Part shown: positions 1-64,000 of the stretch, piece after piece | How the letters are laid out: each line of letters starts with the position of its first letter | Numbering within the stretch: the stretch's first letter is position 1 | NCBI GenBank assembly: GCA_036375715.1 | Contig: DASVBS010000079.1 | Span: 1-64,000 of the forward strand | Direction: 5' to 3' | Length of the DNA stretch: 64,000 nt | Source of the DNA: Longimicrobiaceae bacterium | Lineage (GTDB): Bacteria > Gemmatimonadota > Gemmatimonadetes > Longimicrobiales > Longimicrobiaceae | The notes under the pieces: generated by a model | Told to the model about the DNA's origin: nothing | Seen by the model: only the letters and a program-made list of their open reading frames with translations | The model's database searches: none | Program-made: the position numbers and the translations under genes

Positions 1-30
1 GTTCTCATGCCCTTGTAAAGAAGTCATGAA

Positions 31-54
31 GAAGGGCGCCTTGCAGCGCCCTTC
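31..54 (-). terminator. Terminator-like hairpin after the RND efflux operon
   Basis: A perfect 9-bp stem (GAAGGGCGC / GCGCCCTTC) with a 6-nt loop lies about 20 bases beyond the stop codon of the minus-strand RND pump. Read on the minus strand it is followed by a moderately T-rich stretch. Position and shape suggest the transcription terminator of the efflux operon; the T-tract is weak, so this is not certain. Confidence 0.55.
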
Positions 55-73
55 CCATTTCTCGGACACCTGC

Positions 74-3000
74 TCAGTCACCGCCAGCCGGTACTTCCAC
101 CTGCCGCGGGTGCGATGCGGCGGTGGCGGGTACCGGTGCGCGACCGGTGATCCATGCCTTCCAGCGGTCGCCCGCGCGCTGGAGGATCACGTAGGTGCAG
201 GGCACCACGAAAAGCGTCAACAACATGGAAACGGAGAGCCCGCCCACGACGGCGATCGCCAGAGGCTGCATCATCTCCGAGCCCTGTCCCATTCCCAGCG
301 CAAGAGGAAACATGCCGAAGACCGTGGTCAACGTCGTCATCAGGATCGGGCGCAGACGCACCACGCCCGCCTCGACCACCGCCTCCTCCATGCTCGCGCC
401 AGCCTCCCGGCGGAACTGCTCGATGTACTCGACCAGCAGAATCGCGTTGTTCACGACGATACCGGCCAGCAGGATGACCCCGAGTAGCACCGGCGCGCTG
501 AGAGGGGTCTGGGTGATCCACAGGGCACCGCCCACACCGATCAGCGAGAGGGGGATGGCGGTGATGATCACCAGCGGGTTGAGCAGGCTCTCGTACTGGA
601 CCGCCATCACCACGAAGACCAGGAAGATCGCCAGGGCGATGACGATGGTGAGCTGGCGGTTGTTCTCGCGGATCGACTCCTCCTCGCCGCCGAACAGGAT
701 CGCGTAGCCTTCCGGCAGCTCGAGATCCGCGATGCGCGCGCGAATTGCCTGGTTCACCTCTCCGACGGTGGCGATCTCGGTGATCACGTCACCCGACAAC
801 CGCATCACCCGGTTCTGGTTTTCACGCAGGATGTTGGTCGGTCCCAGCGTCGAGTAGACGTTCGCCACGTCCCGCAGATAGATGGGGGCGCCGCCCGCCT
901 GACCCGGGTAGAGCGCCACCGAGCGAAGGTCCTCGGGGCTGGTGAAATGTTCCCGGGGGAACATCACCCGGATGTCGTACTCCTTGTTTCCCTCCGTGTA
1001 CTGGCTGGCGATGGTGCCGTCGAGCGCCGTGCGCAGCGTCTGGCCCACCGTGGCTACGTTGAGGCCCAGATAGGAGGCGCGCTCACGGTCGAGCTCCACC
1101 GCCAGCTCGGGGCTCGCCTCTTCGGCAGAGGGTTCCAGGTTTTCGAGACCCGGTACGTCTCGCACCCGCAGCATGATGTCATCGGCGATACGCTGCAGCG
1201 TGAGCAGGTCGTCCCCCTGGATGGTCACCTCGATGGGCGATCCCGATGCGGAAGTACGCAAACCTCGAATACGCGGCGGCCGCACGAAGACGCGGGCGCC
1301 GGGAAAGCCGCGCTCGTTGATCTTGGTCTGCAGCGCCTGCACCCACTCGTCGGCCGTCATCTCCCGCTGGTCGGAGGGAGCGAGGATGATGTCAATCGAC
1401 CCCCGTCCGGCCCGCTCGGCGGTGCTCGAGCCGAAGAGGAATCCTCCCGCCACCGCGAAGACGTGCTCGACGTGCGGCATCGTCCGGATGATCTCCTCCA
1501 CTTCGAGCGCCACCTGATTCGTCTGCTCGGCCGATGCACCCGGGGGCAGGGTGATGTAGACGCCGACGTTTCCATCGTCGACCTGGGGCAGGAACTCGTT
1601 TCCCAGGTTGCGCGTCAGGCTCACCATCACCACGAGAAGCGCCACGGCGGAACCGAGGACGAGCCAACGGAACCGTAGCACGCCCGGACCGACGCGCCGG
1701 TAGAAGCGGCGGAGCCTGTCCATCATCCCGTCGACCCCTCGCATCAGCCGTGATCGGGCCAGACCGCTGCTGAAGCGGACCTTGCCGAGCTGCGCCGCCA
1801 GCATGGGAACGATGGTCAGCGCAACGGCAAGGGAGCCGAAGATCGCAAAGGTGATCGTGAGGATCAGCTCCTTGAAGATCAGCGCCGCCAGGCCGCTGAT
1901 CAGCAGGAAGGGAACGACCGCGGCGACGTTGGTCAGAGTGGCCGCGACGAGGGCGCTCTGCACCTCCCCCGCCCCTTCGTGAGCGGCTTCCTCGGGGTCC
2001 TCGTGCTTTTCCTCCGCGAGCCGGAAGATGTTCTCCAGCATCACGATGGAGCTGTCGATGAGCATTCCCACGCCCAGCGCGAGCCCACCCAGCGACATGA
2101 TGTTCAGCGTCAGCTTGCCGAGCCCCATCATCACGAAGGTGCCGAGGATCGCGATGGGGATGGCGGTTCCGATGATGAAAGTCTTCCGCAGCGAGCCCAG
2201 GAAGAGGAAGACCACCATCATCGCCAACAACGCTCCGCTGACCGCCGCGTCGCGCACCGAGTTCACCGAGTTGCGAATGAAGTCCGCCTGGTTCTGCGTG
2301 ACCTCGTAGTGAATGTTAGACGGCATGAAGCCGGTCGCGGCGAGCTGCTCCAGCCGTTCCTGTACCTCGTCGGCAACCTTTACGGTGTTGGCGTCCGGCT
2401 GCTTGCGAATGCTCAACTTCACGGCGGGCACGCCGTCGAGACGCACCCACATCCGCTGCTCCTGGTTGGTGTCGCGGACCTCCGCGATCTCGGCGAGCGG
2501 GATTCGCCCGCCGCCGGGCACCTGCAGAAGCAGCGACCGGATTTCGGCCACGCTCTGGAATTTGCCGGCCGTCTTGCCGACCACCTCTCGCGTCGGCGAG
2601 GAAACCCGCCCCGCAGCCACATCCTGGTTCGCGTTGCGGATCGCATCGATCACCTGCGACACCGAGAGGCCGTAGGAACGCAGGCGCTCCTGGTCGAGGA
2701 TCACCTGCACCTCGCGGATGAGCCCGCCCGAGACGTCGACCGACGCCACGCCCTCGATGGTGAGGAGCTGCGGCCGCAGGCGGTACTCGACCCAGTCACG
2801 GAGAGAGATCAGATCCCGGGTTGGCGACGAGAACGCGGCCTCGAAGATGGGGATCTGCGACGGGTCGGACTTGTAGATCGTGGGGGGGTCGGCCTCTTCA
2901 GGAAGCTGGCCCCGGGCCCGCTCCAGGTTCTTCGCCGCGTCCTGCAGGGCGAAGTCGATGTCGGTGCCGTAGTTGAAGTGCAGGTTGATGCCGACACGGC

Positions 3001-3289
3001 CTTCCTGCACCTCGGTCTCGATACGCGCCAGATTCTCGGTCGTCGCCAGCGCAGCCTCGAGGGGCTTCGCCACCGTCTCCTCGAGCACTTCCGGCTCGAC
3101 TCCCCGGTTGTTGACGTTGACGCGGATCTGGGGATAGACGATGGTGGGCAGCAGGTCGAGCGGAAGTCTTGCCAGGAAGAAGAAGCCCAGGACCAGCACC
3201 ACCGACGTCGCCATCAGCGTGCCGATCGGCCGCGCGATGGAAAGGCTGGAGAGACCGCGCCTCCGGGGCGCGCGCTCTGGCGTACTCAC
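74..3289 (-). CDS. RND-family efflux pump, inner-membrane permease
   Basis: The 1,071-residue protein has the length and two-fold repeat of AcrB/MexB-type resistance-nodulation-division permeases, which export drugs, lipids or other amphiphiles using the proton gradient. A first membrane segment (about residues 22-42) is followed by a large periplasmic loop, a block of membrane helices near 340-540, a second periplasmic loop and a second helix block near 870-1040. In the fourth-helix motif (GMLIDSSIVMLENI) the first of AcrB's two aspartates is kept and the second is serine. That resembles the D-N variant of some non-proteobacterial RND pumps. It starts with GTG overlapping the adaptor stop codon by 4 bases (GTGA), so it is translationally coupled. 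The substrate cannot be read from sequence. Confidence 0.93.
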   Translation of the reverse strand: MSTPERAPRRRGLSSLSIARPIGTLMATSVVLVLGFFFLARLPLDLLPTIVYPQIRVNVNNRGVEPEVLEETVAKPLEAALATTENLARIETEVQEGRVGINLHFNYGTDIDFALQDAAKNLERARGQLPEEADPPTIYKSDPSQIPIFEAAFSSPTRDLISLRDWVEYRLRPQLLTIEGVASVDVSGGLIREVQVILDQERLRSYGLSVSQVIDAIRNANQDVAAGRVSSPTREVVGKTAGKFQSVAEIRSLLLQVPGGGRIPLAEIAEVRDTNQEQRMWVRLDGVPAVKLSIRKQPDANTVKVADEVQERLEQLAATGFMPSNIHYEVTQNQADFIRNSVNSVRDAAVSGALLAMMVVFLFLGSLRKTFIIGTAIPIAILGTFVMMGLGKLTLNIMSLGGLALGVGMLIDSSIVMLENIFRLAEEKHEDPEEAAHEGAGEVQSALVAATLTNVAAVVPFLLISGLAALIFKELILTITFAIFGSLAVALTIVPMLAAQLGKVRFSSGLARSRLMRGVDGMMDRLRRFYRRVGPGVLRFRWLVLGSAVALLVVMVSLTRNLGNEFLPQVDDGNVGVYITLPPGASAEQTNQVALEVEEIIRTMPHVEHVFAVAGGFLFGSSTAERAGRGSIDIILAPSDQREMTADEWVQALQTKINERGFPGARVFVRPPRIRGLRTSASGSPIEVTIQGDDLLTLQRIADDIMLRVRDVPGLENLEPSAEEASPELAVELDRERASYLGLNVATVGQTLRTALDGTIASQYTEGNKEYDIRVMFPREHFTSPEDLRSVALYPGQAGGAPIYLRDVANVYSTLGPTNILRENQNRVMRLSGDVITEIATVGEVNQAIRARIADLELPEGYAILFGGEEESIRENNRQLTIVIALAIFLVFVVMAVQYESLLNPLVIITAIPLSLIGVGGALWITQTPLSAPVLLGVILLAGIVVNNAILLVEYIEQFRREAGASMEEAVVEAGVVRLRPILMTTLTTVFGMFPLALGMGQGSEMMQPLAIAVVGGLSVSMLLTLFVVPCTYVILQRAGDRWKAWITGRAPVPATAASHPRQVEVPAGGD

Positions 3290-4443
3290 GACGCTCCTCC
3301 GCTCGTTCGGGTCTGGGTATTACTGTCCTGGGGAGCCTGGCTACCTTCCGGCCCTGAAACCACGCGCACGGCGGCGCCGTCCCGCAGGGTGTTGGCGCCG
3401 GCCACGACGATCACCTCTCCCGGCTCGACTCCGGAGAGCACCTCGACCTTTCCCTCGGAGGTGAGGCCCGTCTGGATCGAGCGGCGCATCGCCTGGCCGT
3501 TCTCCAGCGTGAAGACTGCCTGGCCACCGACTCCGCTCACCACCGCGCTCGCCGGGATCAGCGGAACGTTCGAGCGGGCTCCCAGCGCGAAGGTCACCCG
3601 TGCAAGGAAGCCGGGGCGGGCGGTAATGGCCCCCTCGGCGTCGAGCGCCACCTCCACGGGCACCAGGCGGGTGGTCGGGTCGGCGGAGGGGAAGATCCGG
3701 CGGATCGTGCCGGTGAAGGTACGGGACGGGAAGGCATCGAAGACGATAGAGGCGGTAGCTCCCGGGGCGAGCTCCACCACGTCGAGCTCCGAAACCGGAA
3801 CGCGCACCACCATCGTGGATACGTCACCGATGCGGAAGAGCTGAGTCTGGGGTGCCACCACGTCGCCTGCTTCGACGCGCTTCTCCAGCACGATGCCGTC
3901 GAGGGGGGAGCGGACGATCGCATAGCCCCGACGGGTGCGAAGCTGCTCGAGCTGTGCCAGCGCGGCCGCGTACGCGGTGCGATCGCGCTCGTACTCGTTG
4001 ATGGTGATGACCTGGTTCTGGTAGAGCTGCTCCGCCCGCTTGAAGGCGGCCTCAGCCACGTTGAAGGCCGCCTCGGCACTCGCCTCCTGCGCGGCGAGCT
4101 CGCGATCGTCCATCCGCGCAAGGACCTGGCCCTCGCGTACTCTCATCCCTTCCTCCACCTCGACGGTGAGGAGAGCCCCGGAGAGCTGGCTGTTGACGCC
4201 GACTGTGCGAATTGGCTCGACCACGCCGGAGACGGTCACCGAGCGTGCGATCGTGCCGAGCTCAACGAGACCGGTCTCGACCGGCGCAGCCGTGGGGCCC
4301 CCGCCTCGTCCGCCTCCGCCTGTGTTGGGCGCTGCTTCGCCGTCGCCGCACGCGGCAAGCGCGAGCGCGGCCAGCGGCACCAGGAGGCGGGTAGAGAGGG
4401 GCTGTCGAAGATTCCGACGGGTCATTTCAGGGATAAAAATCAT
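3286..4443 (-). CDS. RND efflux periplasmic adaptor (membrane fusion protein)
   Basis: This 385-residue protein is the periplasmic adaptor joining the RND pump to the TolC-like channel. After a lipoprotein signal ending in LALAAC come a lipoyl/barrel-sandwich half motif, an alpha-hairpin rich in Ala, Glu and Arg (about residues 110-165), the second lipoyl half (RSPLDGIVLEKRVEAGDVV), a beta-barrel and a membrane-proximal domain (VEVLSGVEPGEVIVVAG). The ATG given here has no clear ribosome site. A second ATG at 4425 (MTRRNLRQPL) would place the signal peptide more normally and may be the true start. It lies 6 bases after the TolC gene and overlaps the pump gene. Confidence 0.92.
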   Translation of the reverse strand: MIFIPEMTRRNLRQPLSTRLLVPLAALALAACGDGEAAPNTGGGGRGGGPTAAPVETGLVELGTIARSVTVSGVVEPIRTVGVNSQLSGALLTVEVEEGMRVREGQVLARMDDRELAAQEASAEAAFNVAEAAFKRAEQLYQNQVITINEYERDRTAYAAALAQLEQLRTRRGYAIVRSPLDGIVLEKRVEAGDVVAPQTQLFRIGDVSTMVVRVPVSELDVVELAPGATASIVFDAFPSRTFTGTIRRIFPSADPTTRLVPVEVALDAEGAITARPGFLARVTFALGARSNVPLIPASAVVSGVGGQAVFTLENGQAMRRSIQTGLTSEGKVEVLSGVEPGEVIVVAGANTLRDGAAVRVVSGPEGSQAPQDSNTQTRTSGGAS

Positions 4444-4449
4444 GGGTGA

Positions 4450-5787
4450 TTACTCGGGCAGCGAGCTCGCAGAGCGCCTTCCGTTCAGCTCGGCGAGCGT
4501 CTGGCCGAGCACCGCTTCCAGTTGTCCGATCGCGGTCGCGAGCGCCTGACGCGCTTCGACCCAGGCCACCTCAGCCTCCGCCAGTGCGAGCTGCGACGCC
4601 TGGAGATCGAGGATGGTGACGTTGCCGAGCTGGTATCGCTCCTCTTGCACTCGCAGGTCCTCGCGGGCGAGCTCGACCGCGCGACCGGCAATCTCTACCC
4701 GGCGCTCGGCGGAACCCAGCTCCCGCGCGGCGTCCTCGGCCGCGATCCGCGCGCCGATGGCGGCATCGCGCGCCCGGGCGTCGGCGACGCGTGCGTTGAT
4801 CCTGGCCTGGGTGACCGCGGTCTCCCGCTGCAGACCGTTGAAGACCGGGATGGAGGCTACCAGCCGGATGCTCCAGCTCTGGTCGTTGGGCGGGAACTCG
4901 ACGGCCTGCCAGTCATAACCGCCGGTCGCCCGGATGGTGGGCAGGTAGGCCGCCAGCGCCGATAGCGACGCCGCTCGCATCGCCTGGTGCGTGGACCGGG
5001 CGGCCACCGCCGAAGGCGCGGTGCGCTCGGCCAGGGTTGCGAGCGTCTCGACCGGAGGCAGCTCCGGGGCCTGTTCCGGCAGCACCCCCGCCGAGGGCTG
5101 CACCTCCTCGTCGATACCAATCACCCGGCCCAGCTCGAGGCGGGCGCGGCGCCGACTGGATTCCGCGTCGATCACCGCGAGCTCCGCGTTCCCCACCTCC
5201 AGCTCCGCCCGCAGCACGTCGGAGCGGGTCGCCGTACCCAGCTGCAGGCGTGCCTCCGCGAAGGCGAGCTGCTGTCGCGCACGCTCCAGCCGCTGCTCCG
5301 CCGCCATTACCAGCTCGTCGCCCGCCGCTGCGGCGTAGAAGGTCCGCTGGGTGTTGAGGATCGTCTGGAACCGCTGCGCGCGATTCTCCGCCGAGGCGGC
5401 GCGGCTCTGCGCTCGGGCCGCCCGCTGCTGGAGCAGCCGCCTGCCCCCGGTGAAGACGTCGTAGCCCGCCGTGATCTGCGCGGTGTAGCTCTCCGAGACG
5501 AGGCGCCCCGTGGCCTGGTCGAAGCGCTGGTTGCTGGAGTTGCCGTAGCTGGAGTTGACCGTCAGCGTAGGCAGGTAGCTTCCCCACGCCTGGCGGAGCT
5601 CGGCCCGAGAAGCCTGCTCCGCGCCGGAAGCGGCGATCGCGGCGGGGTCATTGTTCAGAGCCTGCTCGATCGCCTCTTCCAGTGTCACCACCCTGACGGG
5701 CGCCTGCGCCGAGGCCGCGGAGGCGGTCACGGCCCAGACCGCAGCCGCCGTTGCGGAGGCGACCGTCGAACGAATGCACAACATCAT
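4450..5787 (-). CDS. TolC-family outer-membrane efflux protein
   Basis: The 445-residue protein begins with a signal peptide (cleavage likely after ASAASA). It then has the two tandem, heptad-rich helical repeats typical of TolC/OprM outer-membrane factors, for example AEQRLERARQQLAFAEARLQLGTATRSDVLRAELEVGNAEL and its second-half counterpart ending VARQ-type helices with LGNVTILDLQASQLALAEAE. It would form the trimeric exit duct of the pump encoded by the next two genes. It is the first gene of a three-gene minus-strand operon. Placing the outer-membrane gene first is common outside the enterobacteria. Confidence 0.92.
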   Translation of the reverse strand: MMLCIRSTVASATAAAVWAVTASAASAQAPVRVVTLEEAIEQALNNDPAAIAASGAEQASRAELRQAWGSYLPTLTVNSSYGNSSNQRFDQATGRLVSESYTAQITAGYDVFTGGRRLLQQRAARAQSRAASAENRAQRFQTILNTQRTFYAAAAGDELVMAAEQRLERARQQLAFAEARLQLGTATRSDVLRAELEVGNAELAVIDAESSRRRARLELGRVIGIDEEVQPSAGVLPEQAPELPPVETLATLAERTAPSAVAARSTHQAMRAASLSALAAYLPTIRATGGYDWQAVEFPPNDQSWSIRLVASIPVFNGLQRETAVTQARINARVADARARDAAIGARIAAEDAARELGSAERRVEIAGRAVELAREDLRVQEERYQLGNVTILDLQASQLALAEAEVAWVEARQALATAIGQLEAVLGQTLAELNGRRSASSLPE

Positions 5788-6091
5788 CTATCTTCGTCGT
5801 GGAGGGGTACGCCACCGCGGAAGCGGCTGCCAGGCATTCTTCCGGAACCTGTAAGATGGGTTCGGCAACGAGGATGGACCAGGCCGAAACAAGATTGCGC
5901 AAGTCCGTTAGATACAGATTGCACCGCTGCGTCGTTGGATGGACCCCAGCGACTCACGAGCGGCACCTGCCTGTTGCAGGTTTCGGCCTTGGCGGGGAGA
6001 TTCCGTAGTCATTCCCTCGCCGACGGCGGCGCGGGTTGTGCCGCTGAGCGATCGTGACCGGAGCGCTCACGACCCCGGGAAGCCAGAGACC
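5788..6091. other. Divergent intergenic region, efflux operon / nadE
   Basis: This 304-base gap separates the divergent TolC and NAD synthetase genes and must hold both promoters. The only clear symmetry I see is an inverted repeat ACCTG-7-CAGGT at 5965-5981, about 110 bases before nadE, which could be an operator. I find no convincing -35/-10 pair and no small gene. Confidence 0.4.
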
Positions 6092-8140
6092 ATGTCCCGC
6101 ACCTTCAACTCGATCTACTCGCACGGGTACATCCGCGCCGCGGTCTGCATTCCCCGCGTGCGGGTCGCGGATCCGCCGTACAACGTGGAGCGGACCCTCG
6201 CGCTCGCCCGGCGTGCCTCCGAGCTGAACGCCGCCGTCGCCCTGTTCCCGGAGCTGGGGCTCTCCGCCTACAGCTGCGAAGATCTCTTTCAGCAGGACGC
6301 TCTGCTCGGCGCCAGCCTCGCGGCGCTCCACGAAGTGGTCCGCGCAAGCGCCAAGCTGACGCCGGTTCTGCTGGTGGGGGCGCCACTTCGCTTCGGGGGG
6401 ATGCTCTACAACTGTGCGGTCGTGGTCTACGGCGGCGCGATCCTGGGGGTCGTGCCCAAGAGCTACCTGCCGAACTACCGCGAATTCTACGAGCGCCGCC
6501 AGTTCACCCCCGGACGGGGCGCGCCGGTCGGGACCGTGCGGCTGCTGGGGCTCGACGTGCCTTTCGGCAATGACCTGGTGTTCGCGGCCGAGAACGTACC
6601 CGGCTTCGCGCTGCACGTCGAGATCTGCGAGGACCTGTGGACACCGATCCCTCCGAGCAGCTTCGCTGCGCTCGCCGGCGCCACGGTACTCGCCAACCTC
6701 TCCGCCAGCAACATTACGATCGGGAAGGCGGAGTACCGCCGGGATCTGGTGGCGGCGCAATCAGGAAAGTGCATCGCGGCCTACCTCTATTCGGCGGCCG
6801 GACCCGGCGAATCCACCACCGATCTGGCCTGGGACGGTCATGCGCTCATCTACGAGAACGACGAGCTGCTGGCCGAATCCGAGCGCTTCGCCAGGGACGA
6901 ACAGGTGATCGCGTCGGATATCGACCTCGAGCGCCTGCTCCAGGATCGCATGCGCATGACCACCTTTTCCGACGCGGCCAGCGAGCACGCTGGCCGAGTA
7001 CGGGCGATCCGCACGATCCCGTTCGAGTTCCGGCTTCCGGAGGGTGAGATCCCGCTGATGCGATCGGTGCAGCGCTTCCCCTTCGTCCCTTCCGATCCCG
7101 CGAAGCTCGACCTGCGCTGCTACGAGACGTACAACATCCAGGTGCACGGCCTGATGAAGCGCCTGGAGGCCACCGGCATCGAGAAGGTGGTGATCGGCGT
7201 CTCGGGCGGGCTGGATTCGACTCACGCGCTGATCGTCGCCGCCCGTACCATGGACCGGCTGGGCCTCCCTCGCACCAACATTCTCGGCTACACCATGCCC
7301 GGCTTCGCCACCAGCCGCACCACCCTGCGCAACGCGCACGCCCTGATGCGGGGGCTGGGGATCCACGCCGAAGAGATCGACATCCGCCCCTCCGCCCGGC
7401 AGATGCTCCAGGACATCGGCCACCCTTTCGCCGAGGGTGAGTCGACCTACGACGTCACCTTCGAGAACGTGCAGGCCGGCGAGCGAACGTCACACCTCTT
7501 CCGGCTGGCAAATCACCACTCCGCGCTGGTCCTCGGCACCGGCGACCTCAGCGAGATCGCGCTGGGCTGGTCGACCTACGGGGTTGGAGACCAGATGTCG
7601 CATTACAACGTCAACGCCTCTGTCCCCAAGACGCTGATTCAGCACCTGATCCGGTGGGTGGCGAAGCGGGAGGAGTTCGGTCCGGAGACCAGCCGCGTGC
7701 TGAACTCGATCCTCGACATGGAGATCTCGCCGGAGCTGGTTCCGGGGGAGGACGGCGAAGGGCCGGCGCAGAGCACGGAGGCTCGCATCGGCCCCTACGA
7801 ATTGCAGGACTTCAACCTCTACTACATCAGCCGGTTCGGGTTCCGGCCGAGCAAGGTCGCCTTCCTCGCACATCACGCGTGGGGGGACCGCGACCGGGGG
7901 GAGTGGCCGGAGCTGCTCGCGGTCGAGAAGCGCAACGAGTATGACCTGTCGACCATCAAGCACTGGCTCGAGGTCTTCCTCTACCGCTTCTTCAAGATCA
8001 GCCAGTTCAAGCGCTCGGCAATGCCGAATGGACCGAAGGTGGGTTCGGGAGGATCGCTCTCACCGCGGGGCGATTGGCGTGCTCCCTCGGATGCGGAATC
8101 GGAGGTCTGGCTGGCCGAGCTCCGAGAGAACGTCCCGTGA
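6092..8140 (+). CDS. nadE: Glutamine-dependent NAD(+) synthetase
   Basis: This enzyme makes NAD from nicotinate adenine dinucleotide, ATP and glutamine in the cytoplasm. The 682-residue protein has two domains. The N-terminal nitrilase-type glutaminase has the triad Glu54 (LFPELG), Lys123 ([14 protein letters not shown]) and Cys179 (EICEDLW). The C-terminal synthetase domain has the ATP pyrophosphatase loop SGGLDS at about 371-376. The length matches the long, glutamine-using NadE form. The reading frame stays open upstream to 5939, but the ATG at 6092 follows a GGGA-type site and begins the conserved domain, so I use it. It seems to be transcribed alone, divergent from the efflux operon. Confidence 0.96.
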
Positions 8141-8158
8141 TGCCGGTGCCGTGGTCGG

Positions 8159-8686
8159 TCAGCGGCGCTCCAGGAAGAAGTCGACGTCGAGGGAAGAGCG
8201 CTCGCGCAGTCCGGCGACCGTGCGGGCGAGCTTGAGGATTGCTCGCCCGACCTCGGCATCCAGGCGCTCCACCAGGTCGGGCTCGAGCAGTCTGCGAAGA
8301 GTCGCCACCTGACCGGGCACGTCCACGTCCACCATCTGCTCGAAGCTGTCGTGGACCAGCGCCACTACGCTGAGCGCCAGGTAGGCGTCGTCCAGCAGGC
8401 CGGTAACGCCGTAGGCAACTTCGGGGGCGTGGTCGGCGGGATCACGGAAATAGTCGGCGGCGTGCTCGAGGAGCGGCTGAACCAGGAGCCCGACGCCCCG
8501 CCGCATGGCCACTTCGTTCACCCGCTCCATCAACTGGGGGATGCCTTCGACAATGCCCATCACCCGCTCGACCTCCTGCCGCAAGGGCTCCCCCTCCAGT
8601 CCGGTGACGCGGGCAAGATAGCTCTCGAGGCTCTCCGCGTGGGCCTGCCGTGCTTTGCCGATCGTCTCCTGCGGATGGGCTCTCAT
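8159..8686 (-). CDS. DUF1232/YkvA-like protein
   Basis: A 175-residue protein of unknown function. The segment DYFRDPADHAPEVAYGVTGLLDDAYLAL (about residues 79-106) matches the pattern of the DUF1232 (YkvA) family, in which a Pro-Asp turn and a Gly-x-x-x-Asp-Asp motif precede a hydrophobic helix. The rest is charged and helical. The start follows an AGGAG site about 7 bases upstream. It converges on nadE with only 18 bases between stops. The family assignment is moderate because I rely on one motif. Confidence 0.65.
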   Translation of the reverse strand: MRAHPQETIGKARQAHAESLESYLARVTGLEGEPLRQEVERVMGIVEGIPQLMERVNEVAMRRGVGLLVQPLLEHAADYFRDPADHAPEVAYGVTGLLDDAYLALSVVALVHDSFEQMVDVDVPGQVATLRRLLEPDLVERLDAEVGRAILKLARTVAGLRERSSLDVDFFLERR

Positions 8687-8868
8687 CCTGGTCTCCTGCG
8701 ACAGGCGGGTGAGGGACGAGGAGGGCGCTGGCCTCCGGTCAATGAGTGCACGTGGCCGAACCCGCAGTCAACGTTGGCGTAAACACTTTCGGGGCCCGCG
8801 TCGAGGGTGCATCTTGAGGAGGGTGCCGAGAAGGCCGACGGAAGGACCTGCTAACCGATCGATCCCGA

Positions 8869-9324
8869 ATGCTTACACGTAGAGCCTGGCTGGCTACGGC
8901 GGCCGGCGCGGCAGCCGCGCTACTCAGCGGGCGCCCAGCGTATGCGCTCGCTTCACGCCAGGAAATCCTGGTATATAAGAGCCCCACCTGCGGCTGCTGC
9001 TCCAACTGGGTGGATCACATGGCCGAGGCCGGCTTCCAGCCGACCGTGCGCGACGTTGCGGACGTGAGTCCGCTCAAGCGCGATGTCGGAGTTCCGGCCG
9101 GCCTCGACTCCTGCCACACGGCGCTGGTGGGAGGCTACTTCGTGGAGGGCCACGTGCCCGCCGACCTGGTGCAGAAGCTGCTCAAAGAGAAGCCCAAGGC
9201 CGCCGGGCTCGCCGTTCCCGGCATGCCAATGGGCTCACCCGGCATGGAGGGACCGACCCGTCAGCCGTACGACGTCCTCCTGGTGATGCGCGACGGGACG
9301 ACCCGCGTGTATGCCAGTCGCTGA
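8869..9324 (+). CDS. DUF411 metal-binding protein with Tat-type signal
   Basis: A 151-residue exported protein. The N-terminus (MLTRRAWLATAAGAAAALLS) resembles a twin-arginine signal, although the motif is only TRRAW. The mature part matches the DUF411 family: a CGCC cluster (Cys41, Cys43, Cys44) in KSPTCGCCSNWVDHM and a downstream SCHTA motif, followed by VPADLVQKLL and a Met-rich segment (PGMPMGSPGM). DUF411 proteins are often found with copper-resistance genes and are thought to bind metal. No copper transporter is adjacent here, so the role is inferred from the family only. Confidence 0.85.
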   Translation: MLTRRAWLATAAGAAAALLSGRPAYALASRQEILVYKSPTCGCCSNWVDHMAEAGFQPTVRDVADVSPLKRDVGVPAGLDSCHTALVGGYFVEGHVPADLVQKLLKEKPKAAGLAVPGMPMGSPGMEGPTRQPYDVLLVMRDGTTRVYASR

Positions 9325-9611
9325 CCGCTGAACGCCGCCGCCCCGGCCCGCGGCGGGGCGAGCGACCACGGTTCGAAGCTACGAGCACCTTCCTCCCGCC
9401 TACCCGCGTCCCATTCCTCCGGGCCGGGCCGCTGCGTCGTGGGTGCGCCGCTGGCGAGGCGGCGCCCGTCCGTCCCCGCTGCAGCGAGGCCCGGCTATCG
9501 AGTGCCGCCTGGCCGACTATGGACATCGCGGTGGCGATGCGCTAGTCATCAGCCTCTTCCGTGCTGTCCGAACGCGGGCCGCGCGCCACTCTGTATAAAG
9601 ATCACAGCGAA

Positions 9612-12392
9612 ATGAGCCGCTGGCAGGGATTACAGGTGAAGTCGGAAGGAACGGGCATCTCGCAACCGTTGTCGCAGCAGGTAAACCTGCTGGGCGAGAT
9701 GCTCGGTCAGGCGATCCGCGAGCAGGCGGGGGAAGGCATCTTCAACCTCGTCGAGGATCTCCGACAACTCTGTAAACGGGCGGCCAACGAGAATGATCCC
9801 GCGGCCCGCGATCGGGCGGAAGAGATCATCCGCGGGCTCGGACAGAACGAGCTCGTGTGGTTGCTGCGCGCCTATAGCGCCTTCTTCCACCTGGTGAACC
9901 AGGCGGAGCAGCAGGAGATCATCCGCATCAATCGCGAGCGGGCACGCGGGGCGGGCGGGCACGTCGGGCGACCGGACTCGATCGACGAGGCGATCGGGAA
10001 GATGAAGGGCGCCGGCGTGCCCATCGAAAAGGCACTGGAGCTGATCGGGCGACTGGACATCCAGCCCACGCTCACCGCTCATCCCACCGAAGCGCGCCGC
10101 CGCAGCATCCTCGACAAGCAACGGCGGATCGCCACGCTGCTCACCCAGCTGCGGCTCGACCCGACGCCGGACGAGGAAGAAGACGCCCTCGACGAGCTCT
10201 ACGCGCACATCTCCTTGCTGTTGGCCACGGCGGAGGTGCGGGTGGAGCGCCCCACCGTGCGGGAGGAGGTGGAGCAGGGCCTCTATTTCCTGCGCGGCAG
10301 CATCTGGGAGGCCGTCCCCGCGATTCATCGGGACGTGGAGCGCGCGCTTCGCAAGCACTACGGCGAGGTGCACGAGCTGCCGGTCTTTCTGCGCTACCGG
10401 TCGTGGATCGGGAGCGACCGCGACGGCAATCCGAACGTCACGCCCGAGGTGACTCGCTGGACGCTGGCCGTGCAGCGACAGACGGCACTGCGAAAGCACC
10501 TCGAGGAGCTGCGGCGCCTGCAGCAGGAACTGAGCATCTCGCAGCGCCGCGCGGCGATCCCGGAGTCGCTCTACCGTTCCCTCGAAGCGGATGAGCAGGA
10601 GGTGCCCCTCGACGAGGCTCGCCGTCGCCAGTACCAGGACGAGCCCTACCGGCTGAAGCTGGTCTACATGATGACCCGGCTTGGCTGGCTGCTCGAGGAC
10701 CTGGAAGCGGGCGACCCCTACCGCTCCGGCTACACGAGCGAACGCTACGTCGCCGATCTGGACCTGATCGACAGCGCGCTACGCGAGAGCGGCTTCGCCG
10801 AGGCGGCGGATCACAGCAACCTGTGGCGCGCGCGAGTGCTCGCCCGCTCCTTTGGCTTCCACCTGGCGACCCTCGACGTGCGCCAGCACAGCCGGATCCA
10901 CGAGCAGGCCCTCACCGAGATCTTGCGGCTCGCCGGGGTCACGGAGAACTACGCCGCCCTGTCCGAGGAGGAAAAGCTGGCGGTGCTCACGGCCGAGCTT
11001 CGTAATCCGCGCCCGCTACTGGCGCGCGGGGCGGAGCTCCCGAAGGGTGCCCGCGAGGTGTTGGAAACCTTCGCGCTGATGCGCCAGGCGATCCAGGCCG
11101 AACCAGCTTCGATCCGGTGCTACATCGTGAGCATGACGCACGCGATCAGCGACCTGTTGGAGCCGATGCTGCTGGCGAAGGAGGCCGGCCTCGGGACACC
11201 TGAGGGCGGCTTCCCGGCGCTCGATTTCGTGCCGCTGTTCGAGACCATCGACGACCTGGAGACGTCGCACAACCTGATGCGGCAGCTGTTCGAGCATCCT
11301 GCTTATCGGCCGCAGCTCGAAGCTCGTGGCCGCTTCCAGGAGATCATGCTCGGCTACTCGGACAGCAACAAGGACGGCGGGTACTGGATGGCCAACTGGG
11401 CGCTGCACAAGGCGCAGCGCAGCCTGGGGGCGGTCTGTCGCGAGTACGACGTCGATTTCCGCCTCTTCCACGGGCGGGGCGGCACCGTCGGCCGCGGCGG
11501 TGGGCGCGCCAACCAGGCGATCCTCGCCATGCCGCGGGTGGCGCACAACGGCCGCATCCGGCTCACGGAGCAGGGAGAGGTCATCTCCTTCCGCTATGCG
11601 CTCCCCGAGATCGCGCGCCGGCACCTGGAGCAGCTCGTGAGCGCCATGCTCGCCGCGTTCGCTCCGGAAGAGCCAGTGGCGGCGCCGGCGGATCGTCGAG
11701 AAGAGCTGATGGAGAAGGTGGCGCGGCGATCGATGCAGGCCTACCGCGAGCTGATTGACGATCCCGGCCTCTGGCGGTGGTACATCCACGTCACCCCGAT
11801 CGAGCAGATCAGCCGCCTCCCCATCGCATCCCGACCGGTCTCCCGGAAGTCCGCCTCGGAGGTAGATTTCGAGGGCCTGCGCGCGATTCCCTGGGTCTTT
11901 GCCTGGACGCAGGCACGGTACCTGGTGCCGGGCTGGTTCGGCGTGGGCAAGGCTCTGCAGCAGACGATCGAGGAGGATCCCGGAGCGGAGGAAGCGCTGC
12001 GCAAGCTGTCGCGGGAGTGGCCGTTCTTCGATGCGGTGCTGGAGAGCGCCCAACGGGAGATGGCGCGCGCGCGCTTGCCGATCTCGGAGCGCTACGCCCG
12101 GCTGGACGACCGGCATAACGGGCCGGATTACCATCGCTGGATCGCCGACGATTTCGAGCGTGCGCGGGAAATGATCCTGCGCATCACCGGCAACGGTGAG
12201 CTGCTGGAGAACAGCCCGGTGATCCGCAAGTCGATCGCCCTTCGCAACCCCTATACTGACGTTCTCAACCTCCTGCAGATCGAGCTCATTCGCCGTTCCC
12301 GCGAGGGGAGCGACATGGACGACGAGGAGCTCCGCCAGGACATCTTCCTGAGCATCAACGGCATCGCCGCGGCGATGCAGAGCACCGGCTAG
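9612..12392 (+). CDS. ppc: Phosphoenolpyruvate carboxylase
   Basis: This enzyme carboxylates phosphoenolpyruvate with bicarbonate to oxaloacetate, refilling the TCA cycle. The 926-residue protein carries the family signatures: LTAHPTEARRR with the catalytic His157, GYSDSNKDGGY, the FHGRGGTVGRGGG loop, and a C-terminus (SINGIAAAMQSTG) close to the usual NTG ending. I take the ATG at 9612; the frame is open to 9561 but without conserved sequence. A TATAAA hexamer at 9594-9599 lies only 13 bases before the start and no good -35 is visible. If it is a promoter, the mRNA would be nearly leaderless. Confidence 0.96.
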   Translation: MSRWQGLQVKSEGTGISQPLSQQVNLLGEMLGQAIREQAGEGIFNLVEDLRQLCKRAANENDPAARDRAEEIIRGLGQNELVWLLRAYSAFFHLVNQAEQQEIIRINRERARGAGGHVGRPDSIDEAIGKMKGAGVPIEKALELIGRLDIQPTLTAHPTEARRRSILDKQRRIATLLTQLRLDPTPDEEEDALDELYAHISLLLATAEVRVERPTVREEVEQGLYFLRGSIWEAVPAIHRDVERALRKHYGEVHELPVFLRYRSWIGSDRDGNPNVTPEVTRWTLAVQRQTALRKHLEELRRLQQELSISQRRAAIPESLYRSLEADEQEVPLDEARRRQYQDEPYRLKLVYMMTRLGWLLEDLEAGDPYRSGYTSERYVADLDLIDSALRESGFAEAADHSNLWRARVLARSFGFHLATLDVRQHSRIHEQALTEILRLAGVTENYAALSEEEKLAVLTAELRNPRPLLARGAELPKGAREVLETFALMRQAIQAEPASIRCYIVSMTHAISDLLEPMLLAKEAGLGTPEGGFPALDFVPLFETIDDLETSHNLMRQLFEHPAYRPQLEARGRFQEIMLGYSDSNKDGGYWMANWALHKAQRSLGAVCREYDVDFRLFHGRGGTVGRGGGRANQAILAMPRVAHNGRIRLTEQGEVISFRYALPEIARRHLEQLVSAMLAAFAPEEPVAAPADRREELMEKVARRSMQAYRELIDDPGLWRWYIHVTPIEQISRLPIASRPVSRKSASEVDFEGLRAIPWVFAWTQARYLVPGWFGVGKALQQTIEEDPGAEEALRKLSREWPFFDAVLESAQREMARARLPISERYARLDDRHNGPDYHRWIADDFERAREMILRITGNGELLENSPVIRKSIALRNPYTDVLNLLQIELIRRSREGSDMDDEELRQDIFLSINGIAAAMQSTG

Positions 12393-12440
12393 GGCCTTCG
12401 TTCGCGCGGATTTGCGCCTGACGACCTCGCCTCGTTGCCG

Positions 12441-12469
12441 TTGACTTCACCCCTGCCGCGGCGCATATT
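12441..12469 (+). promoter_or_regulatory. Sigma70-type promoter of metK
   Basis: TTGACT (12441-12446) and CATATT (12464-12469) are separated by exactly 17 bases. They lie about 50 bases beyond the ppc stop and just upstream of the SAM-II-like element. Transcription from here would begin near 12476 and give a structured leader of about 185 nt before metK. Confidence 0.55.
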
Positions 12470-12487
12470 CAGTTCGCGCCCCGGGGG

Positions 12488-12545
12488 CGCCGCGGCGATT
12501 TCTCGCGATTGCTCCGCGTAATAAATGTGCTAAACCGCCCGGGAG
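12488..12545 (+). promoter_or_regulatory. SAM-II-like riboswitch aptamer upstream of metK
   Basis: The leader reads, in order: a P1 strand CGCGG (12491-12495), GATTT (12497-12501), a 7-nt loop, ATTGC (12508-12512), the P1 partner CCGCG (12514-12518), then TAATAAATGTGCTAAA (12519-12534). This is the order and near-identical spacing of the conserved blocks of SAM-II riboswitches (GAUUU, UUGC, P1 strand, U-AUAAAUGU, GCUAAA). SAM-II elements bind S-adenosylmethionine and are known upstream of metK, metA and related genes. Placement directly before metK fits. The downstream pseudoknot pairing is less clear: loop CTCG (12502-12505) could pair with CGGG (12540-12543) with one wobble. The call comes from pattern recognition, not a covariance search. 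Confidence 0.75.
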
Positions 12546-12580
12546 TCCCGTGCGGCGCACGCACGGGACTCCTCGCATTT
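12542..12580 (+). terminator. Attenuator-like hairpin between the riboswitch and metK
   Basis: A perfect 12-bp stem, GGAGTCCCGTGC (12542-12553) with GCACGGGACTCC (12561-12572), closes a 7-nt loop and is followed by TCGCATTTT. It starts immediately after the SAM-II-like core and 90 bases before the metK start. It is therefore the natural expression platform: a terminator whose formation would depend on ligand binding. The T-run is short (four), so termination efficiency is uncertain. Confidence 0.6.
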
Positions 12581-12661
12581 TGGAGCGAAGGACGCCCCCC
12601 AGGCTGCGTCGCCGTCCCGGAGAGGCGGCACGTCGATAAATACCCTTCACTTCACGCAGCC

Positions 12662-13807
12662 ATGAGCACCCTCGAAGGAAAGCTCCGCGCCCCGGTCGCG
12701 ACGGGCACATACACGTTCACTTCCGAATCCGTGTCGGAGGGCCACCCGGACAAGGTCTGCGACTACATCGCGGATAGTGTCCTGGACGCACATCTCAACG
12801 CCGATCGGGCCAGCCGCGTTGCCTGCGAAGTCCTCTGCAAGGAGGACAACGTGATACTGGCGGGCGAGATCACCTCTGACGCCCAGGTCGATTACGACGC
12901 GCTGGTGCGCGAGGTGATCGCGGAAATCGGATATGTGGACGGGGATCAGCCGTTCCGGCCCGAGGCAGTCAAGGTGCAGTCCTTCATCACCAGTCAGTCG
13001 CAGGAGATCGCTCAGGGGGTGACGGCAAGCACTTCCCTCTCGGGCGAGCAGGGGGCGGGAGACCAGGGGATCATGTTCGGTTACGCGACCGACGAGACCC
13101 CGGAGTTGATGCCCCTGCCGATCCTCCTTGCCCACCGCCTTGCGCGCGTGCTCGCCGACCACCGGAAGCGGCGGACGGTAGACTGGCTGCGGCCCGACTC
13201 CAAAACGCAGGTGTCGGTGCTCTACGAGGGCAACGTGCCGGTCCGCGTGACCGACGTGCTCATCTCCACCCAGCACACTCCCGCCGTCACCCGTGACGCG
13301 ATCCACTCCTTCCTGGCTTCCACGGTGATCCCGGAGGCCCTGGGCGGCTGGTACCATGACGATCTGCGTGTGCTGACCAACCCGACCGGTTCGTTCGTGC
13401 AGGGAGGGCCCTCGGCCGATGCCGGTGTGACCGGGCGCAAGATCATCGTGGACACCTACGGGGGGATGGGCCGACACGGTGGGGGAGCCTTCAGCGGCAA
13501 GGATCCCTCGAAGGTGGATCGCTCCGGGGCCTACTTCTGCCGCTACGTGGCCCGCCAGGTGGTGAAGTCCGGCATCGCTCACAGGGCCGAGGTGCAGGTG
13601 GCTTACGCGATCGGCATGGCCAAGCCGGTCTCGGTGAAGGTGGACACCTTCGGCACCGGCGACGAGGCGGAGGCTGCGGAGTTCGTGCGTCGCTTCGACT
13701 TCCGCCCGGCGGCAATCGTCGAGCAGCTCGACCTGTTGCGCCCGATCTACCGGCAGACCACCAACTACGGCCATTTCGGGAAGCCGGGGCTGCCCTGGGA
13801 GGCCTAG
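12662..13807 (+). CDS. metK: S-adenosylmethionine synthetase
   Basis: This enzyme makes S-adenosylmethionine from methionine and ATP, supplying the methyl donor for the methyltransferases found later in the window. The 381-residue protein has the usual length and motifs: GHPDKVCDYIADSVLD near the N-terminus, GAGDQGIMFGYATDE, and GGGAFSGKDPSKVDRS in the phosphate-binding loop. The start at 12662 (MSTLEGK) follows the long leader. The open frame reaching back to 12509 overlaps the riboswitch and terminator and is not coding. Expression is likely feedback-controlled by SAM through the leader. Confidence 0.97.
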   Translation: MSTLEGKLRAPVATGTYTFTSESVSEGHPDKVCDYIADSVLDAHLNADRASRVACEVLCKEDNVILAGEITSDAQVDYDALVREVIAEIGYVDGDQPFRPEAVKVQSFITSQSQEIAQGVTASTSLSGEQGAGDQGIMFGYATDETPELMPLPILLAHRLARVLADHRKRRTVDWLRPDSKTQVSVLYEGNVPVRVTDVLISTQHTPAVTRDAIHSFLASTVIPEALGGWYHDDLRVLTNPTGSFVQGGPSADAGVTGRKIIVDTYGGMGRHGGGAFSGKDPSKVDRSGAYFCRYVARQVVKSGIAHRAEVQVAYAIGMAKPVSVKVDTFGTGDEAEAAEFVRRFDFRPAAIVEQLDLLRPIYRQTTNYGHFGKPGLPWEA

Positions 13808-13887
13808 GGGAGCCGGTTGAAACCGGCCGGCGGACCGGGCCGTAGAGTGCCGGGTTCGGTCCGTCGACCCTGCACCTGGAGCGTCTC

Positions 13888-14247
13888 ATGAGCACCTCTC
13901 CGATGCCGACGAAGGGCGTCCTGATCCGGGACCTGCTCATTCTTCAGCTCAAGCTGCTCATCGACGCGGTCAAGGACGTGCTCCTGATCAAGCTGGCCTT
14001 CCTTGCGGTCGTCTTCGACATCCTGTTCGGGCGGCCTGGCCGATCTCTGCTCTTTTACAGCGTGCTCAGGCTCGGAGAGCGATTCGACCTCTGGTTGAAC
14101 CTCTATGGTGCCGCGCGCTCGGCCGAGGGTACGGACGACGGCCTCTTCGGCGCGAGCCTGGCGGGCTCCGACAGCCTGCTCGGCAAGCTGGAGCAGTTCG
14201 TCCGTCGCGAGGTCGAGGGTCACCGCTCGGCGAGCGGCGCGCGCTGA
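13888..14247 (+). CDS. Small membrane-associated protein of unknown function
   Basis: A 119-residue protein with a strongly hydrophobic, amphipathic N-terminal half (residues 12-62: RDLLILQLKLLIDAVKDVLL, then LAFLAVVFDILFG) and a soluble C-terminus rich in Gly, Ser and charged residues. It begins at an ATG with GGAG six bases upstream, 80 bases after metK, and ends shortly before a good terminator, which supports it as a real gene. I do not recognise the family. One or two membrane helices are likely. Confidence 0.7.
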   Translation: MSTSPMPTKGVLIRDLLILQLKLLIDAVKDVLLIKLAFLAVVFDILFGRPGRSLLFYSVLRLGERFDLWLNLYGAARSAEGTDDGLFGASLAGSDSLLGKLEQFVRREVEGHRSASGAR

Positions 14248-14279
14248 CCCTCGCGGGTCGACGATCGGCGGGATCCGGA

Positions 14280-14312
14280 CCCCGATTGCCTGCCGGGCGG
14301 TCGGGGCTTTTC
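14280..14312 (+). terminator. Intrinsic terminator after the metK unit
   Basis: CCCCGA (14280-14285) pairs with TCGGGG (14301-14306), with an inner GCC/GGC pairing in the loop, followed by CTTTTCTGT. It lies 33 bases after the small membrane-protein stop and fits a Rho-independent terminator ending the metK transcription unit. Confidence 0.7.
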
Positions 14313-14487
14313 TGTCGTGAATGGCTTAACGCGAACGTGGTCCGCCGGGCGAGTCGTTGACCCCGACGACGCCTGCTGCCTAGATTCCGGGGGTCGGCCT
14401 GCTTGCCATTGTGCGGCCGATGCGTCCGCAGCCGAGGCCTCGGTGACCGCTGGCAGGCGCGGGCGCAACGTCAGCGAGGAGGTGATC

Positions 14488-15471
14488 GTGTACCGATGCA
14501 TCCTCGTACCGCTCGACGGCACGGCCTTCGGCGAAGCCGCCCTTCCCCTCGCCGTCTCCATTGCCAGCCGCACCGGGGCGCTGCTGCAGCTCGCCCACGT
14601 CCACCTTCCCCCCATCGTTCCTTCCGGCGCTGAAACCGCCGCGCTGCCGCCGGTCTGGCTGGAGATGTCATCGGAAGAGAAGAGGCGCTACCTGGACGAG
14701 GTCGCCGAGCGCCTCGCCCGCGGCTCCGGCGTGCGCGTGGAGACGCGCGTTGTGGAGGGAAGTGTCGCCACGTCCCTCGAGCGGCACGCCCTGAGCTGCG
14801 CCGTCGGCCTGGTGGTAATGAGCACCCACTGGCACGTGGGTCTGGGGCGCCTGTGGCACAACGGCGTCGCGGACCAGCTGGCGCGCGATCTACCTCTTCC
14901 CGTGCTGCTCGTCCGCGTGCCGGAGGAGGCCAGGGCGGCCCCAGCGGCTGTCGACCGACCGATCCGGAACATTCTCGTCCCTCTCGACGGTTCGGCCGAG
15001 GCGGAGCTCATCCTGGAGCACGCGGTGTCGCTCGGCCGCCCCTTCGACGCTCGGCTTACGCTGCTGCAGGTGGTGAACCCCGCGGGCAAGGGGAGCGGAC
15101 CGACGATGGTCGACGACCCCGCGTCGCCTCCGGTCGCGTTGCAAAGTCGAACGGCCGCCCGACAGTACCTCAACGGGCTAGCGGAGCGATTGCGGCGTCA
15201 CGGCGTCGACGTGGTTACCGAGGTCCTCGTGGGTGAGGCGGTAGCGCGCACCGTGCTGGAGCACGTGCACGCCGCCCGTGACGACGACCTCCGGCGCGTG
15301 GACGTGATCGCGCTGCGGGCGCCATCGCGCGGTCCGGTTTCGCGGCTACTCTTCCAGGGTACGGCCGACCAGCTGATTCGGGAGAGCGGTGTGCCCGTGC
15401 TGCTCTTCGAGGCCGGCGGGGTGCCGGAGGATCCCGTGGCCGCCCGGGTGGGATTGGTTGGCAGCGGGTGA
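14488..15471 (+). CDS. Universal stress protein with two UspA domains
   Basis: A 327-residue cytoplasmic protein made of two tandem UspA domains. The first starts at YRCILVPLDGTAFGEAALPLA and ends with LPLPVLLVRVP. The second starts at RNILVPLDGSAEAELILEHA and ends with SGVPVLLFEAG. Such proteins often bind ATP and help survival under stress, but the glycine loop is only partly recognisable here. I choose the GTG at 14488 because a GAGGAGG site sits five bases upstream and the conserved domain begins there. The frame is open to 14317 but that stretch looks non-coding and overlaps the terminator region. Confidence 0.9.
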   Translation: MYRCILVPLDGTAFGEAALPLAVSIASRTGALLQLAHVHLPPIVPSGAETAALPPVWLEMSSEEKRRYLDEVAERLARGSGVRVETRVVEGSVATSLERHALSCAVGLVVMSTHWHVGLGRLWHNGVADQLARDLPLPVLLVRVPEEARAAPAAVDRPIRNILVPLDGSAEAELILEHAVSLGRPFDARLTLLQVVNPAGKGSGPTMVDDPASPPVALQSRTAARQYLNGLAERLRRHGVDVVTEVLVGEAVARTVLEHVHAARDDDLRRVDVIALRAPSRGPVSRLLFQGTADQLIRESGVPVLLFEAGGVPEDPVAARVGLVGSG

Positions 15472-15478
15472 AGGGTGA

Positions 15479-15511
15479 GGCGAGGTGCGCGTCTCAGGCG
15501 TGCACCTCGCC
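15479..15511. terminator. Bidirectional hairpin between convergent genes
   Basis: A perfect 10-bp inverted repeat, GGCGAGGTGC (15479-15488) with GCACCTCGCC (15502-15511), lies between the convergent universal stress and cation transporter genes and overlaps the last codons of the transporter. It probably helps end transcription from both sides; no strong T-tract is present. Confidence 0.5.
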
Positions 15512-16426
15512 GTGGATGGAGCAATCGCCGAAATCCGCCGGTTCCACCTGGACGGTGATGTGGTGGATTCCGAACCGGTCGGAGAGCATCGCCCGGATCC
15601 GCTCTAGGAGCGGCCCACCGGAGCTTCCATCGGCGGCGACCACGTGCGCGGACAGCGCCACCATCCCGCTTGTGATCGTCCAGACGTGCAGGTCGTGCGC
15701 GGAGCTGACACCCGGAACGTCGTGGAGCGCCTGCCGAACCTCGTCCACGTCGATGTCCCCGGGAGCTCCCTCCATCAGCACCGCGACTGTCTCCTTCAGC
15801 AGCGCCCAGGAGGAATAGAGAACGAGCAGCCCGATCAACACCGAGGCGACCGGATCGGCCCACCTCCAATCGAAGGCGAGGATCAGGCCGCCGGCCGCCA
15901 GCGTGCCTACGCTCCCCAGCGTGTCGGTCAACACGTGCAGCCACGCCCCCCGCACGTTCAGGTTTTCCGATCTCCCCCTGCTCAGGATCCACAAGCCGAT
16001 CAGGTTGACTCCCAGGCCTCCTCCCGCCACCACCATCATCCATCCACCTTCGATCTCCGGAGGCGCCCCGATACGACGGATGGCCTCGGCGAAGATGTAG
16101 ATGGATATCGCCACCAGGGTCGCGCCATTGAGGAGCGCGGCGAGGATCTCGGTGCGATAGAACCCGTAGGTGAGGGTCGATGTCGGCGGACGTCTGGCAA
16201 TCCACAAGGCGAAGAGCGACAGGGCGAGCGCTCCGGCGTCGGAGAGCATGTGCCCGGCGTCAGCCAGCAGCGCGAGGGAGTTGGTGAGCAGTCCACCCAC
16301 CACCTCCGCCACCATGTAGGTGACCACGAGCGCCAGCACGAACCCGAGGCGTCGCGTGTTGGCCTCCGCTGCGACGTCGTGCGCGTGCGCGTGAGCGTGT
16401 CCGTGCCCGTGCGAGTGACCAGCCAA
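15494..16426 (-). CDS. Cation diffusion facilitator (zinc/divalent metal exporter)
   Basis: An inner-membrane antiporter that exports Zn2+ or a similar divalent cation. It has a His-rich head (HSHGHGHAHAHAHD), six predicted membrane helices and the two metal-site motifs of the family (HMLSD in helix 2, HVLTD in helix 5), then a cytoplasmic ferredoxin-like domain (DIDVDEVRQALHDVPGVSSAHDLHVWTITSG). This is the CzcD/ZitB type. The frame is open to 16675, but the extra 83 residues look non-coding. I tentatively start at the TTG at 16426, just before the His-rich tract; no ribosome site decides it. A TonB receptor lies upstream on the same strand. Confidence 0.88.
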   Translation of the reverse strand: MAGHSHGHGHAHAHAHDVAAEANTRRLGFVLALVVTYMVAEVVGGLLTNSLALLADAGHMLSDAGALALSLFALWIARRPPTSTLTYGFYRTEILAALLNGATLVAISIYIFAEAIRRIGAPPEIEGGWMMVVAGGGLGVNLIGLWILSRGRSENLNVRGAWLHVLTDTLGSVGTLAAGGLILAFDWRWADPVASVLIGLLVLYSSWALLKETVAVLMEGAPGDIDVDEVRQALHDVPGVSSAHDLHVWTITSGMVALSAHVVAADGSSGGPLLERIRAMLSDRFGIHHITVQVEPADFGDCSIHGEVHA

Positions 16427-16437
16427 GGGATTGCGGG

Positions 16438-16620
16438 TTAAGGTTGATGCGAAGGCTCTGATCCGGCGCTCCGGACGGACAGAGCGTGCTCCTGGGTCGC
16501 GATCAGGATGGGAGGCTCGCCGCGGAACACCTCGAGCGCCCTCCTCTCGTCCGGCGATTCGTGTACCAGAGGGAAGCTGCCGCGACCGCTGCCCACCCGG
16601 ACGAGCGAGGTCGTGCGCAC
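16438..16620 (-). CDS. Possible small protein between TonB receptor and CDF
   Basis: A GTG-started 60-codon frame fills most of the gap between the TonB receptor and the cation exporter. Its third codon positions are almost all G or C, and its sequence (VHESPDERRALEVFRGEPPI) looks protein-like. There is no recognised family, no clear ribosome site, and the frame is open upstream without an ATG. It could equally be a decayed gene or chance. Confidence 0.3.
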   Translation of the reverse strand: MRTTSLVRVGSGRGSFPLVHESPDERRALEVFRGEPPILIATQEHALSVRSAGSEPSHQP

Positions 16621-16661
16621 GAGGCGCCCACAGCGGACCGATCCTATCTCCCCGGCACGAT

Positions 16662-18710
16662 TCAGAAGCGGACACGCAGCGTGGCGCTGAGCGCGCGCCC
16701 CGGCGCCGGCTCGTAGTAGCGGCTACCGAACGCGTTCACCACCACCGAGGCATTGTAGGCGGCGTCGAGCAGGTTCTGCACGCCGAGCGCCGGCTCGAGC
16801 TGCATTCGGCCCAGTGCGAGGCTCCGCAGGCCAACACGGGCGTCGACGACGGTGTAGGCATCCGAATAGGCGGAGTTGCGGTCGTCCACCGGGGTACGGG
16901 ATACATGGCGGGTATCCACGGCCAGGTACCCGGACCGGGAGGATACCTCCACGCTCGCCTCCAGACGGTGCGGGGCGATTCCCGGAACGCGCTCCCCGTC
17001 GAAGGCTTCGCCAGCAACCTCGTACTCCTCGAAGCGCGCATCCGTATAGGTGTAGGCTCCGCGGAGCCAGAGCCAGGGCTGCACCAGAGCGCCGAGACCC
17101 ACCTCCAGTCCCCGGTGCCGCGCCGATCCGGCGTTGCGGAAGAACTGCCGATCGGGTGCACCTTCCACCTCGAAGGGGATCAACGCGTTGGTGACCTCGG
17201 CGGTGTAGGCGGCGAGCTCGTACGTGACCGCACCGCCCGAGCCCCTGAGGCCGGCTTCGTACGATAGCGTCTCCTGGGGACGAAGATCGGGGTTGAAGCC
17301 CCCAGCACCATCGGGGCGATTTGTCAGCTCGGTGGTGGTGGGGGTCTCGAACGCTGTTGCCACATTGGCGAAGGCCGTCAGCGCCGGGGCGAGCTCGACG
17401 GAGATGCCGAGCGAGGGGCTCGCCTGCGACATCCGGATGCTCCCGGACTCGTCCGGGTTGTCATCCCCCACGAGGTAATCGTCGGTGGAGAACCGATACC
17501 AATCGTAGCGCGCACCACCCAGCAAGGTCACTGGACGAAAGGGACGGAACGTCGCCTGGGCAAAGAGCGCGATGTCGTCCACCGACTCGTCCTGGTCGAG
17601 GGTGAGGGCGCCTTTCTCGCCCGAGTCGTTGGCGAAGTTGAGCCGATCGTCACGCTGCATCGCCCCTTCGATGCCCGCCGCCAGGGTGCCCAGGTCATTG
17701 CCCGCGCGAACGATGCCCCGGAAGCCGGCTACCCGGCGTCCGAGATCGATGATCGAGGCCGGAATGGGGTTCAGCACCTCCCGAGCGATGCCGTAAGCGG
17801 CCAGCTCCACTTCGGTGGTGCCCAGCGGCGCGCGCAGCACCGCGCCGAGCTGTGCCTGTCGACCTTCCTCGCCGGTACGCTGGGCGACGTTGTTGGCGAA
17901 GGCCTGGGTGCGATCCTCTTCCAATAGAGCTTGTGAGAGCGAGCCGGGGTTCTCCGCGTCGTAGTCTACCGCGCTGGCGGTCAGGTCCAGGTCGCCGAAT
18001 GGCAGAGCAACTCGGCTCGCCGCATGGACGCGCAGCAGTCTGGCATCACTGTACTCGCGCTCGCCACCGTAGCCCTGATGCGAGAGACGCAGGATGTACC
18101 GCGAGCCATCGCTGCCCCCGCCGATGGCGGCGCTGGCTCGCACCAGCTCGTGCGACCCTGCGGTGAGCGACGCCTGGCGGAGTTGCTCACCGGGGTCGGG
18201 TAGATAGGTCTCGAGCTGCAGCACGCCGCCGGAGCTCCCGCCGTACAGCGACGACGCGGGGCCGCGCATGACCTCCGCCCGGGAGAGAAAGGAGAGGTCG
18301 ACGTGACTCAGACTCGTCTGCCCGTCGGGAAAGGTGGCCGGAATCCCGTCGACGACGACGCGCACGCCGCGCACGCCGAACTGCGCGCGAGCCCCGAACC
18401 CACGCACGGAAATTCGCTCCCCCAGTGCGTAGTTGTAGCGGTTGTCGATCTGAATGCCGGGCACGGCCCGGAACACTTCATCGAGGGCAAGCCCTGGCTT
18501 CCCCGCCGAGGACAGCTGCCCGCCCGCGACCACCGAGACGGAGTACGGGGCGAACCGGAGGGGAATGCTGGTGCGCAGAACCGAGACGGTGACTCCTTCC
18601 AGCGTCACCGGAGCGGTACTGTCGGGTAAGGGCGGTTCCTGTGCCCGGGCCACCGGTGCCGCGGCGCAAGCCAGGAGCAGGGCCGCGAAACCGAACAACT
18701 GCCGCTGCAT
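16662..18710 (-). CDS. TonB-dependent outer-membrane receptor
   Basis: A 682-residue outer-membrane transporter driven by TonB. It has a signal peptide (cleavage after VARA), a plug domain (about residues 40-165, with GERISVRGFGARAQFGVRGVRVVVDGIPATFPDGQT and the MRGPASSLYGGSSGGVLQLET motif) and a 22-strand barrel ending in the phenylalanine-terminated beta-signal LSATLRVRF. There is no N-terminal carboxypeptidase-like domain, unlike the SusC protein later in the window. The substrate is unknown; the downstream metal exporter hints at metal or siderophore but proves nothing. It is divergent from a c-type cytochrome lipoprotein. Confidence 0.9.
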   Translation of the reverse strand: MQRQLFGFAALLLACAAAPVARAQEPPLPDSTAPVTLEGVTVSVLRTSIPLRFAPYSVSVVAGGQLSSAGKPGLALDEVFRAVPGIQIDNRYNYALGERISVRGFGARAQFGVRGVRVVVDGIPATFPDGQTSLSHVDLSFLSRAEVMRGPASSLYGGSSGGVLQLETYLPDPGEQLRQASLTAGSHELVRASAAIGGGSDGSRYILRLSHQGYGGEREYSDARLLRVHAASRVALPFGDLDLTASAVDYDAENPGSLSQALLEEDRTQAFANNVAQRTGEEGRQAQLGAVLRAPLGTTEVELAAYGIAREVLNPIPASIIDLGRRVAGFRGIVRAGNDLGTLAAGIEGAMQRDDRLNFANDSGEKGALTLDQDESVDDIALFAQATFRPFRPVTLLGGARYDWYRFSTDDYLVGDDNPDESGSIRMSQASPSLGISVELAPALTAFANVATAFETPTTTELTNRPDGAGGFNPDLRPQETLSYEAGLRGSGGAVTYELAAYTAEVTNALIPFEVEGAPDRQFFRNAGSARHRGLEVGLGALVQPWLWLRGAYTYTDARFEEYEVAGEAFDGERVPGIAPHRLEASVEVSSRSGYLAVDTRHVSRTPVDDRNSAYSDAYTVVDARVGLRSLALGRMQLEPALGVQNLLDAAYNASVVVNAFGSRYYEPAPGRALSATLRVRF

Positions 18711-18957
18711 GGTCTCTCACGGGGATAGGGTTCGGGCGGGCGAAGAGGTTCGAGACCGTTGCTCGTCGCCAGGGAGGCGACATTCGAGCATGCCTGCCTC
18801 CCGGCGTGTCTGCCCGAAGACGTCGAATCGCGAAAATGTCTGCTTTCAGGGCGTGGCCGGCAACCGTCGTCGGCCGCGGCGCCGCCGACTGCGAGGTATG
18901 GCGACCCCGAAACGGGGTGGCTCATGCTGGCGTCCTGCGCGGTCGCGTCCTACCGTT
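18711..18957. promoter_or_regulatory. Divergent region with two hairpins
   Basis: The 247 bases between the divergent TonB receptor and cytochrome lipoprotein hold an inverted repeat GGGAGGC-17-GCCTCCC (18772-18802) and a compact hairpin ACCCCG-AAA-CGGGGT (18904-18918). I compared the region with cobalamin and TPP riboswitch motifs by eye and found no match. The hairpins may be operators or leader structures. Confidence 0.35.
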
Positions 18958-21768
18958 ATGCATTCCTTCCTACTCCCACCTCGAACGATCGTGAAGCAGA
19001 TACGCCATCTTTCGCCGCTCGGCGAGGTGTCGCTGGCGGTGCTCGCAGCGATTCTCGTCGGCACGCTCACCGCTTGTCGTTCCGGCCCGGACAGCATCGA
19101 GATTGCCCCCCCGGGCAACCTCGGGCCCATCGCCGATTTCGTGGAGCCGGGTTTCCCGTTCATCACCTCGACGGTGGACGCGCGCGAGGTCGATCCCACT
19201 CTGCCGGACGACAACGTCGCGACCCGCGGGCTCGTGCTGCTGTTGGGGGACAGCACCTACGTGACCTTCGATCCCGACCTGCTGCGGATGGCGATCGGAT
19301 GGCGGGGGGAGTTCATTTCCCTGACCGCGATGGCGCAGGTCTCCTATCAGGACTCTCTCAACAAGAATAACCAGATCCCCAAGGTTCTCGGCACGGCGGT
19401 TTTTGCGACCGGAATCTATCCGGGCTGGAGTCCTGGCGAGCCGCGGTTCGAGGATCCGCGTCCGGCGGGGCCGTACCCGCCGGATCCGGGGCGCGGACCG
19501 CTGCCGGCGGATTGGGCGCGCTGGGAGGGAGTGTACGTGGTCGGCGATCGCGCCGTGCTGGCTTATACGGTGGCCGGCACCAGCATCCACGAGCAGCCGG
19601 GGATCGTTGAGGCCGGAGGAGAGGTCGGCATCGTTCGCACCTTTCGCGTTGGCGGTCGGGAGCAGCCCCTCTCGCTGGTCGCGGCCGAGGTGAGGGCGCT
19701 GGAGCGGGCGCAGGTGGAGGAAGGCCTCGCCATTCTGCACACCAAGGGGACGGATTCGGTGACGGCGGTCGGGATCACGGGCGCTCCGGCGGATGCGCGC
19801 TGGGAGGTCGTAGAGGACCGGTATGCAGTGGTTCGGCTTCCTGCCGGTTCTGACGAGGCGCTCTTCCGCGTCGTCCTCTGGAGGGGGCCGCAGGGCGCGG
19901 TTGAGAGGTTCCGGGAGATGCTTGCGGGCCCGACCGAGATGGTCGATTTCGAAGATGGTGGGCCGCGACACTGGAATCTCGCCGTCGCCACCTCGGGTAT
20001 GCTCGCCCCGGATTCCGCCGCCTATGTGGTGGATGAGATCGCCCTGCCGATCGACAACCCGTGGCGGCGGAATGTGCGCCCCGCGGATCTGGCCTTCTTC
20101 TCTGACGGCCGCGCCGCAATGACCACCTTCGAGGGAGACCTGTGGCTGGCGGACGGGCTCGAGGGTGAGCTGGAGAACATCGTGTGGCGGCGGTTCGCCT
20201 CCGGGTTGTACGAGCCGATGAGCGTGGAGATCGTCGACGACGAGATCTACGTCTACAGTCGCAGCGGCCTCATCCGCCTGCACGACCTGAACGGCGACGG
20301 CGAGGCGGATTTCTACGAGAACTTCTCCGATCTCTCCATTCAGACCCTCGAGTCGCGCGAGTTTCCGCTCAGCATGGCGTCGAAGCCGGGCGGCGGGTTC
20401 TATCTCTCACGTGGCGGGGCGCTGGACAACGGGCCGCGCACTTCGCCAGCGATCATGCCGGGCTTCCGGGCCGGCTCCGCGCACTCCGGATCCGTGATGG
20501 AGCTCTCCGCCGACGGCCGGAGCATCCGCGCCTTCGCGACCGGACTCCGCGAGCCGTTCATCGGGGTCAATCCGCGGACCGGCATGGTCACCGCCTCCGA
20601 CCAGCAGGGGAATTTCGTGCCCACGACTCCCGTCTACGAGCTCGAGCCGGGGGGCTACTACGGTGTGCCGGCCACGGCGCACCGCGAAGATCTTCCGGAG
20701 GTCCCGGGCCCGATTACCTGGATCCCGCACGAAGTGGATCAGTCCGGCGCGGGGCAGGCGTGGATTCCTGCTGGTTCGATGGGCTTCGAGGAGGATGCGT
20801 TGATCCACCTCTCCTACGGCCGCCCTGGTGCGTTCCGCATCTACCTGGATCGGAACGCGGGCGTGACCCAGGGAGGCGCAGTTGAGCTCAGTAGCGACTT
20901 CTCGGGTCCGCTGCTGAAGGCGGAGTTCAACCCCCACGATGGAGCCCTCTACGTGGCGGGCTTCCAGATCTGGGGAACCCGCTCGCGGGGGATCCGGGTG
21001 CTGGCGCGAATCCGCCACACCGGTGAGCCAAGCCTGATCCCGGAGGCCGTGCGGGTTGGTGAGCAGGGGGTGATGCTGCGCTTCGAGGTTCCGCTGGACT
21101 CGCAGAGCGTGGCGGATCTCGCGTCCTACGCGGTCAGCCGCTGGAATTACCAGCGAACCTCCCAGTACGGCTCCGGCCATTTCAAGCTCGACGGGAGCGC
21201 CGGAGAGGAGAAGCTGCCGGTCGCGGCGGCACACCTCGCGCCGGACGGGCGCACCCTGCTGCTCGTGCTCCCCGACATGCGCGAGGTGATGCAGCTACAG
21301 GTGGCGTACCGCCTACGAACCAGCGCCGGGAGGGAGATGGCGGATACGCTCTATCTGACCGTGAACCGGGTGGCGCCGCTGGACCTGGTGTCGATGGGCT
21401 TGGGAGGGATCGATTGGCAGGCGAGCCTGGCCGCCGTCGGGTCGACCACGGTTGAAGAAGAGGGCGAGGCCTCCGCCGCGCGGGGTGAGGACATCTTCCA
21501 ACGGGTGGGCTGCGTCGCCTGCCATTCCGTGGATGGCTCGACCGCGGGCAAGCTGGGCCCGACCCTTCTCGGCGTCTTCGGGTCAACTCGCCCGCTCGAG
21601 GGCGGCGGCAGCGTCCGCGCCGACGAGGCTTACCTTCGGCGCTCCATCGAGCAGCCCTCCGCCCAGATCGTCGCCGGCTATGAAGCCGAGATGCCGGCGT
21701 ACCTCGGCGTGCTCAGCGACGCGGAGGTCGAGTCGCTGGTGGCGTATCTGCAGACGCTAGCGAGGTAG
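18958..21768 (+). CDS. Secreted c-type cytochrome lipoprotein with large N-terminal domain
   Basis: A roughly 936-residue lipoprotein (lipobox LTAC). The long N-terminal part (residues about 40-400) resembles the domain of secreted haem proteins sometimes called DUF6797. A propeller-like middle follows (GLRLHDLNGDGEADFYENF-type and GLREPFIGVNPRTG motifs, as in PQQ/NHL-like dehydrogenases of Planctomycetes and relatives), and a C-terminal cytochrome c domain carries the haem motif CVACH at about residue 852 and a later Met ligand (EAEMPAYLGVLSD). It likely oxidises a substrate or passes electrons in the periplasm. The ATG at 18958 is tentative; a GTG at 18991 (giving MKQIRHL) is an equally good start. 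Confidence 0.75.
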   Translation: MHSFLLPPRTIVKQIRHLSPLGEVSLAVLAAILVGTLTACRSGPDSIEIAPPGNLGPIADFVEPGFPFITSTVDAREVDPTLPDDNVATRGLVLLLGDSTYVTFDPDLLRMAIGWRGEFISLTAMAQVSYQDSLNKNNQIPKVLGTAVFATGIYPGWSPGEPRFEDPRPAGPYPPDPGRGPLPADWARWEGVYVVGDRAVLAYTVAGTSIHEQPGIVEAGGEVGIVRTFRVGGREQPLSLVAAEVRALERAQVEEGLAILHTKGTDSVTAVGITGAPADARWEVVEDRYAVVRLPAGSDEALFRVVLWRGPQGAVERFREMLAGPTEMVDFEDGGPRHWNLAVATSGMLAPDSAAYVVDEIALPIDNPWRRNVRPADLAFFSDGRAAMTTFEGDLWLADGLEGELENIVWRRFASGLYEPMSVEIVDDEIYVYSRSGLIRLHDLNGDGEADFYENFSDLSIQTLESREFPLSMASKPGGGFYLSRGGALDNGPRTSPAIMPGFRAGSAHSGSVMELSADGRSIRAFATGLREPFIGVNPRTGMVTASDQQGNFVPTTPVYELEPGGYYGVPATAHREDLPEVPGPITWIPHEVDQSGAGQAWIPAGSMGFEEDALIHLSYGRPGAFRIYLDRNAGVTQGGAVELSSDFSGPLLKAEFNPHDGALYVAGFQIWGTRSRGIRVLARIRHTGEPSLIPEAVRVGEQGVMLRFEVPLDSQSVADLASYAVSRWNYQRTSQYGSGHFKLDGSAGEEKLPVAAAHLAPDGRTLLLVLPDMREVMQLQVAYRLRTSAGREMADTLYLTVNRVAPLDLVSMGLGGIDWQASLAAVGSTTVEEEGEASAARGEDIFQRVGCVACHSVDGSTAGKLGPTLLGVFGSTRPLEGGGSVRADEAYLRRSIEQPSAQIVAGYEAEMPAYLGVLSDAEVESLVAYLQTLAR

Positions 21769-21769
21769 C

Positions 21770-22001
21770 GGGGGACAGGCGACAAGGGGACGAGGGGACA
21801 AGGAGACAAGGAGACGGGGTGACGGGGTGAACGGACGGGCAAGACAAGGAGACAAGGGGTGCGCGGGTGAAGGGGGGCGCCTATTACGCACTTCAAGTCC
21901 CACGTCGCCCGAGGCTTCGTCCCTCCGTGTCTCCTTGTCTCCGTGTCTCCTCGTCTTTTGCGTGCGCCTCCTCCCCCGTCACCTTGTCACCCCGTCACCC
22001 G
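21770..22001. repeat. Purine-word inverted repeat element between convergent genes
   Basis: The left part (21770-21858) is a run of related words on the plus strand, such as GACAAGGGGAC, GGAGACAAGGAGAC and GGTGACGGGGTGA. The right part (21918-22001) carries the same words on the opposite strand. GGAGACAAGGAGAC and GGTGACGGGGTGA both occur in each arm, but in a different order, so this is an array pair and not one simple hairpin. It begins right after the stop of the cytochrome gene. Its right end supplies the last codons and stop (GTGACGGGGTGA) of the PH-domain gene. I do not recognise it as a named family. Confidence 0.7.
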
Positions 22002-22718
22002 CGGCCACCTCCGCACCTCCGCCAGCACCTCACGCGCGGCGGCCAGCACCGGCTCCAGGGTCGGAGCGGGGGGAAGGGCCGCGGGCTCGTCGGGGTCGCC
22101 GAGGCCGGCGTCTCGGTGCAGGCGCACCCGGTCCTGGATCGCTCCCTTGATCTCGTCGGCGTTATTGACGCCGCGGAAATACGCCTCGTGGGTAGATTCG
22201 CCGGACTTTTCGCCGGCGGATGAGCCGCCTGCCCCGCCGCCGGCGGTACGCACGTGCACGTCGGCGATGCCGAGCAGGCGCTGAATCGGATTCTGGCGAA
22301 TCGAGATCTGCTGGATGTTCGCGAAGGTCATCGTCTTCTCCTTCACGGTCATGATCCCTTCGCGGATGCGCAGGCTGCGGTCGGAGAGGACGTACCAGCG
22401 CAGGTCGAAATCCAGGCGGAGGACGGCGAGGCTGAAGAGGAGCTGCACCACGAAGGTGAGCCACGCCACGGCTTCCACCGCGCGGAGCCCGAAGCTGAGC
22501 AACGGATGGGTGACGATGGGCATGAGGAACGACAGCCCGATGAGACCGGCGATCAGGCCTCCGAGCGCTCCGAGCTGCCCCAGCGCCCACAGGACCAGGC
22601 GATACCGGAAGTAGGCCGGGGCGGCACGGAAGACCCGCACGCTTGCGCCTTCGGGGATCGCCGGCTCAGGCGGCACCCGCAGCACCTTCAGCAGCCACCG
22701 TCGCAGACCCTCAGGCAT
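21987..22718 (-). CDS. bPH-domain membrane protein (YdbT-like)
   Basis: A 243-residue membrane protein with two hydrophobic helices (about 45-100) followed by a bacterial PH-like domain (RWYVLSDRSLRIREGIMTVKEKTMTFANIQQISIRQNPIQRLLGIADVHVRTAGG), typical of the YdbS/YdbT group of unknown function. Its ATG overlaps the stop of the preceding bPH gene by 8 bases, so the two are translationally coupled and probably form one complex. The longer open frame upstream lies inside that gene and is not used. The last codons lie inside the repeat element at 21770-22001. Confidence 0.85.
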   Translation of the reverse strand: MPEGLRRWLLKVLRVPPEPAIPEGASVRVFRAAPAYFRYRLVLWALGQLGALGGLIAGLIGLSFLMPIVTHPLLSFGLRAVEAVAWLTFVVQLLFSLAVLRLDFDLRWYVLSDRSLRIREGIMTVKEKTMTFANIQQISIRQNPIQRLLGIADVHVRTAGGGAGGSSAGEKSGESTHEAYFRGVNNADEIKGAIQDRVRLHRDAGLGDPDEPAALPPAPTLEPVLAAAREVLAEVRRWPRVTG

Positions 22719-23319
22719 CTTCGGACTCCTGGCTCGACCCCGAGGGGAGCGAGCGACGGATCTGGCGCAGCTCCGCGGCGATCTCCGACAGGGTGTTCGC
22801 CAGAAGCTGCACGGAATCCATCGCCGCCTGCTCGCCCGACGCACTCGCGTGAAGCCGATCCCGTGCTCCGCGCATGCGGCCGTAGAGGAAGTCCCGCACC
22901 CCCTCGAAGTCCTTCAGTCCTTCGATCGTCATCTCCGCAGAGGAGCTGCCGCTCGCGGTCTGCACCTGGATCTTCGCCAGGCCCAGCCATCGCTCCACCA
23001 CGTTGCTGGAGAGATGGATGTCCTGGATCCGCGCGTAGTTGAGCGACACCTCACGGCGGAAGAGAACGCCCCAGCGCATGGAGATTCCGTCCTCCTCCAC
23101 GGTGTAACGCAGGCTGTGGTACTTGAAGTACGCCGGCACCAGGGCGAAGAGGAAGAAGGGCCCGAGGGCCAACGAGCTGATGGCATAGTAGACCATCAGC
23201 GCCGGATCCGCGCGGCGAACCTCGGGCAGCCGCGGAAAGACGGCGCTTGCGCCGGCCGCTTCCCGCCGGTCCGGAGCGCTGGCCGAGCTGACTGCGGGGA
23301 GGACGTCGGATCGTGTCAC
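22711..23319 (-). CDS. bPH-domain membrane protein (YdbS-like)
   Basis: A 202-residue partner of the next gene. It has a hydrophobic segment at about 42-66 (VYYAISSLALGPFFLFALVPAYFKY) and a bacterial PH-like domain (LRYTVEEDGISMRWGVLFRREVSLNYARIQDIHLSSNVVERWLGLAKIQVQTASG). A helical C-terminal tail of about 60 residues follows. YdbS/YdbT pairs are widespread and their function is not known beyond effects on envelope or bacteriocin sensitivity in some Firmicutes. Confidence 0.85.
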   Translation of the reverse strand: MTRSDVLPAVSSASAPDRREAAGASAVFPRLPEVRRADPALMVYYAISSLALGPFFLFALVPAYFKYHSLRYTVEEDGISMRWGVLFRREVSLNYARIQDIHLSSNVVERWLGLAKIQVQTASGSSSAEMTIEGLKDFEGVRDFLYGRMRGARDRLHASASGEQAAMDSVQLLANTLSEIAAELRQIRRSLPSGSSQESEDA

Positions 23320-23350
23320 CCGGGCTCCTTTCGGTTTGGGCGGTGGCGGC

Positions 23351-26300
23351 TCAGTGCCCCTCCCCGTGAGTGATGGTGGCTGCCCCTCCGGAGAACTGCT
23401 GCCAGAGCGGTTCGGGTGCGGGGGCCGGATGATTGCCCAGCTGCGCCAGCGTCCGGGAGTCGTAGAGGCGTCCGTTCGCCATTACGAGCTCGATCGATTT
23501 GCTGTTTCGGATGTTGGCGAGCGGGTTTTCCCGCAGCACGACGAGATCCGCCAGCTTTCCCTCCTCGATCGAGCCGATGTCGCCATCCAGACCCAGGTAC
23601 TCGGCGCCGGCGATGGTCGCGGTCCGTAGCGCCTCCAGCGGGGTCATGCCGCCCTGCTCCAGCATCCAGAGCTCCCAGTGTGCACCCAGGCCCTGCAGCT
23701 GCCCGTGCGCACCCAACTGAACGTGGCCGCCGGCATCCAGCACGGCCTTGGCGGCACGAGCGCTGAGGATGTAGGAGTAGTCCTCGGGGGCCGCCATCTG
23801 GCGTCGCCGGGAGCGAGCGTCCAGGATCGCACGCGGGACGAAGTGGCGCAGCGGCTCCTCCTTCCAGACGTCCGACTCCTGAAACCAGTAGTATTCCCCG
23901 CTCAAGCCCCCGTAATTCACGATGAGAGTCGGGGTGTATCCTGACTTCGACTCCGCCAGCAGGGTGAGTACGTCCCTATAGAGCGGGGCCACCGGAATAT
24001 TGTGCTCGATTCCGGTGTGGCCGTCGAGGAGGTGGGTGACGTTGAAGTAGAACGTGCTCCCTCCCTCCGGCACCACCATCATCTCCAGCTCCCGTGCCGC
24101 TTCCACGATCTGCTGCCGCACGTCCCGCCTCGGCTGGTTGTAGCTCTTGACGGTGAAGGCGCCCACCGCCTTGAGCCTGCGCAGGTGCGAAAGGGCGTCC
24201 TCGTACGATTCGATGACCACCTTGTAGTCGGTGTCGGCGCCGTAGAGGATGCGCCCGGTAGAGAAGAGCCGCGGGCCCGTCATCATTCCCGCGCGGATGA
24301 GCTCCGCACTGGTGAACACCGCCTCCGTGTCGTTCGAGGGGTCGTGCATGGTGGTCACCCCGTAGGCCAGGTTCACCAGGAAGCCCCAGAGGGTCGTCGG
24401 CTGGATACCGTCGCTGCCGGTGCCGATGTGGGCGTGCACGTCGACCATCCCCGGCATCACAAAACGACCGGACACGTCCACTCGCGACGCGTCGGCGGGT
24501 ATCGTCACCTCGGCCGATGGCCCGACGGCGACGATCCGGTTCTCCTCCACCAGCACCGTGCCGTTCTCGATGACTCCCCGCGGACCCATGGTGATGATGG
24601 TGCCTCCGACGAGCGCGATGCGTCCGGAGGGGCGATCGGCGGTGGCGACGAACCCGATCGGGATGCCGCTGGCGGTGGGCTCTTCCTGCACCCGCCGGCC
24701 GTCGAGGGTCGCGAACTCGAAGGTCTCGGCGAGATCCCGGTGGAACAGCTCGGGCCCCAGCGCCCAGTAGACTCGCCGTGAATCCGGGGTCCAGTGCAGG
24801 TAGTGTCCCGCGTCGCGCGAGATGCGGCGCACGGGATATTCGGTGCTCGTCGGGGAGAACTCGATCGCGCGGCCGGTGTGTGGCAGCGGAGCGAGGTACG
24901 CGTTGTACCTCTCCACGACAGCGACGTAGCGATCGTCAGGCGAGGGGACGATCTCGGTTGCCGCTTCCGCGGACAGGTGCACGTGTCGATCGCCGCCGTG
25001 CAGATCCACACTCTCCAGAGTCGTTCGCCCCTCGTCCTCGCCGATCAGGTAGATCCGGGCGCCCGTCCGATTGAAACGCGGGCGGGATCCTTCTTCGGTA
25101 ACGCGGCGCGCCTCTCCGCCAGTAGCCGGTACGATGTAGATGCCGCGCTCGTGGGTGAAGAGCTCGCCCCGGAGTCCATCCCCGCCCACCTTCCGGTAGA
25201 CTATGTGCGATCCGTCCGGCGAGAACGACGGCTCGACGTAGTGGCCGGGCTCTCTGGTAACGGTGCGCGGGTTGGTGCCGGAAGGGGAGACGATGCGCAC
25301 CGATCCCTGCTCGCGGTCGTTCCAGGTGGTGTACACGACGAATTGGCCGTCGGGCGACCATGAGGGGTAGAGCTCCCAGCTCTCCTGGTCGCCGGTCAGT
25401 CTTCGCGGGGTTCCATCGGGGAGCTCCTTGATCCACAACTTGCCGAGCGCGCTGTAGACCACCTGCCGCTGGTCCGGAGAGACCGACACCCAGCGAAGCA
25501 TGCGAACCGAGAAGGTCTCCTCGCCGATCTTCTGTGGGAAGCGAACCGCGTCGGTGATTCGCTGGCGAATCGTCGCGCGGAAGGGAATCTGCCGCGGCTT
25601 TCCGCTGGCGACGTCGACCCGCCACAGCTTCCCCTGCGCCCAGATCACAATGCTCGAGCCATCGGGCGTCCAGTCGTAGCCGGGATAGGTGCCGAAGAGC
25701 GCCCACGCCTCCTGCTGGTCGTGACTGAGGCTGTCCCAGAGCACCCGTTCGCGGCCGCTCCGCATGTCGTGAAGCATCAAGGCCGTACGCGTGCCGAGGC
25801 GGCGGACGAACGCCATCTGGCTCCCGTCCGGCGAAAGCCGCGGTGCCATCGAGCCCCCCGATCCGTCGATCCAGGTCTCCTTCTCACCTGTCTGCAGGTC
25901 GATCCGCTGGATCACATAGATCTCGCCGTGCGGATCCCGGTTGTACTCGAAGCGGCCCCCGGGGCTGACGTCCTCGCTGTAGTAGACGTACCGGCCATCC
26001 GGCGACACCACCGGCTCGGTGGCGTTCTGCTCCCAGTTCCGCCTCTCCGAGATCTGTGATCCCCCACCCCCGGCGATGTGGTAGAGCCACATCTCCCCGG
26101 CACCGAGCGAGCGGGTGTTGCGGAAGTGCTTGCGTCCCACGAGGTAGAGCCCGTCCGGCGTCCAGGCAGGGTTGCTCACCTGTCGCTCCTTCTCGTGGCT
26201 GACCTCTCGAGGCTCGCTCCCGTCGGCGTTCATCACCCACAGGTTCTCCAGGCCCCCGCGGTCGCTGGTGAAGGCGATGCGGGTGCCGTCCGGACTGAAG

Positions 26301-26578
26301 CGCGGCTGCGTCTCGAAAGCCGGCCCCCCGCGGATCAGCCGTGCCGTGCCGCCCTCGATCGGCAGGAGGTAGATGTCGCCGACGAGATCGAAGACGATCT
26401 GGCGTCCGTCGGGACTTACGTCCACCGACATCCAGGTGCCCTCGTCGGTGGTGAACTCCACCACCTTCCCGGGCCCGTGGGAGTCGGTGACGTCCCAGTC
26501 GGATTCTTGCTGAAATGCCGCGAGCGTCGAGGGAACGAAGAAGGTCAGGAGTGCGGAAATGCCTGCAATCAGACGCAT
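23351..26578 (-). CDS. Secreted beta-propeller amidohydrolase
   Basis: A 1,075-residue exported enzyme with two parts. Residues about 25-640 hold TolB/WD40-like PD40 propeller repeats (many SPDGxxI/V and F/YSxD motifs such as FSPDGTRIAFTSDRGG and WSPDGQFVVYTTW). Residues about 655-1075 form an amidohydrolase-superfamily domain with the metal motif HAH (His715, His717 in GMVDVHAHIGTG), a candidate carbamylated lysine (KSYNQPRR), and histidines in HTGIEHNIPV and GAHGQLQG. The substrate is unknown; related imidazolonepropionase/prolidase-like proteins cleave cyclic amides or dipeptides. I start at the ATG at 26578, which opens a clean signal peptide (MRLIAGISALLTFF). It is probably alone in its transcript. 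Confidence 0.85.
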   Translation of the reverse strand: MRLIAGISALLTFFVPSTLAAFQQESDWDVTDSHGPGKVVEFTTDEGTWMSVDVSPDGRQIVFDLVGDIYLLPIEGGTARLIRGGPAFETQPRFSPDGTRIAFTSDRGGLENLWVMNADGSEPREVSHEKERQVSNPAWTPDGLYLVGRKHFRNTRSLGAGEMWLYHIAGGGGSQISERRNWEQNATEPVVSPDGRYVYYSEDVSPGGRFEYNRDPHGEIYVIQRIDLQTGEKETWIDGSGGSMAPRLSPDGSQMAFVRRLGTRTALMLHDMRSGRERVLWDSLSHDQQEAWALFGTYPGYDWTPDGSSIVIWAQGKLWRVDVASGKPRQIPFRATIRQRITDAVRFPQKIGEETFSVRMLRWVSVSPDQRQVVYSALGKLWIKELPDGTPRRLTGDQESWELYPSWSPDGQFVVYTTWNDREQGSVRIVSPSGTNPRTVTREPGHYVEPSFSPDGSHIVYRKVGGDGLRGELFTHERGIYIVPATGGEARRVTEEGSRPRFNRTGARIYLIGEDEGRTTLESVDLHGGDRHVHLSAEAATEIVPSPDDRYVAVVERYNAYLAPLPHTGRAIEFSPTSTEYPVRRISRDAGHYLHWTPDSRRVYWALGPELFHRDLAETFEFATLDGRRVQEEPTASGIPIGFVATADRPSGRIALVGGTIITMGPRGVIENGTVLVEENRIVAVGPSAEVTIPADASRVDVSGRFVMPGMVDVHAHIGTGSDGIQPTTLWGFLVNLAYGVTTMHDPSNDTEAVFTSAELIRAGMMTGPRLFSTGRILYGADTDYKVVIESYEDALSHLRRLKAVGAFTVKSYNQPRRDVRQQIVEAARELEMMVVPEGGSTFYFNVTHLLDGHTGIEHNIPVAPLYRDVLTLLAESKSGYTPTLIVNYGGLSGEYYWFQESDVWKEEPLRHFVPRAILDARSRRRQMAAPEDYSYILSARAAKAVLDAGGHVQLGAHGQLQGLGAHWELWMLEQGGMTPLEALRTATIAGAEYLGLDGDIGSIEEGKLADLVVLRENPLANIRNSKSIELVMANGRLYDSRTLAQLGNHPAPAPEPLWQQFSGGAATITHGEGH

Positions 26579-26763
26579 CTGTCTTTCTGCTGGGGTGGGA
26601 TCGCCGACGTAACCTGAGAGCGGAACCCGGTAGGCCGCTCCCGGGAGCCGTTTCCAGCGCCGGCCGCGGACGATCCAAAGCCCGACGGCAGCGCCTGGGT
26701 GCACTGGTGGAACGGTGAGCACCGGCCTATAAATAGCCGCTTCACGAAACGGGAGAAAACACG

Positions 26764-27558
26764 TTGATTCGACAGATCGCTATCGCGGTGGCGGCGAGCG
26801 CCCTCGCGCTGGGCCTTCGCCCGGCGGCGTTGGCGGCTCAGGAGGAAGCCCCGGAAGAAGAGGAATACCCTCGGATCTCCGTGACCGAGGGGCATCTGCT
26901 CGCCTACTTCACCGAGGCCGAAAACTCACCCGTTCTGGTCGGCACGCTCCAGCATTTCAGCGTGTGGCGGTACGGGAGCAACTTCTTCTTTGCGGACGTT
27001 TCCGGGGGGTCAGAGTTGGCGGTGCGCGATACCGACCTCGGTGTATACCTCGAGTACGCGCCGGTGCTCAGCCTGCAGCGCGTCGGGCTCCTGCCCGCCC
27101 CGGGCGGTCCCTTACGGGACATCGGGGCGACGGTCCAGGTGAACGGGGGATGGACGGCGGGCGGTACGCCCATCGACCGGGTCTTCCTGGAGGGCGTAGA
27201 GCTGGCGTGGTCGGTGCCCGGCTTCGCCGTGTTGAACACGCAGCTCCTTGCCCGGCAGGAGCGAGGTTATCACCCATCGTGGCAGGCGACCTGGGTCTAC
27301 GACGTGCCTTTTCGATTGGGTCCAGCCGTGGGGCAGGTGGCCGGATTCATGGACGTCTGGCGCCGCACCGGGCGGGGTGAGCCAAGCACCGTCCTGGTAG
27401 CGCAGCCGCAAATTCTGGTGACGCTCGGCTCGCCGGAGCCGGGGCAGAGCTTCTTCCAGGTCGGAGTCGAGCTGGAGCCCTCGCACGACTTCCCTGTGCG
27501 GGAAGCGAGGCGCGGCTGGAACCTCGGCATCAGCCCGCTCGTACGCTGGGTTTTCTGA
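26764..27558 (+). CDS. Tsx/DUF5020-like outer-membrane channel protein
   Basis: A 264-residue exported protein beginning with TTG; GGGAG lies upstream. After a signal peptide (cleavage near ALAAQ) the pattern of alternating residues and aromatic girdles (LQHFSVWRYGSNFFFADVSGG, DLGVYLEYAPVLSLQRVG, FFQVGVELEPSHDF, ending LVRWVF) indicates a 12-strand barrel of the Tsx/DUF5020 kind. These take up nucleosides or related small molecules in better known members. The C-terminal phenylalanine fits outer-membrane insertion. It is divergent from the amidohydrolase; a TATAAAT hexamer near 26730 could be its -10, but I see no -35. Confidence 0.65.
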   Translation: MIRQIAIAVAASALALGLRPAALAAQEEAPEEEEYPRISVTEGHLLAYFTEAENSPVLVGTLQHFSVWRYGSNFFFADVSGGSELAVRDTDLGVYLEYAPVLSLQRVGLLPAPGGPLRDIGATVQVNGGWTAGGTPIDRVFLEGVELAWSVPGFAVLNTQLLARQERGYHPSWQATWVYDVPFRLGPAVGQVAGFMDVWRRTGRGEPSTVLVAQPQILVTLGSPEPGQSFFQVGVELEPSHDFPVREARRGWNLGISPLVRWVF

Positions 27559-27568
27559 GGCCGCCATC

Positions 27569-29047
27569 TCAGGCCCCGAACACTGCGGCCACGATGGTCC
27601 AGGTGAGGATCACGATGGCCGCAGTGAACAGAAGATTGAGTACCAAGCCGGCGCGGGCCATCTCCGGAATACTCACGTGGCCTGTGCCGTAAACGATGGC
27701 GTTCGGCGGTGTAGCGACGGGGAGCATGAAGGCACAGCTCGCCGCCAGCGCTGCCGGCACCGCGAGCAGGATCGGATCGGTGTCGAAAGCCGCCGCCACC
27801 GAGGCTGCCACCGGCAGGAAGGCGGCCGCGGTGGCGGTGTTGCTGGTGAGCTCGGTGAGGAAGATCACCACCAGGGTCACCGCGGTCGCGACGCCGACCG
27901 GTGGGATTCCCTGGAGAGCATCGAGCGACTCGCCGAGCCAGCTCGCCAGGCCAGTGCGATTGATGGCCCCGGCCAAGGAGAGCCCTCCCCCGAAGAGAAT
28001 GAGGACGTCCCAGGGAAGCCGCGCCGCGGTAGACCAGTCCAGGAGCGCACCTCCCTCCTCGCTCCCGCTCGGGAGCACGAAGAGGAGAAGGGCGCCGACA
28101 ATGGCGATTCCGGCGTCCGAGATCCCCGGCACCACCCTCGCCAGGAGCGGCTGAAATACCCAGGCGAGCGCGATCAGGGGCAGCACGACGCAGAGGATGC
28201 GTTCCGACCTGGAGAGCGGGCCGAGCGCCCGCCGCTGGTTGGCGATGAGCTCTGCGCCGCCGTGGACATCCTCCTCGCCCACCGGATAGATCCAGCGGGT
28301 CAGCACCAGCCAGGTCAGCGGCAGCGTCACCACCACCAGGGGAACGCCCACCAGCATCCACTCACCGAAGCCGATCTGGCGCCCGTAACTCTCCGCCATG
28401 AAGCCGGCGAGCAGCGCGTTGGGCGGCGTGCCGATGAGTGTCCCCACGCCGCCGATGCTGCACCCGTAGGCGATCCCCAGCATCATCGTGATCCGGAAGT
28501 TGCGCTGGGCCCGCTCGGTCGCGGGATCCCACTGTGCTTGCGCCTCGCCCGACTCGCCCGGCTCGCGTAGCAGCGCGATTACCGAGAGGGCCATCGGCAG
28601 CATCATCACGGCCGTGGCCGTGTTGCTCACCCACATGCTGATGGCTGCGCTGGCGATCATGAAGCCCGCCACTACACGCGCGGGACGGGTGCCCAGCGCC
28701 TGGACGATGGCCAGCGCCACCCGGCGGTGAAGCCCGGCGCGCTCCAGCCCCGCGGCAATCATGAAGCCGCCCATGAACAGGAAGATCACGGGATTCGCGT
28801 AGGGCGCCGCAGCCTCCTCGATCGAGCCGACTCGCAGGAACGGAAACGCCGCCAGCGGGAGTAGCGCCGTGGCGGCGATGGGAATGGCCTCGGTGATCCA
28901 CCAGATCGCCATCCAGAGCGCCAGGGCGGCGGTCTTCCAGGCGGTGGCATCCATCCCCTTGGGGGCAGGCAATGCCAGGAGAAAAAGGAACAGCAGAGGA
29001 CCGCTCAGCAATCCGGCCAGCTTTGGTGGCGGAGTGGCTACGTTCAT
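27569..29047 (-). CDS. DASS-family sodium/dicarboxylate (SLC13-type) transporter
   Basis: A 492-residue inner-membrane carrier. It shows the family features: WWITEAIPIAATALLPLA near the N-terminus and two SNT motifs (SNTATAVMMLPM and SNTATAAAFLPV) that form the substrate and sodium sites, one in each inverted repeat, with about 11-12 membrane helices. It probably imports succinate-like C4-dicarboxylates, other carboxylates or sulfate with Na+. I prefer the ATG at 29047 (MNVATPPPKL); a GTG at 29083 is in frame but adds nothing conserved. It converges on the outer-membrane channel gene with a 10-base gap. Confidence 0.9.
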   Translation of the reverse strand: MNVATPPPKLAGLLSGPLLFLFLLALPAPKGMDATAWKTAALALWMAIWWITEAIPIAATALLPLAAFPFLRVGSIEEAAAPYANPVIFLFMGGFMIAAGLERAGLHRRVALAIVQALGTRPARVVAGFMIASAAISMWVSNTATAVMMLPMALSVIALLREPGESGEAQAQWDPATERAQRNFRITMMLGIAYGCSIGGVGTLIGTPPNALLAGFMAESYGRQIGFGEWMLVGVPLVVVTLPLTWLVLTRWIYPVGEEDVHGGAELIANQRRALGPLSRSERILCVVLPLIALAWVFQPLLARVVPGISDAGIAIVGALLLFVLPSGSEEGGALLDWSTAARLPWDVLILFGGGLSLAGAINRTGLASWLGESLDALQGIPPVGVATAVTLVVIFLTELTSNTATAAAFLPVAASVAAAFDTDPILLAVPAALAASCAFMLPVATPPNAIVYGTGHVSIPEMARAGLVLNLLFTAAIVILTWTIVAAVFGA

Positions 29048-29121
29048 GCGGACCGACGACGTAAGAAACGGCGGTTCGACCACGGGGCGAAGAGCAGCAC
29101 AGGATAGCCTGTATGGCGGGG

Positions 29122-29155
29122 GGCGGCCAGAACTGGAGAGTCATTTCTGGCTGCC
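29122..29155. terminator. Hairpin downstream of the serine hydrolase
   Basis: GGCGGCCAGAA (29122-29132) pairs with TTCTGGCTGCC (29145-29155) with one G-T pair, closing a 12-base loop. It lies between the serine hydrolase stop and the transporter start, both on the minus strand. No T-run follows, so it may be an mRNA stabiliser, not a terminator. Confidence 0.4.
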
Positions 29156-29182
29156 AAGGCGATCGTGCGGTGTCTGGAGTGC

Positions 29183-30283
29183 TCAATGAAGCGGTCGGTG
29201 TACCGCAACCCGCGCTCCTCGCTCCGCCGCCGGAATCAGATCGTCATCGAGGATCGAGTGAAGGACGCGCAGGTGTCCCCCGTCGCGCGAGACGTCCGCC
29301 GCCGAGGTCATGACTACGATCAACTCCAGGTCGGGAACCAGAAACAGGTACTGCCCGCCGTAGCCCCAGGCAAAGTACACGGAGTGTCCGCGTGCCTCCT
29401 TGATCCACCAGCCATAGCCGTAGCGGTGCGAATTGAAGCGGGATTGCGTGCGCGGGATCCATGACTCCCGGATCCACTCCTGCGAGATGATCCGCTGCCC
29501 ACCATACTCGCCGCCGCGCAGGAACAGCTCGCCGAAGCGGAGGAGCTGCCGCGGCGTCATGCGCATCTCATTGCCACCGAAGTAGATCCCTTGAGGATCC
29601 GTGGTCCAGGGCAGGAGCTCGATACCCAGCGGCTCCGCCAGCTTCTCGCGGGCGTATTCGTAGGTGCTCATCCCCGTCGCCTCGGTGATGATGGCGGAGA
29701 GCAGATGGCTGGTGCCGGTGCTGTACTGCATGCGTCCGCCCGGCTGGTCGACCATCGGGCGGGTAATGGCGTAACGAACCCAGTTCGGGCTGGTGACCCA
29801 TGCCCCGTAGTTGCGTCCGGAGGTGGATTCGAGTCCCGCCTGCATGGAGAGAAGGTCTCGGAGGGTGATGCCCGCTCGCTCGGATTCCTGTTCGGGGGTG
29901 AGGTATTCGGCGAAGAATGGGACGATGGGCTGCTCGAGCCCCTCCAGGTGCCCCTCTTCGATGGCGATGCCGATCAGCGTGGCGATGATGGTCTTGGAGG
30001 CGGACTTGATGTTCGCGGGCGTGTCCGGCCCCCGCCCGCGGAAGTACAGTTCGGTCTCGATCTCTCCCTGCCGCCACACGAGCAGGCTGTACAGGCGTGG
30101 GAGTGCGGAGGCACGGATGACAGCCCGTTCGAGGAGGGCGCTGTTCAGGCCAACGGTCCGAATCGGCGCTTCCTCGGCCACCTCGGGTGGGGAGCCTTCA
30201 GGCGCCCGCCGCGCGTCGGAGCAGGCGACAGCGGCTGTCGCGACCAGGAGGGTCAGCGGCACTGATGACCAGCGTCGGATCAT
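29183..30283 (-). CDS. Serine hydrolase of the class C beta-lactamase fold (lipoprotein)
   Basis: A 366-residue lipoprotein (signal MIRRWSSVPLTLLVATAAVAC). It carries the catalytic SxxK as Ser94-Ala-Ser-Lys97 (NIKSASKTIIATLIG), a second Tyr motif in MQYSTGTSHLL, and an HxG-like region near the C-terminus (WGYGGQYLFLVPDLELIVVMTS). These are signatures of the beta-lactamase/D-Ala-D-Ala peptidase/esterase EstB group. The substrate could be an ester, a peptide or a wall fragment. The open frame upstream to 30646 lies across the divergent region and is not coding. Confidence 0.88.
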   Translation of the reverse strand: MIRRWSSVPLTLLVATAAVACSDARRAPEGSPPEVAEEAPIRTVGLNSALLERAVIRASALPRLYSLLVWRQGEIETELYFRGRGPDTPANIKSASKTIIATLIGIAIEEGHLEGLEQPIVPFFAEYLTPEQESERAGITLRDLLSMQAGLESTSGRNYGAWVTSPNWVRYAITRPMVDQPGGRMQYSTGTSHLLSAIITEATGMSTYEYAREKLAEPLGIELLPWTTDPQGIYFGGNEMRMTPRQLLRFGELFLRGGEYGGQRIISQEWIRESWIPRTQSRFNSHRYGYGWWIKEARGHSVYFAWGYGGQYLFLVPDLELIVVMTSAADVSRDGGHLRVLHSILDDDLIPAAERGARVAVHRPLH

Positions 30284-30465
30284 GAATCGGCGCGCGGGCA
30301 AGAGGTGGAGAGACTCCCTGCAGCGCGGCTGCCGCCCCCCTGCAGGGGTTGCGCCTGGTGAGCAACGATGGTTATCTTCCCGCGTCCGAACGCGGAGCGA
30401 TTTCGGACGGAGGGCATGAACTGGTGTCCACGCCCGATGTTCCACCCTAGCAAAGGAGGTGATCC

Positions 30466-30528
30466 TTGTCCTACGACTCGACTGTACGCCACCCGGCACG
30501 GGCAAGCGATCGCCGCATCGGTGCGTAA
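30466..30528 (+). CDS. Tiny ORF behind a complete Shine-Dalgarno sequence
   Basis: The sequence AAAGGAGGTGATCC (30452-30465) is complementary to the whole 3' tail of bacterial 16S rRNA. Its GGAGG core is six bases before a TTG that opens a 20-codon frame (MSYDSTVRHP then ARASDRRIGA). An alternative 40-codon frame from an ATG at 30417 overlaps it in another phase, with GGAGG only two bases upstream. No family is recognised. It could be a leader peptide, a small protein or a ribosome-binding decoy in a non-coding RNA. Confidence 0.35.
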   Translation: MSYDSTVRHPARASDRRIGA

Positions 30529-30600
30529 CCGATCGTAACTGGCGAAAAGGTCCGCAGCGGCCGGTGCCATCGACGGCATCGCGCCGGGTAGCGGCAGAAG

Positions 30601-30642
30601 CGACACCGTCGGCGCTCGGCGCCGACGGTGTCGTCGCTTTTT
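30601..30642 (+). terminator. Strong intrinsic terminator upstream of the M16 peptidase
   Basis: GACACCGTCGGCG (30602-30614) pairs perfectly with CGCCGACGGTGTC (30620-30632), extended by one C-G pair, around a 5-nt loop, followed by a run of five Ts (30638-30642). It reads on the plus strand but no annotated plus-strand gene lies before it for many kilobases. It must therefore end a short transcript that starts within 30284-30600. Confidence 0.8.
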
Positions 30643-30781
30643 GCATCCTGGCTTTCGGCAGCCGGAACGGGAATCAAAGGGGAAGAAGAGGTGTAGCATC
30701 TTCATGCGCCCTGCAGGCCCCGCGGGAGCCTCGACCCGTCTTCGGGAGCTGCATCGGCCCTCTGTCCGCAGAATCCTCTCC

Positions 30782-33625
30782 ATGCGTCCGATCATCGGTC
30801 TCCTGCTCAGCCTGCTCACGGGGTGCACGCCCTTCCTGTTGCGTCCCTCCGCGCTGGAGCCGCTGCCGGCCGACACGTCGGTCCGCATCGGCGAGCTGGA
30901 GAACGGCCTGCGCTACTACATCCGTGAGAACCACGAACCGCGTGCGCGCGCTGAGCTGCGGCTGGTGGTGAACGCCGGGAGCGTCCTCGAAGCTGAGGAC
31001 CAGCGAGGGGTCGCTCATTTCGTCGAGCACATGGCGTTCAACGGGACTACCAACTTCGAGAAGCAGGCGTTGGTGGACTACCTCGAGCACATCGGCATGC
31101 GTTTCGGCCCCGATGTGAACGCCTACACCAGCTTCGACGAAACCGTCTATCTGCTCACGGTTCCGACCGACTCCGCCGGGGTGCTCGACACCGGTCTGCA
31201 GATCCTGGAGGACTGGGCTACCGGTATTTCCTTCGACTCTCTGGAGGTGGAGAAGGAGCGGGGGGTGGTGATCGAGGAATGGCGGCTGGGCCGGGGAGCA
31301 GGCTCGCGCATGCAGGAGAAGCAGCTGCCAGTGCTGCTGCGCGGAAGTCGCTATGCGGACCGCCTACCCATCGGCACACGCGAATCGCTCCAGCGGTTCG
31401 ACATCGAGGCCGCTCGCCGCTTCTATCGAGACTGGTATCGCCCGGACCTCATGGCCGTGGTGGCCGTGGGCGACTTCGATCCCGATTCGATGGAAGCGAA
31501 GATTCGCGAGCAGTTCTCCGACATCCCCCCGCGTGGCGGGCCAGAACGGCGAAACTTCGGGGTTCCCGAGCACGACGAGACGCTGATTTCCGTGGCCACC
31601 GACGAGGAGGCGACGGCGGCTACGGTGAGCCTGAACACCAAGCGGGAGCCGTCCCGGTGGACGACGGTGGCGGACTACCGGCGCTGGATCGTGGAGACGC
31701 TCGCCAGCAGCATGATCAACAACCGGCTGACCGAGTACACCCAGCGCCCCAACTCTCCCTTCCTGGATGTGTCGTCGTTCCAGGGTCGGTTCCTGCGCCC
31801 GGTGTCTGCCTATGTGCTGACCGCGCGAGTCCCTCCCAACGGAGTAGAGCGCGGGATGCGGGAGTTGCTGCGGGAGATCGTGCGCGTTCGCCAGCACGGC
31901 TTCACCGAGTCGGAGCTGGAGCGCGAGAAGACGCAGCTCCTGCGACGCGCGCAGCAGCGATACACCGAGCGGCATCGCATCACCTCCGCCAGCTTCGCCG
32001 CGGACTACACGGCTCATTTCCTGTACGGCGGCACCCTCGTCGCCGCAGAGGACGAATACGAGCTCTACCGCAGGCTGGTCCCCGGGATCACGTTGCCGAT
32101 GGTCAACGCGGTCGCGAAGGAGTGGATGCGGATGGCGAACCGGGTGATTCTGGTCAGCATGCCGGAAAGCGACACCATCCGGGTGCCCGCGGAATGGCGT
32201 CTCGAGTCCATCGTGCGCACGATGGAGCGGCTGCGCACGACTCCCTATGACGACACCCAGGTGGATGCGCCGCTGCTCGGCTACCAGCCGGAGCCGGGAC
32301 CGGTGGTCTCGGAGCGGAAGTACGAGGAGCTCGGGATCGTCGAGTGGGAGCTCGAGAACGGCGTGCGGGTGCTCGCCAAAGCGACAGACTTCCGCGAGGA
32401 CGAGGTGCTGATGGTGGGGCGCAGCCCGGGTGGATCGTCACTGGTGTCGGACGAGGACTACCTGGCGGCGCTCACTGCACCGGCAGTGGTCCAGGCCGGC
32501 GGCCTCGGTGAGCTGAGCCAGACCGAGCTACGCAAGCTGCTCGCCGGCAAGGTAGCCGGCGTCGGCGTGGACCTTTCCGAGCAGCACGAGGGGGTATCCG
32601 GGGCGGCTTCGCTCCAGGACCTGGAGACGCTTCTCCAGCTCGTGCACCTGAAGTTCGTCGCCCCGCGCCTCGACAGCCTCGCCATCGAGGCGTACCGGCA
32701 GCAGGCACGCTCCACGATTGCCCTGCGCTCGCGCGACCCCGATCAGGTCTTCGTCGACTCGCTGAGGGCGATCCTCTCGCAGTACCATCCCCGGGCTCTT
32801 CCGCTCACCGTCGAGGACTTCGAGCGCCTGGACGTAGAGCGATCCTTCGAGATCTACCGGGATCGGTTCGGCGACGCGAGTGACTTCACCTTCTATTTCG
32901 TCGGCAGCTTCGAGGTGGACAGTCTCCGTCCGCTGGTGGAGCGCTATCTCGGTAGCTTGCCGTCGCGGGGACGGACGGAAAAGGGCAGGGATACGGGGGT
33001 CGAACCTCCGTCGGGGGTGGTCACACGGACGATTCGCCGGGGGCACGAGTCACGCGCTCGCACCCAGATCGTCTTCACGGGTCCGATCGAGTTCGAGCGC
33101 GATCGGCTGTACGAGCTCGATCTGCTCGCCGGGGTGCTGCGCATACGACTCCGGGAGACGCTCCGAGAGGAGCTGAGTGGCACGTACGGTGTGAGCGTCG
33201 GCGCCGGCGCGGTGGCCGAGCCTCGCCCGCGCTACCAGGTGGGAATCGCCTTCGGGAGCGAGCCGGAGCGCATGACCGAGCTGACTCAGGCCGTTTTCCA
33301 GGTGATCGACAGCCTGCAGACGTACGGTCCTACCCGCAATGACTTCCTGAAGGCGAAGGAGATGGCCCTGCGGGCCCGGCAGACGGACCTGCGAACCAAC
33401 CGCTTCTGGATCGAGCGGATGCTCAGTTACGATCAGCACGACTGGCCGCTCGAAGGGATCCTCGATCTGCCGGAGTGGCTCGATCGTGCCAGCGAGGAGA
33501 CCATCCGGCGTGCCGCGCGGATGTTCCTCGATGGGGGACGATACGTGCAGGTCACCTTGCTGCCCGAGGGATCCGCACCGGCCGACACTGTCGAAGGCGT
33601 TGCCGGGACGGAACTTCGCAGGTAG
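30782..33625 (+). CDS. M16-family zinc metallopeptidase (lipoprotein)
   Basis: A 947-residue exported peptidase with two M16 halves. The inverted zinc motif is HFVEH (His79, Glu82, His83) and the third ligand Glu159 lies exactly 76 residues later in VEKERGVVIEEW. The second half lacks the motif, as usual for PqqL/insulinase-like enzymes. The signal MRPIIGLLLSLLTGC indicates a lipoprotein facing the periplasm. It probably degrades peptides there. The ATG at 30782 is preferred to the longer frame because it opens the signal peptide. Confidence 0.93.
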   Translation: MRPIIGLLLSLLTGCTPFLLRPSALEPLPADTSVRIGELENGLRYYIRENHEPRARAELRLVVNAGSVLEAEDQRGVAHFVEHMAFNGTTNFEKQALVDYLEHIGMRFGPDVNAYTSFDETVYLLTVPTDSAGVLDTGLQILEDWATGISFDSLEVEKERGVVIEEWRLGRGAGSRMQEKQLPVLLRGSRYADRLPIGTRESLQRFDIEAARRFYRDWYRPDLMAVVAVGDFDPDSMEAKIREQFSDIPPRGGPERRNFGVPEHDETLISVATDEEATAATVSLNTKREPSRWTTVADYRRWIVETLASSMINNRLTEYTQRPNSPFLDVSSFQGRFLRPVSAYVLTARVPPNGVERGMRELLREIVRVRQHGFTESELEREKTQLLRRAQQRYTERHRITSASFAADYTAHFLYGGTLVAAEDEYELYRRLVPGITLPMVNAVAKEWMRMANRVILVSMPESDTIRVPAEWRLESIVRTMERLRTTPYDDTQVDAPLLGYQPEPGPVVSERKYEELGIVEWELENGVRVLAKATDFREDEVLMVGRSPGGSSLVSDEDYLAALTAPAVVQAGGLGELSQTELRKLLAGKVAGVGVDLSEQHEGVSGAASLQDLETLLQLVHLKFVAPRLDSLAIEAYRQQARSTIALRSRDPDQVFVDSLRAILSQYHPRALPLTVEDFERLDVERSFEIYRDRFGDASDFTFYFVGSFEVDSLRPLVERYLGSLPSRGRTEKGRDTGVEPPSGVVTRTIRRGHESRARTQIVFTGPIEFERDRLYELDLLAGVLRIRLRETLREELSGTYGVSVGAGAVAEPRPRYQVGIAFGSEPERMTELTQAVFQVIDSLQTYGPTRNDFLKAKEMALRARQTDLRTNRFWIERMLSYDQHDWPLEGILDLPEWLDRASEETIRRAARMFLDGGRYVQVTLLPEGSAPADTVEGVAGTELRR

Positions 33626-33674
33626 GGCCGGGTATCAGTGGTTCTGCCTGCACCAAGGTGCGTTTCAAGCGACG

Positions 33675-33709
33675 ACGCGCCTTCCGGGATGGACACCCGG
33701 GGGGCGCGT
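33675..33709 (+). terminator. Terminator of the M16 peptidase gene
   Basis: ACGCGCC and CCGGG (33675-33688) pair with CCCGG and GGCGCGT (33696-33709), with a 2x2 internal loop, 50 bases after the peptidase stop. A weak T-rich tail (TCCTTCATT) follows. Confidence 0.6.
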
Positions 33710-33739
33710 TCCTTCATTCACCCCCACCCAGGAGGAGTT

Positions 33740-34063
33740 TTGTCCAGGCATCGGAAAAGCGATTTCGAGATTGCCCGTGACGAGCTGATGAGCCACATCC
33801 ATCGGTGCGGCGTGCTCAAGGCACTGCCGGAACACCAGGTGGAGTGGATGGACGATACGATCGAGTACCTCGGCGAGTGCTACCCGTCGCTGACCGACGC
33901 CCAGCTGGCCGAGCTGAAGCAGATCGGCCTCCGCTTCTGCGCGCCGGTCATCCCGCACGGCGATGGGTATTCGGCTCTGACCGTGACGGAATCCGAGTAC
34001 GGCAACGGCGTTCAGCAGGGAGAGAGCGACGCGAGCGATAGCCTGCAGATGGCGAGCGTGTGA
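33740..34063 (+). CDS. Small acidic protein of unknown function
   Basis: A 107-residue soluble protein. The start is a TTG at 33740 placed behind GGAGGAG (33731-33737), after the terminator of the previous gene. The longer frame upstream runs through that terminator and is rejected. The sequence is mixed helical (ARDELMSHIHRCGVLKALPEHQVEWMDDTIEYLGECYPSLTDAQLAELKQIGLRFCAPVIPHG), with a disordered Ser/Asp-rich tail. I recognise no family. It is followed by its own terminator, so it is likely monocistronic. Confidence 0.7.
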   Translation: MSRHRKSDFEIARDELMSHIHRCGVLKALPEHQVEWMDDTIEYLGECYPSLTDAQLAELKQIGLRFCAPVIPHGDGYSALTVTESEYGNGVQQGESDASDSLQMASV

Positions 34064-34092
34064 GCCGTTGCGGCGCCATCGGATATGCGGAT

Positions 34093-34125
34093 CGGGCGGG
34101 CCATGTGGTCCGCCCGAGGTGTTTT
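34093..34125 (+). terminator. Intrinsic terminator
   Basis: CGGGCGG (34093-34099) pairs with CCGCCCG (34110-34116), with an inner CC/GG pair, followed by AGGTGTTTT. It lies 30 bases beyond the small acidic protein. Confidence 0.7.
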
Positions 34126-34177
34126 GAGCTTTCGTTCGGCCTGGTCCGGCGATGGTGAAGGCCTTCGGTTGAGCACA

Positions 34178-34207
34178 TTGCCGGGCGCCGCGGCGGTGAG
34201 CCATATT
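34178..34207 (+). promoter_or_regulatory. Candidate promoter of the M28 peptidase gene
   Basis: TTGCCG (34178-34183) and CATATT (34202-34207) are 18 bases apart and 41 bases before the M28 start. The same CATATT -10 is seen before metK. The -35 is only half conserved. Confidence 0.35.
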
Positions 34208-34248
34208 GCTTCGGTTTCGTTCCCGCCCCTTCCACCACCGCCCCGTGG

Positions 34249-35325
34249 ATGACTCACCTCTCCAGCTCGATCCGCTGGCGTGCGCTCGCCGTCGTTGCGC
34301 TGACGTCGATTGGTTGTGCCGCGGGTGACCGCGCGTCGGCGCAGGGGCAGGGGGGTGGCAACCAGGGCGTCGATCTGCGCGCCACTCTCGAGGCGCTCGC
34401 GGACGATTCACTGATGGGACGGCGGACCGGGACCGAAGGAGCGGATCGCGCCGCTCTCTTCATCGCCGCGGAGCTGCAGCGACACGGGGTGCAGCCCGCC
34501 TTCTCAGCCACCCCGGGTGGCGATAGTGCCTACTTCCAGCGCGTGCCCCTTGTCCGCGGCGACCGGATGCAACTGCTCGAAGGGTGGGCGGAGTACGATT
34601 CCGTTCCCGCTGAACAGCGTGTTCATGCGGCGAATGTGATCGGGATCGTTCCCGGGAGCGACCCGCGGCTGCGTGACGAGGCGATCGTGGTCGGGGCTCA
34701 CTACGACCACGTGGGAATCGGGCGTCCGGTCGATGGCGACTCGATCTACAACGGCGCCGATGACGATGCGTCCGGAGTAGTGGCCGTACTCGCGGCGGCG
34801 CGCGCGCTGGCTGCCGGGCCTCCACCTGCGCGAACGGTCGTCTTTCTGCTGACCACGGGGGAGGAGCAGGGTCTCCTGGGAACCCGCTGGTACATCCGGA
34901 GCCCGGTGGTTTCGCTCGATCGGACCGTGGCCGATCTACAAGTTGAGATGATCGGCCGGCCAGATAGCGCCGCGGGTGGGCCGGGACGTGCGTGGCTCAC
35001 GGGGTACGAGCGCTCGAGCCTGGGCGCGGAGCTCGCGCGGAACGGCCTTGCGGTGATCCCGGACCCGCGGCCCGATCAGCAATTTTTCCTGCGCAGCGAC
35101 AACGTCGCGTTCGCCTGCCAGGGTATCCCCGCACACACCCTCTCCTCCTTCGGTCTACACGCCGACTACCACGGACCGGACGACGAGGTGGAGCGGATCG
35201 ATTTCGCTCATTTCGCCGAGGTGGTGGAGGCGACCATCGCGGCCGTGCGGTTGCTCGCCTCGGGAGACGCTCCGGCATGGAATGAGGGTGGGGATCCAAG
35301 CAGGAATCCAACGGTATGTGGTTGA
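34249..35325 (+). CDS. M28-family zinc aminopeptidase, exported
   Basis: A 358-residue exported peptidase with signal sequence or lipobox near residue 23 (SIGC). The metal ligands of the M28 family are visible in order: His and Asp in VGAHYDHVG and YNGADDDASG, Glu-Glu in TTGEEQGLLG, the downstream acidic ligand in EMIGRPD, and the final His in HADYHGPDDEVERID. It most likely trims N-terminal residues from peptides in the periplasm. The TlpA-like gene follows 39 bases later and may be co-transcribed. Confidence 0.92.
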   Translation: MTHLSSSIRWRALAVVALTSIGCAAGDRASAQGQGGGNQGVDLRATLEALADDSLMGRRTGTEGADRAALFIAAELQRHGVQPAFSATPGGDSAYFQRVPLVRGDRMQLLEGWAEYDSVPAEQRVHAANVIGIVPGSDPRLRDEAIVVGAHYDHVGIGRPVDGDSIYNGADDDASGVVAVLAAARALAAGPPPARTVVFLLTTGEEQGLLGTRWYIRSPVVSLDRTVADLQVEMIGRPDSAAGGPGRAWLTGYERSSLGAELARNGLAVIPDPRPDQQFFLRSDNVAFACQGIPAHTLSSFGLHADYHGPDDEVERIDFAHFAEVVEATIAAVRLLASGDAPAWNEGGDPSRNPTVCG

Positions 35326-35364
35326 CAGGAATCGAGGGATCGCCTGGCACGGGGGAGAAGAGCA

Positions 35365-35883
35365 ATGAAGGCAAGAACGTTGGGGGTGGCGCTGCTGGTC
35401 ACCGTAACGGCGGCCTGCGACACGACAAAGATCCCTCGTGCTCCCGAGGTGGGGGCGCGCGCGCCGGAGTACGCGGCCGCGGCATTGAACGGGGATTCCG
35501 CTACGCTGGCGGATTATGAGGGAGAGGTCGTGCTGCTGAACGTCTGGGCGACCTGGTGCATCCCGTGTCGTGAGGAGGTTCCGGCGCTTCAGCGCCTGCA
35601 CGAGCGCTTCTCGGAGGAGGGACTACGGGTGGTGGGCGTCAGCGTGGACGCCCAAGGGGAGGCGAGGACCGTTCGCGAGTTCGCCAACGAATTCAGCGTC
35701 ACCTACGACATCTGGCTGGATCCGGACGAGCGGGTGATCGACGACTTCCGGGTGATCGGGGTACCGAACACGTTCCTCATCGACCGTGAGGGGATCATCC
35801 GCTGGAAGCACATCGGTCCGGTACGCGATGACGACCCCGCGCTGCTGCAGCCCCTGAGGGAGGCTCTGCAGGCCGAGAGCTGA
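35365..35883 (+). CDS. TlpA/ResA-like thioredoxin lipoprotein
   Basis: A 172-residue lipoprotein (lipobox TAAC, Cys18) with a thioredoxin fold of the AhpC-TSA/redoxin type. The active site is WCIPC (Cys65, Cys68) in LLNVWATWCIPCREEVPALQRLHERF, and the cis-proline region is VIGVPNTFLIDREG. Such proteins keep periplasmic thiols reduced, for example in cytochrome c maturation. GGGAGAAG lies six bases before the ATG. A bidirectional terminator follows. Confidence 0.93.
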   Translation: MKARTLGVALLVTVTAACDTTKIPRAPEVGARAPEYAAAALNGDSATLADYEGEVVLLNVWATWCIPCREEVPALQRLHERFSEEGLRVVGVSVDAQGEARTVREFANEFSVTYDIWLDPDERVIDDFRVIGVPNTFLIDREGIIRWKHIGPVRDDDPALLQPLREALQAES

Positions 35884-35975
35884 TGGCCGAGCAACCGAGT
35901 AAGCGGAGCGAGTGACGACGGTCGGTCGGTGTCGCCGGGACACCGATCGGAAGGCAGGAAAGACGAGGAAAAGAG

Positions 35976-36011
35976 AAAGCGACCGGAGGCAATCGCCTCG
36001 ACGGTCGCTTT
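35976..36011. terminator. Bidirectional terminator
   Basis: AAAGCGACCG (35976-35985) pairs perfectly with CGGTCGCTTT (36002-36011), and an inner GAGGC/GCCTC helix leaves a 4-nt loop and a 2-nt bulge. The A-run on one side and T-run on the other make it work in both directions, as expected between the convergent TlpA-like and small membrane-protein genes. Confidence 0.75.
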
Positions 36012-36023
36012 CCGCCAGGAGGG

Positions 36024-36302
36024 TCAGCCGGAGGGAAGGCGCCGCCGGAGGTCCTTCACCCCCGCGGCGACCCCCGCCCCTACACCGACCCCGAAGAGCA
36101 ACGCGGTCATCGCTCCCACGAACGGGAGAAGCGCCACGATGGGCAGCGACACCAACCAGGCCCCCGCTCCCGCCACCACCGGCGCCGCGGCGTTATGCAC
36201 TGCATCAACATACGCCAGCCGGCGCCGCACGAACGAACGGGTCTGGAAGTAACCCAGGGCGGCGATGGCGACCGTTGCGACAAGTCCAATCAGCTCGAAC
36301 AC
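36024..36302 (-). CDS. Small membrane protein of unknown function
   Basis: A 92-residue protein with an N-terminal hydrophobic helix (FELIGLVATVAIAALGYF), a short basic loop (RSFVRRRLAYVDAVHN), two further helices and a Gly/Ala-rich stretch with a basic C-terminus (KDLRRRLPSG). The GTG at 36302 is chosen because AGGAG sits six bases upstream; the frame is open 10 codons further. No family is recognised. Confidence 0.65.
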   Translation of the reverse strand: MFELIGLVATVAIAALGYFQTRSFVRRRLAYVDAVHNAAAPVVAGAGAWLVSLPIVALLPFVGAMTALLFGVGVGAGVAAGVKDLRRRLPSG

Positions 36303-36463
36303 GGTACGCTCCTGTGCTACGGGGGAAAACAACCTCGTTCCACCCTACGTCCTTTCGGGGTGCCCGGTTTCAGCACCCTCCCGTTGACGGGCTTCTCAGT
36401 GGGAAGTCCGCGCGCTAGATTACAAACGGTCCCGCAAGTATCTCTCCCGCCCTCGGGTTCGAC

Positions 36464-37048
36464 GTGGTCGCAGAGGCCGTCGTCACGCTGCGTGCACATC
36501 AACCTGCCCCGGCGCTGCTGGAGCTGGAATACCGTCCTCTAGCCGGTCGTCTGACCCGGACGCTGCTCGCGCTGCTCTGCTGCTGGGGTGCGCTGCCGTT
36601 CGTGATCTGGATTCCTCCGCACTACCCCTGGGTCGTTCTGGCGATGGTCGCCGGGATCTACCTGGCGCACCGCAGCTGGACGGGCCGGTACCGTGTGGCA
36701 TACTTTGCGGGTCTGTGTCCCCGGTGTGGCCACGCGATCTCGCTGGGGCTCGACCGGTGCATCAGCCTGCCGCACACGCTCACCTGCTACAGCTGCCATT
36801 TCGAGCCCCGGCTGGAAGTTCGCTTCATCGAGGCGAAGGCTCCTCCGCAGGAGCGCCCGGAGCACCGCGACCCGCGCTGCGTCGGGGTCTGGGAGACGCG
36901 GTGGCTCGCGGACGAGGCGCTGTTGGTCTGCAGCCGTTGCCACGCGAGCTGTCCGTCGACGGAAGAGACTCGAGAGGCGGCGCGGATAGAGAACGACTGC
37001 GCCGCCCTGCTGGAGCAGCTCACCCGGGAGGGACGCTCGATCCTCTAG
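36464..37048 (+). CDS. Membrane protein with zinc-ribbon-like cysteines
   Basis: A 194-residue protein. Two hydrophobic helices (about 33-68) are followed by cysteine pairs CPRCGH and CYSCHF, about 27 residues apart, then CSRCHASC near residue 156. The spacing suggests two small zinc-binding knuckles in the cytoplasm or periplasm. I do not recognise the family. The GTG start at 36464 lacks a clear ribosome site, so the true start may differ by a few codons. Confidence 0.6.
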   Translation: MVAEAVVTLRAHQPAPALLELEYRPLAGRLTRTLLALLCCWGALPFVIWIPPHYPWVVLAMVAGIYLAHRSWTGRYRVAYFAGLCPRCGHAISLGLDRCISLPHTLTCYSCHFEPRLEVRFIEAKAPPQERPEHRDPRCVGVWETRWLADEALLVCSRCHASCPSTEETREAARIENDCAALLEQLTREGRSIL

Positions 37049-37194
37049 AGAGCCTGTCCCTGCCCGAGCTCGAGCACCGCCCGCGCGCGGGCCCCTTGCC
37101 CACCCCTCGCCCCCTCAGTCGCGGATCAACCTTGAACCAACCGGCTTCGCCCGCGGTGCATCTTTGCGGGTGAACGAAGGTGCAGTAGCTCAGA

Positions 37195-37240
37195 ACCCCG
37201 GTCCCCGGTTCACCCGCCGGTGCCGGGGTCTGGCGTTTTC
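37195..37240 (+). terminator. Hairpin between convergent genes
   Basis: ACCCCGG (37195-37201) pairs with CCGGGGT (37223-37229) and is followed by CTGGCGTTTTC. It lies between the zinc-ribbon membrane protein and the LysM gene, overlapping the last codon of the latter. Confidence 0.45.
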
Positions 37241-37970
37241 AGGGGATCGTGAGCGTCTGGCCGGGCAGGATTCGCGAGGAGTTGAGGTCGTTCGCCGCCA
37301 TGAGCGCATCCACCGTGGTGTCGTGGCGGCGCGCGATGCCCCAGAGCGAATCCCCACGACGGACTCGATATTCCGTCCCGCTCGCCAGGCGAGGTCCACC
37401 GCGAGCCGCCACGTAGCGGGCGTAAGGCGCCGGATAGACGGCTACGTGAAAGTGCGGGGGATGGTGCTCTTCGGTGGCCTCGATGACCCCCCGCTCCTCG
37501 AGGGTGAGGAGCGTTCGCCGAAGCCAGGAAAGGCAGCTGCGCTTTCGCGGCTTGCGCAGGTCGATCGCCATCCCGGTGGGGTGAACCGATTTACGAACGC
37601 TGTTGAAGAGTCGCATCGACTTCGGACGAGCGGCACTGGTCACCACCAGCCGCTCGCCGCAGGCCGAGCGAAATTGAGCCGCGAGGCGCTCGACAAAGAC
37701 CCGCGTCTCGGGGCGTGCATAGGGATAGCTCACCCCGCTGGTGGTGTAGTTGGCGTTCCCGCTCAAGCGAACGAAGCGACCTTCCTTGCCGGCGCGACGA
37801 ATCCCGTCTCCGGTCTTGTAGAAGTAGATGCCGTTCTCCACCGCATGAACGTACATGCGGTCGATGCTGTCGGTGGAGCCACGCAGCGACTGAGCAAGGA
37901 GAGATGCGGGGAAAACGGCATGAGCAAGGAGTCCTGCAAGGGCGGTGAGAGATACGAGGAGGCGGTTCAT
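37239..37970 (-). CDS. DUF5715/M15-like peptidase with LysM domain
   Basis: A 243-residue exported protein. After a signal peptide (cleavage near LLAQS) comes a domain with the metal-binding pattern of M15-type D-Ala-D-Ala peptidases and DUF5715: SVHPTGMAIDLRKP followed by HHPPHFHVAVYP, giving His, Asp and His ligands. A single C-terminal LysM domain (YRVRRGDSLWGIARRHDTTVDALMAANDLNSSRILPGQTLTIP) binds peptidoglycan. It probably acts on cell-wall peptides. The ATG at 37970 opens the signal peptide; upstream open sequence is not conserved. Confidence 0.88.
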   Translation of the reverse strand: MNRLLVSLTALAGLLAHAVFPASLLAQSLRGSTDSIDRMYVHAVENGIYFYKTGDGIRRAGKEGRFVRLSGNANYTTSGVSYPYARPETRVFVERLAAQFRSACGERLVVTSAARPKSMRLFNSVRKSVHPTGMAIDLRKPRKRSCLSWLRRTLLTLEERGVIEATEEHHPPHFHVAVYPAPYARYVAARGGPRLASGTEYRVRRGDSLWGIARRHDTTVDALMAANDLNSSRILPGQTLTIP

Positions 37971-38132
37971 TCCACGGTGTGACTGGCTGCTTACTCGATC
38001 GGCGAGGGACTGAAGCGATCTGACCTGGCAACGCGCCAGACCTCTGGCCGCGGCCAGGCACAGGCAGTTGCTATACTTTGGCGTCGGCAATGATGTTCCA
38101 CGCCCACCTCTCCTCTCACTATTGACAACGCG

Positions 38133-38169
38133 CCGGATATCTGCAACCTTGCATCCGGATATACGGATG
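38133..38169 (+). promoter_or_regulatory. Operator-like repeats over the start of the ArsR regulator gene
   Basis: CCGGATAT occurs at 38133-38140 and again at 38155-38162, 22 bases (two helical turns) apart. The second copy lies in an inverted repeat CATCCG-6-CGGATG (38152-38169) that covers the ATG itself. TTGACA at 38122-38127 could be the -35. Such symmetry over the promoter and start is typical of autoregulation by a dimeric ArsR-family repressor. Confidence 0.5.
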
Positions 38170-39105
38170 AATCGACCCGAGCCTCTCTTCGATCGCATCT
38201 CGGCGCTTGCCGACCCCATCCGGTGCCGAATTCTGCTGGCGCTGGAGCGTCGCGAGCTGACAGTGGGGGAACTCGGGACGGTGTTTCAGCTGCCGCAGTC
38301 CACCATGAGCCGCCACCTGAAGGCGCTGGTGGACGACGGTTGGCTGGTATGGCGGGCCGAGGGGACCAGTCGTCGCTACACCCTTCCGCTTGAGCGGATG
38401 GATGACGCCGGTCGGCGGCTGTGGGAACTGGTCCGCGAGGAGGTGGCGCGGCTTCCCGCCACCGAGCAGGACGCCCGCCGGGTACGCAGCGTGCTGGCAC
38501 AGCGCCGGGAGCGCGGACGGGAATTCTTCTCCACCTCGGCGGGAGAGTGGGACCGGCTACGAACCGAGCTGTTCGGGCGGCGAGTCGAGCTGCAGGCGCT
38601 GCTCGGATTGCTCGACCCGGACTGGGTCGTCGGGGATCTCGGGTGCGGCACAGGGCAGGTCAGCGAAACCCTTGCGCCATTCGTCGCGCGGATCATCGCG
38701 GTGGACGAGTCGCCCGAAATGCTGGACGCGGCTCGCGTCCGACTCGCGGGTCGGGGGAACGTGGAGCTCCGGCGAGGGGAACTGGAAGCGCTGCCCATCA
38801 AGGAGGGCGCGCTCGACGCGGCAGTCCTCTTCCTGGTGCTGCCCTATCTCGCCGAGCCGGCGGCGGCGCTTACCGAAGTCGCGCGCGTTCTCCGACCCGG
38901 CGGTCGAGTTCTCATCGCCGACATGACCCCGCACGACCGGGAGTCGTACCGGCAGCAGATGGGGCACCTCTGGCTCGGCTTCTCCGAGGAGCAGCTCGGT
39001 GAATGGCTCAGGGAGGCCGGCTTCCACGAGATCCGTTGCGTGCCGCTGCCCGCCGATCCGGAAGCCAAGGGGCCGGGGCTGTTCGCGGCCCGAGCGACGA
39101 TTTGA
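38167..39105 (+). CDS. ArsR-family regulator fused to a SAM-dependent methyltransferase
   Basis: A 312-residue protein. Residues 1-90 form an ArsR winged helix (ISALADPIRCRILLALERRELTVGELGTVFQLPQSTMSRHLKALVDDGWLVWRAEG), without the Cys pairs that bind metals in classic ArsR/SmtB. Residues about 145-312 form a class I methyltransferase domain with motif I VGDLGCGTGQVSETL, the acidic ribose ligand in IIAVDESPEMLDAA, and LRPGGRVLIADM. ArsR proteins located beside ahcY, some with such a fused domain, include the SahR type, which responds to S-adenosylhomocysteine. The neighbour ahcY supports that reading; direct homology to SahR cannot be shown here. Confidence 0.88.
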   Translation: MNRPEPLFDRISALADPIRCRILLALERRELTVGELGTVFQLPQSTMSRHLKALVDDGWLVWRAEGTSRRYTLPLERMDDAGRRLWELVREEVARLPATEQDARRVRSVLAQRRERGREFFSTSAGEWDRLRTELFGRRVELQALLGLLDPDWVVGDLGCGTGQVSETLAPFVARIIAVDESPEMLDAARVRLAGRGNVELRRGELEALPIKEGALDAAVLFLVLPYLAEPAAALTEVARVLRPGGRVLIADMTPHDRESYRQQMGHLWLGFSEEQLGEWLREAGFHEIRCVPLPADPEAKGPGLFAARATI

Positions 39106-39205
39106 TGATGCTGCCCGATTTCGAGTCTTTGCGTCATTGGAAAGCCGGTCGGTGGAGACGCCGCAGCGTATCGGGAAAGATCGATTCTGCAGAGGTCTGC
39201 ATTCA

Positions 39206-39218
39206 TGATCTGTGATCA
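39206..39218 (+). promoter_or_regulatory. Inverted repeat upstream of ahcY
   Basis: TGATC-TGT-GATCA is a 13-bp inverted repeat 50 bases before the ahcY start, in the 162-base gap after the ArsR-methyltransferase gene. It does not share sequence with the repeats in front of that regulator. It could be an operator or chance. Confidence 0.3.
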
Positions 39219-39267
39219 AGAGCCTGGGCTTCCTGCACTTCTTTATCTCACTCACTCGAGGTAATCC

Positions 39268-40761
<1,494 letters not shown>

Positions 40762-40837
40762 GCAGTTTCGCGAGCCCTATTCGCGATAGTGGATGACCTC
40801 TGCGGCGGGTGCGATGCCCGTCCCAAAGCGGGACTCG

Positions 40838-40870
40838 AAAAGCCGGCGGTCAGTGCGACCGCTGGCTTTT
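40838..40870. terminator. Terminator of ahcY
   Basis: A 14-bp stem, AAAAGCCGGCGGTC (40838-40851) with GACCGCTGGCTTTT (40857-40870) and one G-T pair, closes a 5-nt loop. The flanking A- and T-runs make it a strong Rho-independent terminator, usable in both directions, 77 bases after ahcY. Confidence 0.85.
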
Positions 40871-41130
40871 CGTTGTGACCCTTCCATTCTCCGGTTGCGG
40901 GTCCCGCTGTCACAGGCGCCGCCCCTCAGGGGTCATCTTTGTGGATGAGCGGGGGCGGGGAGGTGCCCGGAGCATCTCCGTCCGGGTACCAGATTGCACC
41001 GAGGCCATTGCATCGAGGCCATTGGCCTGGCGGCGGCACCGGCGAGAGGGGATTGCGCGCCTCGCCCAGGCGTCCGCCGGTCGGAGCGCGGAGAAGAGGC
41101 GCGTGCGCTGCACTTCATCGAAGGTTTCTG
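40871..41130. other. Gap between ahcY terminator and the methyltransferase gene
   Basis: No gene is supported here. The only notable pattern is a direct repeat CGAGGCCATTG at 41000-41010 and 41014-41024 (14-base period), about 107 bases before the methyltransferase start. It could be an activator site. The open frame that runs through the gap lacks conserved sequence. Confidence 0.35.
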
Positions 41131-41940
41131 ATGCAAACTGATCCGCTCAGCACGCCCGAGGCGTGGAACCTGGTGGCGGAGGGATACGTCACCGAGCTGC
41201 AGCCGATGTTCGAACGCTATGCCCTCGACGCGCTGGCGCTAGCGAATCCCCCGGCGGGGGCGCGGGTGCTGGACGTGGCGACGGGGCCGGGGACGCTCGC
41301 CCTCGCCGCAATTGAGGCGGGATGCCGGGTGACCGCCGTTGATTTCTCGGAGGGGATGCTGGAACAGCTTCGGCAGGCCTGCGCGCTGCGCGGCATCTCC
41401 GACATCGAGATCCGCCATGGCGACGGGCAGGCCCTGGAGTTCGCGGACGGAACGTTCGACTACGCCTTTTCGATGTTCGGGCTGATGTTCTTCCCCGATC
41501 GGGCCGCCGGCTTCCGGGAGCTTCGGCGCGTGCTCAGACCCGGTGGGCGGGCGGTGATCGCCAGCTGGGCGCCGAGGACCGAGGTCCCCCTTCTCGACGC
41601 CTTCGAGGCGGCCCTTCGTCAGCAGGCGCCCACGCCGTCGAGTCCCGCCACTGCCCTGCCGCTGAGCGATCCGGAGGTGGTTCGCGGGGAGATGTCGAGC
41701 GCCGGATTTGCCCAGGTCGAGGTCCACCGGGTTGCGCACGAGGCGGAAGTCCCCTCGGTGGCGGCATTCTGGGAGTCCAACCAGAGCAGCTCCGCCCGCG
41801 TGGCCTTGCTGCGGCAGGCGGTTGAGCCGACGGAGTGGGAGCGGATCTCAGCCCGGGCTTGCGCCCGGGTCGAGGCGGAGCTGGGTCCTGGACCGCACAT
41901 CCTCCGGATGCCCGCATTCCTTACCATAGGTACGCGCTGA
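41131..41940 (+). CDS. Class I SAM-dependent methyltransferase
   Basis: A 269-residue methyltransferase of the UbiE/Methyltransf_11 type, with motif I VLDVATGPGTLALAA, the acidic ligand in TAVDFSEGMLEQL, the GDGQALEFADGTFDYAFSMFGLMFFPD region and LRPGGRAVIASWAP. The substrate is unknown; proteins like this methylate small molecules. The ATG at 41131 follows GAAGG. It may be functionally linked with ahcY, which removes the SAH it makes. Confidence 0.88.
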   Translation: MQTDPLSTPEAWNLVAEGYVTELQPMFERYALDALALANPPAGARVLDVATGPGTLALAAIEAGCRVTAVDFSEGMLEQLRQACALRGISDIEIRHGDGQALEFADGTFDYAFSMFGLMFFPDRAAGFRELRRVLRPGGRAVIASWAPRTEVPLLDAFEAALRQQAPTPSSPATALPLSDPEVVRGEMSSAGFAQVEVHRVAHEAEVPSVAAFWESNQSSSARVALLRQAVEPTEWERISARACARVEAELGPGPHILRMPAFLTIGTR

Positions 41941-42014
41941 GGGGCTGGCTTCACCGACGTCCTGAGCCTCCGGGCCGGATGCTCAGAAAAGCGGTCTGTT
42001 CGTGGCCCGATCCT

Positions 42015-42386
42015 TCACCCCGGTCGCGCCCTGGCGGAGGCGCGCGGCAGGATGTCGGTCGCGCGATGATCGGAGCTCACGGTATCGACCAGGACCACAT
42101 CGCCCTCGGTATTCCGGGTCCGTAGCGGGAGGATCTCCTGGTAGGCAGGGGAGCGGTACCAGGCGAGGGCTTTCTGGCGGTCGGGAAAGCTGACGATGAC
42201 GAGATCGCCGGTCCAGCTCCCCTCCAGCACCTCGGGGGCGGCGCCATGCACCAGAAAGCGGCCTCCATACGGCTCGAGCGTCGCGTCGATGCGCTCCAGA
42301 TATTCGACGATCTCGGCCCCCATCTTCACGTTGCGGAGATGGGCGACGGCGAGCACAGGGGTATCGGATTTCAGGTTCGTCTGCAT
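42015..42386 (-). CDS. DUF1330-family protein
   Basis: A 123-residue protein. The core (PVLAVAHLRNVKMGAEIVEYLERIDATLEPYGGRFLVHGAAPEVLEGSWTGDLVIVSFPDRQKALAWYRSPAYQEILPLRTRNTEGDVVLVD) is a clear DUF1330 domain, a ferredoxin-like dimeric alpha/beta barrel. The function is not established. I start at the ATG at 42386; an ATG at 42404 (MPWSTEM) is possible. It is divergent from the XRE regulator, which may control it. Confidence 0.85.
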   Translation of the reverse strand: MQTNLKSDTPVLAVAHLRNVKMGAEIVEYLERIDATLEPYGGRFLVHGAAPEVLEGSWTGDLVIVSFPDRQKALAWYRSPAYQEILPLRTRNTEGDVVLVDTVSSDHRATDILPRASARARPG

Positions 42387-42628
42387 TTCCGTGGACCAGG
42401 GCATCAGGTCTGAGTTTCGGCGTGGCATCACGGCGACGAGGCGCCGGAAAGCTCCCGCTCGCGCGCGTGTTCCAGAGCTCCGCCCGGGGATCAGGCCTTC
42501 AACTTTGCCACCCGCGATGAACGCGCATCCAGCGTCGGCGCGCTCCGCTGGGTGGTCCCAAGGCCGTGGCATCCGCTCATCCGCGCGTCGCGAGCCTCCG
42601 AAAGCCGGCTCTATGAACGTCGATGAAG

Positions 42629-42672
42629 GGTAATCTGGCGATCTGGAGCCGTCGATTACTCGGGAGGTAATC
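42629..42672 (+). promoter_or_regulatory. Operator-like half-sites before the XRE regulator
   Basis: The half-site GTAATC occurs at 42630-42635 and 42667-42672, and its complement GATTAC at 42654-42659. The last two form an inverted repeat with a 7-base spacer that covers the ribosome-binding site GGGAGG. This is a good candidate operator for autoregulation or for control of the divergent DUF1330 gene. Confidence 0.5.
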
Positions 42673-42675
42673 GGG

Positions 42676-43530
42676 ATGTCGGTTGTGGAAGGAGTTCCCG
42701 TACAGCGCCGGACGGCGGGTCGGTTCGGCGAGCTACTGCGCGAGTGGCGGAGGCGACGGCGATACTCGCAGCTCGCCCTCGCCTTGGAAGCCGGTACCTC
42801 CGCTCGCCACCTCAGCTTCCTCGAGACCGGCCGGGCCAGGCCCAGCCGTGCCATGGTGCATCGCCTGGCTGAGACCCTCGAGATCCCGGCACGGCAGCGC
42901 GATGCGCTCCTGCTCGCCGCCGGCTTCGCGCCCCTCGGCTGGAACGAGGATCGCGCCGCGGCGCTCAAATCGGCAAAGGAAGCCATCGGCCTCGTGCTGC
43001 GGGGCCTGGAACCTTTCCCCGCCCTGGCGGTCGATCAGCGCTGGACGCTCCTCGCGGCTAACCGCACGATCGAAGTGCTGTTACGGGGCGCTGCCCCCGC
43101 GCTGCTGGAGCCGCCGGTGAACGTGCTTCGCGTCAGCCTCCACCCCGAAGGACTCGCACCCCACATCGTGAATCTGGAGGAGTGGAGAGCGCACGTGTTC
43201 AGGCGACTCCAGCGCGAGGCGGAGTGGTCCGGGGATCCGGTTATCGCCGATCTGATCGAAGAGCTCCGCGCCTATCGGGATCCGCCCTCCGTCTCGCCGT
43301 CGCGACCGCCGGAGGAGCGGCGTGCAGAGCAATGGACCGAGCTGCCGCAAGTCGCCGTGCCGTTGAGGCTCGCCACCGACCGCGGAATTCTCTCCCTCAT
43401 CAGCACGACGACTGTCTTCAGTACGGCAGTGGACGCAGCGCTCGCCGAACTGACCATCGAGAGCTTCCTCCCGGGCGACGAGGCGACACGGTCTGCGTTG
43501 ACGAAGATTTTTGAGAGCGAAGCAGGCTGA
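42676..43530 (+). CDS. XRE-family regulator with MmyB-like ligand domain
   Basis: A 284-residue transcription factor. Residues 10-75 form a helix-turn-helix of the XRE type (GELLREWRRRRRYSQLALALEAGTSARHLSFLETGRARPSRAMVHRLAETLEIP). Residues about 105-280 match the MmyB-like ligand-binding domain (ALAVDQRWTLLAANRTIEVLL, NVLRVSLHPEGLAPHIVNLEEWRAHVFRRLQREAEWSGDP). Members of this group bind fatty acids or similar ligands in studied cases. GGGAGG lies six bases before the ATG, inside an inverted repeat. Confidence 0.9.
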   Translation: MSVVEGVPVQRRTAGRFGELLREWRRRRRYSQLALALEAGTSARHLSFLETGRARPSRAMVHRLAETLEIPARQRDALLLAAGFAPLGWNEDRAAALKSAKEAIGLVLRGLEPFPALAVDQRWTLLAANRTIEVLLRGAAPALLEPPVNVLRVSLHPEGLAPHIVNLEEWRAHVFRRLQREAEWSGDPVIADLIEELRAYRDPPSVSPSRPPEERRAEQWTELPQVAVPLRLATDRGILSLISTTTVFSTAVDAALAELTIESFLPGDEATRSALTKIFESEAG

Positions 43531-43581
43531 TCGCTTGGCTGCGCGTCGACCTCAGGCCGTCCTCGCAGTCAAGACGTTCCA

Positions 43582-43708
43582 AGGGTTAACCATGGAGGGC
43601 ACGGAGGTTGGCCCAGGACCAGAGAGGACTACCGCGCTACAGACAGCCTCACTCGCCGATTGTAAGAAATTGAATTTCGAAACTCCTCCGTGCCCTCCGT
43701 GTAACCCT
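43582..43708. repeat. Inverted-repeat element between convergent genes
   Basis: The left arm (43582-43607) holds AGGGTTA, then GGAGGGCACGGAGG. The right arm (43685-43708) carries the reverse complement, CCTCCGTGCCCTCC then TAACCCT, with a 2-base gap difference and one mismatch. The arms are about 77 bases apart. A further related word (CCTCCGTGGTTAG, 43714-43726) lies beyond the right arm. The element sits in the gap between the convergent XRE regulator and methyltransferase genes. It has no open reading frame of note and no named family that I recognise. Confidence 0.6.
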
Positions 43709-43803
43709 CTGCGACCTCCGTGGTTAGAATCGCTGAAGCAAGAGCTACTTTCCGCAATCAAACCATACGCTCTCGCTGGGTGATGTAGGCCTCCCCCCCC
43801 GCT

Positions 43804-44589
43804 TCAGCGCTTCACCGCCCGCATTGCCAGGAAGAGGGGGATCTCCTGGTCCGCCAGCCGGTGGGCCCTAGCGCGGGAGGCGCCCGCGGCGCGCCGATGT
43901 GTCGGCACCTCGCGAAGCCGGTCGATCCAGAGCCCGTGATCCGCCAGCGCGTCGACGTATTGTTGGAGCGGTCGGTGATAGCTGCGGGTCGCACCGCGCC
44001 TGCCACCGAGATACTGCTTCATCGGCACCGTCAGCGGCGTCAGGTAGCGATCGATTCGCCGAAAGCGGAGGCGCCGCTGCTCATCCCAGCCCCAACCGCT
44101 CTGCCGCGGAATGCGGAAGCAGGGGTGTGTCATCAACAGCACCGCTCGCCCCCCGGTTCGCAGAGCACCCGCCGCGTTTCGCACCACGGCTTCCAGGGGT
44201 TCGATATCCTGGATGCTCAGCAGGAAGGTGACGGCGTCGAACTCCCCGGCTTCGATCGAGCCGAGCAGATCGGGCTGGGTGGCGTCTGCGATCAGAAAGC
44301 GACCTTGCTCCGAGTGGTGTCGTCGCGCGAAGGCGATCAGCCGGCGACTCGAATCTATGCCGATGTAGCGGGCGCCCAGCCTGGAGACGTACGGAGCCAG
44401 AGCTCCAGTTCCGCAGCCGACGTCCAGCAGGCGTTCGCCGCTCTGCAGCTCGAGCAGCTGTAGCACGGTGGGGATCGCCGTGCGCCTGTGGTGCTCGCTT
44501 CCTTGCGCGCCTACCCACCCCGCATACCAAGTGGCCACCGGATCCCAGCTCCGGCTGGCGGCCCTCTTCGCGTTATTTCGCTGTGCCAT
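43804..44589 (-). CDS. Class I SAM-dependent methyltransferase
   Basis: A 261-residue methyltransferase with motif I RLLDVGCGTGALAPYVSRLGA, acidic ligand in YIGIDSSRRLIAFARRH, FDAVTFLLSIQDIEPLEAVVRNAAGALRTGGRAVLLMTHPCF, and an HPCFR-type segment seen in several small-molecule methyltransferases. The C-terminal region is basic. The substrate is unknown. The upstream region contains two strong hairpins, described below, that could attenuate its transcription. Confidence 0.85.
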   Translation of the reverse strand: MAQRNNAKRAASRSWDPVATWYAGWVGAQGSEHHRRTAIPTVLQLLELQSGERLLDVGCGTGALAPYVSRLGARYIGIDSSRRLIAFARRHHSEQGRFLIADATQPDLLGSIEAGEFDAVTFLLSIQDIEPLEAVVRNAAGALRTGGRAVLLMTHPCFRIPRQSGWGWDEQRRLRFRRIDRYLTPLTVPMKQYLGGRRGATRSYHRPLQQYVDALADHGLWIDRLREVPTHRRAAGASRARAHRLADQEIPLFLAMRAVKR

Positions 44590-44634
44590 GTTTCCGTGAT
44601 TGTCATCGCAATGGTGCAGTTCGGGAAAACGGAA

Positions 44635-44708
44635 GGGCCGCGGTACGCCTGCGCGCGCCGCGGCCCATGAACGAAGGCCGTGGCCGCTCGCGAGAGCGTG
44701 CCACGGCC
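44635..44708 (-). terminator. Two consecutive stable hairpins
   Basis: The first hairpin (44676-44708) pairs GGCCGTGGC with GCCACGGCC and continues as CGCTC/GAGCG around a GCGA tetraloop, leaving one bulged T: 14 paired bases. The second (44635-44666) pairs GGGCCGCGG with CCGCGGCCC. Read on the minus strand, the second is followed by TTCCGTTTTC, so the pair looks like a terminator for a short minus-strand transcript or an attenuator in the leader of the methyltransferase gene. Confidence 0.55.
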
Positions 44709-44733
44709 GGGGATATGTCAGCGATGAATCAGG

Positions 44734-44838
44734 TCATCTACCCGGAAAGCGGGCACAGCCTCGCCGCAGGCAACTCCGCAGCCGGGCGTTGCGCAGGCGC
44801 ATCGAGGCGATTCCCATCCAGGTATTGCAGACCCTCAT
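44734..44838 (-). CDS. Tiny Arg/Cys-rich ORF upstream of hairpins
   Basis: A 34-codon frame starts at an ATG with GAGGAG just upstream. It begins MRVCNTWMGIAS and continues Arg-, Cys- and Leu-rich. The stop is 26 bases before the first hairpin, so the order ribosome site, short frame, hairpins, T-run resembles a leader peptide or very small gene. No family is recognised, and chance is possible. Confidence 0.3.
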   Translation of the reverse strand: MRVCNTWMGIASMRLRNARLRSCLRRGCARFPGR

Positions 44839-45155
44839 GTGCTCCTCGGGAAGTATAAGTCCATCTGGGAAGCTAATCGCGACCCCGGATGCGCGTCAAC
44901 GTCCTGCAGCGCCCCTGACAATATGATCGGAAAGCATCCCGGCGGGCAGAAAGGGGTGATGACAGGGGGGCCGATGGCGGCGGTCGCGATCGTGGCCGAA
45001 CGGCCGGAACGGTGGTCACGAGGCCGTCGCGAGAGGCGCGACCCGCGGCGATTCTGAAGGGTTTGCCGCTGCGGAGGCGGCCAGTGTAAGTTCCCGCACG
45101 CCGTCGACCGCGCCGCCGACGGCAGCCGGCCGAGACACCGAGGAGTATACGCCGC

Positions 45156-47444
45156 ATGGGTTACGACGCGCTGTACGTGCTGGTCCCCCTGACCCCTTTC
45201 CTGCTGCTCCCGGGCGCAGTGTGGTTGGGCGGGCGACCGGCCGCATACGCGCGGCTGCTCGCGCTCGCGCCTGCGGTTCTCACCGGCTACTTCGTCTACC
45301 TGTTGTGGCGCGTCGCGGCCGACGGCGCCTTCACAGCAACCCTCCCCTGGGCCCCGGATCTCGGCCTTTCCCTGTCGCTCCGCTTCGACGGGTTGGGTCT
45401 GCTCTTCGCCATCATCGTCGCGGGGATCGGGGCGCTGATCGTCCTGTACTCTTCCAGCTACCTCGAAGGGCATCCTCTGGCGGGTCGGTTCCAGCTCACG
45501 CTCTTCGCCTTCATGGGCTCGATGCTGGGCGTGGTGCTGAGCGACAACCTGCTCGTGCTCTTCGTCTTCTGGGAACTTACGGGCTTCACGTCATACTTCC
45601 TGATCGGCTTCGATCATGAGCGGCACGAGGCCCGCAAGGCCGCGCTGCAGGCGCTGCTGGTGACCGGCTCCGGCGGGCTCGCGCTGCTCGGTGCCGGTGT
45701 GTGGATCTGGCAGACGACCGGTACCCCGCTGATCTCTGTCATGGGCGGCGCCAGCCTGGCCTCGCATCCGGCTTATGCGATCATCGCTGCGCTGATCCTG
45801 CTGGCGGCCTTCACCAAGTCGGCGCAGGTGCCGTTTCATTTCTGGCTGCCGAACGCGATGGAGGCGCCCACCCCTGTGAGCGCTTACCTGCATTCGGCCA
45901 CCATGGTCAAGGCGGGGGTGTACCTGGTCGCGCGTATGACCCCGATCCTCGGTGGGACGGCGTTCTGGAGCGGTGTGGTGGCAACTGCCGGCGCGGTCAC
46001 CATGGTGGGCGCCGGATACCGGTCGCTGCTCGAAACCGACCTGAAGCGGATCCTGGCGTACACCACGATCGCTGCGCTCGGGGTGATGATGCTGCTGCTG
46101 AGCGCCGGCACCGGCCCCGCGGTGGCTGCCGGCCTGGTGTACCTGGTTGCCCACGCTCTCTACAAGGGAGCCCTCTTCCTCACCAGCGGGGCCGTAGACC
46201 ACGAGACGGGCACGCGGGATGTGGGCGTGCTCCGCGGGCTGCGGAGGGCGATGCCGCTGACCGGCACGGCCGCGATCGTCGCGGCCGTCAGCATGGCCGG
46301 TGTGCCCCCGCTCCTCGGGTTCGTGGCGAAAGAGGAGCTCTACGCGGCGGTGGCCGAGTTTCCTGTTGCCGGGTCACTCCTGCTCGCGGCAGCGGTGGCG
46401 GCCAGTGCCATGCTCGGCGCGGCCGGCCTGACGGCCGGCTTCTCTCCTTTCGCCGGTGACACCCCGGCTCCCGACAAAGTCCACGAGGCCCCGCGTGGTC
46501 TATGGGTCCCGCCGCTCACCCTTGCGTTGGCCGGTGTCTTGACGGGCTTCGTGCCGGCGCTGCTCTCCGCCCCGCTGTCGCTGGCGGTTGGTGCGGTCAC
46601 GGGCGAGCCGGAAGAGGTGGAGCTCGCGCTCTGGCACGGGGTCACGACGGCGCTGATGCTGAGCGGCCTCACCCTGGCGCTGACGCTGATCCTCTACCGT
46701 TACCGAGTGGCGGTTCGGCAGCGCGCCTGGCTGCGGAGTCTGCGTACCGAGCGGCTCTACGACGGCACCCTGAGCTTGGCCGATGCGCTGAGTCGCCGTG
46801 TCGGACCGCTGATGCAGAGTGGTCCGCTGCGCGGTTACGTACGCGTGATCGTGGTGACGGCGGTGGGGCTCCTATTCGCCGCCTTCATCCTGGGGGGCGA
46901 CCTGCCAGAGGTGGGGCAACTGTCGCCGATCCATCCGCCCACGGCTGGCGCGGCGCTGCTGATCATGGTGGCGGCTGTCTCGGCGGCGCTGGCACGCACC
47001 GCGATGGCAGCCGTGCTCTCGCTGGGAGCCGTAGGCTACGGGGTTGCGGCGATGTACGTGCTGCTCGGTGCGCCGGATCTGGCGACCACGCAGTTCGCCG
47101 TCGAGACGCTCACCGTCGTCATCTTCGTCCTCGTCTTCTACCAACTCCCGGGCTTTGCGGACGGGCTGAGCTGGCTGGGCAGGGGTCGCGATGCCCTGAT
47201 CGCAGGCGCGGCCGGGATTACGATCGCGCTGCTGGTGCTCTTCACGGCGGCCTCCGGCGCCTCCTCGCGCCTGGCGGACTACTTCATGGACGCCGCGCCG
47301 AGCCTGGCCCACGGGCGCAACGTCGTAAACGTGATCCTGGTGGATTTCAGGTCTTTCGACACCATGGGCGAGATCACCGTGCTGGTGACCGTCGCCATCG
47401 GCGTGCGGGCGCTGCTGCACATCGGCCGGGAGCGGCGCCCATGA
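45156..47444 (+). CDS. mnhA: Mrp-type Na+/H+ antiporter subunit A
   Basis: A 762-residue membrane protein, the large subunit of the multi-subunit Mrp antiporter that exports Na+ in exchange for protons. The N-terminal part is NuoL-like ([44 protein letters not shown] and the [40 protein letters not shown] helix). The C-terminal part has the DUF4040/MrpB-like segment ([32 protein letters not shown]) and a [19 protein letters not shown] tail. AGGAG lies ten bases before the ATG. First gene of a seven-gene operon with overlapping or nearly touching genes. Confidence 0.96.
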
Positions 47445-47878
47445 AGTCGCTAAGAACGTCGCTGATGCTGTTGGCCGCGGTCCGCGGCCTGATCCCGCTC
47501 CTCCTCCTTTACGCCGTGTTCCTGCTCTGGCGAGGCCACAACGCGCCGGGCGGGGGCTTCGTGGGCGGCCTGGTGGCGGCCGCGGCCTTCGTGCTGTACT
47601 CGCTCACCGCCGGCCTGGAGGCGGGGCGTCGGGCGCTGCGGGTGGATCCATCGTCTCTCCTCAGCTCGGGACTTGGCATCGCACTGATCAGCGGCATCCC
47701 GGGGCTGCTGCTCGGCGGCCCCTTCATGAGCGCAGTCTGGGTGGAGCTTCAAGTGGGCGCGCTGCGCGTGCCGTTCGGCACGCCGCTCCTGTTCGATATC
47801 GGGGTCTTCCTGGCGGTAACGGGGGTGGTGCTCACGATTGTCTTCACGCTGGCCGAGACCGCTTTCACCGAGAGCTGA
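47441..47878 (+). CDS. mnhB: Mrp antiporter subunit B
   Basis: A 145-residue membrane protein with four hydrophobic helices. The [24 protein letters not shown] motif is diagnostic of MnhB. Its ATG overlaps the mnhA stop by four bases (ATGA). It assembles with the other Mrp subunits. Confidence 0.95.
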
Positions 47879-47880
47879 CG

Positions 47881-48228
47881 ATGGAGATCCTTCTCGCCCT
47901 CGTTTCCGGGACCCTGTATGCCTCTGGCATCTACCTGATGCTGAAGCGTCGGCTGGCGCAGCTCATTGTCGGCCTCAGCATGATGGCCAATGGGTCCAAC
48001 CTGCTGATCTTCACGGCCGCGGGGCTCAGCGGCACCCGAGCCCCGATCGTAGACGAGGTTGCGGTCGCGTCCGGCGAAGCTTTCGCGGACCCCGTGCCGC
48101 AATCGCTCGTTCTCACCGCCATCGTCATCGGCTTCGGCGTGCTGGCCTTCTCCCTCGTCCTGGCGCATCGCGTTCATCGGTCGACGGATACCGATGACAT
48201 CGATGCCATCTCGACGGGACAGCCCTGA
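47881..48228 (+). CDS. mnhC: Mrp antiporter subunit C
   Basis: A 115-residue NuoK-like membrane protein with three helices (ALVSGTLYASGIYLMLKRRLAQLIVGLSMMANGSNLLIF, then TAIVIGFGVLAFSLVLAHRV). It starts three bases after mnhB and overlaps the mnhD start by one base. It belongs to the ion-translocating core of the complex. Confidence 0.95.
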   Translation: MEILLALVSGTLYASGIYLMLKRRLAQLIVGLSMMANGSNLLIFTAAGLSGTRAPIVDEVAVASGEAFADPVPQSLVLTAIVIGFGVLAFSLVLAHRVHRSTDTDDIDAISTGQP

Positions 48229-49700
48229 TGCTGCTGGCGCTCCCCATCCTCATCCCCTTCGCGACGGCCATTGCCCTGAAGGCGCTGCCGTATCGGCCGG
48301 CGCTGCTGCACTGGGTGGCCTTCGGGGGTGCTGTGGGGGTGCTGGCCTCGGCGATCACGCTGCTGATCCGGGTGCAGACGGAGGGAATCCAGGTTCTGCA
48401 GATCTCGAACTGGCCGTCTCCGTTCGGCATCACCCTGGTGGCCGATCCTCTCAGCGCGATTCTGGTGGTGATGGTGGGGATCGTGGGATCGGCGGTGACC
48501 GGCCACTCCTTTTCCGGGGTAGATCCGCGGCGCGAAGCGCTCGGGTACCACGCTCTCATCCACGTGCTCCTGATGGGGGTATCCGGTGCGTTTCTCACCG
48601 GAGACGTCTTCAACCTGTACGTGTGGTTCGAGGTGACGCTGATCGCGTCCTTCGTGTTGATGGCGCTGCACCGCACCCGGGAGCAGCTCCACGCCGCGTA
48701 CGTGTACGTCACCCTGAACCTGATTGCTTCCGCGCTGCTGCTCACGGCCATAGGGCTGCTCTACGGACAGGCGGGAACCCTCAACCTGGCGGACATTTCG
48801 CGGGTCTGGCCGGAGCGGAGCCTGCCGTTGCTAGACAACGGCCTCTCCATGCTCTTCCTGACGGCATTCGGGATCAAAGCCGGCCTCTTTCCGCTCTTCT
48901 TCTGGTTGCCGGCCTCCTACCACGCCCCGCCCGCGCCGATCGGTGCGCTCTTCGCCGGACTGCTCACCAAAGTGGGTGTGTACGCGATGATCCGGCTCTT
49001 CTCGCTGCTGTTTCGCGAGCCGGGAGCTGTGGTCTTCCCGGTGCTGCTCTTTCTCTCCATCGTCACCATGCTGGTGGGGATGGTCGGGGCGCTGGCCCAG
49101 CGGGACCTGCGCCGCGTCCTCTCCTTCAACCTGGTAGGGCACATCGGCTTCACCACCGTCGGCCTGGCGCTCTGGACCCCGCCGGCTCTGGGCGCCTCGA
49201 TCTTCTACCTGCTGCACCACATGCTCGTCATCACCACTCTCTTCCTGGTGAGCGGGCTCTTTCTCCGGCAGCGCCGCACCACCGATTTCGCGTCACTCGG
49301 CGGTCTATACCGATCGCACCCGCGGGTCGCGCTGCTCGTCTTGATCCCGGTATTCTCGCTGGCCGGGGTTCCTCCGCTCTCGGGCTTCCTGGGTAAGCTG
49401 GCAATCGTGGCGGCTGCGCTGGATTCCGGCTCCGTGGTGCTGGCGGCGGTGGCGCTGCTGGTGAGCCTGCTCACCCTGCTTTCCATGGCTCGGGTCTGGC
49501 AGCACGTGTCCTGGAAGCCTGCTCCCGGGCCGGATCTCGCGCCGCTCAGCAAGCGGGCGCTGGCCCCCATCGTCGTACTCGTGCTGCTGACGATCGGGAT
49601 GACGGTCGGGGCCGGACCGGTGTTTCACGCATCCACCACCGCGGCCGAGCACCTGCTCGACCCGCAGAGCTACATCAACGCGGTGCTGGGAGACCCTTGA
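48228..49700 (+). CDS. mnhD: Mrp antiporter subunit D
   Basis: A 490-residue NuoN/NuoM-like subunit with about 14 membrane helices. It has the proton-channel segments FNLYVWFEVTLIASFVLMAL, FGIKAGLFPLFFWLPASYHAPPAPIGALFAGLLTKVGVYAMIR, with the key Lys and Glu residues. Start and stop interlock with the neighbours (TGATG at the mnhC/D junction). Confidence 0.96.
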   Translation: MLLALPILIPFATAIALKALPYRPALLHWVAFGGAVGVLASAITLLIRVQTEGIQVLQISNWPSPFGITLVADPLSAILVVMVGIVGSAVTGHSFSGVDPRREALGYHALIHVLLMGVSGAFLTGDVFNLYVWFEVTLIASFVLMALHRTREQLHAAYVYVTLNLIASALLLTAIGLLYGQAGTLNLADISRVWPERSLPLLDNGLSMLFLTAFGIKAGLFPLFFWLPASYHAPPAPIGALFAGLLTKVGVYAMIRLFSLLFREPGAVVFPVLLFLSIVTMLVGMVGALAQRDLRRVLSFNLVGHIGFTTVGLALWTPPALGASIFYLLHHMLVITTLFLVSGLFLRQRRTTDFASLGGLYRSHPRVALLVLIPVFSLAGVPPLSGFLGKLAIVAAALDSGSVVLAAVALLVSLLTLLSMARVWQHVSWKPAPGPDLAPLSKRALAPIVVLVLLTIGMTVGAGPVFHASTTAAEHLLDPQSYINAVLGDP

Positions 49701-49703
49701 GCC

Positions 49704-50177
49704 ATGCTGCTCGGAAACCTCGCGCTGGCCATCGCCTGGGCGGCACTGCAGGCGGATTTCTCGCTGGCCAACCTGCTGGTGGGCCATACCATCGGTTACC
49801 TGATCCTGCTGGGGCTGACCCGTGGCGGGGTCTTCCCGGAGTCGCGCTACATCGGCAAGGTGAGCCTGGCGGTGAGCCTCGGCCTCTATTTCCTCTGGGA
49901 GTTGATCCACGCCAACTTTCGCCTTGCCGCCGACGTGGTGACTCCCCGGTTCGGGATGAGCCCGGGAATCATCGCGGTGCCTCTGGACGCCAAGCGTGAC
50001 CAGGAGATCCTTCTCTTGGCGGCGCTGATCAACCTGACTCCGGGAAGTGTGGCGCTGGACGTGGCGGATGATCGCAGTGTGATGTACGTGCACGTGATGT
50101 ATATGACCGATCCCGACACGGCGCGGGCCGAGATCAAGCGCGGCTTCGAGCGCCGGGTCCTGGAGCTCCTGCGCTGA
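49704..50177 (+). CDS. mnhE: Mrp antiporter subunit E
   Basis: A 157-residue protein with two or three N-terminal helices and a cytoplasmic domain. The segments ANFRLAADVVTPRFGMSPGIIAVPLDAKRDQEILLLAALINLTPGSVALDV and HVMYMTDPDTARAEIKRGFERRVLELL are characteristic of MnhE. It begins three bases after mnhD. Confidence 0.95.
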   Translation: MLLGNLALAIAWAALQADFSLANLLVGHTIGYLILLGLTRGGVFPESRYIGKVSLAVSLGLYFLWELIHANFRLAADVVTPRFGMSPGIIAVPLDAKRDQEILLLAALINLTPGSVALDVADDRSVMYVHVMYMTDPDTARAEIKRGFERRVLELLR

Positions 50178-50198
50178 GCCTGAGCCGGAGGGAAGTAC

Positions 50199-50465
50199 AT
50201 GCTGGAGACCGTTTTCACGCTGACACTGGTCATGCTGTCGCTCGCCTGCCTCCTGACCCTGTGGCGGGTGGTTCGCGGCCCCACCCTCCCCGACCGGGTG
50301 GTGGCGCTCGATCTTCTCGGCGTCACGATCGTCGGGATCGCGGTGGCCAGCTCCGCCATGGCGGGCTCGCGCTACTTCCTTGATGTAGCCATCGTCATCG
50401 CGCTGATCAGCTTTGTCGGAACCGTGGCGTACGCTCGCTACGTGGAGATCGCTGAGCGCGCATGA
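50199..50465 (+). CDS. mnhF: Mrp antiporter subunit F
   Basis: An 88-residue protein with three helices and the family segment RVVRGPTLPDRVVALDLLGVTIVGIAVASS. GGAGGG lies about eight bases before the ATG. The stop overlaps the mnhG start by four bases. Confidence 0.95.
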   Translation: MLETVFTLTLVMLSLACLLTLWRVVRGPTLPDRVVALDLLGVTIVGIAVASSAMAGSRYFLDVAIVIALISFVGTVAYARYVEIAERA

Positions 50466-50863
50466 TCATCGAGCTCCTCGCCGCGACGCTCCTGATGATC
50501 GGAGCGACGTTGACGTTGCTCGCAGCGGTCGGCGTGCTGCGCATGCCGGACGTATTCACGCGCATGCAGTCCTCCACCAAGGCCGCCACGCTCGGTCTGG
50601 ATTGCCTGCTGGCCGGGCTTGTCGTCCTCAATCCGACCACCGAGTTCGTGATCCGCGCGGGGAGCATTGCCGCCTTCGTCATGCTCACCACTCCTGTGGC
50701 GGCGCACGTCATCGCCCGGGCGGCGGCGCGCACCGGTTCCCCGCTGTGGCTGGGGACCAAGGTGGACGAGCGCCCGGTGGAGCCGCTCGAGTCGAGCGAG
50801 ACGGAGCCCCCTGTCGCGATCGTGGCCGCGTCCACTCCAGCCGAAAAATCGACGAGGGACTGA
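50462..50863 (+). CDS. mnhG: Mrp antiporter subunit G
   Basis: A 133-residue protein with three helices and the MnhG signature (LLMIGATLTLLAAVGVLRMPDVFTRMQSSTKAATLGLDCLLAG, TTPVAAHVIARAAARTG). The C-terminal 35 residues are a polar tail. It closes the A-to-G set, so the operon encodes a complete group 1 Mrp antiporter. Confidence 0.95.
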   Translation: MIIELLAATLLMIGATLTLLAAVGVLRMPDVFTRMQSSTKAATLGLDCLLAGLVVLNPTTEFVIRAGSIAAFVMLTTPVAAHVIARAAARTGSPLWLGTKVDERPVEPLESSETEPPVAIVAASTPAEKSTRD

Positions 50864-51049
50864 CGGGAGCACACGGAGCGGGGAGAGGCCCGTCCAGGTC
50901 CTTGGGCCGCACGCTGGATCGGATGGCTCCGGTTCCAGGCTCCCGGGAGGTTCCCTTCTCACTGAAACCTGAAGCCCCCATTCAACGATTTCGCACTGGC
51001 CGGCGTCAGAGTTGAGATGATGATGTCGACCTCTGACCCGGAGACCGCC

Positions 51050-51898
51050 ATGTTCAATCGCAGGCGATTCCTGCCCGCAGCTTCACACCTCCCGTTCATC
51101 GCCCCTTTCATCGCCCTTTGCGCGCTGCCGCTCGTGCCACTGATGGCGACGGCGCAGCAGGAGACGGAAGACTGGATTGCCCGTTGCGAGCGGCAGCAGA
51201 GAGATGCTGAGCGGAGTGTCCACTGCGAGGTGCGCGAGGCAACCATCCCCGTCCCGGCGAGGCTCGATGTGGAAGCCTCTCCCAACGGCGGGGTGTCGGT
51301 TCGCGCGGCTGAGCGAAACGATGTACACGTCACCGCGCGAGTGCAGACCTGGGCAACGACGGAAGCGGCGGCGCGGGAGCTGGCGCAGAGAATCCGGATC
51401 GAGACGAGCGAAGGGCGGATTCGCGCCGAAGGTCCCCGGAACACAGAGGAGCAGCGACAGGGGTGGTCAGTGAGCTTCGTTGTTTCCGCGCCTGGTCGCA
51501 TCGACCTGGCGGCGCGCACCGTCAACGGGGGCGTGGACGTCTCGGGGATCACGGGAGACGTGAATCTTCAGACCGTCAACGGGGGGATCCACCTCGAAGG
51601 AGTGGACGGCGAGGTGGAGGCGCACACGACGAACGGGGGTATCGAAGCGCGCCTCGCGAATGGCTGGCGGGGCGAGAGCGTGAGCCTGCACACCACTAAC
51701 GGGGTGATCAGCCTGGCCGTTCCGGAGGGGTTCGCCGCTGCCCTCAGCGCCAGCACTGTCCATGGTGCGATCGAGACCGACTTCCCGGTGACCGTGCAGG
51801 GGCGCATCGGGCGCAGCCTGACGGCTCAGATCGGGGGTGGTGGACCGCCCGTTCGGCTCGCCACCACCAACGGCGCCATCTCCATCCGGCGCCGGTAG
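51050..51898 (+). CDS. DUF4097-family beta-helical protein, exported
   Basis: A 282-residue exported protein (signal ending near MATAQQ). The C-terminal half is built of short beta repeats such as VNGGVDVSGITGDVNLQTVNGGIHLEGVDGEVEAHTTNGGIEARLANG, typical of DUF4097 (a parallel beta-helix or beta-solenoid of unknown role in the periplasm). I choose the ATG at 51050 because GGAG is six bases upstream and the signal peptide begins there; an ATG at 51017 is in frame. It lies 186 bases after the Mrp operon. Confidence 0.8.
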   Translation: MFNRRRFLPAASHLPFIAPFIALCALPLVPLMATAQQETEDWIARCERQQRDAERSVHCEVREATIPVPARLDVEASPNGGVSVRAAERNDVHVTARVQTWATTEAAARELAQRIRIETSEGRIRAEGPRNTEEQRQGWSVSFVVSAPGRIDLAARTVNGGVDVSGITGDVNLQTVNGGIHLEGVDGEVEAHTTNGGIEARLANGWRGESVSLHTTNGVISLAVPEGFAAALSASTVHGAIETDFPVTVQGRIGRSLTAQIGGGGPPVRLATTNGAISIRRR

Positions 51899-51906
51899 GA
51901 ACCACA

Positions 51907-51931
51907 CGAGGGCGGCCTCCCGCCGTCCTCG
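51907..51931. terminator. Bidirectional hairpin
   Basis: CGAGG and GCGG (51907-51915) pair with CCGC and CCTCG (51920-51931), with a short internal loop. It lies in the 62-base gap between the convergent DUF4097 and sulfatase-GH51 genes and probably ends both transcripts. Confidence 0.5.
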
Positions 51932-51960
51932 CGACCCGGTCTATCCGGCGCCGCCACCGA

Positions 51961-54900
51961 CTACCGGGGAGGGACCTTCAGCAGAGAAACGGAGTGCGGC
52001 GGGAGGGTGAGCGTGAGCGAACCGCCGCCAGTCTCGACCTTCGTCTCGCGCATTCCGATCGCCTGCGGCGAGCCGAACAGGATCCAGCGGCCGGTGTCCG
52101 CTGGCTCGAAATCCTCCAGGCGGATCTCGATGTCGATCGCGTCCTCCATGTCGCGGTTGATGAGGCTGACGCTGAGCGAGCCGTCCTCGGGGTCTTCGAG
52201 GGCAACGGCGTCCACGAGCGGGAGGTTGAAGATGGGGATGACGTCGCGCCCCACCCGCCGGGGTTGCTGCACCACCGGGGTCTCCAGTGTCGCCTCGAGC
52301 GGGATCGTCCCGGCCTCGGCGGCATAGGTGCGGAAGAGGTCATAGCGCGGGTGCATGCGACCGAAGGGGAGCGCTCGCGGGTTGAAGGGGGAGTACTCGG
52401 TGGCGTTCGCGCCCGTGAGGTACTCCCCCTGCCGCATGAAGGTGTGCAGATAGCCGGCGTAGATGAGCAGGCTCGCCAGCCGGTCGACCTCTTCGGATTC
52501 GCTGCGGATGGAGCCGTTGTACTCCCCGACGATCACCTGGACGTCCTCCAGGCCGCGGCGGACCAGGTCGTTGCGAAAGTCGGCGAGCCATCGCTCGTAG
52601 CTGAGCGGGATGGCCGAGAGGAGAAAGGCCCGTTCCGCGGGGGAGAGGCCAGGCTCCTCGGGAACCCCCACGTAAGTGTGTACGTCGATGATGTCCAGCT
52701 CGTCGCCGTAGAGCTCGAGCAGGGGGCGATTCCAGGGATCGGGTGGGCTCTCGCTGTGGCCGCCGTGCCCGTTGGCGACGATGTGAATGGAGGGATCGAC
52801 CGCCCGCATGGCGCGCGCGAACTCGGCGTATCGGTGGGCGTGCTTCTCCGGACTGGTGTAACCGATCTGCCAGTGTCCCCACAGCTCGTTGCCGATGTTC
52901 CAGAAGCGCACGCCGTACGGTTCCGGGTGTCCGTTGCGCGCCCGCAGGCGCCCCATTTCGGTGGTCGTGTCTCCGTTCACGTACTCCACCCAACGGGCGG
53001 CCACTTCTGCCGTGCCGTCACCCGCATTGACCGTGATCAGCGGCTGGATGCCCAGGAGCTCCGCGAGGCGCAGATACTCGTCGGTGCCCACGAAGTTGGA
53101 GTTCAGTCCGGGCCACGACGGGTTGGGCATGGAGGGTCGCTCCTCCCACGGACCGATCCCCTCCATCCAGTGATAGCCCGAGGCGAGGTTTCCTCCGGGC
53201 CAGCGGATCCAGCCTGTGTTCAGCTCGCGGAGCTGACGTACCGCCTGCGGGTCGAAGCCGTTGCCCACCGAGTCGGCAGGGAAAACGGTGACGAGATCCA
53301 CGTCGAGTCGGCCGGGACCGTCGAAGAGGATCGCAAGCATGAAGGTGGTGAGGGGACCGGACAGTCTCGGAGCGGTAAGATCGGCCGTGAACTCGCCCCA
53401 TTCCGCGCTGATGTCGTCAATAGCGGCAGAGGAAACCTCGGCGCCCTCGTGGAGCAGGGCGACCCTCGCGCCCCGCACCTCTCCCTGGCCGCGCAGGAAA
53501 GCGCGCAGGTGGTAGCGGCTTTCGCGCCAGGCGGGCAGCGAAATGACCTGTGCGAGGCCGGCTACGCCTTCGGCTTCGGTCTCGATGCGCTGGCACTGCG
53601 TGTCGTTGAATGCGCCGGGGCATGTGGTGGTGAAGCGCACCGGTCCCTCGCCGATGCCAATCCACGGCGCCGCCACCTCCTCGACGCCGGCGGTAGCACG
53701 CGGCAGCCATTCCCCGCCCAGCGCGGCATCGGCCGCTTGCGGCTCCAGCTCGCGATAGCCGATGTGGGCAGCGACAGTCTCCTCCGCCGTGGGGTGGCCG
53801 AACTCGAAGCTGGGGTTCCGCACGGCCTGGGAGAACAGCCAGCCATAGATGGGGCGGTCGTAGACGACCGGCTCGGAGAAGGTTCCATACAGCAGCGGTG
53901 TGAGGCGCCAGTCTGCCTGGCGCCCTGCGCGAACGGTCAGGCGCGCCTGGTCGGATTCGGAAGGGACGAACTCTACGGGACCGTGCCGGCCGTCAGCGAC
54001 GAATCCTGCGCGGTGCTCGTAATCGCCGGCCTCGGTGGGCCGATGGCCACGCTCCAGCGCGGTGGCGATGTCGGCTGCATCGGCCACGAGCCGGCGGGCC
54101 TCTTCCAGGCGTCCGGCGTCCAGGCGCCGTGGCAGCTCCGCCAGCCGCAGCGCCTCGCGCGCTCGCTCGATGTGGCCGGCCATCCAGGCCGGATGCGACG
54201 CGGCGGCGAGGGCGTCGAGCCGTTCCGCTATATGCCTCGCGGGAGCGACCACCTCTTTCTCGACCCGCCTGGCCACCAGGGCCACCCGGCGGTCGCCGAG
54301 AACGCGGGTGCCGGTGCGGACCCGCAGGAGGTACGATCCGTTCGGGAGATCAGAGGTTTCCAATCGGGCGACCCAAGCGTCGCCGATCGGTTCCCCAGCG
54401 ATCCGCGCCACCACCCTATCCTCCCCGTTGACCAGCTCGAAAACCGCCTCACCTGAGGAGACGCCCTCGATCCGCGGCACCGCTGCCTCGAGCACTTCAG
54501 GCTGCCGCACCACGCCAGCCGCCAGATACGGCGCAACGTTCACCAGACCCCCATCCGCCGGTCGCCGCTCGCGAATGAAGCGCAAGCGGCCGGGGCTCTC
54601 CAGGCCGCCCCACTCCACCATCCGTCCACCGGGGCGATCGATCCGGACGCGGAACGGGATGCCGTAGTTGGTGGCGGGAGCGGTTCGCCGCAGCATGCTC
54701 CAGGGAAGCAGCAGCTCGAAGGCGAGCCCACCGGCCGGCGCGGGCCGCCAGCGGGTCTCCAGCGAGTCGGCCATGATCCCCAGCAGGGAGACCTCGTGGC
54801 AGAGCGCGTGGCCATTCTCGCCCATGCGAGCGTTCGACCCCAGCCGATGGTTGAAGAGGTAGGCGTGGAGGCGATAGGTCATGCCGGAGACGGGTTCGAC

Positions 54901-56829
54901 GAGGGGAACGCAGCGGATCTCGTAGTCTCCCTCCCCACCCTCCAGCTCGAGATGCAGGACGAAAGGCGCATCCGGGGTGATCCCCGTCGACATGCGGTCG
55001 CTGGCGTCGGCGTGCGGCAGAGCAAAGGAGAGATGAACGCCGCGATCGGTCCAGCCGGCCTGCATCCACGCCTCGGCTCTCGCCGTGCTGCTGTCCCAAT
55101 CCACCCTGAGTAGAGGCGTCCACGATGCCGAAGGCGCGAAGTTCACCTCGCCGTCGACCGTCGCTTCGGTGGGCTCCTGGTATGCCGGGAGGATCGGGCC
55201 GACGTCGCGGGTAGCCACCAGCGACCACGGGCGGGCACCGACCCGGTCCGCCCAGCCCTCCCACGCCTGTGCCATCTCGCGCACCCGATCCGGGTAGCGA
55301 GCGGACAGGTCGTTCAGCTCTGTGCCGTCCGCCTCCATGTCGTAGAGCTCCCAGGGACCAGGGAAGCGAGAGACCAGCTTCCATCGTCCCTGGCGGACCG
55401 CACGGTTGCCCTCATGCTCCCAGAAGATCGTCCGCTCGGGCAGGCTCTCGCCCCTGAACGCCGACAGGAGGCTGGTGCCCTCCAGAGGCACGGTGGCCTG
55501 CCCGGCGAAGCTATCGGGGAACTCGACGCCGGCCACATCGAGGATGGTGGGCAGGAGATCGATCACATGGGCCGGATCACGGCGCAGCGCGCCGTTTGCG
55601 GTGATCGACGCGGGCCAGTGCACGATCAAGGGGGCGGCAATTCCACCCTCGTGCACCCATTTCTTGGTGAGCCGGAAGGGAGCGCTGCTCACGTGCGCCC
55701 CGCGGATGCCGTAGCCCTCGTACGACTCCGGCCCGCCAAGCGCCCCTCCCGCGAGGCTGCGGTTCGGGTCCTCCGCGGCGCCCCCGTTGTCGGAAAGGAA
55801 GAGCACCAGCGTGTTCTCGAGTATTCCGCGCTCGGCGAGCGCCTGCATTACCCGCCCGATCCCCATGTCCATCCGCTCCACCTGAGCGGCGTAGATGGCC
55901 ATCTCGTGGTCCCAGCGCTCGCGCGCCTCCGCTGGCGCCTCTTCCCACGCCGGCACCTGTTCCGGACGCGGGGCGAGCGGCCACGAGTCGTCAATGATGC
56001 CCATCTGCGTGAGCCGCTGGTACCGCTCCTCGCGGATCCGATCCCACCCCTGCGCGAGATACTTCCCGCGGTACCTGGCAACATCCTCCTCGGGTGCGTG
56101 GAGCGGCCAGTGGGGTGCGTTGTAGGCCAGGTAGAGGAAGAAGGGCTTCGTGGCGTCGTGTTCGCGGATGTAGCGGACGGCTTGATCGGAGAAGGCGTCG
56201 GTGGTGAAGAACCCCTCCCGCGGCGGCTCGTAGAGCTGGTCATCCAGCGCCATCTGAACGGTCCCGACCTTTCCGCCGTTCTGAACCCCCCAGCCGTAGT
56301 AATTCGCCGCGCCCCCGACGATGGCGAAGGAACGATCGAAGCCGCGGTTCACCGGCCACTCCGAGCGCTGATAGCCGACGTGCCACTTCCCGGTCATGTA
56401 GGTCGAGTAGCCCGCCGAGCGCAGGATCTCCGCGATGGTCGGAGTACGGTCGGACAGACGATTCGTATAGGCGGGACTGTTGAAGGTCTCCCGGATGTAG
56501 CGAGCGTAGCCGTCGGGCATGTGGCCCATGCCGGCCTGGTGCGGATAAAGCCCGGTGAGCAGCGCCGCTCGGGTCGGTGAGCAGCGCGCCGTGTTGTAGA
56601 AGTGGGTGAAGCGCAGCCCTTCGGAGGCGAGCCGATTCAGGTTTGGCGTCGCGATCTCGCCTCCGTAAGCGCCGATGTCGGAAAAGCCGAGGTCGTCAGC
56701 CAGGATCACAACGATGTTGGGAGGCTGTGCGACCGCCTGAGCCTCGAGGGGAGATCGGCTCGCTACGAGAGTCGCAGCGCAAGCGACTCCCGTGAAGACG
56801 GCGCGCAAACGAGGATCGATTCGCGGCAT
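51961..56829 (-). CDS. Bifunctional exported sulfatase with C-terminal GH51 arabinofuranosidase
   Basis: A 1,622-residue exported protein with several domains in one unbroken frame. Residues about 37-545 are a type I sulfatase: metal-binding ADDLG (Asp45, Asp46), CSPTR with Cys83 as the formylglycine precursor, GKWHVG (Lys148, His150) and LSDNGG (Asp347, Asn348). Residues about 560-780 resemble a CBM9-type carbohydrate-binding domain (VDGEVNFAPSASWTPLLRVDWDSSTARAEAWMQAGWTDRGVHLSF). Residues about 970-1622 are a GH51 alpha-L-arabinofuranosidase (LYGTFSEPVVYDRPIYGWLFSQAVRNPSFEFG), with acid/base Glu1315 in WNIGNELWG and nucleophile Glu1436 in IVGEYNGS. GGGAG precedes the ATG. It is the last gene of the minus-strand glycan operon. 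Confidence 0.9.
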   Translation of the reverse strand: MPRIDPRLRAVFTGVACAATLVASRSPLEAQAVAQPPNIVVILADDLGFSDIGAYGGEIATPNLNRLASEGLRFTHFYNTARCSPTRAALLTGLYPHQAGMGHMPDGYARYIRETFNSPAYTNRLSDRTPTIAEILRSAGYSTYMTGKWHVGYQRSEWPVNRGFDRSFAIVGGAANYYGWGVQNGGKVGTVQMALDDQLYEPPREGFFTTDAFSDQAVRYIREHDATKPFFLYLAYNAPHWPLHAPEEDVARYRGKYLAQGWDRIREERYQRLTQMGIIDDSWPLAPRPEQVPAWEEAPAEARERWDHEMAIYAAQVERMDMGIGRVMQALAERGILENTLVLFLSDNGGAAEDPNRSLAGGALGGPESYEGYGIRGAHVSSAPFRLTKKWVHEGGIAAPLIVHWPASITANGALRRDPAHVIDLLPTILDVAGVEFPDSFAGQATVPLEGTSLLSAFRGESLPERTIFWEHEGNRAVRQGRWKLVSRFPGPWELYDMEADGTELNDLSARYPDRVREMAQAWEGWADRVGARPWSLVATRDVGPILPAYQEPTEATVDGEVNFAPSASWTPLLRVDWDSSTARAEAWMQAGWTDRGVHLSFALPHADASDRMSTGITPDAPFVLHLELEGGEGDYEIRCVPLVEPVSGMTYRLHAYLFNHRLGSNARMGENGHALCHEVSLLGIMADSLETRWRPAPAGGLAFELLLPWSMLRRTAPATNYGIPFRVRIDRPGGRMVEWGGLESPGRLRFIRERRPADGGLVNVAPYLAAGVVRQPEVLEAAVPRIEGVSSGEAVFELVNGEDRVVARIAGEPIGDAWVARLETSDLPNGSYLLRVRTGTRVLGDRRVALVARRVEKEVVAPARHIAERLDALAAASHPAWMAGHIERAREALRLAELPRRLDAGRLEEARRLVADAADIATALERGHRPTEAGDYEHRAGFVADGRHGPVEFVPSESDQARLTVRAGRQADWRLTPLLYGTFSEPVVYDRPIYGWLFSQAVRNPSFEFGHPTAEETVAAHIGYRELEPQAADAALGGEWLPRATAGVEEVAAPWIGIGEGPVRFTTTCPGAFNDTQCQRIETEAEGVAGLAQVISLPAWRESRYHLRAFLRGQGEVRGARVALLHEGAEVSSAAIDDISAEWGEFTADLTAPRLSGPLTTFMLAILFDGPGRLDVDLVTVFPADSVGNGFDPQAVRQLRELNTGWIRWPGGNLASGYHWMEGIGPWEERPSMPNPSWPGLNSNFVGTDEYLRLAELLGIQPLITVNAGDGTAEVAARWVEYVNGDTTTEMGRLRARNGHPEPYGVRFWNIGNELWGHWQIGYTSPEKHAHRYAEFARAMRAVDPSIHIVANGHGGHSESPPDPWNRPLLELYGDELDIIDVHTYVGVPEEPGLSPAERAFLLSAIPLSYERWLADFRNDLVRRGLEDVQVIVGEYNGSIRSESEEVDRLASLLIYAGYLHTFMRQGEYLTGANATEYSPFNPRALPFGRMHPRYDLFRTYAAEAGTIPLEATLETPVVQQPRRVGRDVIPIFNLPLVDAVALEDPEDGSLSVSLINRDMEDAIDIEIRLEDFEPADTGRWILFGSPQAIGMRETKVETGGGSLTLTLPPHSVSLLKVPPR

Positions 56830-56968
56830 AGAGGCTCCCGGGCTGGGCGATGCTTTCTCGGCTCTGGTACCGCTTTCCTTCGGCTTCTGGTGCAGTGTCG
56901 CCAGCCTAGTCGCTGGACCCCCGCAGGAGCCCTCAATCTCTTCGATCCGGCGTCACGTTCTTCAGAAG

Positions 56969-58429
56969 CTAAAAGACGTACGGCGACACACCCACTCGGC
57001 GGTTGGGATCGTTCAGGTCTTCAGGTCCGGTCTCCCTGTCCCCCTGCTCTTGACGCCACTCCGCCATGAGCCGGCGCATCTCCTCGAGCGTGTCGGCGTA
57101 TTGCGGGTCCGCCGCCCGGTTCACCTGTTCATCCGGGTCCACCGCGAGGTCGTACAGCTCCTCGGCGGGGTGATTGTGGTAGCGCCAGAGAACCGCGGCG
57201 GCGTGCTCGTCCCGGAACGACTTCTCCCGCCACGAAGACCAGTAGCCCTCCTCACCCACTCGATCCATGTGGGTCGTGTAGAGGCTATCCGGGTTGAGGT
57301 TGAGGATGTACTTGAAGCGGTCGGTGCGAAGCATCCGCGCCGGCGATCGGTTCATCTTTCCATCTCCGGTATGAGACGCGAACACCCTGTCCCGGTGTCG
57401 AGTGACCTGGCCGAGCAGCACGGGTAGGAAGCTCCGCCCATCGATATCCTCCGGGGGCGCGCCGCCGGCCGCCTCCACGAAGGTCGGCAACAGGTCTACC
57501 AGCGAGACCAGCGCATCGGTCGTGGTGCCGCCCTGCACCTTGCCCGGCCAGCGGACCAGCAGCGGCGTCTGGATGCCCGCGTCGTACAGGCTCCATTTGC
57601 CGAAAGGCCACTGCGGCCCCTGGTCAGCCGTGAAGACCATCAACGTGTTCTGGGCCAGCCCGTGCTGGTCGAGCATGTCCAGCAGCCGTCCCACGTTGCG
57701 GTCCATCTTCGTGATGTCGGTATAGTAGCGCGCCCGCGAGGCCCGGTACTCCGGTGTGTCGATGTGGCGCGCCGGCACGTCCACCTCTGCCGGGTCGTAC
57801 TCGGCCTTCTCGGGCCAGTGTACGTGTGGGCTGTGGTCGGCAACGATGAGGAGGAAGGGCTTCCCCGCGGGACGCTGGCTCAGCCAGGTGTCCACCGGGT
57901 CGAGCACGAGGTCGGTCCAGAGCACGCCGTCATTCTCGTGCCCCGGCTCCTTCTGGTTGGTCCCCTCGATCAGCTCGAACGGTAGCGCCTCGCGCGGGCC
58001 CACGTGCAGCTTTCCCGCGAGGGCCACGTCGTAGCCGAGCGGGGTGAGGTACTGCACCAGCGAGCGAGTCCCATCGCGGACGCCCGTGTGGTTGGCGTGC
58101 GCCCCGCTGCGGAACGGATACAGCCCTGTGTAGATCGAGCTTCGGGAAGGCGAGCAGGTCGGCGACGCCGCGAAAGCGCTGGTGAAACGCAGCGCTTCGC
58201 TGGCCAGCTCCTGGAGATTTGGTGTTCGCACTACCTGATTGCCGTACGGCTGGATGTCGCCGATCCCGAGGTCGTCCGCGATGAAGAGGACGATGTTGGG
58301 CGGCGTTTCGGGAGCGCCCTGAGCATGCGCAGTTGGTGCCGCCAGACCCGTGGCCAGCAGGCCGAGAGCCGTCAGCCACAGGCGGAGAAGGGGCGACCGT
58401 CGATCGGGCGAGCGGTTCGTCACGTTCAT
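56969..58429 (-). CDS. Exported sulfatase, sulfamidase-like
   Basis: A 486-residue periplasmic sulfatase. After a signal peptide (ending PTAHAQG) come ADDLG, the formylglycine motif CSPSR (Cys92), GKLHVGP (Lys140, His142) and TADQG. It resembles heparan N-sulfatase (SGSH) in several places (CSPSRSSIYTGLYPFRSGAHANH; the late YDAGIQTPLLVRWPGK), so it may remove N- or O-linked sulfate from sugars. A formylglycine-generating enzyme is needed for activity and none is in the window. It is 73 bases after SusD on the same strand. Confidence 0.9.
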   Translation of the reverse strand: MNVTNRSPDRRSPLLRLWLTALGLLATGLAAPTAHAQGAPETPPNIVLFIADDLGIGDIQPYGNQVVRTPNLQELASEALRFTSAFAASPTCSPSRSSIYTGLYPFRSGAHANHTGVRDGTRSLVQYLTPLGYDVALAGKLHVGPREALPFELIEGTNQKEPGHENDGVLWTDLVLDPVDTWLSQRPAGKPFLLIVADHSPHVHWPEKAEYDPAEVDVPARHIDTPEYRASRARYYTDITKMDRNVGRLLDMLDQHGLAQNTLMVFTADQGPQWPFGKWSLYDAGIQTPLLVRWPGKVQGGTTTDALVSLVDLLPTFVEAAGGAPPEDIDGRSFLPVLLGQVTRHRDRVFASHTGDGKMNRSPARMLRTDRFKYILNLNPDSLYTTHMDRVGEEGYWSSWREKSFRDEHAAAVLWRYHNHPAEELYDLAVDPDEQVNRAADPQYADTLEEMRRLMAEWRQEQGDRETGPEDLNDPNRRVGVSPYVF

Positions 58430-58503
58430 TTCTTCACGGTGTGTCAGTGAGCGGGTACGGCGCGCCGGTCGCAGGTTGCCGACCGGGCGCCGCCGCCCTG
58501 GGC

Positions 58504-60057
58504 TCAGTAGCCGGGATTCTGCTGGATGCTCGGGTTGTAGTTGACCTCGACCAGCGGGATCGGCAACAGCTCCGACTTCGGGTGGGGCGCGCCGAAGGTG
58601 TTGTAGTCGAAGCCATTGAAGTCGCGATCACGCGCGACGAGCACCTGCTTTTCCGCCTCGTCCCGAGGGAGAAGGTCGTGTCGGACGAGGTAAGGCCAGC
58701 GCGCCATCTCCCACCCCAGCTCCAACAACTGCTCCTTCTCCACGATCGCGCGCATCTCCTCCTGCGTGCCCAGCGGCACAGGATCGAGTCCCACGCGCTC
58801 CCGCACCTGGTCGATCGCGGTCTTCGCCGCCGCGAGATCCCCCATCTCCGCTGCCGCTTCAGCGTACATCAGCAGGACGCCGGCGAAGCGGATCACCGTG
58901 AAATTCACGGGCGAGTCGAAATCGTGAGTGTCCAGCCAGTGCTGCGACCACTTCTTCCAGTAAATGGTGGTCGGTCCCGGGTTCGGATAGCGGTCGAGGA
59001 ACTCTCGACCGAACACGATCATTCCTCCGGGCTTGTTCCAGAAGATGGTGTAGTCGAGGCGCGGGTCGGGCGCTCCGGCGTTGGTCCCTGCATCCTGCGG
59101 CGCGGCCAGGCAGGCCTCGGGATCGGGGAAGAACTGGCAGAAATACCAGGGGGTCGGCTGGGTCTCGATGAAGCTCGGACCCTGCGGGCCGCGTAGACGC
59201 GGCACGTCGAAGCCACGGGCGCCGCTGGTACCCGCGGTGGCAGCGTCGACGAACTGGACCTCGAAAACCGACTCCACGTGGTTCTCATCCTGGTCGTCGA
59301 AGAGCGCGCCGTACTCGGGCAGCAGCGAGTACTCACCCGAATCGATGACCTCCTTCAGTATCGCTGCGGCTTCCTCCCACTCCTGCTGCTGGAGGTGCAC
59401 CATGCCCTGGAGCGCCGTGGCTGCCCCGCGGGTCGCCCTGCCCAGGTTCGCTCCGCCCTGACGGTACTCGGTGACGGGTGGGAGAACCGTGCGAGCTTCC
59501 TGGAGGTCCGCTTCGATCTGCGCCCACACCTCCTCGGGAGGCGCCTGTTCGGGACGGGCGCTCGCCTCCAGCGGCTCCAGCACCAGAGGGACGTTCCGAT
59601 AGAGGATCAGCAGGTTGTAGTACATGAGCGCCCGGATGAACTTCGCTTCCGCAATCGTCCGGTCGCGGACGGCGGCGTCCATGTCGATTCCGGGCGCACG
59701 CGCGATGACCTGGTTGGCCCGGAAGATCGTGTGATAGTGGTCGTCCCACGCACCGGAGCTGAAGCCGTTGCCGTTGTAGTTCAGCAGCTGGAAGTGGAGC
59801 ACTCCGTTGAGACCACCGTTGGCTCCCAGCCCATGGGCGAGGTCGGAGCGGCCGTCGTACAGGAGGTTTAGGTGACGGCCGTAGGTGCCGTCCAGCGTGA
59901 GTCCCGCGTACGTCGCAATGATGCCCTCCTCGAGGTCGCTGGCGGTGCGCCAGAATGTATCGGTCGACCGCTCGTTCGGGTTCGGCTGCGTCAGGTCGAC
60001 GCACCCGGCGAGCAGGGCGGAGGTCAAAAGAGCGTAGCCGAATCGGATCAGCTTCAT
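58504..60057 (-). CDS. SusD/RagB-family glycan-binding lipoprotein
   Basis: A 517-residue surface lipoprotein (signal MKLIRFGYALLTSALLAGC). It has the N-terminal RagB/SusD helical repeats (ERSTDTFWRTASDLEEGIIATYAGL, IFRANQVIARAPGIDMDAAVRDRTIAEAKFIRALMYYNLLILYRNVPLVLEP) and the characteristic C-terminal part (NFTVIRFAGVLLMYAEAAAEMGDLAAAKTAIDQVRERVGLDPV, then LLPIPLVEVNYNPSIQQNPGY). It captures glycan and hands it to the SusC-type transporter encoded just upstream. Confidence 0.95.
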   Translation of the reverse strand: MKLIRFGYALLTSALLAGCVDLTQPNPNERSTDTFWRTASDLEEGIIATYAGLTLDGTYGRHLNLLYDGRSDLAHGLGANGGLNGVLHFQLLNYNGNGFSSGAWDDHYHTIFRANQVIARAPGIDMDAAVRDRTIAEAKFIRALMYYNLLILYRNVPLVLEPLEASARPEQAPPEEVWAQIEADLQEARTVLPPVTEYRQGGANLGRATRGAATALQGMVHLQQQEWEEAAAILKEVIDSGEYSLLPEYGALFDDQDENHVESVFEVQFVDAATAGTSGARGFDVPRLRGPQGPSFIETQPTPWYFCQFFPDPEACLAAPQDAGTNAGAPDPRLDYTIFWNKPGGMIVFGREFLDRYPNPGPTTIYWKKWSQHWLDTHDFDSPVNFTVIRFAGVLLMYAEAAAEMGDLAAAKTAIDQVRERVGLDPVPLGTQEEMRAIVEKEQLLELGWEMARWPYLVRHDLLPRDEAEKQVLVARDRDFNGFDYNTFGAPHPKSELLPIPLVEVNYNPSIQQNPGY

Positions 60058-60136
60058 GGTTGCGTCCCTGAAGATGGCTTGGATCGTCCACGGGCGTGGC
60101 GAGCACGAAGCTCCTCTCCGCCCGTGGAGTCGTTGA

Positions 60137-63100
60137 TCAGAGGCTCAGGTTCATCCCGACCGAGATGGTCCGCACGTTCGGGAAAATGTTGGCGTTGTCG
60201 ACACCGCGGGACAGGACGCCCGATCCCAGAGCCTCCGGGTCCCAGCCGATGTAGTCGGTGACGGTGTGCAGGTTCTGAGCGTTGACGTAGAGACGCACCG
60301 AGCTGCCGACGCCGATCGCGCTGCTCGTCGACGCGGGAAGGGTGTATCCCAGTTCGACGTTCTGGATGCGCAGGAAGGAGCCGTCCTCGAGGAAGCGGTC
60401 CGAGTCGGCCTTCATGTTGACGTTGCCGCCCGAACCGTAGATCGCCCTGGGGGTCGATGTGTTCGGATTCTCCGGCGTCCAGGGCTTCAGCCCCTTGCGG
60501 TAGTGCGACGCCTCGAAGGTCTGCTCGGTGAGATACTTCGGACCGCTCCAGACCAGCTGTCCGTAGGATCCGCGCAGGCCGACGCTGAGGTCGACGTTGC
60601 GGAATCCCATGTCGAAGTACAGGCCTCCCTCGAAGTCAGGGAATGAGCTGCCCGCCACGTATTTGTCGTCGTCGTTGATCAGACCGTCCTGATTCAGATC
60701 CACATAGCGCACGTCGCCGGGCTTCGCGCTCGGCTGCAGCACCACCACGGTGCCGTCTTCGAGCGTGGTGGTGTGGGCCTGAACTTCCTCTTCACTCTGG
60801 AAGAGCCCGTCCGTCTTGACGACGTAGAACGCGCCTACAGGGCCGCCCACCGAGGTCCGCGTGACCCCGAGGTCCCCCATGATCGGCTCGCCGTTGTTGC
60901 CGAGGGAGAGCACCTCGTTGTCGATGGTCGAGACGTTGGCGGAGGTGCGCAGCGAGAAATCCCCCCGCTCGTAGCGATGGGCGAGCTCGACCTCCAGGCC
61001 GCGGTTGCGGATGCTCCCGATGTTCAGGAAAGGTCCGTTGCGGGCACCCAGCGAGGAGGGGAGTGGCGGACGTACCAGGAGCCCCGACGACTCGTTGATG
61101 AAGAAGTCGGTGGTGAGTGAGAAGGCACCGAACTCCGCGTCCAACCCGAAGTTCGTGGCGGTGTTCTCCTGCCACCGAATGGCGGGGTTGGCGATGTCGA
61201 GCTGGATGGCGCCGGGGATGATCGTGCCGGAACTCCCCAGCGGGTAACTGTGGTTGGAGGCAATGAGCCCGGCATACTGGTAGTTCGGGATTCCCTGGTC
61301 TCCCAGCGTACCGTAGCTGGCCCGGAGCTTCAGGAAATCGGCGTACCTTCCCAGCAGCGGCAGCGACGCGAAGAAGGGCTCGTCGCTGACCACCCAGCCG
61401 AGGGAGGCGGAAGCGAAGTTCGCGTAACGTCGGTCGGGCCCGAAGCGGGAGGAGCCGTCGCGCCGGAAGCTGGCACTGAGCAGGTACTTGCCGGCGTAGG
61501 AGTAGTTGGCGCGCACCAGGTAGGAGCGGAGAGCATACTCCTGGATCGCGCCGGAGTTGGTGGGCTCGATGGTGCCGGCGTTGATCACCCGCAAATCGAG
61601 ATCGGGGTAGCCCCGCCGCGAGGCGCCGAGCGTCTCGCGGTCCTCGCTCTGCTCCGTGAAGCCGACCACGGCGTTCACGCTGTGGTCCCCGAAGGTCGTC
61701 TCGGCGGTGAGCAGGTTCTCATACAGCACCGACGTTCGCGCGTCGCGGCTGTTGAAGTACGAAGCTGGCTGCTCGACGTCGCGGTAGCGGAGCTCGGCGT
61801 TCTCCGAGAAGGCCTCGTCGGTGATCGTCTCGTAATTGAATCCCAGGTTGAAGCGGTAGCGCAGAAAGCTGGTGAGCGCCGCTTCCGCGAAGACCGTCCC
61901 GAAGGCCTGGTCGAGCTGCCGGGTCACGTCGTTGGTGAGCTGCAGGCCGACCGGGTTGGTGGCGAACGTCTGCACCTCGTCGGTGCCGTATCCCCACCCG
62001 CTGGGGTTGTTGGGATCCTTCACGCGGAGCACCGGCGCCATCCTGAGCGCCTCGCGCAGCGGGTTGCCGGTCATGTCGGCAAGGACCGATCGCGAGAGCG
62101 CGATGTTCTCGCCCACGGTCAGGATTCCTCGCCGGAGCTCCGTGTTGACCCTCAGGTTGCGCCGATCGAAGCCGGTTCCGATCACGGCCCCTTCCTGGTC
62201 CAGATAGCCGGCGCTCACAAGGTAGTTGGCGCTCTGCGACGCACCCGAGAGGGTGACGTCGTGGCTCTGGATCATTCCGGTCTGGATCACCTCCTTCTGC
62301 CAGTCGAGGTCCGGGTAGCCGGTGAAATCGGTGGCGGAGCCGTCCGGCATGAAGCCGTTCTGGTAGGCCTGGTTGATGATCTGCGCCCACTCGTCACGTC
62401 CCGCGAGCGGGATCAGGCGCGGAACGCTCTGCGTGCCGACGTACGACTCCGCGGCGATCCGCATCTCGCCGCTTTGCCCTCGTTTGGTGGTGATGACGAT
62501 CACCCCGTTCGCGCCGCGGGCGCCGTACTGGGAGGCAGCCGAGGCGTCCTTCAGCACCTCGATGGAGGCGATATCCGAAGGGTTCAGGTTCGGATTCGCC
62601 TCCATGTACATGCCGTCGACCACGTAGAGCGGCTGTGTGTTGCCGCCCACGAAGTTCACCCCGCGAATCTGCACCCGTCCCGTCGAGCCGGGCATACCGG
62701 ACGACTGGATGTTGACGCCGGCGATCTTCCCCTTCAGCGCCTCCTCGAGAGTGGCGGTCTGTGCGTTCGCGATTGCGGTCGAATCCACGCTCACCACCGA
62801 CCCGGAGACGTCACGCTGTCGCTGGGTCGTATAGCCGACCACCACCAGCTCTTCCAGCTCGAGCGCCGAGGGCTGGAGCGCGACGTCGATGATCGAGCGA
62901 CCGTTGATGTCGATCTCCTGGGTGGCGAAGCCGATCGAGGAGACGATGAGTTGCTGTGCACCTGCGGGAGCGGTGATCTGGTACGCGCCCTGGGCATCGG
63001 TAACGGTACCCTGGTCGAAGGCATCCACGCGCACCGTGGCGCCGGCGATGGGTTCCTGCGTTTCCGCGTTTGTCACGCGTCCGCGGATGGTTTCTTGGGC

Positions 63101-63169
63101 AGTCGCCGATGTCGCAAGGGCGAACAGGGCAATGCCCAGCATCGAGCTGACTCTAGCGGCTTTGCTCAT
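60137..63169 (-). CDS. SusC/RagA-family TonB-dependent transporter
   Basis: A 1,010-residue outer-membrane transporter for oligosaccharides. After the signal peptide comes a carboxypeptidase-regulatory-like domain (TIRGRVTNAETQEPIAGATVRVDAFDQGTVTDAQGAYQITAPAG), a TonB-box-like ELEELVVVGYTTQRQRDVSGSV, the plug (GVNIQSSGMPGSTGRVQIRGVNF, ASAASQYGARGANGVIVITTKRG) and a barrel that ends IFPNVRTISVGMNLSL. Together with the SusD gene 79 bases downstream it forms a complete SusCD pair. The ATG follows the partial sulfatase by 30 bases and no Shine-Dalgarno is visible. Confidence 0.95.
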   Translation of the reverse strand: MSKAARVSSMLGIALFALATSATAQETIRGRVTNAETQEPIAGATVRVDAFDQGTVTDAQGAYQITAPAGAQQLIVSSIGFATQEIDINGRSIIDVALQPSALELEELVVVGYTTQRQRDVSGSVVSVDSTAIANAQTATLEEALKGKIAGVNIQSSGMPGSTGRVQIRGVNFVGGNTQPLYVVDGMYMEANPNLNPSDIASIEVLKDASAASQYGARGANGVIVITTKRGQSGEMRIAAESYVGTQSVPRLIPLAGRDEWAQIINQAYQNGFMPDGSATDFTGYPDLDWQKEVIQTGMIQSHDVTLSGASQSANYLVSAGYLDQEGAVIGTGFDRRNLRVNTELRRGILTVGENIALSRSVLADMTGNPLREALRMAPVLRVKDPNNPSGWGYGTDEVQTFATNPVGLQLTNDVTRQLDQAFGTVFAEAALTSFLRYRFNLGFNYETITDEAFSENAELRYRDVEQPASYFNSRDARTSVLYENLLTAETTFGDHSVNAVVGFTEQSEDRETLGASRRGYPDLDLRVINAGTIEPTNSGAIQEYALRSYLVRANYSYAGKYLLSASFRRDGSSRFGPDRRYANFASASLGWVVSDEPFFASLPLLGRYADFLKLRASYGTLGDQGIPNYQYAGLIASNHSYPLGSSGTIIPGAIQLDIANPAIRWQENTATNFGLDAEFGAFSLTTDFFINESSGLLVRPPLPSSLGARNGPFLNIGSIRNRGLEVELAHRYERGDFSLRTSANVSTIDNEVLSLGNNGEPIMGDLGVTRTSVGGPVGAFYVVKTDGLFQSEEEVQAHTTTLEDGTVVVLQPSAKPGDVRYVDLNQDGLINDDDKYVAGSSFPDFEGGLYFDMGFRNVDLSVGLRGSYGQLVWSGPKYLTEQTFEASHYRKGLKPWTPENPNTSTPRAIYGSGGNVNMKADSDRFLEDGSFLRIQNVELGYTLPASTSSAIGVGSSVRLYVNAQNLHTVTDYIGWDPEALGSGVLSRGVDNANIFPNVRTISVGMNLSL

Positions 63170-63199
63170 AGGACTCGGAGGAGTGTTCTGGTTCGGGGC

Positions 63200-64000
63200 C
63201 TACGGCCTCGGCAGCACCTGACTGCTGCGTGCCCAGGCAGTCCACTTCGCTTCCAGCTCTCGCACCCGCTCGGGATGTTGCTCGGCGAGGTCGTGCAGCT
63301 CGGTCCGGTCGGTGGCGAGGTTGTAGAGCTCCCAGGGTTGGTCGGCGCCCGTGCTGACGAGCTTCCAGTCACCACTGCGGACCGCTCGCGCACCCATGTG
63401 CTCCCAGAAGTAGGCATCGTGCCCCTCCCGCTCCTCCCCGCGGAGGATCGGTAGGAGGCTCTTGCCGGCCAGGGGAGTGATCCGACGCCCCTGATAGGTG
63501 GCGGGGTAGTCCACTCCCGCCGCATCGAGCACCGTCGCCATGAGGTCGATGACGTGACCCGGCTGGTCCGTGATGCTGCTCGGCGGAACCTGCATCTCCA
63601 CCGGCCAGCGGATGATGAGCGGCGTGGCGATTCCGCCCTCGTGGGCGCGCGCCTTCCAGAAACGGAACGGAGTGTTGGCAACGTTGGCCCAGCGAGGGCC
63701 GATGCCCGCGTGCACCGTCTGCGGACCCGGCAGGACTTGCTTGTCGACGGGGAAGACGACGGGGCGACCATCACGGGTACTGCCCGGTCGGTCGAATCCC
63801 GGACCGAACTCGGAGGGTCGCTCGGGGCTCGCGCCGTTGTCGGAGAGGAAGAAGATGAGCGTGTTTTCCAACTCGCCGGTCCGTTCCAACGCGCCGATCA
63901 GCCGGCCGATCCCCTGATCCATGCGGTCGACCATGGCAGCGTGCACAGCCATCGCGCGCGCGTCGAACTCCCGGTGCGGGTTCTCTGCCCAGGTGAGCTC
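63200..64000 (-). CDS. Arylsulfatase, C-terminal part, cut by the window edge
   Basis: A 266-residue fragment, open to the right edge of the window. It is the C-terminal part of a type I sulfatase (ENTLIFFLSDNGASPERPSEFGPG, WKARAHEGGIATPLIIRWP, ATVLDAAGVDYPATYQGRRITPL, FWEHMGARAVRSGDWKLVSTGADQPWELYNLATDRTELHDLAEQHPERVRELE). The end region is closely similar to the sulfatase part of the GH51 fusion. The catalytic cysteine lies outside the window. It is first of the visible genes in the minus-strand glycan operon. Confidence 0.9.
   Translation of the reverse strand, partial: ELTWAENPHREFDARAMAVHAAMVDRMDQGIGRLIGALERTGELENTLIFFLSDNGASPERPSEFGPGFDRPGSTRDGRPVVFPVDKQVLPGPQTVHAGIGPRWANVANTPFRFWKARAHEGGIATPLIIRWPVEMQVPPSSITDQPGHVIDLMATVLDAAGVDYPATYQGRRITPLAGKSLLPILRGEEREGHDAYFWEHMGARAVRSGDWKLVSTGADQPWELYNLATDRTELHDLAEQHPERVRELEAKWTAWARSSQVLPRP

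Follow-up and report, generated by a model that had tools for sequence, protein, structure and literature searches.

The window, i.e. the whole 64,000-nucleotide stretch of DNA analysed, contains an intergenic region flanked upstream by a PEP carboxylase gene (9561-12392) and downstream by metK (12662-13807), in which a promoter, a SAM-II-type aptamer and a hairpin follow one another:

12441..12469, + strand: sigma-70-like promoter from the promoter scan (TTGACT 12441-12446, 17-nt spacer, CATATT 12464-12469)
12487..12538, + strand: SAM-II-type aptamer core, divergent subtype (held-out model R1; RF00521 alignment)
12491..12495, + strand: P1 5′ strand, CGCGG (P1 pairing in 31 elements)
12497..12501, + strand: GATTT, third strand of the P2 triple helix (U10-U12 of SAM-II; sequence, roles mapped from PMC6061858)
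12505..12512, + strand: P2 5′ strand, GCG-A-UUGC (UUGC/GCUAAA positions invariant in 31 elements), including the ATTGC block at 12508-12512
12514..12518, + strand: P1 3′ strand, CCGCG (P1 pairing in 31 elements; partition-function folds)
12519-12528, + strand: TAATAAATGT, ten bases with no hairpin
12529..12538, + strand: P2 3′ strand, GCUAAA-C-CGC (sequence; mapping from PMC6061858), including the GCTAAA block at 12529-12534 and the terminal CGC at 12536-12538
12542..12572, + strand: 12-bp hairpin GGAGTCCCGTGC/GCACGGGACTCC, probable intrinsic terminator or attenuator (partition-function folds; homologous leaders)
12573..12583, + strand: weak tail TCGCATTTTGG, rejected by the terminator scan on its tail criterion
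12662..13807, + strand: metK, S-adenosylmethionine synthetase, 381 aa (Pfam PF00438/PF02772/PF02773)

The promoter-like TTGACT-17-CATATT of an earlier sequence-only reading was recovered with a 9/12 match as the only such match in 12350-12720 (shuffles average 0.0), and by eye, promoter-like hexamers can be seen upstream of P1, about as far away, in many of the homologous leaders. The host genome carries two metK genes, 56% identical (window 12662-13807 and G000:C65:16506-17579), the SAM-II leader being confined to the window copy. Given this second, element-free metK, SAM supply would not hang on the window copy alone.

The SAM-II blocks listed in that reading (a 5-bp P1, GATTT, ATTGC, TAATAAATGT and GCTAAA) are all in place, and positions 12487-12538 fold as an H-type pseudoknot of the SAM-II type, made of the P1 hairpin and P2. 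In P2, GCG (12505-12507) pairs with 12536-12538, UU with A12533 and A12532, and GC with 12529-12530; A12508 stands opposite A12534. Crystal structures of SAM-V and SAM-II (PMC6061858) show the role of each base in the UAAA of GC-U-AAA. The U is the pairing partner of the SAM adenine; the two A after it take part in U-A.U triples, together with the UU of UUGC and two third-strand U, and the sulfonium sits next to one of these; the last A holds SAM by its amino-acid end. Mapping by hand matched every one of these contacts (U11/U12, U20/U21, U44, A45-A47 and A19) in the window, at T12500, T12501, T12509, T12510, T12531 and A12532-A12534, plus A12508. U12531 is accordingly the predicted adenine-pairing U, and A12534 the predicted contact of the SAM carboxylate.

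The element shares with SAM-II (RF00521) the H-type pseudoknot, the GATTT third strand, the UUGC/GCUAAA core with all SAM contacts, the methionine/SAM genes downstream and a terminator-like hairpin after the aptamer. It differs in the joint above the core P2: canonical SAM-II has a two-by-two loop, whereas here a single bulged base, C12535, leads directly to GCG/CGC. SAM-V (6FZ0; RF01826; PMC6061858) has the same SAM-binding triple-helix core but is translational and adds a P3 hairpin; its lower P2 is 4 bp long. In the window, 12519-12528 forms no hairpin, the lower P2 is only 2 bp long and RF01826 finds no match. SAM-II long loops (RF01726), described as expanding the SAM-II class (PMC2864571), likewise gave no match to the window, even at lax thresholds.

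The gathering cut-off of the Rfam SAM-II model (RF00521, SAM_alpha) is 36 bits, and no Rfam family matched at gathering thresholds across the whole window. A lax scan of 700 bases yielded one match, RF00521 end to end at 12482-12554, with 18.2 bits and an E of 0.14 over 4227 families, which is about 3e-5 for one named family. Neither the gathering nor the lax scan matched SAM-V, SAM-II long loops, SAM-I, SAM/SAH or SAM-VI. The expectation that a SAM-family covariance model would recognise the element thus held for the full-length SAM-II alignment but not for the score, which we attribute to the one-base P2 joint. Since this score is below the gathering cut-off, the element is not filed as an RF00521 member; it is a divergent element of the SAM-II superfamily, of a subtype too altered for standard tools to recognise. 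A held-out model, R1, was built from 17 related elements (alignment A2) with the window left out. R1 found the window element at 77.6 bits (E 8e-18 per genome), and in 382 kb, including 80 metK loci of other phyla, the window was the only strong match (E 7e-19).

Sixty-one relatives were searched with the Rfam SAM-II model, which gave matches in 41, 12 of them above the cut-off; the genes behind these matches are mostly metH, metY, metX, hom, thrC and metK. A further copy, nearly identical, stands before metY in the host genome itself (L043). Searches with metK distinguished two types of the gene, the window type being 62-81% identical in the nearest relatives. Conservation in homologous metK leaders, on which the sequence-only reading had made its case depend, was observed in 16 of the 19 orthologous leaders fetched (letters such as CCGCGGCGATTTCTAGCGATTGCTCCGCGTTACAAATGTGCTAAACCGC); nine fetched leaders of other metK genes (L152-L160) showed no element.

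In 31 elements, 98.7% of the P1 cells are paired, with compensatory changes in three of its five pairs (19 cells vs 4.5 in shuffles), and shifting the pairing along lowers the paired share from 99% to at most 57%. In the same 31 elements, the four pairs of the P2 core are invariant and 100% paired; the count drew U24/U25 one base off the crystal-structure register, which is immaterial for invariant columns. The upper helix shows a compensatory change in L169, from GCG/CGC to ACG/CGT (GACG/CGTC). Also, an intermediate form, L217 (GATTGC...GCTAAAC with a longer loop), reaches 42.1 bits, over the Rfam cut-off, and so ties the window subtype to canonical SAM-II. Fold, contact residues, covariation, related metK leaders and shared methionine/SAM genes together support a SAM-II-like aptamer before metK, in line with the earlier assignment.

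Several variants of the element were observed in the course of this comparison. In about half of the related metK leaders (L134-L137, L139, L148, L149), GAGTT replaces GATTT (U10 to G), at a position that touches the adenine-binding U; the window keeps GATTT. L150 and L151 have SAM-II before another metK type with a 4-bp lower P2 (GUGC/GCAC), like SAM-V. In the metH leaders L010-L029, from the window's family, P1 and GATTT lie about two bases further apart; because metH starts soon after, these elements may act on translation. In L045, L031 and L033, SAM-II precedes the gene of a conserved but uncharacterised RimK-like ATP-grasp protein, which by virtue of this position may belong to methionine/SAM metabolism. 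A window-type SAM-II with its hairpin stands before a 72-aa ORF in L173 (6685-6775, +), and the same element is found in L172; both are phage contigs with portal, major head and scaffolding proteins, and a bacterial contig, L030, carries nearly the same element. Finally, in a gammaproteobacterial MAG (L089, 1366-1430), metK is immediately preceded by a SAM-II/V-like motif that includes a small hairpin.

The hairpin downstream of the aptamer is a perfect inverted repeat (12542-12553/12561-12572) with a 7-nt loop and a stem probability of 0.92-1.0 in partition-function folds. Its end lies 89 nt before the ATG of metK at 12662. The sequence-only reading was right about a perfect 12-bp hairpin directly after the aptamer but too favourable about its tail: the T-run is weak (TCGCATTTTGG, starting 5 nt past the stem), falls short of the T-run rule of the terminator scan, and the scan does not accept the window hairpin. 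Of 21 homologous leaders, 20 form a hairpin of -25 to -43 kcal/mol at this position, a few bases at most from P2, and its arms vary in sequence while remaining complementary. The T-run that follows is usually better there than in the window, 13 of the 21 leaders having at least five T among the first eight bases (counted on printed sequences). The element probably acts as an attenuator.

We also examined folding of the growing transcript. In the predicted fold of a window transcript ending at the hairpin 5′ arm, the probability of P1 is 0.06 and the arm pairs with the P1 5′ strand/GATTTCT; after synthesis of the 3′ arm the hairpin prevails, with a probability of 0.92-1.0. An OFF switch could work in this way. 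Against shuffled sequences, the antiterminator helix scored a mean z of -0.26 in 21 leaders and, in the window, a z of -1.2 (p 0.14); own arm-aptamer pairs were no stronger than swapped ones (permutation 0.94). Co-variation as support for the antiterminator was consequently rejected, as neither the swap nor the shuffle test backs this helix beyond base composition. Leader-peptide attenuation was rejected as well: the short ORF ATG TGC TAA, the only one in the aptamer, is absent from the metX and ATP-grasp leaders.

Our preferred interpretation, which we consider likely, is that the element is a riboswitch for SAM, a divergent subtype within the SAM-II superfamily, and reduces transcription of metK at high SAM levels. 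It would be an OFF switch that works by transcription attenuation. The parts, fold, conservation, covariation and gene context are observed as described above; we infer the ligand, the direction of switching and the antiterminator as follows. RNA would start a few bases before P1. With SAM, GATTT would dock in the P2 major groove and the ligand would sit between U12531 and A12534; with P1 and the pseudoknot locked, hairpin 12542-12572 would be free to form and transcription would end. Without SAM, the P1 5′ strand and GATTTCT would pair with the hairpin 5′ arm (about -15 kcal/mol), and this antiterminator pairing would let more polymerases reach metK. Counting against this model are the missed Rfam gathering score, the poor T-run, an antiterminator no better than composition and the element-free second metK.

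A SAM-sensing aptamer could instead act after transcription, by protection or exposure of the mRNA or on translation, with the hairpin mostly read through. The weak T-run of the window would fit such a mode, and some SAM-II elements are indeed translational or change RNA stability (PMC9373788). We regard it as unlikely here, however: the metK start lies 89 nt past the hairpin, no ribosome-binding site overlaps P2, and most homologous leaders combine the hairpin with a clear T-run. The tail TCGCATTTTGG and the second metK would suit a decayed switch, whose aptamer remains but which the poor T-run makes useless in the host. Intactness of the core and hairpin stem, and near-identity of the metY sister copy in the same genome, make decay highly improbable.

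Other readings concern the aptamer itself. The unusual P2 joint, with a single bulged base in place of the usual two-by-two loop, and the change of U10 to G in some relatives could point to a fold kept for a shifted ligand, e.g. SAH or another SAM relative. All known contact positions in the window nevertheless carry the SAM-II/SAM-V letter, including those that exclude SAH, and the downstream genes are the usual SAM-II targets; we give this possibility little credence, if marginally more than decay. Chance resemblance in GC-rich DNA, to which only the Rfam score under the cut-off lends itself, is already refuted by the comparative data (a held-out E of 8e-18, conservation in 16 related leaders, and covariation) and has a negligible probability.

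The regulatory SAM-II riboswitch that we favour for the window stands there as a single element. Tandem SAM-II/SAM-II and SAM-II/SAM-V leaders are known (PMC9481103), and similarly the window's metK-leader relatives pair SAM-II with another pseudoknot, itself SAM-II/V-like, and each of the two has a terminator of its own; they differ in that their second RNA matches no Rfam family. It occurs in two forms, R2 and R3, neither of which any Rfam SAM family recognises. Copies of the two forms are:

L139 2736-2832, - strand: R2
L132 1302-1393, + strand: R2
L169 1033-1135, + strand: R2
L170 1501-1591, - strand: R2
L146 1263-1348, + strand: R3
L206 503-577, - strand: R3
L217 1501-1578, + strand: R3
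L051 1358-1440, + strand: R3

R2 reads GCGCTTTGAA..GACAGCTTGGCGGGC...CCGCCTAAAGCGTCG plus its own terminator. Nine related metK leaders carry it downstream of SAM-II and of the terminator belonging to that element; it also follows SAM-II in tandem in L169 and stands alone in L170 and L171. It is a larger pseudoknot with a 5-bp lower P2, seen also before small uncharacterised ORFs. R3 combines GATTT, P2 CGACUUGACGG/CCGUCUAAGUCG and a P3 hairpin, and is present in the metK leaders L145-L147, in an Acidobacteriota MAG (L051) and in 45 of 298 genomes of the host's phylum. It stands before metK in L206, L208, L212, L215, L228 and L230, and upstream of SAM-II before metY/metX in L209, L216, L217, L219, L220, L222-L225, L229 and L231. 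Alignment of 32 R3 copies showed P2 100% paired, with compensatory changes at two P2 pairs and three P1 pairs. In layout it follows SAM-V, with P1, a third strand, a P2 whose lower part has five base pairs, and P3, but its core CUAAG has G in place of the SAM-contacting A.

Neither the window nor the rest of its genome yielded the second pseudoknot class. A weak R3 match at G000:C60 was discarded: it lacks the CTAAG core and falls within an open reading frame that looks like one for a dephospho-CoA kinase. The uncatalogued pseudoknot was also observed in L210, L211, L213, L218 and L221 before gene clusters with small uncharacterised proteins, followed in L210 and L221 by a helicase-like ORF (judged by eye); these clusters are possibly mobile elements. 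We regard the second pseudoknot RNA as a candidate class, with SAM as a first guess for its ligand because of the known tandem SAM-II and SAM-II/SAM-V leaders (PMC9481103). Since CUAAG replaces the carboxylate-contacting A by G, this core may bind SAM differently or bind another ligand. We hold in even balance the broader view that the window element belongs to a family of SAM-II-core variants in the phylum, including this Rfam-less SAM-V-like class (P1, GATTT, P2 CGAYUUGAYGG/CCGUCUAAGUCG, P3, terminator), which would give two-input control beside SAM-II.

SAM-II had been presumed exceptional in such a host. On the contrary, it exceeds the Rfam cut-off in 174 of 298 genomes from the host's phylum, against 0 of 14 controls, and R1 matches 124 of the 298. 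A report naming SAM-II together with the presumed phylum was not found in the open-access literature, where absence is weak evidence. SAM-II is a main SAM switch in a phylum for which that literature yielded no such report, with whole SAM-II subtypes escaping the standard models. One SAM-binding core is kept while the surrounding helix varies between SAM-II-like and SAM-V-like forms. If the broader view holds, leaders in which the SAM-V-like class sits beside SAM-II would be under two-input control, and the uncatalogued metK-leader RNA is directly testable for SAM binding.
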